This document shows positions 1-24,293 of a stretch of 24,293 bases of DNA, one piece after another. Source of the stretch: a virus. The notes under the pieces are model-generated. The model worked only from the letters and a program-made list of their open reading frames with translations. It had not been told where the DNA came from and searched no databases. Position 1 is the first letter of the stretch. Every line of letters begins with the position of its first letter. The stretch is taken from positions 1 through 24,293 of the IMG/VR virus record IMGVR_UViG_3300038856_000019; one strand, 5' to 3'. A program made the translations under genes and the position numbers.

Positions 1-15
1 CTGCTCCTGACCTGC

Positions 16-21
16 TAGAAT
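16..21 (+). promoter_or_regulatory. Possible -10 element (TAGAAT) of a leaderless promoter
   Basis: TAGAAT matches the actinobacterial TAnnnT -10 pattern and ends six bases before the ATG at 28. Transcription would then begin at or next to the start codon, giving a leaderless mRNA, a common arrangement in actinomycetes. No Shine-Dalgarno sequence lies between it and the ATG, which fits. The -35 region is outside or at the edge of the window, so this is a suggestion only. Confidence 0.35.
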
Positions 22-27
22 GCGTCT

Positions 28-897
28 ATGGACAGTGGAGCGCCGAGTGTGATTGTCCGCCCACGTCGTCCGCGTGAGGCGATGGCGGCGGCGGGTGAGT
101 CGGCGCGGCGGGTGTTCGCGGCGCTGGAGCCGGGAGCTGAGATCCTGTGCCTGACCCACGGCCAGTTCTCGCTTATCGACGCGCTGGTAGCGATCCTGGA
201 CCGGGTCGGCCCGGCCGACGTGGTCATCTCGACGTGGTCCGCGGCGAAGGCGGACTTGTTGCACGCGGAGAAGTTTCTCGCGGACGGCCGTATCCGTTCG
301 CTGAGGTTCCTGGTGGACCGGAGCTTCCAGACCCGGCAGCCAGACTACTGCGCGACGTTGGTGCGGGTGTTCGGCCCGGACGCGATCCGGACGACGGCGC
401 TGCACGCGAAGTTCGCGGTGGTGTCCAACGACGAGTGGAACGTCGCGGTGCGGACCTCGATGAACCTCAACGAGAACCGCCGGCTGGAGTACATCGAGGT
501 GTCCGACGATCCGGACGTGGCCGCGTTCTTGCTGGCTCTGGTCGATGAGACCTTCGCCAGTGTCGATCCCGGTGACATGAACAACTACGCGATGCCGACT
601 GGGCACGGCCGGTTCGTGCCGCGTGATCCGGGGCCTCCGCCGGGCTCGAACGCGGCGGAGCTGGAGACGACACTGGCGGAGCTGCGCCGGATGGGCCGGC
701 TTGAGCGGGTGGACTCGGCACGGGTGGCGATGCTGCGTTCGATGGCCCGGGTGCTGGATGATGACCCCGCGAGTGCGGCGCTGTGGCGCCAGTACCGGGA
801 GGCGCTGGCGGAGGTGGTGGTCGATGACGATCACGGCTCCGTCGATGACGACATCGCCGCCTTGTACCCCAAGGTGGGCGACACGTCGGCGGCTTGA
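28..897 (+). CDS. PLD-like domain fused to a terminase-small-subunit-like C-terminus
   Basis: This 289-residue protein sits directly upstream of the large terminase, where the DNA-recognition small terminase is expected. Residues about 30-175 resemble a single phospholipase D/nuclease-like domain: H126-x-K128, D135, then T143-S144-x-N146, a near-match to HxKxxxxD...GSxN with two extra residues before the Asp. Residues about 208-265 (LAELRRMGRLERVDSARVAM, then LWRQYREAL) resemble the helical segment of actinophage small terminases (recalled family pattern: 'GRLEPVDAALV...LWRQYREAL'). The acidic tail may contact TerL. The likely role is DNA recognition or processing during packaging. Its ATG follows a TAGAAT box with no Shine-Dalgarno. 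TerL overlaps its 3' end. The domain reading is from motif memory; a nuclease activity is unproven. Confidence 0.6.
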   Translation: MDSGAPSVIVRPRRPREAMAAAGESARRVFAALEPGAEILCLTHGQFSLIDALVAILDRVGPADVVISTWSAAKADLLHAEKFLADGRIRSLRFLVDRSFQTRQPDYCATLVRVFGPDAIRTTALHAKFAVVSNDEWNVAVRTSMNLNENRRLEYIEVSDDPDVAAFLLALVDETFASVDPGDMNNYAMPTGHGRFVPRDPGPPPGSNAAELETTLAELRRMGRLERVDSARVAMLRSMARVLDDDPASAALWRQYREALAEVVVDDDHGSVDDDIAALYPKVGDTSAA

Positions 898-2350
898 GCG
901 GCCGACGTTCGGCGGTGAGCTGGCCGGGATCGGCTGGGCGCTGGGCCAGCCGTTCATGCCCCACCAGCGGCTGATCGCCGATGTGGGTGGCGAGTATGAC
1001 CCGGTTACAGGGATCCCGTACTACCGCGAGGTCGTGGTCACGGTGCCGCGGCAGAGCGGTAAGACGACGCTGTATCTGACGTGGCAGATCCACCGGTGCA
1101 CATCACCTCGCTGGGCTCAGCCTCAGCGCTCGGCGTTCACGGCACAGTCGGGGAAGGACGCGCGGGACAAGTGGCTGGATGAGCTGTTCCCGCTGATCCG
1201 CCGGTCGCGGCGTCTCAAGCCGCTGGTGGCGCGGATCAATGAGGGGATGGGCAACGAGTCGCTGCGGTGGCGCAACGGGTCGCTGATCCGGCTGCTATCG
1301 ACCTCATCCAGCTCGGGACACTCGAAGACGCTTCACCAAGCGGTGCTGGATGAGATCTGGCACGACCAAGACGGCAGACGTGAGCAGGGCCTGCGCCCGG
1401 CGATGATCACCGTGGCGGACGCTCAACTGCTGGTGTGCTCGACGGCGGGCACCGATGACTCGGTGGTGCTCAACGACAAGGTGGAGGCGGGTCGGGCGAC
1501 GGTCGAGACCGGGCTCGATCGTGGGGTGGCGTATTTCGAGTGGAGCGCACCGGACGACTGGGATCCGGCTGATGAGGACTCCTACTTCGGGTTCATGCCG
1601 GCGCTGTGTCCGGCACCGCCATGTCGGTGTGGCGTGGACGATGGTGGCTGGCGGCACACGGTGACGCTGGAGACGCTGCGGGGTGAGCGTACGTCAATGA
1701 AGGCACCGGAGTACGCGCGGGCGTATGGCAACCGTCGTCAGAATGCGGGTGTGGCGACTCCGGTAGTGCAGGGGTGGGCCGACCTGGCGACCCCGAAGGC
1801 TGACCGCCCGGCTGACGTGACGTTTGCGTTGGTGGTCTCCCGCGATCGGACCCGGTCGGCGGTCGCGTTCGCCGGCCGTGACGGCGACGGCCCGCTGTTG
1901 GTGGGGCTGTCGGACTGGGCGCCGGGTACGTCGTGGGTGGTGGAGCGGCTGCTGGAGCTGCGGGAGAAGTGGAATCCGGTGGGGTTCGTGGTGTCGACCC
2001 GGTCCGAGTCGCTGCTGCTGGACCTGGAGAAGGCGGGTATCACGGCGCCGGACAAGCCGGAGGAGCCTCAGCGTGGGGATCTGGCGGTGCCGAGTGCGGC
2101 GCAGGACGCGGCGGCGTATGGCGGGTTTGTGGACGCGGCGCGGCAGTCGCGGCTGCGGCATCTGGACGACGGGCCGGTGAACACGGCGTTGGCGCAGGCG
2201 TCGACGCGGTTGTCGGCGGGTGGGTCGACGTGGGATGACCGGAACGCGGAGACGGCGCCGCTTCGGGCGGTGACGTTGGCGGCGTGGCTGTACGGGGCTT
2301 GGTCGCATCTGGTGGCCAACGAATATGACCCGGTGGGGCAGGTGTTCTGA
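824..2350 (+). CDS. Phage terminase large subunit (TerL)
   Basis: This is the packaging motor, an ATPase that pumps DNA into the prohead and normally also cuts the concatemer. With the ATG at 824 it has 508 residues. Walker A is PRQSGKTT (75-82) and Walker B is VLDEIW with D176-E177. A Cys cluster (CPAPPCRC, about 262-269) lies between the two domains. The C-terminal RNase H-like part is recognisable, but the usual acidic positions look replaced: LVVS (336-339) where the family has LDVS, VVST (389-392) where DP is usual, and AETAPL (475-480) where DI-x-PL is usual. The start at 824 has GGAGG (810-814) nine bases upstream and overlaps the preceding gene; ATG 845 is an alternative. The final base of the stop codon starts the next gene (TGATG). 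TerL identity is secure; the start is not. Confidence 0.9.
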   Translation: MTITAPSMTTSPPCTPRWATRRRLERPTFGGELAGIGWALGQPFMPHQRLIADVGGEYDPVTGIPYYREVVVTVPRQSGKTTLYLTWQIHRCTSPRWAQPQRSAFTAQSGKDARDKWLDELFPLIRRSRRLKPLVARINEGMGNESLRWRNGSLIRLLSTSSSSGHSKTLHQAVLDEIWHDQDGRREQGLRPAMITVADAQLLVCSTAGTDDSVVLNDKVEAGRATVETGLDRGVAYFEWSAPDDWDPADEDSYFGFMPALCPAPPCRCGVDDGGWRHTVTLETLRGERTSMKAPEYARAYGNRRQNAGVATPVVQGWADLATPKADRPADVTFALVVSRDRTRSAVAFAGRDGDGPLLVGLSDWAPGTSWVVERLLELREKWNPVGFVVSTRSESLLLDLEKAGITAPDKPEEPQRGDLAVPSAAQDAAAYGGFVDAARQSRLRHLDDGPVNTALAQASTRLSAGGSTWDDRNAETAPLRAVTLAAWLYGAWSHLVANEYDPVGQVF

Positions 2351-2805
2351 TGCGCGTCGACAAGCTGGCGCAGGCGTTCGCAGTGGTGCATCAGGCACTG
2401 GAGGATGCGGACGTGTTTTGGTGGCTGGCTGATGGCGCGGCGCTGGGCGCGGTGCGCGAGGGCCGGATCATAGGTGGGGACATCGACATCGGGGTGTGGG
2501 TTGACCACTTGGACTGGGTCGCCGAGGCGCTGCCGGGGCCGGTGACCCGGAACCGCTGCGAGGTGAAGGCGACGGTCGACGGGGTGAAGGTCGACGTGCA
2601 TGGGCACATCGGTGGCCGTGGCGACCGGGTGTGGTATTCGCTGGGCAAGTCCGAGTCGGTGGCCTACGAGTTCGACGGGTCGCTGTTCAGGAAGTTTGAG
2701 CTGCACGAGTTGTACGGCCGGCATGTGCGGGTGCCGTGCCCGGCGGGTGCCTATCTGACCGCCCGTTTCGGGTCGGACTGGCGCATGTCGCCGCTGGCCG
2801 CGTAG
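2350..2805 (+). CDS. LicD-like nucleotidyltransferase-fold protein
   Basis: This 151-residue protein carries the LicD-type signature: WWLADGAALGAVREGRIIGG (24-43) followed by D44-I-D46-I, corresponding to the family's '[23 protein letters not shown]'. LicD proteins (nucleotidyltransferase fold) transfer phosphocholine or related groups to surface glycans, and relatives act on nucleotide-activated donors. This copy is shorter than typical LicD proteins and keeps only the core. The protein is soluble, with no membrane segment. Its ATG overlaps the TerL stop by one base, so it is coupled to the packaging genes, an odd place for such an enzyme. It may belong functionally with the sugar cassette at 7247-11672. 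Fold assignment is fairly sure; substrate is unknown. Confidence 0.65.
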   Translation: MRVDKLAQAFAVVHQALEDADVFWWLADGAALGAVREGRIIGGDIDIGVWVDHLDWVAEALPGPVTRNRCEVKATVDGVKVDVHGHIGGRGDRVWYSLGKSESVAYEFDGSLFRKFELHELYGRHVRVPCPAGAYLTARFGSDWRMSPLAA

Positions 2806-3056
2806 GTGGGTGGGGCAGCCCGGGGTTCAATCCCTGGCGCGGGACGCGCGGCGGCGGTGCGGGCGATGTGGGCTGCCGGGCGGGGAGTCGAACCCCCGCG
2901 GCACTGTCGCGACGGCCGGTACCGGGTTGCCGCTCAGCCCACCAGCGACCCGGAAGTGAGCCCGTCGGCTCCCCGCCGGCGCCGCTGTGGATGGTCCCGC
3001 CGATACCACTTCGCGGCAACCCACGTGGCGCACTCTAACAGGCGGGAGGGGGCGGC
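2806..3056. other. Non-coding, strongly structured segment with tRNA-like pieces
   Basis: This gap of 251 bases lies in an otherwise closely packed operon. I see no convincing gene. It holds a perfect 10-bp inverted repeat, GGGTTGCCGC (2924-2933) with GCGGCAACCC (3013-3022). Read on the minus strand, the same outer segment (3023-3014) can instead pair with 2878-2869 through 10 pairs including one G-U, directly beside a T-arm-like element whose loop reads TTCGACT and whose stem is GC-rich (around 2880-2899). A D-loop-like GTGGTA lies near 3003-3008 on the minus strand, and a GAGCC/GGCTC hairpin sits at 2958-2971. The parts do not form a normal cloverleaf: the two halves are about 155 nt apart overall and the T-arm is offset. 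It could be a structured RNA, a decayed tRNA locus or a cis-regulatory element. Confidence 0.4.
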
Positions 3057-3341
3057 GTGTCGACGTTTGTGAGCGGACTGTACGACGCGCGTGTCAAGCC
3101 TGCCCGTCGCCGCCGCCGGCTGCGTGTCGCCGTGTTGCTGGGCCCGTTGGCGACCGCCGCGGGTCGTACGTTGCGAGCGGTGGTGGCCGGTTCGCGGTAT
3201 CTGCCGGGGCTGGGCGCGGGTGTCGCGTTCGTGGTCGGCGGGTTCGTCCTCGCGCCGTGGGTGGGTTGGGTGGTGTTGGGTGTGGTGCTGCTGGCGTTGG
3301 ACCGGCGTACCGCCCGGGACGTTGAGGCACCCGCGTCGTGA
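3057..3341 (+). CDS. Small membrane protein of unknown function
   Basis: This protein has 94 residues. A basic N-terminal part with an Arg cluster (PARRRRRLRVA, about 15-25) is followed by a hydrophobic stretch from about residue 51 to 81 (GLGAGVAFVVGGF, then APWVGWVVLGVVLLAL), enough for one long or two short membrane helices, and a short charged tail. The GTG start has a strong GGGAGGGGG ribosome binding site ending a few bases upstream, fitting a fresh translation start after the structured non-coding gap. It overlaps the portal gene by four bases (GTGA). Small membrane proteins are sometimes found near portal genes in actinophages, but I do not recognise the family and give no function. 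Confidence 0.65.
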   Translation: MSTFVSGLYDARVKPARRRRRLRVAVLLGPLATAAGRTLRAVVAGSRYLPGLGAGVAFVVGGFVLAPWVGWVVLGVVLLALDRRTARDVEAPAS

Positions 3342-4540
3342 GCGTGTTCTGGCGGACCCGACCGCGACGGGTTGAGGCGCGTGATGTCGGCGTGCCTCAG
3401 CCGCTGTCGTCGCTGGTCGGTCTGTTCCGCCAGAGCTTCGACCAGGTCGACCTGTCGGCTGCGGAAAGTTCGCTCCAGTCGGTGGCGGTGCGTTCGTCGG
3501 TGGACCTGCTGGCGTCGCTGGCGTCCGAGTTGCCGGTGGACGTGTTCAGCGGCACCGGCTCGGAGCGCCGCGAGCGGACGATGCCCGGGTGGTTGGAGGA
3601 TCCGGACGGGTCGGGGCAGGGCCTGCCAGACTGGTGCTACCGCGTCGTGGTGTCGTGGCTGCTGCGGGGCAACCTGTACGGCGACAAGATCGAGACCGGG
3701 CCGGGTGACCAGTTGCGGCAGGTGGACATCTTCCACCCGGACCGGGTGCATCCTCAGGTTGAGGACGGTCTGGTCCGCTGGTTCCACGCGGGTCGCGAGG
3801 TTGCCGGTGGGCGGATGTTGCACCGCCGGGTGAACCCGGTCCCGGGGTGGCTGCTGGGCCTGTCGCCGATCGGATACCACATGTGGACGATCGGCCTGTC
3901 GTTGACCGCTACCCGGTTCGGTATGCAGTGGTTCCAGGACGGCGCCCATCCCGGCGGGATCCTGTCGAACAAGGATGCGTTGCTCAAGGACGATCAGGCG
4001 AAGTCGGTCAAGGACCGGTTCATGGCCGCGCTGCGTGGCACCCGCGAGCCGGTGGTGCTGGGCAAGGGCTGGGAGTGGCAGCAGCTACAGGTCAACCCGG
4101 ATGAGTCCCAGTTCCTGGAGACCCAGGGATTTTCCGCGGCCGAGTGCGCGAGGATCTTCGGGCCGGGCATGGCGGAGATCCTGGGCTACGCCACCGAGGG
4201 CGGTTCGCTGACCTATTCGACGCTCATTGACCGTGATCTGCATGTGCTGAAGTACGCGGCGAACAAGTGGCTGCGCCGGTTGGAGCGGCTGTTGTCCGAG
4301 TTCCTGCCACGGCCGCAGTATGCGCGGCTGAACCGGGACGCGTTCCTGCAGACCGACACGCTCAAGCGTTACAAGGCGTATGCGACCGCGCTGGACAAGC
4401 GGTTCATGGTGGTCAACGAGGTCCGAGCGCTTGAGGACATGCCGGCCGTCGACTGGGGCGACGAGCCGAACGCGACACCGGGCGCGGCACCACCCAGCGA
4501 ACCGGACGAGGAACAGCCCGAAGGCGAGGAGGGCCAGTGA
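3338..4540 (+). CDS. Phage portal protein (HK97 family)
   Basis: The portal forms the dodecameric ring at one head vertex through which DNA enters and to which the connector docks. At 400 residues this is the usual size for HK97-type portals. Recognisable segments include the N-terminal SVDLLASLASELPVDVF (about 53-70), the wing region DWCYRVVVSWLLRGNLYGDK (about 97-116), LGLSPIGYHMW (about 172-182) and ARIFGPGMAEILG with EGGSLTYS (about 270-295). The C-terminus is an acidic, proline-rich, low-complexity tail (about 376-400). Its GTG start overlaps the upstream membrane protein by four bases, and its stop overlaps the protease start. Terminase upstream and protease and capsid downstream give the standard head-gene order. 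Confidence 0.93.
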   Translation: MSVFWRTRPRRVEARDVGVPQPLSSLVGLFRQSFDQVDLSAAESSLQSVAVRSSVDLLASLASELPVDVFSGTGSERRERTMPGWLEDPDGSGQGLPDWCYRVVVSWLLRGNLYGDKIETGPGDQLRQVDIFHPDRVHPQVEDGLVRWFHAGREVAGGRMLHRRVNPVPGWLLGLSPIGYHMWTIGLSLTATRFGMQWFQDGAHPGGILSNKDALLKDDQAKSVKDRFMAALRGTREPVVLGKGWEWQQLQVNPDESQFLETQGFSAAECARIFGPGMAEILGYATEGGSLTYSTLIDRDLHVLKYAANKWLRRLERLLSEFLPRPQYARLNRDAFLQTDTLKRYKAYATALDKRFMVVNEVRALEDMPAVDWGDEPNATPGAAPPSEPDEEQPEGEEGQ

Positions 4541-5385
4541 TGCGCTCGATGCGTGGCCTGCATGTGATCCGCGGCGGGGCGGGAACGCCCACGCTGTCCA
4601 GCCGGTCGACGCGCGCCAACGGCGACGGCACCGAAACCGGCGACGGACGGCTCGGCACCCTCGTTGTCGACTTCTCGCGCTTCGGCACCTGGTACGAGAT
4701 CGACTCGTTCTGGGAGGGCCAGTTCCTGGAGCGTGTTCAGCGCGGGTCGTTCAAGAAGACGATGGCCGAACGCGGCCCGCAGGTGAAGGTTCTGTTCAAC
4801 CACGGCTTCGACATGTTCCTCGACAACAAGGCGTTGAGCGTGCCGGAGGTGTTGGAGGAGCGGGAGCAGTTCGCCCACCTTGAGGGGCCGCTGTTCCGCG
4901 GCACCCCGGAGCTGATCGTCGAGGGCCTACGCGCGGGTGCCTACGGTTCCAGCTTCATGTTCGAGGTGCTCGGCGAGACGTGGGAGCGGGAGCCGGAGAA
5001 GTCCGACCATAACCCGGAGGGCATCCCCGAGCGCACCATCACCGAAGTGCGTCTGTTCGAGGCCGGGCCGGTGACCTGGCCGGCGAATCCTGATGCGACG
5101 GCCGGTCTGCGTTCGGGTATGGACTGGTACGCCGAACAGGTCGCCAAGCGCGACCGTGACCAGTACGACGAACTGCTGCGTTCGTTCGCAGCGTTCCGGG
5201 CTCTGCACGGGCTCGGCACCCCATCCGGGGCCGTCAGTTCCGACAAGCCCAAGCCGGAAACGCCGGCATCCGACATCGGGTCGGACCGCCACGTCGACGG
5301 ATCGGCGGCTTCGCGCCGCCAGCGTCTGGAGCAACTCCAGGCGGTCGACATCAGTGGCACGCGACGGAAGGTTCCGTCGCATTAG
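4540..5385 (+). CDS. HK97-type prohead protease
   Basis: This is the serine protease that matures the capsid by removing the scaffold-like delta domain from the major capsid protein. The product has 281 residues. The expected catalytic elements are visible: H88 in VLFNHGF (equivalent to the family's 'NHD'), Ser 137/138 in AYGSSFMF (equivalent to 'GLSFGF'), and the acidic TEVRLFEAGPVTWPANP segment (about 168-184, family pattern 'EVxLxExSxVTxPAxP'). The C-terminal 80 residues are charged and poorly ordered. I chose ATG 4540 because AGGAGG (4527-4532) lies seven bases upstream; GTG 4537 is one codon earlier in frame. It overlaps the portal stop by one base. Confidence 0.88.
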   Translation: MRSMRGLHVIRGGAGTPTLSSRSTRANGDGTETGDGRLGTLVVDFSRFGTWYEIDSFWEGQFLERVQRGSFKKTMAERGPQVKVLFNHGFDMFLDNKALSVPEVLEEREQFAHLEGPLFRGTPELIVEGLRAGAYGSSFMFEVLGETWEREPEKSDHNPEGIPERTITEVRLFEAGPVTWPANPDATAGLRSGMDWYAEQVAKRDRDQYDELLRSFAAFRALHGLGTPSGAVSSDKPKPETPASDIGSDRHVDGSAASRRQRLEQLQAVDISGTRRKVPSH

Positions 5386-5400
5386 GGTCCGGAGGATCCG

Positions 5401-6849
5401 ATGGGAGACGAAATCAGGGTCAAGTTCCGCAGCGCGGAGCTGACCATCGAGGCGGCCGAGAAGCGGCTCGCTGAGATCGAAGACGAGATGAAGGCCATCC
5501 ACGAGGAGGCCGGTGAGGGCGACCTCGACGCGGAGCAGCGCAGGACGTGGGAGGAGCTGGACGGCGAGCACGAGGAGCTGGCCGGCCCGACCCGCAAGGC
5601 GAAGCGTCAGCAGCGGCTTCGGGAGTCCCGCGCCAAGTGGGACAGCATCCAGGTCGGCGGGCGCAAGGAGGACCCGTGGGACGGGGACGTGCGGATCCTG
5701 CCGGAGACTCAGGTGCTCAGCAGGGCGCGGCACATCGTTGACGACCGGGAGATCGGCGGGCATCTGCGCGCGGATCAGAAGGAGCAGTTGGACAGGCTGT
5801 TGCGGACCCGGAACGCGAGCCTGGACGGGGACCTGCTGGCGCGGCATGTGATCGCCACGCAGCACCCGGCGTACCGCAGCGCGTTCCAGAAGTACGCGTC
5901 CGGCTCGCATGCGTATACGCAGGAGGAGGCGCAGGCAATCGAACGGGTGCGGCATCTGAACCGTGCCGCTTCGCTGTCTGACACGGCGGGCGGGTTCGCG
6001 GTGCCGGTGCTGATCGACCCGACGATCATCATGACCGCGCAGGGGTCGACGAACGACATTCTGCGTTTGGCCCGGGTGGAGACGATCACCACCGACGTGT
6101 GGAAGGGTGTCAGTTCGGCTGGCGTCACCTGGAAGTTCGACACGGAGGCGGCGGCGGCCACGGACAACGCGCCGACGATCGCGCAGCCGACGGTGACGAC
6201 CCGCCGGGCGGACGGCTTCATCCCGTTCTCGATCGAGATCGGGATGGACTGGCCGGGCTTCGCCGAGTCGATGTCGGGGCTGCTGGCCGAGGGCTACGAC
6301 GAACTGCTGGCGGAGAAGTTGACCACGGGCACGTCGGGCAGCACGGAGCCGACCGGCCTGATCACCAGGCTGGACGCCAATACCACGATCGAGACGATCG
6401 TGACGACCGCGGGTGGTATCACCGCGGCGAAGATCTACGACCTGTGGGCGGCGCTGCCGCAGCGGTTCAAGCGGGCGCCAAACTGCGCCTGGATGTCGAG
6501 CACCGACGTTCAGAACAGCATCCGGCAGTTGGGCACCGTGGACCCCAACTTCTCGGTGAACATCACCGAGGAGGCGATCCCAAGGCTGTTCGGCCGCCAG
6601 TACCCGATGAACGACTACATGGAAGACCTGCCATCGGGCACGGGCAACGAGGCGCTGCTGGTGGTCGGCGACTTCCGCGGGTACGTGGTCGCGCAGCGGG
6701 CCGGGATGATGGTCGAGTTCATCCCCATGTTGTTCGACACGACCAACAACCGGCCGACCGGCCAGCGTGGTTGGTTCGCGTGGGCCAGGGTGGGCGCGGA
6801 CGTGACGACCGTCAACGGGTTCCGGCTGCTGGTCAACAAGGCCAGCTGA
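5401..6849 (+). CDS. Major capsid protein (HK97 fold)
   Basis: This 482-residue protein builds the icosahedral head. Residues about 10-75 are highly charged and helical (alternating Glu/Lys/Arg), the delta-domain or scaffold part that the upstream protease would remove. The HK97 core starts around residue 110 and is clear from about 195: TAGGFAVPVLIDPTII, a P-domain and E-loop region, GMDWPGFAESM, TTGTSGSTEPTGLI, and the C-terminal QRGWFAWARVGADVTTVNGF before the end. The ATG is preceded by GGAGG at 5392-5396 with good spacing. A strong hairpin follows the gene at 6856-6888. The identity is secure from sequence pattern and gene order. Confidence 0.93.
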   Translation: MGDEIRVKFRSAELTIEAAEKRLAEIEDEMKAIHEEAGEGDLDAEQRRTWEELDGEHEELAGPTRKAKRQQRLRESRAKWDSIQVGGRKEDPWDGDVRILPETQVLSRARHIVDDREIGGHLRADQKEQLDRLLRTRNASLDGDLLARHVIATQHPAYRSAFQKYASGSHAYTQEEAQAIERVRHLNRAASLSDTAGGFAVPVLIDPTIIMTAQGSTNDILRLARVETITTDVWKGVSSAGVTWKFDTEAAAATDNAPTIAQPTVTTRRADGFIPFSIEIGMDWPGFAESMSGLLAEGYDELLAEKLTTGTSGSTEPTGLITRLDANTTIETIVTTAGGITAAKIYDLWAALPQRFKRAPNCAWMSSTDVQNSIRQLGTVDPNFSVNITEEAIPRLFGRQYPMNDYMEDLPSGTGNEALLVVGDFRGYVVAQRAGMMVEFIPMLFDTTNNRPTGQRGWFAWARVGADVTTVNGFRLLVNKAS

Positions 6850-6855
6850 TGTCTC

Positions 6856-6888
6856 GTGCGGTGGGGTGCTCACCCCACCCCACCGCAC
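6856..6888 (+). terminator. Strong hairpin just after the capsid gene
   Basis: GTGCGGTGGGG (6856-6866) and CCCCACCGCAC (6878-6888) form a perfect 11-bp stem with an 11-nt loop. No U-tract follows, so it is not a classic rho-independent terminator. It starts seven bases after the capsid stop and lies upstream of the next ribosome binding site. It may reduce downstream transcription or stabilise the 3' end of the highly expressed capsid message. Confidence 0.5.
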
Positions 6889-6918
6889 GACCAACTCCAG
6901 GGTGAGAGGAGAAGAACG

Positions 6919-7254
6919 ATGAAGTACAGCAAGCTCGCCGTCGTCCTGCGGTGGTCGGGCGGCACGACGATCCTGCGTAAGGGACAGTCGGCCGACGACG
7001 ACCATCCGCTGGTCAAGGAGCGGCCGGACCTGTTCACGGACGTGGCGCCGGGTGCGTCGCTGGCCACGCCACGTCCGGCGGTGGAGCGCGCCACCCGCGC
7101 GCCGGGTGAGGTGCGTACCGCCGAGTCGGCGAAGACGCGGGAGATCCGGGAGTGGGCACTGGCCAACGGGTACGGGGTGCCGGCGCGTGGCCGGCTGCCC
7201 GCTGAGGTGGTCGAGGCGTACAACGCCGCGCACCGGCCGGTCGTCGATGAGTGA
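6919..7254 (+). CDS. Small head protein with an Lsr2-type C-terminal DNA-binding domain
   Basis: The product has 111 residues. The N-terminal part (1-42) contains LRKGQ and DDDHPLVKERPDLFT, a pattern common in small proteins encoded after actinophage capsid genes, probably a head accessory or connector element. Residues about 73-106 (TREIREWALANGYGVPARGR, then LPAEVVEAYNAAH) match the C-terminal DNA-binding domain of Lsr2, including the R90-G91-R92 motif that in Lsr2 enters the minor groove of AT-rich DNA. The Lsr2 dimerisation domain is absent. ATG 6919 is preceded by GAGAGGAGAAG; an earlier in-frame GTG at 6856 falls inside the hairpin and is unlikely. It overlaps the next gene by eight bases. 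It could package with DNA or tether DNA to the head. Confidence 0.75.
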   Translation: MKYSKLAVVLRWSGGTTILRKGQSADDDHPLVKERPDLFTDVAPGASLATPRPAVERATRAPGEVRTAESAKTREIREWALANGYGVPARGRLPAEVVEAYNAAHRPVVDE

Positions 7255-8002
7255 GGGCAACGGCCGGGTTCAGATTGCGTACCTGCACCGGCACAACGTG
7301 TCGCATTCGTGGCACGAGTCGATGATGCGGCTGATCGGGTGGGACGCGGCCAACCACGGCCGGATCATCGACACCGCCGGCCCGTTCATGATCTCCACGG
7401 ACGCGTCCGGCCTGGCCGACGCGCGTAACAGCGGCTGCCAGCGGTTCCTTGACGAAACGGACCACGAGTGGCTGTGGTTCGTCGACACGGACATGGGGTT
7501 CCTGCCGGACACGATCGACCGGCTGGTCGACGCCGCCGACCCGGATGAGCGGCCGGTGGTCGGCGGGCTGTGCTTCATGTTGCGGGAGATGGCCTACGAC
7601 GGCTACGGCGGCCGCCGGGTGATGGCCGCTCCGGCGATGCACATGCCGGCGCGAACCCCGGAGGGCGTGGTCGGGTTCACGGTGCGCTGGGAGTATCCGG
7701 CGAACACGCTGGTGCAGGTGGCCGGTACGGGTGCGGCGTGCCTGCTGATCCATCGGGGCGTGTTGGAGAAGCTGCGCGCGGACGGAGGTGACCACTGGTT
7801 CAGCCGGGTGCGCTACGAGGACGGCGTGCTGATCTCGGAGGACCTGTCGTTCTGCGCCCGGCTGATGCAGCAGGGGGTTCCGCTGTTCGTGCACACCGGC
7901 GTGAAGACCACCCATCACAAGCAGGTGTGGATCGGTGAGGAGGACTACACCGTCCCGAAGCTGGTGACCGGCGATGATGAGACGGCCGGCGGCGATGGCT
8001 GA
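7247..8002 (+). CDS. GT-A type glycosyltransferase-like protein
   Basis: This 251-residue protein has the layout of a GT-A fold sugar transferase: N-terminal VQIAYLHRHNVSHSW, then DADARN-like ASGLADARNSG (about 53-63), a DxD-type metal site in WLWFVDTDMGF (D80-T-D82), VVGGLCF (104-110) and a later GTGAACLLIHRGVLEKL. The C-terminal part has SEDLSFCARL and a His-rich VKTTHHKQVW, where the family often has metal-binding or catalytic residues. No membrane segment is seen, so it is probably cytosolic. It begins the sugar cassette, overlapping the Lsr2-like gene by eight bases and the methyltransferase gene by eight bases. The target may be a virion protein or surface glycan; donor and acceptor are unknown. 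Confidence 0.75.
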   Translation: MSEGNGRVQIAYLHRHNVSHSWHESMMRLIGWDAANHGRIIDTAGPFMISTDASGLADARNSGCQRFLDETDHEWLWFVDTDMGFLPDTIDRLVDAADPDERPVVGGLCFMLREMAYDGYGGRRVMAAPAMHMPARTPEGVVGFTVRWEYPANTLVQVAGTGAACLLIHRGVLEKLRADGGDHWFSRVRYEDGVLISEDLSFCARLMQQGVPLFVHTGVKTTHHKQVWIGEEDYTVPKLVTGDDETAGGDG

Positions 8003-8660
8003 CCTGCGCGTCGCGGACCGGCTGGAGCTCGACCGGCGTGTCCGGCTCGTGAGCAAGCCTGCGCCCCACACCCAGCACCACATTGACGCGTTCCTGGACG
8101 CTGTGCTGGCCGCCCCGGTACCCGGGGCGCTGGTGGAGTGCGGCGTCTACGAGGGTGTGTCCGCGGCGAAGTGGTCGCATCTGGCGGACATGCTGGGCCG
8201 GCAGTTGTGGCTGTTCGACAGCTTCGAGGGTTTGCCGCCGAATGACGAACCGCATACCCGGTCCCGTACCGGTAAGGATCTCCAGGGCATCCACGCGGCG
8301 GGCCGCTGGCGGGCGTCGCTGTCGGAGGCGCAGGAGACGGTGCAGCGCTACGGCGTGCCGGACGTGGTGCGCTGGGTGCCGGGCTGGTTCGACGCCACGC
8401 TGCCGGCGTTCGCGGGCTTAGAGCCAAAGGTGGCCGCCGCCTACCTGGACGTGGACTTGGTCGCCTCGACCGTCACCTGCCTGGAGCACCTGTGGCCGCT
8501 GGTCACGCCCGGCGGCGTGATCGTGAGCCAGGACGGCGACTTCCTGCTGGTGATCGACGCCATTGCGAGGTGGGCGGAGCGGGCCGACCCAAACCCGGAG
8601 GTCACCGGTCTGGGCACGTCGAAGATGGTGGTCCTACGTAAGCCGGGTGAGCAGTGGTGA
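7995..8660 (+). CDS. TylF/MycF-family sugar O-methyltransferase
   Basis: This 221-residue SAM-dependent methyltransferase resembles macrocin O-methyltransferase (TylF) and mycinamicin MycF, which methylate hydroxyls of deoxysugars in a metal-dependent way. The SAM site is GALVECGVYEGVSA (44-57) and the second motif is LWLFDSFEGLP (71-81). The metal/catalytic region is YLDVDLVAST (150-159, with D152 and D154), followed by CLEHLWPLVTPGGVIVSQDG. All core motifs look intact. I chose ATG 7995 (eight-base overlap with the upstream gene); ATGs at 7974 and 7977 are in-frame alternatives, and none has a clear Shine-Dalgarno, so coupling is likely. Next to an epimerase and glycosyltransferases, an O-methylated sugar product is a reasonable inference. 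Confidence 0.82.
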   Translation: MADLRVADRLELDRRVRLVSKPAPHTQHHIDAFLDAVLAAPVPGALVECGVYEGVSAAKWSHLADMLGRQLWLFDSFEGLPPNDEPHTRSRTGKDLQGIHAAGRWRASLSEAQETVQRYGVPDVVRWVPGWFDATLPAFAGLEPKVAAAYLDVDLVASTVTCLEHLWPLVTPGGVIVSQDGDFLLVIDAIARWAERADPNPEVTGLGTSKMVVLRKPGEQW

Positions 8661-9577
8661 GGGTCGGGGTGACCGGCGGCGCCGGGTTCATCGGCGGTCA
8701 CGTCTGCGCCGAGCTCGCCGTGCGCGGCCACGAGCCGGTGGTGTTCGACCGTTCCGGGCGCGGTGACGGTGCGGTGATGTTGGGGGATGTGCGGGACGCG
8801 ACCGCGGTGACGGAGCTGGCCGCGCATGTGGACGGGATCATCCACCTGTCCGGGCTGCTGGGCACCCAGGAGATGGTCGCCAACCCGCGTCCGGCGGTGG
8901 ACACCAACATCTGCGGGGGGATCAACGTCCTGGAGGCCGCCGCGCAGTACCGCATTCCTGTGGTCGTGCCCGGTGTCGGCAACCATTTCATGGACAACAC
9001 GTACGCCATCACGAAGACCACCATCGAGCGGTTCGCGGCGATGTACGCCCGTGAGCGCGGGGTGCCGGTCAACGTGGTGCGGATGGTCAACGCCTACGGT
9101 CCGGGCCAGTCGGTGTCCGCGCCGTACGGTCCGGGGAAGGTCCGTAAGATCGTGCCGGCGTTCGTGTGCCGGGTGCTGACTGGCGCGCCGGTCGAGGTGT
9201 ACGGCGATGGTGGTCAGGTTTCGGACATGGTGTGGGTGGGTGACGCGGCCCGGGCGCTGGTGTCCGCACTGGAGCGGGCTGCCGCCGGTGTCGTGTTCGA
9301 CCGGGTGGTGGAGTGCGGGCCGGCGCAGCATGCCACGGTGATGCAGGTCGCCCAGTCGGTGTGCAAGGCGGCGGCCGGTCTCGGTTTCGACCCGCCGGAG
9401 ATCGTCTGCCTGTTGATGCGTCCGGGTGAGACGTCGGGGGTGGATGTGACCGCCGACTCGTCGACGCTCGAGTTGGTCGGGATGGACCCGGCCACGCTCA
9501 GGCCGCTCGAGGATGGTCTCGCCGAGACGGTGGCGTGGTATGTCCGGCATTGGCTGCCGACCTACCTGCGGCGATGA
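8657..9577 (+). CDS. NAD-dependent epimerase/dehydratase (extended SDR)
   Basis: This 306-residue Rossmann enzyme of the nucleotide-sugar epimerase/dehydratase family has TGGAGFIGG (6-14) for NAD(P) binding, LGDVRD (42-47), IIHLSG (61-66), the catalytic Y116-x-x-x-K120 in NTYAITKTT, and VNAYGPGQ (about 139-146). A C-terminal domain (VEVYGDGGQVSDMVWVGD onward) fits substrate binding. The usual Ser/Thr of the triad lies in a diverged PGVGNHF segment, so a reduced or altered activity is possible. Family members interconvert or dehydrate NDP-sugars such as UDP-glucose or dTDP-glucose. The GTG at 8657 gives a GTGA overlap with the methyltransferase; GTG 8654 is one codon upstream. It probably supplies the sugar donor for the cassette's transferases. 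Confidence 0.85.
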   Translation: MRVGVTGGAGFIGGHVCAELAVRGHEPVVFDRSGRGDGAVMLGDVRDATAVTELAAHVDGIIHLSGLLGTQEMVANPRPAVDTNICGGINVLEAAAQYRIPVVVPGVGNHFMDNTYAITKTTIERFAAMYARERGVPVNVVRMVNAYGPGQSVSAPYGPGKVRKIVPAFVCRVLTGAPVEVYGDGGQVSDMVWVGDAARALVSALERAAAGVVFDRVVECGPAQHATVMQVAQSVCKAAAGLGFDPPEIVCLLMRPGETSGVDVTADSSTLELVGMDPATLRPLEDGLAETVAWYVRHWLPTYLRR

Positions 9578-10485
9578 GACTGCTCCTACTGGGTGCTCCC
9601 GACTGGGGCCGGGACTGCTGGCACGACGACCTGGCCGACGACGCCGGCCGGGTGCTGGGCTGGCGGGTGGACTACCTCGCGGTCAAGGACGCCCCGGTCG
9701 ACGACATCGTCCGCGCGGCCAGGGGTGCGGACCTGCTCATCTGGGCACGCACCCACGACCACAACCCGGACGGCGACGCGGCGGGGATGCTGCGCCGGAT
9801 CGAGGACGCGGGCACGGCCACGGTCGGGCTGCATCTGGACATGTACTGGGGGATGCCGGTCCGCGAACGGCAGATCGGCCGCCGTGCGTGGTGGACCTGC
9901 CAGTACGTCTACACGACTGACGGCGGGCCGAGGCCATGGCACACGCGGGGTGTGAACCACCACTGGTGTCCGCAGGCGGTGGGTAGTCGCCGCCTGGGCC
10001 GCGCCGAACCGGCCGGCAGCGCCCGGTTCATGTTCGCCGGGTCGCTACATACCGCGCACACCGCGCACCGTCCGCAGATGGTCGCCTGGGCGCGGCAGCA
10101 CTGGGGCGACGAGTTCGTCCACTACAACGAGTTTGCGGGGACCGGTATCTACGGTGACGATTTGTCCCGGGCCGTGTCGTACGCGCATTGCGTGCTCGGT
10201 GATTCGGTGCCGGCGGCCGGCTACTGGTCGGACCGGGGTGTGCGGGTGATGGCCCGCGGCGGCATCTTCGCCCACCCGCGGTTCGCCGGCATGGCCGAGC
10301 AGGGTTTGACCGACGACACCATGGTCGCCTTCAACCGGTACGACTTCCAACGGCTGGGTCAGCGGGTGGATGCGATGACCGGGCCGGAGCGGGAGTCGAT
10401 GCGCGAGGCGGCGATGGCGGTAGTGGCGGACCGGCATCTGTGGCGGCACCGGTTGGAGACGATCGCACGGGAGGTGCTGGGGTGA
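9574..10485 (+). CDS. Putative GT-B type glycosyltransferase
   Basis: This 303-residue protein starts with a Rossmann-like LLLLGAPDWGRDCW and has an N-terminal half that ends around the HLDMYWG region, consistent with the first domain of a GT-B enzyme. The second half contains FMFAGSLH, ALCVLGD-like YAHCVLGDSVPAAGYWSDRG (about 205-224), VRVMARGGIFAHPRFAGMAE and a C-terminal helix with LWRHRLETIAREVL, the arrangement seen in CgeB-like and glycosyltransferase family 1 proteins, where the sugar-nucleotide site lies in this part. Its ATG overlaps the epimerase stop by four bases (ATGA), and no separate ribosome binding site is needed. Acceptor unknown. It is the second transferase-like protein of the cassette. 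Confidence 0.68.
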   Translation: MRLLLLGAPDWGRDCWHDDLADDAGRVLGWRVDYLAVKDAPVDDIVRAARGADLLIWARTHDHNPDGDAAGMLRRIEDAGTATVGLHLDMYWGMPVRERQIGRRAWWTCQYVYTTDGGPRPWHTRGVNHHWCPQAVGSRRLGRAEPAGSARFMFAGSLHTAHTAHRPQMVAWARQHWGDEFVHYNEFAGTGIYGDDLSRAVSYAHCVLGDSVPAAGYWSDRGVRVMARGGIFAHPRFAGMAEQGLTDDTMVAFNRYDFQRLGQRVDAMTGPERESMREAAMAVVADRHLWRHRLETIAREVLG

Positions 10486-10682
10486 GCGGTCAAGAGATCG
10501 AGCGGATGCAGTTGGGACTGCTCGCCATAGCCGAGCGCGCTCGGGTTGAGGCAGACGCCGGCGCTCCGGCTGGCATGGTCGCCCGTTACGTCGACATGGA
10601 GACCCGGCACGTCTTGGGCGGACACGATGGATCAGACGGCACCCGTTGTGAGATTTGCATAACCGCGTCGGTGAGTTGCTGA
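10482..10682 (+). CDS. Small hypothetical protein in the sugar cassette
   Basis: The product has 66 residues. The start is a GTG that overlaps the upstream stop by four bases (GTGA), and the TGA shares one base with the ATG of the next gene, so its frame is fixed by coupling on both sides. The N-terminal half is helical and amphipathic (IERMQLGLLAIAERARVEAD). The C-terminus has a CEICI motif and a terminal Cys, a possible metal site. I recognise no family. The tight junctions support it as a real gene. Confidence 0.6.
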   Translation: MSGQEIERMQLGLLAIAERARVEADAGAPAGMVARYVDMETRHVLGGHDGSDGTRCEICITASVSC

Positions 10683-11335
10683 TGCGCGTTCTGATCGCGT
10701 GCGCCGGGCCGGATGCCAAGTGGAACAACCACCTTGGCGTCCCGCGGCATCTGGTCCCGGTCGATGGCGAGCTGCTGCTGCACCGCACGGTCCGGCAGGC
10801 TTCGGCGTACGCGACCGACGTGCGGGTCACCTCGCCGGATGATGACCGCTACATCCTGCCGGGCACCACGCGGCATGTGGTCCGCGGCCGGCACGTCAAC
10901 GAGTACGCGTCGAGTCGGCATCTCTGGTGCCCGGGCTACCGTACGGTGCTGCTGTACGGGGACGTGTATTACACCGACGCGGCGATGGCGACGATCTGCG
11001 GCCACGACGGGCCGCTGTGGCGGATGTTCGGCCGGGCGGGACCGTCGGCTATCACGGGCACCCCGTGGGGCGAGGTGTTCGGCGGGTCCTGGCTGCCGCG
11101 CCACCACGCGATGCTCGATGAGCACATGCACAAGGCGGCACTGGCCTATGCGTGCGGCCACGCCCGGCGGACCACCGCGTGGGAGCTGCTGCGGTCGGTC
11201 CAGCACACGCCGCTGACCGTGCATATGGTGGATCCCCGGTGGTTCCACGAGATCAACGATGAGACGGACGACTTCGACACGCCGGAGGACTACACGCGGC
11301 ATCCGGCGGCACGGCGGGTGCCGAGCCGTGGCTGA
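10682..11335 (+). CDS. Nucleotidyltransferase-like (GT-A fold) protein
   Basis: This 217-residue protein has an N-terminal pattern typical of sugar-phosphate nucleotidyltransferases: RVLIACAGPDAKWNNHLGVP (2-21), then RHLVPVDGELLLHRTV, compared with the family's 'AAGxGxR...K.L.PV.G.P.L.R'. A metal/NTP-binding acidic site appears in VLLYGDVYYTD (about 90-100), and a later acidic NDETDDFDTPEDY sits near the C-terminus. The central Arg of the usual glycine-rich loop is not clearly kept, so it may be a diverged relative. Its role would be making an NDP-sugar donor from a sugar phosphate, upstream of the epimerase and transferases. The ATG overlaps the preceding TGA by one base. Confidence 0.65.
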   Translation: MRVLIACAGPDAKWNNHLGVPRHLVPVDGELLLHRTVRQASAYATDVRVTSPDDDRYILPGTTRHVVRGRHVNEYASSRHLWCPGYRTVLLYGDVYYTDAAMATICGHDGPLWRMFGRAGPSAITGTPWGEVFGGSWLPRHHAMLDEHMHKAALAYACGHARRTTAWELLRSVQHTPLTVHMVDPRWFHEINDETDDFDTPEDYTRHPAARRVPSRG

Positions 11336-11672
11336 CGGTATCCGCATCCAGCCCCAGCCTGCGCGGTTGCGTGCCGAGGGCATCGGGTCGGTGGCGCACC
11401 GGCTGTTCATCGTCCGGGACCTGGCCCGCCCGTTCCCGCCGAGCCCGCACCGGCCGGTGTGCTCGGTCTGCGGCCGGCCGCACGAGTACAAAACGTACCA
11501 TTTCCAGCTCGACGCGGAGGGCACGATCACCGTGTCGACGACGGTGTGGACCCACCTGTTGCGGATGCCGGACCACGGCGGGTTCGAGCCGGTCAACGTG
11601 GTCGCGGAACCACCCACGCAGGGGCTCGTCCTGCCGTCGGCCAGGGCGCGTATCAAGCCGGCGGAGATGTGA
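11328..11672 (+). CDS. Hypothetical protein with a CxxC motif
   Basis: The product has 114 residues and starts at a GTG that overlaps the nucleotidyltransferase stop by eight bases. The middle contains PVCSVCGRPHEYKTYHF (C45, C48, H52, H58), a likely zinc knuckle, followed by a beta-rich stretch GTITVSTTVW and a C-terminal region ending in PAEM. It is the last gene of the sugar cassette before a gap. I do not recognise a family with confidence. Confidence 0.65.
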   Translation: MADGIRIQPQPARLRAEGIGSVAHRLFIVRDLARPFPPSPHRPVCSVCGRPHEYKTYHFQLDAEGTITVSTTVWTHLLRMPDHGGFEPVNVVAEPPTQGLVLPSARARIKPAEM

Positions 11673-11867
11673 GCGCGCGGCGGCGGAGTAGGCGTGTGGC
11701 GACGCCTCGTTCTTGAGCCACAGACCCGGTGCCGGTCCTCCGCATCGCCTTCTTAGGGGCGACACATCACCAGGCTTCCGGTCCTGCCTGCACGTTTAGG
11801 GGATCTGCCCTGATACCAGGCTGTGACCTCCACCGCCGCGCGAACACCGAGCATAACAGGAGGCATG
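11673..11867 (+). other. Gap with weak hairpins and a possible terminator
   Basis: About 195 bases without a convincing gene separate the sugar cassette from the tail-side genes. AGGCGT (11690-11695) can pair with ACGCCT (11702-11707) and is followed by a pyrimidine-rich CGTTCTT, a weak terminator candidate. CAGGC and GCCTG bracket a 10-nt loop near 11771-11790. TTAGGGG occurs twice, about 40 bases apart. A strong AGGAGG (11858-11863) belongs to the next gene. I cannot define a promoter. Confidence 0.35.
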
Positions 11868-12287
11868 ATGGCCACGATCGTCCATACCAACTGGCTGGAC
11901 CTGATGCTGGGCGCCGGCACCCACACCCTGATCGACTTCGACGCCGACAACATCGACGCGTCATTGTTGGACCAGACCGACTCGGGCAGCATCACCGCGG
12001 GCGTCGTCGACTACGACGAGGTGGACACGGCGGACGTGGTGGCGACCACCGACGTGACGGTGTCCTCCGTGACCGGCGGCGTGGTCACCCTGTCGGGCGC
12101 TATCACGTTCTCGTCGGTGACCGGCGACGCCGCCGACTACCTGACCGTGTGGAAGAACAGCGGCACCCCGGGCACGTCACCGCTGGCGATCACCTGGGAC
12201 TCGGCGTCGACTGGGCTACCGGTCACTCCCAACGGCGGCGACATAACAGCTACGTGGACCACCAACGTTCTGGTGACACTCTCATAG
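11868..12287 (+). CDS. Small phage structural protein (head fibre or decoration type)
   Basis: This 139-residue beta-rich protein is dominated by Thr, Val, Ser and Asp, as in head-decoration or minor structural proteins. The middle and end (TLSGAITFSSVTGDAADYLT, VWKNSGTPGTSPL, LPVTPNGGDITATW) follow a pattern found in small actinophage virion proteins: a conserved '...KDTGTPxTSPLI...pvtpNGgdItI.w' ending. The AGGAGG at 11858-11863 precedes two ATGs at 11865 and 11868; the second has the better spacing. An in-frame GTG at 11823 is less likely. It sits between the sugar cassette and the fibre-like protein and would be assembled into the capsid. Confidence 0.65.
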   Translation: MATIVHTNWLDLMLGAGTHTLIDFDADNIDASLLDQTDSGSITAGVVDYDEVDTADVVATTDVTVSSVTGGVVTLSGAITFSSVTGDAADYLTVWKNSGTPGTSPLAITWDSASTGLPVTPNGGDITATWTTNVLVTLS

Positions 12288-12297
12288 GGAGGATGAC

Positions 12298-12594
12298 ATG
12301 GCGGTAGGTTTCGGTGCGCTGCTGACCAAGGACAGCATCAACCAGACGGCCGGCCGGATGGCGGTGCAGCTGCGTGAGACGTTCGAGCTGGTCGGCCAGT
12401 TCAGCACCTGGCATGCGGCGGTCGGGGGCGCCGGGCTCCAGTCCGATTTCGGCTTCACGAGCGGTGAGGCTGCGGTGATCGGGTCGGCGATCACCGATTT
12501 CGCGCTGCTGCGGCAGATCTACCTGGGCAACTCCGATCTGGCGTCTGCGTACGATTTCCGGACGTGGTCCGACGACCTTGAGGGCTTGCGCTGA
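12298..12594 (+). CDS. Small hypothetical structural-region protein
   Basis: This 98-residue protein starts at an ATG with GGGAGG about six bases upstream. It is mostly helical with no membrane segment: VQLRETFELVGQFSTWHAAV, then ALLRQIYLG and AYDFRTW near the C-terminus. Small proteins with a similar '...AYDFR' ending occur in actinophage head-tail regions. It is flanked by two structural genes in the same direction and probably contributes to the virion, but no function can be assigned. Confidence 0.6.
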   Translation: MAVGFGALLTKDSINQTAGRMAVQLRETFELVGQFSTWHAAVGGAGLQSDFGFTSGEAAVIGSAITDFALLRQIYLGNSDLASAYDFRTWSDDLEGLR

Positions 12595-12614
12595 CCTGTT
12601 GAGGCGGTGATCCC

Positions 12615-14612
12615 GTGTCCATCATCGTCCGCCGGCTAAGCGACACGGATGACCTGACCTTCGCCACCGGCGCCGTCGACACGGCCACCTACGGCACGGT
12701 CGCGATCCTGTTCCGGCCGCTGGCCGCCTACGACTCGACGTGGCGGACACTGCTGTCCCTGTGGGATCTGGGCGGCGCCGAGGTCGGCTCGGTCACGATC
12801 AACACCGGTAACAAGGTCGGCTGGTGGGCGGGCGGTTCGGGGGTCAGCGGCCCGACCGTCACGGCCGGCGACCTGCACCTGCTGGTCGTCCGTAAGGCGA
12901 CCGGTACGGCTAACGTCCGGTTCTCGCTGCTGAACCTGAGCACCGGCTGGACGCATGAGGACTCGGCCGGGACGCTGGCGGACTGGACCGCGCCGACCGG
13001 TGGCGGTCTGCACACCAACCGGCCGACGTTCCTGGACTGGGGTCCGGGTAGTGACCTGGTCGCGATGGCGGTGTGGGCTGATGAGCTGCCGTGGTCGGCG
13101 GACGCGTCGGGTGACTCGGAGATCGAGGCGGCCGGGTTAGAGGACCATCTGGACAACTGGCGGGACGCGGCCCCGTCGGCCGGGTGGGCGTTCAACCAGT
13201 CCACAAACGAGTACAGCATCGAGGACTGGACGCTGGGCCGGGCCGATGAGGTCACGGTTGGTGTCGGCACCCCGACAGCGGTCACCGACATCGATTTCAC
13301 CTATGAGGACATCGGGCTAGGGTTCGCCAGCCGGAACCATCTGCGGGACACGCAGACCGAGGCGGGTACCGGCGGCACGGTCTACGACCTGAGTGAAACC
13401 CAGGGCACCCCGTCGACGTTGCAGTCCGACACGGTCAACTCGGGTTCGTTCACCGAGGTTTTCAGGTGGACGCGCACCGTGGGTACGGACGTGGGGTCGA
13501 CGCTGATCGACACCCAGGTCCAGGTGACCGCGATCTCGTCGAACGCGCAGTACCAGTGGCGGGTGGCGCGGGTCGACTCGTCCGGTGTGGAGCAGGCCAC
13601 CTCCGACTACTCCGCGGGGCAGTCCACGACCGGCATCAAGATCGCGTCGTTCGTGCTGGACACGACGTGGGCGGCCGGTGACCGGCTGGTGCTGGCGCTG
13701 GAGTTGCGCAAGAGCAGCGGCGGCGGCAACCGCACGGTGACGGTGGCGGTCAACGACGGCGACTGCTGGGTCGAGTTCGAGGTGGTCCTCGCCACCCAGG
13801 ACATCACACCCGGCGCGGTGACGGTGACGGCGGGCGCGGGGACGCTGACCCTGTCCACCGGCGCCGTTGACATCACCCCGGCTCCGGTGACGGTCACGGC
13901 CACCCCGGGCACGCTCGCGGTGGGGCTCACGGCCGCGCCGGAGGCGACCACGGTTACGGTCGTACCCGGCGCGGTGACATTGACCACCGTGGTCGGCATC
14001 ACCCCGGCGCCGACCACGGTGACCACCACACCCGGCACGGTGACTGTGGCGGTGGCCGGCGGTGACATCCAGGACATCACCCCGGCCGCGGTGACGCTGA
14101 CCGCCTCGGCCGGCACGCTCACGGCGGACCTGGACGTGCCGCTGGTGGGCGCGACGGTGACCGCTACCGCGGGGACGGCGACGGTCACGGCCGGGGCTGT
14201 GGATATCGTCCCGGCTCCGGTGACGGTCACGGCCACCCCGGGTGCCCCCACGGTCGTCACGGGTGGGCTGCAGCCGGCCGCGGTGGTCGTCACCGCCACA
14301 CCCGGCGCCATGACGGTCACCACCGGCGTGGTGGACATCACCCCGGCCGCGGCGGGTGTGACGACGACGCCGGGCACGCTGGCCGTGGACCTGGACGTGC
14401 CGCTGGCCGGTGCGACGGTCACAGCGACCCCGGGCACCGTGACGGTCGGCGTCACCGCGGTCAACATCATCCCGGTGGCGCTAGTGGTCACGGTCACCCC
14501 GGGGGCTGTCGTGATACCGCTCGGCGTGGACGCGCCCGGCGCTTTCGTCGTCTCATCAGCCCCGGCCCGACTGGTCGCCACGGCGCCGACCGCTGCCATG
14601 CGAGGAGGGTGA
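12615..14612 (+). CDS. Fibre-like protein: LamG-like head and about 12 Thr/Val-rich repeats
   Basis: This is a 665-residue protein. Residues about 1-200 look like a LamG/concanavalin-like domain (TYGTVAILFRPL, LSLWDLGG, DLHLLVVRKATG, DWGPGSDLVAMAVWADEL). Residues about 210-395 form a second beta domain (DIDFTYEDIGLGF, then QVTAISSNAQYQWRV, TWAAGDRLVLALELR). From about residue 396 there are about 12 imperfect repeats of 20-24 residues built on DITPAPVTVTATPGTLAV, with variants starting VPLVGATVTATAG. The repeats predict a regular beta structure suited to a fibre or surface spike. The gene starts at a GTG and overlaps the start region of the next gene. It may bind the host or decorate the head; sugar attachment to its many Thr residues is possible but unproven. 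Confidence 0.72.
   Translation: MSIIVRRLSDTDDLTFATGAVDTATYGTVAILFRPLAAYDSTWRTLLSLWDLGGAEVGSVTINTGNKVGWWAGGSGVSGPTVTAGDLHLLVVRKATGTANVRFSLLNLSTGWTHEDSAGTLADWTAPTGGGLHTNRPTFLDWGPGSDLVAMAVWADELPWSADASGDSEIEAAGLEDHLDNWRDAAPSAGWAFNQSTNEYSIEDWTLGRADEVTVGVGTPTAVTDIDFTYEDIGLGFASRNHLRDTQTEAGTGGTVYDLSETQGTPSTLQSDTVNSGSFTEVFRWTRTVGTDVGSTLIDTQVQVTAISSNAQYQWRVARVDSSGVEQATSDYSAGQSTTGIKIASFVLDTTWAAGDRLVLALELRKSSGGGNRTVTVAVNDGDCWVEFEVVLATQDITPGAVTVTAGAGTLTLSTGAVDITPAPVTVTATPGTLAVGLTAAPEATTVTVVPGAVTLTTVVGITPAPTTVTTTPGTVTVAVAGGDIQDITPAAVTLTASAGTLTADLDVPLVGATVTATAGTATVTAGAVDIVPAPVTVTATPGAPTVVTGGLQPAAVVVTATPGAMTVTTGVVDITPAAAGVTTTPGTLAVDLDVPLAGATVTATPGTVTVGVTAVNIIPVALVVTVTPGAVVIPLGVDAPGAFVVSSAPARLVATAPTAAMRGG
13800..14580 (+). 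repeat. In-frame degenerate tandem repeats (about 60-72 nt units)
   Basis: Roughly 12 copies encode the xITPAxVTVTATPGTLxV unit of the fibre-like protein. Some unit pairs are closely similar at DNA level, for example the two copies that encode PAPVTVTATPG near 13878 and 14212, and the two VPLxGATVTAT units near 14137 and 14398. Unit length varies from 20 to 24 codons but never breaks the frame. Confidence 0.7.
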
Positions 14613-14614
14613 GC

Positions 14615-15478
14615 ATGCCAGATGTCGGCGATGTCGCCACCGCCACGCTGACCGTGGCCCCGTTCGACGGGACCACCTCCGCGTCGCTGCTCGTGACCGC
14701 GCCGGACGCCACCACCTCCGCTCCCTCGGCTTCGACCGCGGACAGCGGCGCCACGTGGACCGCCGTGGTCACCTACGGCCAGGCCGGCTGGTGGCTGCTG
14801 ACGTGGACGGTCACCGGCACCGGCGCCGGGGTGGAGCATCAGAAGGTGCTGGTCTCGGCGACACCCTCGGTGCCGCCGTACGGCCCGGCGTACACCACGT
14901 TGGAGTTGGTGAAGGAGTCGCTGGTCGCGGGCGGGGACACTGCGGCGAGCCGGGACATGCTCCTGTTGGACAAGATCGCGTCGGCGTCGCGCAGCATCGA
15001 CGATCATTGCGGCCGCCGGTTCTACCTGGACGCCGCGGCGTCGGCACGGATCCTGGACCCGGCCGGTCGCACGGTGCGGACCCGTGACGGGTACCGGCTG
15101 CTGGTCGACGACATCGGTTCGGCGACCGGGGTGACGGTCGAGGTCGGGTCGGCGACGGCCGGCTGGACGGCGGTCACGTCGACGGTGGAGCTGGAAGCCA
15201 CGGATGCGGCCGCCAGGGGTTGGGCGTTCACCTCGCTGAGCCGCGCCACCGATTGGCTGGGCGCGCCGCGGGTGAAGATCACCGCCCGGTGGGGGTGGCC
15301 GGCGGTGCCGCAGACGATCCGGGAGGCGGCGCTGATCCAGACGCTGCGGCTGTACAAGCGTAAGGACTCGCCGGAGGGTGTCCTGGGGTCGTCGGAGTGG
15401 GGGGCGGTGCGGGTGTCGCGGCTCGACCCTGACATGGCGAAGCTGGTTGAACGGTACGTGCTGGACGGGTTCGGCTGA
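14615..15478 (+). CDS. Head-tail connector protein with N-terminal Ig-like domain
   Basis: The product has 287 residues. The first ~90 form a beta-sandwich-like domain (VGDVATATLTVAPFDG, TWTAVVTYGQAGWWLLTWTV). From about residue 93, YTTLELVKESLVAGGDTAAS then IASASRSIDDHCGRRFY is the helical core of gp6/gp15-like connectors that dock below the portal. The C-terminus (VPQTIREAALIQTLRLYKR, then LDPDMAKLVERYV) completes it. ATG 14615 lies six bases after AGGAGG (14603-14608); an in-frame GTG at 14609 overlaps that site. Its stop shares a base with the next ATG. The combination of an Ig-like domain with a connector is noted in actinophages. Confidence 0.75.
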   Translation: MPDVGDVATATLTVAPFDGTTSASLLVTAPDATTSAPSASTADSGATWTAVVTYGQAGWWLLTWTVTGTGAGVEHQKVLVSATPSVPPYGPAYTTLELVKESLVAGGDTAASRDMLLLDKIASASRSIDDHCGRRFYLDAAASARILDPAGRTVRTRDGYRLLVDDIGSATGVTVEVGSATAGWTAVTSTVELEATDAAARGWAFTSLSRATDWLGAPRVKITARWGWPAVPQTIREAALIQTLRLYKRKDSPEGVLGSSEWGAVRVSRLDPDMAKLVERYVLDGFG

Positions 15479-15897
15479 TGGCGCTCGACCTGGCGCTGAT
15501 CTTCGCGCGGATCGCGACGGCCGTGGACATCGAGGGGCTGACCTCGACCGCCTTCCTGCCGGATGCGATCAACGAGCCGGCGTTCTTCGGTTTGGAACAG
15601 CAGGTCGACTACGACCGGACGTTCGGCAGGACGGCGGACCTGGAGATCACGTGCCGGGTGCTGGTGGGCCGGCAGGAGGACGAGGCCAGCCAACGGCTGC
15701 TGCGCAAGTATCTGTCGACAGGTAACGCGGAGTCGATCAAGGACGCGATCGAGGCGACGCGCGGCGGCCCGGGCCAGCCTGCGCTGTCCGGCGCGGCGGA
15801 CGACCTGTGGGTGCGTCGGGCTGAGCGTCCCCGCTGGTACGAGCACAACGGCACCAAGTACATCGGCTGCGACATCGTGATCAAGGTGGTGGAGTAG
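15478..15897 (+). CDS. Tail-completion or tail-terminator-like protein
   Basis: This 139-residue protein is encoded between the connector and the tail tube, the usual place for the tail terminator that caps the tube at the neck. Its pattern fits: helical N-terminus MALDLALIFARIATAV, a middle beta region with YDRTFGRTADLEITCRVLVG, RLLRKYLSTG, then ESIKDAIEATRGG and a final strand pair ending in TKYIGCDIVIKVVE. Its ATG overlaps the preceding TGA by one base. Assignment rests mainly on position and fold-like pattern. Confidence 0.62.
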   Translation: MALDLALIFARIATAVDIEGLTSTAFLPDAINEPAFFGLEQQVDYDRTFGRTADLEITCRVLVGRQEDEASQRLLRKYLSTGNAESIKDAIEATRGGPGQPALSGAADDLWVRRAERPRWYEHNGTKYIGCDIVIKVVE

Positions 15898-15902
15898 CCG
15901 AC

Positions 15903-16106
15903 TTAGCTGGGTGGCGTGAGGGGACACGACTCCTCGGTACAGCCGCGACCCGTGTAGTCGTGGAAGTCCATACACGTCGAACAGCCGGCGCAGACCGGGC
16001 ACGGTACTCCCGCGCAGGTCTTCTCAGTCCGCTCATCGGGGCGCCCCAACGTTACCGACAGCCTCAGCGTGCCATCGGACAGTTCGTCGAGACGGGTCCG
16101 GTCCAT
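15903..16106 (-). CDS. Antisense cysteine-rich microprotein
   Basis: On the minus strand, an ATG at 16106-16104 opens 67 codons ending in TAA (15905-15903). The C-terminal half has seven cysteines in a zinc-ribbon or iron-sulfur-like arrangement (CAGVPCPVCAGCSTC, then C and C further on). The N-terminus is ordinary (MDRTRLDELSDGTLRLSVTL). It fills exactly the gap between two + strand genes where the + strand has no gene, and its stop lies five bases beyond the end of the neighbour. The Shine-Dalgarno is weak (GGAA). The open frame continues upstream past this ATG, so an earlier start opposite the tail-tube gene is possible. I do not recognise the family. Confidence 0.5.
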   Translation of the reverse strand: MDRTRLDELSDGTLRLSVTLGRPDERTEKTCAGVPCPVCAGCSTCMDFHDYTGRGCTEESCPLTPPS

Positions 16107-16137
16107 TTCCGTATTGAACCACGGGAGGCGAGGTCCC

Positions 16138-16890
16138 ATGGCCAAGCTCGTGCTGCTCGACACGCGGGTATTCGTGGGTGCGGCCGACCTGTCCGGCTGG
16201 TCCAACAAGCTGGAGCTCGACGACACCATCGAAGAAAAGGAAGTGACCAACTTCCGCAGTGGTGGTGCGAAGGAGCTGCTGGGCGGTCTGGAGACGGTGT
16301 CCATCTCCGGCGAGGGCCAGTGGGAGGCCGGCGACCCGGGCAAGGTGGACGACCAGGCGTGGGCGTCGCGGCGGGTGCTCGACGCGTGGACGATGGGTGC
16401 GACCAGCGCGTCGGACACGGCCGGCGGGTCCCTGGCGTACATCGCGAAGGCGCTGCGGACCCAGTTCACCATCCTGGGCGCCGTCGGTGATGTGGCTCCG
16501 TGGTCGGCGTCGGCGACCGGCACCTGGCCGCTGGTCCGCGGTGTGTTCGCCCATCCGTCGGGGGTTGCGCGTACGACCACCGGGTCCGGCACCGCCTTCC
16601 AGGTGGGTGAGGTCGCTGCGGGCCAGCGGCTGTACGCCACTCTGCATGTCCTGAGTGTGGCGGGCACGTCCACGCCGACGATCACGGTGACGGTGCAGTC
16701 GGACAGTGCGGAGGCGTTCACCACTGATCCGCAGACCCGCCTGAGTTTCGCGGCGGCCACCGCCGCGGGTGGGCAGGTGCTGCGCACCGACGGGTCGGCG
16801 ATCGTCGGCGACGACTGGTGGCGGGTGGGGTGGACGATCACCGGCACCGATCCGAGTTTCCTGTTTGTGGCCGCGTTCGGCATCGAGTGA
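16138..16890 (+). CDS. Major tail (tube) protein, copy 1
   Basis: This 250-residue protein forms the tail tube. The N-terminal 65 residues (MAKLVLLDTRVFVGAADLSG, KLELDDTIEEKEVTNF, GGAKELLGGLETVSISGEGQ) are the tube-forming part; the second half (about 110-250, including AAGQRLYATLHVLSVAG and DDWWRVGWTITG) is a beta-rich segment seen in actinophage tail proteins. Start ATG 16138 is supported by GGGAGGCGAGG upstream. It is paralogous to the next gene over its first ~62 residues. The antisense microprotein ends upstream of this start. Confidence 0.8.
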   Translation: MAKLVLLDTRVFVGAADLSGWSNKLELDDTIEEKEVTNFRSGGAKELLGGLETVSISGEGQWEAGDPGKVDDQAWASRRVLDAWTMGATSASDTAGGSLAYIAKALRTQFTILGAVGDVAPWSASATGTWPLVRGVFAHPSGVARTTTGSGTAFQVGEVAAGQRLYATLHVLSVAGTSTPTITVTVQSDSAEAFTTDPQTRLSFAAATAAGGQVLRTDGSAIVGDDWWRVGWTITGTDPSFLFVAAFGIE

Positions 16891-16902
16891 GGGAGATAGA
16901 CC

Positions 16903-17316
16903 ATGGCTAAGAAGGTGCTGCTGGACGCGACACTGGTGATCGACAGTAACGATCTGACCCAGTGGTGCGCGAAGGTCGAGTTGGACGACACGTTCGAGGA
17001 GAAGGAAGTAACCAACTTCGCTAGCGGTGGTGCCAAGGAGGTCCTGGGTGGGTTGGAGTCCGGCGGGATCGGGATCACGTTCCGCAACAGCCACACGGCT
17101 GGCGAGCTGGACGAGATCATGTGGGCGCTGCGCCGGTCGGTGGTGACGTTCACGGTCCGCGCCGACGCCGCAGCCGTGTCCACCAGCAACCCCCAGTACT
17201 CCGGCTCGATCCTCATCAACCAGTGGTCCCCGATCATGGGGTCGGTGGGGGATGTCAACGAGCTGGACGTGACTTACCCGCTGTCCGGGGTACTGGTCCG
17301 CGCCACGGGCACCTGA
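16903..17316 (+). CDS. Major tail (tube) protein, copy 2 (short paralogue)
   Basis: This 137-residue protein has an N-terminus that is a clear copy of the preceding gene's: MAKKVLLDATLVIDSNDLTQ, VELDDTFEEKEVTNFASGGA, then GGLESGGI. The C-terminal domain is a single compact one (AGELDEIMWALRRSVVTFTV, then INQWSPIMGSVGDVNELDVT), which is closer to the classic tail-tube fold than copy 1. The start has GGGAGA upstream. A tandem duplication with divergence gives one long and one short tube protein. It overlaps the next gene by one base (TGATG). It may be the tube proper, with copy 1 as a decorated or specialised form. Confidence 0.75.
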   Translation: MAKKVLLDATLVIDSNDLTQWCAKVELDDTFEEKEVTNFASGGAKEVLGGLESGGIGITFRNSHTAGELDEIMWALRRSVVTFTVRADAAAVSTSNPQYSGSILINQWSPIMGSVGDVNELDVTYPLSGVLVRATGT

Positions 17317-17834
17317 TGCCGGTCGAGCTGAGCATCGACCAGCAGGCGCTGCAGGCGTTGGGCCGGGCATTGAAGGCCGAGGCCGACGGGAAGAAGCTGC
17401 GGCGTGACCTGATCCGCCGGCTGCGTAAGACGATGGAACCGATCCGGGAGCAGGCCCAATCCAACGCGCTGGGCATCGAGTCGGCGGGTCTGTCGACCAG
17501 CGAGGGGCCGGGCCTGCGCGCGGCGGTCGCCGACCAGATCAAAACCCAGGTGCGGCTGGCCGGCCGCGTGACCGGGATCCGCCTGCACGCGCCGAAGCGA
17601 CGGGGCATGCCGCGCGGGTTCGTCGGAGCTCCGAAGGCGCTGAACCGCAAGAAGGGCTGGCGTCGCCGGGTGTACGGCGGCAACGTGTGGGTGCAGCAGG
17701 TCGCAACCCCGCCGGAGTTTTTCGACGAGGCGCACCGCGGCGAGCACAAGCAGCTCAAGCGGGACGTTCTCGCGGCGATGAACGACGCGGCCGTGCGGGT
17801 CGCGGCCAAGGGTCCATTTACGAGCAGGGGGTGA
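17316..17834 (+). CDS. HK97 gp10-like neck/tail protein
   Basis: This 172-residue basic protein starts LSIDQQALQALGRALKAEAD and is followed by RRLRKTMEPIREQAQSNA, LRAAVADQIKTQVRLAG and a C-terminal region PPEFFDEAHRGEHKQLKRDV. This is the pattern of HK97 gp10-like proteins, which act at the head-tail joint or in tail completion, though here it follows the tail-tube genes. The C-terminal RVAAKGPF is typical. ATG 17316 shares a base with the preceding stop. The very Arg/Lys-rich middle (about 93-120) may contact DNA or the tail tube. Confidence 0.62.
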   Translation: MPVELSIDQQALQALGRALKAEADGKKLRRDLIRRLRKTMEPIREQAQSNALGIESAGLSTSEGPGLRAAVADQIKTQVRLAGRVTGIRLHAPKRRGMPRGFVGAPKALNRKKGWRRRVYGGNVWVQQVATPPEFFDEAHRGEHKQLKRDVLAAMNDAAVRVAAKGPFTSRG

Positions 17835-17837
17835 GCG

Positions 17838-18314
17838 GTGTTCGTCACGTACGCGCCGGCCGACGGCGACCGGCAACGCTGGGAGTGGGACCCGGACCTG
17901 GTCCGCGCTTCGGAGGCGGAGTTGTGCGAGAAGCGGTATTCCGGCACCTGGGACCAGTTCAAGGCCGCGGTGATGGGCGGGGAGACGAAGGCGCGCCGGG
18001 TGCTGTTGTGGCACCTGCTGCGCCGGGACCACCACACGCTGCGTATCGAGGATGTGCCTGACTTCGCCGTGGGCGAGTTGCGGGTGGAGTGGTCGGTCAA
18101 CGAGATCCGGGTGATGCGTGACCGGATCTCGAAGGCGAAGCTGGACGAGTCCGAGCGTGAGCAGATGCTGATGGCGCTGGACGTGCAGATGGTCGACGCG
18201 ATCGAGGTGGCTGAGGTGGGAAAAGCGCCCTCGCCGCCAAGCGGGAGCGGTACTGGCCAGCCATCGCGGAAACGTTCGGCATCCGGCCGTGGGAGTGGGA
18301 CCGGATCAGCGTGA
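17838..18314 (+). CDS. Tail assembly chaperone, short (unshifted) form
   Basis: This 158-residue chaperone keeps the tape measure protein soluble and helps tube polymerisation starts. The conserved part is residues about 1-128: WEWDPDLVRASEAELCEKRY, then QFKAAVMGGETKARRVLLWH, LLRRDHHTLRIEDVPDF, and DKISKAKLDE-like DRISKAKLDESEREQMLMAL. After GGGAAAA (18218-18224) the zero frame turns into a low-complexity GS/PS/RR tail (about 130-158), a sign that the selected coding frame beyond this point is the -1 frame. It starts at GTG 17838, four bases after the previous stop. Confidence 0.85.
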   Translation: MFVTYAPADGDRQRWEWDPDLVRASEAELCEKRYSGTWDQFKAAVMGGETKARRVLLWHLLRRDHHTLRIEDVPDFAVGELRVEWSVNEIRVMRDRISKAKLDESEREQMLMALDVQMVDAIEVAEVGKAPSPPSGSGTGQPSRKRSASGRGSGTGSA

Positions 18315-18382
18315 CCGAGTTCCTGTCTGCCTGCGCCTATATCGACGAGGTCAACCGCCGGGCGGAGTCCGCGGCGAAGTAA
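17838..18382 (+). CDS. Tail assembly chaperone, -1 frameshifted long form
   Basis: The frameshifted product has 181 residues: 129 zero-frame codons to 18224, then 52 codons read from the base before (18224-18379) and the TAA at 18380-18382. The new C-terminus contains RYWPAIAETFGIRPWEWDRI and SVTEFLSACAYIDEVNRRAE, the recognisable C-terminal domain of lambda G-T type long chaperones, which links to the tape measure protein. The shift is on G-GGA-AAA, an X-XXY-YYZ slippery site in the zero frame. Such shifts are conserved in long-tailed phages and set the ratio of the two forms. Confidence 0.85.
18218..18224 (+). promoter_or_regulatory. -1 ribosomal frameshift site GGGAAAA
   Basis: In the zero frame the codons are GTG GGA AAA, so the heptamer reads G GGA AAA and lets both tRNAs re-pair one base back. 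The -1 frame downstream is open for 52 codons and encodes a conserved chaperone domain, while the zero frame becomes low-complexity. Confidence 0.88.
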
Positions 18383-18430
18383 GGGGGGTGACCTTGTGGG
18401 CCGTACAACTACGCCACCGGACCGGCGATT

Positions 18431-18556
18431 TTGGTCGAAGGTCACCACCGACCGCGAACGGATAAGCGCGGTCGTCGTTCGTGCAAGATCTGCTACCGCG
18501 TTTACGACCGTGAACGTAAGCGCGAGTTGCGTCTTGCGCGTAAGGGGGTGATCTAG
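18431..18556 (+). CDS. Small CxxC protein between chaperone and tape measure
   Basis: The frame reads GHHRPRTDKRGRRSCKICYR and then VYDRERKRELRLARKGVI to a TAG at 18554-18556. The CKIC motif with preceding His residues and a very basic, helical tail resembles small zinc-binding phage proteins. The only plausible start is TTG 18431 (41 residues), without a clear Shine-Dalgarno. The frame stays open upstream to a TGA at 18389-18391 with no ATG or GTG. It may be a remnant of a longer gene whose start was lost, or be translated by coupling from the chaperone stop. Another frame from GTG 18396 gives 50 ordinary residues but looks less protein-like. Confidence 0.4.
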   Translation: MVEGHHRPRTDKRGRRSCKICYRVYDRERKRELRLARKGVI

Positions 18557-18561
18557 AAGAC

Positions 18562-18600
18562 ATGGCAGACACATCGCTTGTCTTCAATTTAGCGTCCTAG
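18562..18600 (+). pseudogene. Detached 5' end of the tape measure gene (12 codons)
   Basis: The ATG with AGAAGA upstream encodes MADTSLVFNLAS and then TAG. The peptide MADTSLVFN followed by LARDKASKVI is the expected start of the tape measure protein, but the second part is in another frame. Removing eight bases (the extra TAGCGTCC unit around 18590-18597) restores one continuous frame into the tape measure protein. Confidence 0.7.
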
Positions 18601-18644
18601 CCCGGGACAAAGCGTCCAAGGTCATCGCCGGTGTCGGTGGGAAG

Positions 18645-20510
18645 ATGAAGCTCGCCATGGTCGCCGGTGCCACCGCTGCTGGTGCGGCCGTGGCGAGCTT
18701 CACCCGTAGCGGCGTGAAGAACTTCCTCAGCTTCGATGACGCGATGACCTCCAGCCTGGCGATCATGGGTGACATTTCGGGTCCGATGCGCCAGAAGATG
18801 GAGTCCGCGGCGCGTGGTATCGCCAAGGAGACCCGGTTCTCGGCCGACCAGGTCGCCGAGGGGTACTTCTTCCTGGCTTCCGCCGGTCTGGACGCGGCTC
18901 AGTCGATGGCTGCGCTGCCTCAGGTGGCGGCGTTCGCGACGGCCGGCAACTTCGACCTGGCGCGGGCGACGGATCTGGCCACCGATGCGCAGTCTGCGCT
19001 CGGCTTGACCTCCGACGACGCGGCCACCAACCTGGACAATCTGACCAGGGTGACGGATGTGTTCGTACGGGCGAACACCCTCGCGAATACGAGCGTCGAG
19101 CAGATCTCCGAAGCCATGACCAACAAGGCGGGCGCGGCTATGCGCTCGGTGGGCATGGACATCGAGGAGGGCGCCGCGGTACTGGCCGCGTTCGCGGATC
19201 AGGGTGTGAAGGGGGCGGAGGCCGGGACCCAGTTCGCGATCGTGCTACGGGATTTGCAGACGAAGGCGCTTGGCAACAAGGAGGAGTTCGCGAAGCTCGG
19301 AGTGTCCGTGTTCGACGCGGACGGCGAGATGCGCAACATGGCGGACATCGTCGGCGACCTGGAGGGCCTGCTGGCCGGCATGTCGGATGAGCAGAAGAAG
19401 GCGACCCTGGCGCAGCTCGGGTTCTCCGACAAGTCGATGGGCGCGCTCCAGACGCTGCTGGGGACCAGCGACGCGATCCGCGGGTATGAGGAGGAGCTGC
19501 GCAGCGCGTCGGGGGTTACCGAGGAGGTCGCGGACAAGCAGTTGCAGAGCTTCCAGGCGCAGTGGGATCTCGCCAAGAGCAAGATCACGGACGTGGGTAT
19601 CTCGCTGGGCTCTTTCCTGGTGCCGAAGCTGGCGCAGGCCGCGGACTGGGTGTCGCGTAACAAGGAGACGCTCACGAAGGTCGCGGTGGTGCTGGGGATC
19701 GTGGCGGGCGCGGTCACGGCGGTGTGGGTCGCGGTCAAGATTTACAACGGTGTGATGATGGTGTGGCGCGGCATGATGATGATCGCGACGGCCGCCCAGT
19801 GGCTGTTCAACATCGCCGTGTCCGCGAACCCGATCACTCTCATCATCCTGGCGATCATCGCGCTGATCGCCGTGATCGTCCTGATCGCGACGAAGACGAC
19901 GTGGTTCCAGGACCTGTGGAGGCTGGTGTGGGGTGGTATCAAGGCCGCCGCGCTCGCGGTGGGCCGGTGGTTCATGGACGTGTTGTGGCGGAAGTGGATC
20001 CTGGGCGCGTTCAACGCGATCGCCGGATTTGCCGGCAAGACAAGGGACAAGGTGGTCGGGTTCTTCGTGAGCATGAAGGACCGGCTGCTTGAGCTGCCGG
20101 GTAAGATCCGCAAGGGGTTCTCCAAGATTTTCTCTATCGTCACCGCCCCGTTCCGTGCCGCGTTCAACGCGATCGCCGGGTACTGGAACCGGACGATCGG
20201 CGGGCGGGGTTTCACCGCCCCGTCGTGGGTGCCGTTCGGGGTGGGTGGTAGGAGCTTCACGTTCCCCACGATCCCGACGCTGGCGGCCGGTGGGATCGTC
20301 ACGAGCCCGACGCTGGCGATGATCGGCGAGGCCGGGCCGGAGGCTGTGGTCCCGTTGCGGCGCGGTGGCGGTGCGGCGGCCGGTGGTACCACGGTGGTCA
20401 AGTTCGTGGCGGACGGTTCGCGCGCGTCCCGATTGCTGCTGGAGCTGCTGCGCGAGGCGGCGCGGGTCACGGGTGGCGGGTCGGTTCAGGTGGTGTTCGG
20501 CCGTGACTGA
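18645..20510 (+). CDS. Tape measure protein (TP901-type), 5' end displaced by a frameshift
   Basis: This protein sets tail length and is injected with DNA. The visible frame from ATG 18645 has 621 residues. The N-terminal TP901 core runs from FLSFDDAMTSSLAIMGDISG (about 27-46) through AARGIAKETRFSADQVAEGY and LATDAQSALGLTSDDAATNL to QFQAQWDLAKSK-like LQSFQAQWDLAKSKITDVGI. Two hydrophobic stretches follow at about 346-362 and 395-416 (NPITLIILAIIALIAVIVLI), then a C-terminal AGGIVTSPTLAMIGEAGPEA motif common in tape measure proteins. The frame is open upstream of 18645 and reads LARDKASKVIAGVGGK, which belongs after the detached 5' piece at 18562-18600. As it stands, translation would have to restart at 18645 or 18657. 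The protein is short for a tape measure, suggesting a tail of roughly 90 nm by the usual rule. Confidence 0.82.
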   Translation: MKLAMVAGATAAGAAVASFTRSGVKNFLSFDDAMTSSLAIMGDISGPMRQKMESAARGIAKETRFSADQVAEGYFFLASAGLDAAQSMAALPQVAAFATAGNFDLARATDLATDAQSALGLTSDDAATNLDNLTRVTDVFVRANTLANTSVEQISEAMTNKAGAAMRSVGMDIEEGAAVLAAFADQGVKGAEAGTQFAIVLRDLQTKALGNKEEFAKLGVSVFDADGEMRNMADIVGDLEGLLAGMSDEQKKATLAQLGFSDKSMGALQTLLGTSDAIRGYEEELRSASGVTEEVADKQLQSFQAQWDLAKSKITDVGISLGSFLVPKLAQAADWVSRNKETLTKVAVVLGIVAGAVTAVWVAVKIYNGVMMVWRGMMMIATAAQWLFNIAVSANPITLIILAIIALIAVIVLIATKTTWFQDLWRLVWGGIKAAALAVGRWFMDVLWRKWILGAFNAIAGFAGKTRDKVVGFFVSMKDRLLELPGKIRKGFSKIFSIVTAPFRAAFNAIAGYWNRTIGGRGFTAPSWVPFGVGGRSFTFPTIPTLAAGGIVTSPTLAMIGEAGPEAVVPLRRGGGAAAGGTTVVKFVADGSRASRLLLELLREAARVTGGGSVQVVFGRD

Positions 20511-20541
20511 TGGTGCCCGGGTGGCTGGCGGGGCGTAGGGT

Positions 20542-20574
20542 GGGGATCAAACCTGTCGAGGAGGTTTGATCCCC
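20542..20574 (+). promoter_or_regulatory. Perfect 12-bp hairpin overlapping a ribosome binding site
   Basis: GGGGATCAAACC (20542-20553) and GGTTTGATCCCC (20563-20574) form a perfect 12-bp stem with a 9-nt loop. The ATG at 20575 follows immediately. The GAGGAGG Shine-Dalgarno (20558-20564) lies in the loop and first two stem bases. Pairing would leave much of it in the loop, so it could hold the site in a defined exposed or protected state. No U-tract follows. Confidence 0.7.
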
Positions 20575-22071
20575 ATGGCTCGCCATCCTATCCGTCGCGT
20601 GGTCGCGCTGCTGGCGTCGCTGGTCCTGGTTCTAACTCTGGGAGGTGCGGTGGCCGGCGAGCTTGCGACCGTCAAGGTTGAGTTGTTCTACTCCGGCGCG
20701 TGGCATGACATCACCGCGGACACCCGGACGCCGATCACGATCGACGACGGGACACCCAACGAGGGTACGGCCTGGTGGCCGGACCCTGGCACGGTGAGCT
20801 TGCGGCTGAACAACGGCCCGTCCAACGTCTACGCCGGATCGTCGGGGGTCTACGACCCGGACAACCCGCGCTCACCGCTTTACGGGCTCATCAACGACGG
20901 GACCCAGATCCGGGTGTCCGCCGCGCTGGGCTCCAACCCGCTGTCCGTGCGGTGCGTGATGGAGCTGTCGGACTGGTCTCCGGGTTGGGACCCGGACGCC
21001 GAGGAGTCCGGCGACGTGTGGATCGACGTGACCGCATCCGGCATCACCCGGCGGCTGGGGATCCCAGGCTCGCCGCTGTTGCCTGCGCTGCAACGGGCCT
21101 CGAATGCCGCTGTGCAGGCATCCTGGCCGTTGGCCAGTCTGCCGCAGGACGCGCGGCGTGCCCCCTCGGCGCGATCAGGCGGGTCGGACGCGATCATCCG
21201 ACCCACGAGCAGCGGGCAGCTCGCGTTCGCGGTCGAGTTCGGGGCCGACAACACCGCCCCAGGGCTGGGGGCGATGCCCACCGTGAAGCAGTCCCAGACC
21301 GGGTTTGGCCTGACCGGGCAACTGCCTGTCGGTATCACGGAGCCGTTCGCGTCGATGATGTGGGGCCGCGCCGCTGGGGACAACATATCCGGCCAGTTCA
21401 CTATGTGGCTGGACACAGAGGACACGAAGTGGCTGCTGTGGGTGCTGTGGGAGACGCCATCCACAGGCGTGAACCTGGTGATCGTCGAGGCGCGGGACGC
21501 CGACGGCAGCACCCTGGTGTCGTTGTCGAACAGCTCGGCCATCTCCTACGATGATTTGTGGCACAGTTACGCGCTCATGGTTGAACAGGACGGCTCCGAC
21601 GCGGTCGTGACCGTGTACCGGGACGCGGCGGAAATAGCGATGTCGGTTGGTAGTGGCAGCCTGTCCGGGATCGACGTTGGTGCGCCCCGGCAGGTCCGGG
21701 CGACCGGCACGCTGACCACCAACGCGGGGGATGGTCAGTCCGTGGGATACCCCACGGTCCTGTCCGGGACGGCTGCGGTGATCACTGCGGCGGTGGCCGA
21801 CCTGCACACCGCTGGCACCGGCCACGTCGGCGAGACCGCCGGCCGTCGGTTCGAGCGGCTGTGCTCGGAGCAAGGTGTGGCGTTCACATCCACGGGTGAC
21901 CTGGACGAGACGCGGCCGATGGGACCACAGAAGCCGGCGCGGCTGGTGGCGCTGCTGCGTGAGTGCGCCAAGGCGGAGGCGGCCGGGGCGCAGGCACCCA
22001 TCGTGCGTGAACAGCAGACCGCGCTCGGGTTGCACTTCCGGACGCTGCGCTCGTTCTACATCACCGAGTAG
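20575..22071 (+). CDS. Minor tail/baseplate protein with a signal-peptide-like N-terminus
   Basis: From ATG 20575 the protein has 498 residues. Residues 1-28 (MARHPIRRVVALLASL, then VLVLTLGGAVAG) look like a signal peptide with basic n-region, hydrophobic core and AVA at 25-27, unusual for a tail protein. The rest begins ATVKVELFYSGAWHDITADT, the start typical of distal tail/baseplate proteins of actinophages, followed by RSPLYGLINDGTQIRVSA. A LamG-like segment spans about 240-360 (QFTMWLDTEDTKWLLWVLWE, DLWHSYALMVEQDGSDAVVT). An internal GTG at 20650 (codon 26) has GGGAGG at 20640-20645 and would give a protein without the signal-like segment; that may be the main start. Both could be used. 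Confidence 0.75.
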   Translation: MARHPIRRVVALLASLVLVLTLGGAVAGELATVKVELFYSGAWHDITADTRTPITIDDGTPNEGTAWWPDPGTVSLRLNNGPSNVYAGSSGVYDPDNPRSPLYGLINDGTQIRVSAALGSNPLSVRCVMELSDWSPGWDPDAEESGDVWIDVTASGITRRLGIPGSPLLPALQRASNAAVQASWPLASLPQDARRAPSARSGGSDAIIRPTSSGQLAFAVEFGADNTAPGLGAMPTVKQSQTGFGLTGQLPVGITEPFASMMWGRAAGDNISGQFTMWLDTEDTKWLLWVLWETPSTGVNLVIVEARDADGSTLVSLSNSSAISYDDLWHSYALMVEQDGSDAVVTVYRDAAEIAMSVGSGSLSGIDVGAPRQVRATGTLTTNAGDGQSVGYPTVLSGTAAVITAAVADLHTAGTGHVGETAGRRFERLCSEQGVAFTSTGDLDETRPMGPQKPARLVALLRECAKAEAAGAQAPIVREQQTALGLHFRTLRSFYITE

Positions 22072-22116
22072 TCCGCCGGGCCTACCCCCGGCACCGTTCC
22101 CAGCAGGGGGTGAGCC

Positions 22117-23619
22117 TTGGCCGCACCTGTGCTCACGCTGTCCTACGGCGACGGCGAGGTCGGGCCACCGTTCCGGCCGGTGCGCGACGACTCGATCACC
22201 GCGAACCTGGTCACCGCCAAGCGGGAGGACGGCGGGGAGGCCACCGCCGAGCGGACCACTGGCCCGCGCTCGACCCAGGACCCGCCCGACGGCATCGGCC
22301 TGTACGACCGGGACGACACGTTCAACGTGGCCACGGACGAGCAGTTGCCGAACATGGCCGGCCATTGGCTGAACCATGGCACACAGTCCCCGAGGCGCTA
22401 CCCGGTGCTGCGGGTCAACGTGCGCGGCCTGTCCGTGCGGACCGGCGGTGAGGCGCTGGTCGGTGACGCGCTGGACCTGGTGCGCGGTGACCGGGTGCTG
22501 GTCACGGACCCGCCGGACTGGCTGGCGGGTGAGGACGTGGACCAGTTGCTGCTGGGCCGGTCCGAGCGCATCGACCAGGACGAGTGGCTGATCGATTGGC
22601 ACACGACACCGGCCGGCCCGTACACGGTGGGCACCTACCAGTCCGGGTCGCCGGAGCCGGGGCCCGCGGAGCCGGCGAGGTACGCGAGCGCCGGGTGTGA
22701 GGTCGTAGCCGGGCTGGTATTGCCGGGCACGTCCGGCGACTACGCGTCCACTCCGGACGCGGCGGTGCTGGACATCACCGGGGACATCGACATGCGTGCG
22801 TTGCTGCACCTGCCTCATGGCTGGGTGCAGCCCGGTGGCGAGTCCGACCCCCACGACATCGTTTCCAAGTACGTCATCGGCACCGACCAGCGGTCCTATT
22901 CGTTGTTCCTGGTGGGTGTGACCCCGAACCTTGGGTGGTCGGAGGCCGGTAGTGACGTGAAGTTCGCCGCGGCCACGGAGGTGCCCACTTCGGCGGGTGT
23001 GGTGGGGCTGCGGGCGACTCTGGACGCGGACAACGGCGCGTCCGGGCGGACGGTCACGTTCTACACCCTGGCCTCCGGTGTCACCGACCTGAACGCCGAC
23101 GACACACTGTGGACCCAGCTCGGGGATCCGGTGGTGCAGGCCGGGGCAACGTCCATCCACGCCGGCACCGCACCGCTGGAGGTCGGGTCGAGGGAGGTCG
23201 GCACGGCTGACTTCTTCGTCGGGACGGTGCTGGCGATGCAGGTGCGCGACGGCATCGCCGGCACGGTGGTGGCATCCGCCGACTTCGCCGCACAGGCGGA
23301 GGGCACCACGTCGTTCTCCGACTCGGCGGGCAATACCTGGACGGTGCACGGGGACGCGGAGATCCTGCATCCGGTCTCCGGCACGTCGACGGCGTTGACG
23401 GTGGTCACGACCCTGGGCCCGGCGTGGACCACGGACACGGCCGCGGTGCCGCTGGACCTGCGGGTCGCGGGGGTGCGGCCCCGGGTCACCGCCATCGCGG
23501 CGGAGTCCAACGGGGTGCAGGTGCTCACGATCGAACAGACCCCGGTCAACGGGGTGAACAAGACGATTCCGGCCGGGTCCGACGTGCAGCTGTGGACCCC
23601 TGCCCGGTACGGCCTGTAG
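22117..23619 (+). CDS. Minor tail protein with LamG-like domain
   Basis: This 500-residue protein starts at a TTG about six bases after AGGGGGTGAG. Residues about 1-170 (FRPVRDDSITANLVTAKRED, DDTFNVATDEQLPNMAGHW, RVLVTDPPDWLAGEDVDQLL) resemble the hub or baseplate-like part of actinophage tail-tip proteins. A concanavalin/LamG-like domain lies at about 200-400 (DYASTPDAAVLDITGDIDMR, SKYVIGTDQRSYSLFLVG, FFVGTVLAMQVRDGIAGTVV). The C-terminal ~80 residues (AVPLDLRVAGVRPRVTAIAA, LTIEQTPVNGVNKTI) form a beta domain. Likely a tail-tip or receptor-binding component. It follows the previous gene by 45 bases. Confidence 0.72.
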   Translation: MAAPVLTLSYGDGEVGPPFRPVRDDSITANLVTAKREDGGEATAERTTGPRSTQDPPDGIGLYDRDDTFNVATDEQLPNMAGHWLNHGTQSPRRYPVLRVNVRGLSVRTGGEALVGDALDLVRGDRVLVTDPPDWLAGEDVDQLLLGRSERIDQDEWLIDWHTTPAGPYTVGTYQSGSPEPGPAEPARYASAGCEVVAGLVLPGTSGDYASTPDAAVLDITGDIDMRALLHLPHGWVQPGGESDPHDIVSKYVIGTDQRSYSLFLVGVTPNLGWSEAGSDVKFAAATEVPTSAGVVGLRATLDADNGASGRTVTFYTLASGVTDLNADDTLWTQLGDPVVQAGATSIHAGTAPLEVGSREVGTADFFVGTVLAMQVRDGIAGTVVASADFAAQAEGTTSFSDSAGNTWTVHGDAEILHPVSGTSTALTVVTTLGPAWTTDTAAVPLDLRVAGVRPRVTAIAAESNGVQVLTIEQTPVNGVNKTIPAGSDVQLWTPARYGL

Positions 23620-23628
23620 GAGGATGCG

Positions 23629-24084
23629 ATGCCAGCCGCCGGTGATCTGATCCTTGCCGCGGACTTCCCCGCGAAAGTGACCGCGCGGGTGGGCGCCACG
23701 TTCACGGATTTCGATCCGACCGGATACGAGGCCACCAGCACCCCGTGCGAGATCACGTTCGTGGTGGGCACGTCGGGTGACGGCGTCCTGCATTTCTTCG
23801 TGCGCTGGAACCCGGACACGAACGGGGAGCGGCTGAACGCCGATGTGGAGATCCGGGAGGACGACTCCAGCGGCACGCCAATCCACAGTCCCGATGAGAC
23901 GACCGGCGGGGTCTCGATGCGGCAGGGTGACGCGGCCACCGCGGGCGACAACTTCTACGGCGAGCGTGACCTCAACGAGTTCGGCTTGACGCCAGGCGGG
24001 ACCTACTGGGCGCAGTTGCAGATCGACCTGTCCGGCACCACGTCGGACATCTTCGATCAGCGGCTGACCTTCAGGCCGGCATAG
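23629..24084 (+). CDS. Small tail-region structural protein
   Basis: This 151-residue, acidic, beta-rich protein starts at an ATG with AGGAGG (about 23619-23624) just upstream. It begins MPAAGDLILAADFPAKVTAR and continues with STPCEITFVVGTSGDGVLHF, FVRWNPDTNGERLNADVEIR and TYWAQLQIDLSGTTSDIFDQ. The pattern suits a small beta-sandwich of the tail tip. No catalytic motif is seen. The next coding element begins ten bases after its stop. Confidence 0.65.
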   Translation: MPAAGDLILAADFPAKVTARVGATFTDFDPTGYEATSTPCEITFVVGTSGDGVLHFFVRWNPDTNGERLNADVEIREDDSSGTPIHSPDETTGGVSMRQGDAATAGDNFYGERDLNEFGLTPGGTYWAQLQIDLSGTTSDIFDQRLTFRPA

Positions 24085-24094
24085 GAGGCTCACC

Positions 24095-24160
24095 GTGGAC
24101 ATCGTCAGCCGTGAGGCGGCCGGCCTGCCGCCGAGGAGATCCCGTGCCGACCTACGCTGA
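24095..24160 (+). CDS. 21-residue peptide with a strong ribosome binding site
   Basis: AGGAGG (24083-24088) lies six bases before GTG 24095, which opens a 21-codon frame (MDIVSREAAGLPPRRSRADL plus Arg) ending at TGA 24158-24160. It overlaps the start of the next gene by 17 bases. It may be a leader peptide that couples translation into the next gene. The sequence slightly resembles the first residues of actinophage amidase endolysins ('IVSRxxxGxxPPRS'), so a truncated remnant is another option. Confidence 0.4.
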   Translation: MDIVSREAAGLPPRRSRADLR

Positions 24161-24293
24161 GCTCCAAGCCGAAACCTGGTGGGGCAGGGAGATCGCACCC
24201 GCGCCGCTGCGCCGGCTGGGAGAACGCCTCCGCACCGCCTACGACCGCCCGGCGGTGGCGGTCGGGATCAAGGGCGACAACGTCCACCTGCGT
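24144..24293 (+). CDS. Conserved actinophage tail-proximal protein, 5' part only
   Basis: GTG 24144 has GAGGAG (24133-24138) five bases upstream and opens a frame that runs off the end of the window after 50 codons (MPTYAELQAETWWGREIAPA, then LRRLGERLRTAYDRPAVAVG, then IKGDNVHLR). The 'YAELQAExWWGREI...LG..L...GRP..AxGTKGDxxHLxG' pattern is one I know from actinophage and prophage proteins encoded after the minor tail genes, near lysis genes. Function is not known to me; the C-terminal part lies outside the window. Confidence 0.65.
   Translation, partial: MPTYAELQAETWWGREIAPAPLRRLGERLRTAYDRPAVAVGIKGDNVHLR

Follow-up and report, generated by a model that had tools for sequence, protein, structure and literature searches.

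Is the tape measure gene of this phage broken close to its start by accident, or is the break one that ribosomes cross? The window, by which we mean the whole 24,293-base linear virus record analyzed here, is a fragment of an environmental bacterial virus and carries the terminase, portal, protease, capsid, tail and tape measure module of a tailed phage. Its host is probably actinobacterial, and its minor tail gene has its best annotated relatives in Streptomyces phages. The tape measure gene follows the tail chaperone genes (phrog_17335 upstream) and precedes the minor tail genes (phrog_5313 downstream), and its core matches PF10145 at 125 bits, above the cut-off of 33.2, and phrog_991 at 256.6 bits. 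Five features define the locus:

18562..18600, + strand: 5′ fragment of the tape measure gene, MADTSLVFNLAS followed by TAG, with a DTSLVFN start common to 103 other places in viral contigs
18589..18599, + strand: 11-nt interval between the AAT (N) and GCC (A) codons, containing five surplus bases; 6 nt in every relative
18597..20510, + strand: remainder of the tape measure gene in the −1 frame, PF10145, phrog_991
18611..18617, + strand: AGCGTCC, second copy of a 7-mer, in which GCGTCC is native coding sequence (Ala-Ser)
18645..18647, + strand: ATG, first usable start codon of the downstream frame, giving a 621-aa product that lacks the N-terminal segment

We consider it very probable that the contig carries an ordinary out-of-frame indel in the tape measure gene and no regulatory or recoding device.

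A frame break measured against intact relatives

The frame that opens at the family start is not a single continuous one in the window. From ATG 18562 it encodes MADTSLVFN and runs to TAG at 18598-18600 after 12 residues, while ARDKASKVI and the remaining tape measure protein lie in the −1 frame and extend to 20510. A first-pass annotation had placed the stop directly after MADTSLVFN, overlooking the last residues of MADTSLVFNLAS, and had correctly located the continuation of the protein in another frame.

We looked in IMG/VR for DNA matching a DTSLVFN pattern, with no constraint on the sequence following it, and classed a motif as start-associated when a start codon and a Shine-Dalgarno-like sequence stood just before it. 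Among the loci examined, 104 places qualified, the window's own included. All 103 others (81 distinct) are open and the window alone is broken; four of the 103 could be followed only to the contig end, after 26-42 codons. These tape measure proteins (IMG/VR loci L111-L247) begin with [MV]x(0-2)DTSLVFN..A[RK][DE] and have a PF10145 / phrog_991 core, and the window shares their N-terminal motif, their core domain and their position after the tail chaperone genes. Where the relatives hold the start in one frame, the window gains a net five bases after its tenth codon. The main claim of the first-pass annotation, that an insertion puts the start of the tape measure gene out of frame, is thus supported against 103 intact relatives.

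Comparison of the junctions further defines the size of the surplus. Wherever the junction is read in a relative, exactly two residues separate N from A/G/T-R/K, as in FNILARDKASK, with locus L233 carrying TR after the pair. Across the 81 distinct sequences the pair is LV in 61, LI in 5, VL in 4, IL and LL in 3 each, AV and II in 2 each and VT in 1. The nearest relatives of the window start are L135 (DTSLVFNILARDKASK) and L194 (DTSLVFNILAKDKASKVF), and the window peptides DTSLVFN (frame 1) and ARDKASK (frame 0) both occur unchanged in L135, whose start is contiguous (VADTSLVFNILARDKASK). The junction interval is 11 bases long in the window and 6 in the relatives, a net gain of five. Deleting eight bases, as originally proposed, does restore the frame but leaves one residue fewer than in any relative; the constant two-residue spacing of the relatives between N and A puts the surplus at five bases, not eight. 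Its exact place within 18589-18599 cannot be fixed, as VL, LL and LV are all junction pairs compatible with the family. A near-identical sister record was sought in phages and in IMG/VR and none was found, and 396 genomes from the phylum of an actinobacterial locus, searched for the tape measure protein and for the DTSLVFN pattern, gave no useful relative.

On this reading, an ordinary indel of net +5 bases would lie between codons 9 and 12 of the gene. Translation from the normal start would end after 12 residues, and the rest of the gene would keep its coding sequence in the −1 frame, to be made only by weak initiation at ATG 18645 as a product without about 26 N-terminal residues.

We infer that the surplus bases are accidental. 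The sequence TAGCGTCC stands next to TAGC, and AGCGTCC recurs about 20 bases downstream, as first noticed. Tandem duplication of eight bases is rejected, since TAGCGTCC is followed by TAGCCCGG, which does not repeat it. At the downstream site relative L194 has GACAAGGCGTCCAAGG, which indicates that GCGTCC there is native. Some 7-mer recurs within 30 bases in about 4.6% of comparable stretches of the window; because of this background the repeat is weak evidence for templating, and insertion templated from AGCGTCC is possible. A templated duplication or polymerase slip had been called likely; duplication is excluded, and templating and slippage are indistinguishable from chance.

Internal initiation and recoding

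The alternative that survives best, although we think it improbable, is that the gene functions through the internal ATG at 18645, used directly or by re-initiation after the short 12-codon ORF. This ATG is the first start in the open frame, 45 bases 3′ of the upstream stop, and the break spares the PF10145 region, which begins at residue 71 of the frame. Although open from 18552, the downstream frame has no ATG, GTG or TTG before 18645. Against internal initiation stands the spacing of the family: across 27 relatives of the tape measure core, 61-91 codons separate the outermost candidate start from a shared SxAIM motif, and several of them have no second candidate between that start and the motif. 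The corresponding distance in the window is 62 codons from ATG 18562 with the surplus discounted, and 36 from ATG 18645. Judged by this spacing, ATG 18645 is not the normal start of the family, and the suggestion that homologs might normally begin at its equivalent, raised in the first-pass annotation, is rejected for these 27 proteins. None of the Shine-Dalgarno-like strings scanned for is present at ATG 18645, and the ARDKASK segment retained ahead of it matches the relatives, which argues that this segment was coding until recently.

Recoding at the break is unlikely. It would mean that the surplus is real and fixed and that ribosomes cross it by a short hop or a non-canonical −1 shift, leaving a structural protein of a living phage dependent on decoding over a gap right after its start, and we give this very little weight. 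The frame arrangement is conserved in none of the 103 start-associated relatives, and an Rfam search returned nothing.

A −1 ribosomal frameshift within the frame overlap (18562-18600) that yields the full protein is a still poorer candidate. The downstream frame is open from 18552, so a slip at any codon before 18598 would fuse the two frames; the local sequence is rich in A+T (TTCAATTTA), and P-site slippage could occur on a T TTA tetramer. However, CAATTTA has C where the canonical AAATTTA begins with A, none of the heptamers read in the zero frame across 18562-18600 fits a slippery X XXY YYZ pattern, and the 70 bases downstream of the junction fold no better than shuffled sequences (z −0.53). 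The product would also contain extra residues absent from every relative. In the −1 relation of two tail-operon frames the locus resembles the lambda G/GT-type frameshift of tail chaperones, but a slippery heptamer is missing from the tape measure break, which falls at a start instead of toward the end of a first ORF. The phage's own GGGAAAA site is found at the expected place, in the chaperone gene upstream:

17838..18382, + strand: tail assembly chaperone pair, first ORF 17838-18314, matched to phrog_17335

A −1 shift at this GGGAAAA (18218-18224) would lead into an overlapping frame that ends at TAA 18380-18382. This is where phages of this type ordinarily recode, and it is distinct from the tape measure break.

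Least probable of all is a programmed ribosome bypass in the manner of T4 gene 60, with take-off at TTA (18589-18591), a skip of GCGTCCTA and resumption at GCC 18600. In its favor, each frame is intact on its own side of the gap, leucine is encoded by both UUA and CUA, and a 7-bp stem (18556-18562/18579-18585) lies 5′ of the site, over the start codon, with no sign of conservation found; folding of 121 nt spanning the start is somewhat more stable than that of shuffled sequences, a weak signal (z −1.96, 6/200). In T4 gene 60 the take-off and landing codons are both GGA, a stop stands beside the take-off codon, a stem-loop forms at take-off, and the nascent peptide of a 46-codon first ORF acts in the tunnel (PMC11194080, PMC5009743). 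The window likewise has two frames separated by a short gap (8 nt, versus 50 nt in T4), but the putative take-off and landing codons differ (TTA/CTA), GCG rather than a stop follows the take-off TTA, the nascent peptide has 10 residues compared with 46 codons in gene 60, and the predicted product would be one residue shorter than every relative, none of which shows such a bypass. Of the three outcomes first envisaged, assembly error and an inactivated gene are the plausible ones, and ribosome bypass is unlikely.

Genome context and the nature of the indel

The condition of the remaining genes bears on whether the ordinary indel is an error in the consensus, or a minority variant, as opposed to a recent and real inactivating mutation. 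The terminase, portal, protease, capsid, connector, tail terminator, major tail and chaperone genes, and the remaining tape measure frame, have family matches without breaks. As every other family-matched gene appears intact, we do not read the contig as a decayed prophage and reject both general decay and poor assembly, and we lean slightly toward a consensus error or minority variant. A five-base insertion is, against this, not the commonest error of short-read assembly.

Several neighboring regions have features of their own. Between the chaperone and tape measure genes (18398-18556) lies a basic frame, GPYNYATGPAILVEGHHRPRTDKRGRRSCKICYRVYDRERKRELRLARKGVI, with a CxxC motif; it spans 52 codons (18398-18553) and has no ATG or GTG start, only TTG at 18431. 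Relatives of this frame were sought with a possible second indel in mind, and none was found. Just downstream of the tape measure gene, phiSASD1 (gp38), Dubu, Chymera, Eklok and Dryad each have a single ORF, where the window has two in one frame, 20574-22071 and 22117-23619. The middle region of the 22117-23619 ORF matches the N-terminal part of the single-gene homologs, which indicates a rearrangement. A second indel was rejected as the cause of this split: the ORFs share one frame, have their own spacer and start, and look like two genes. Further upstream, two adjacent genes at 16069-17316 both match major tail protein families (phrog_9522 and phrog_4574). A sugar cassette of glycosyltransferases, a methyltransferase and a nucleotide-sugar epimerase sits within the structural module at 7052-11335, and the gene adjoining it (6856-7254) combines an Lsr2-like C-terminus with a connector-like stretch.

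Together, these observations point to a broken gene start that results from ordinary mutation or assembly error and not from a special decoding trick. As it stands, the break matters little, being one broken start in one metagenomic contig. It does call for caution in annotation, as gene calling would place the start of the tape measure protein at 18645, with unnoticed loss of the N-terminus. If the surplus were real and crossed by ribosomes, the locus would be a new case of recoding in a structural gene.
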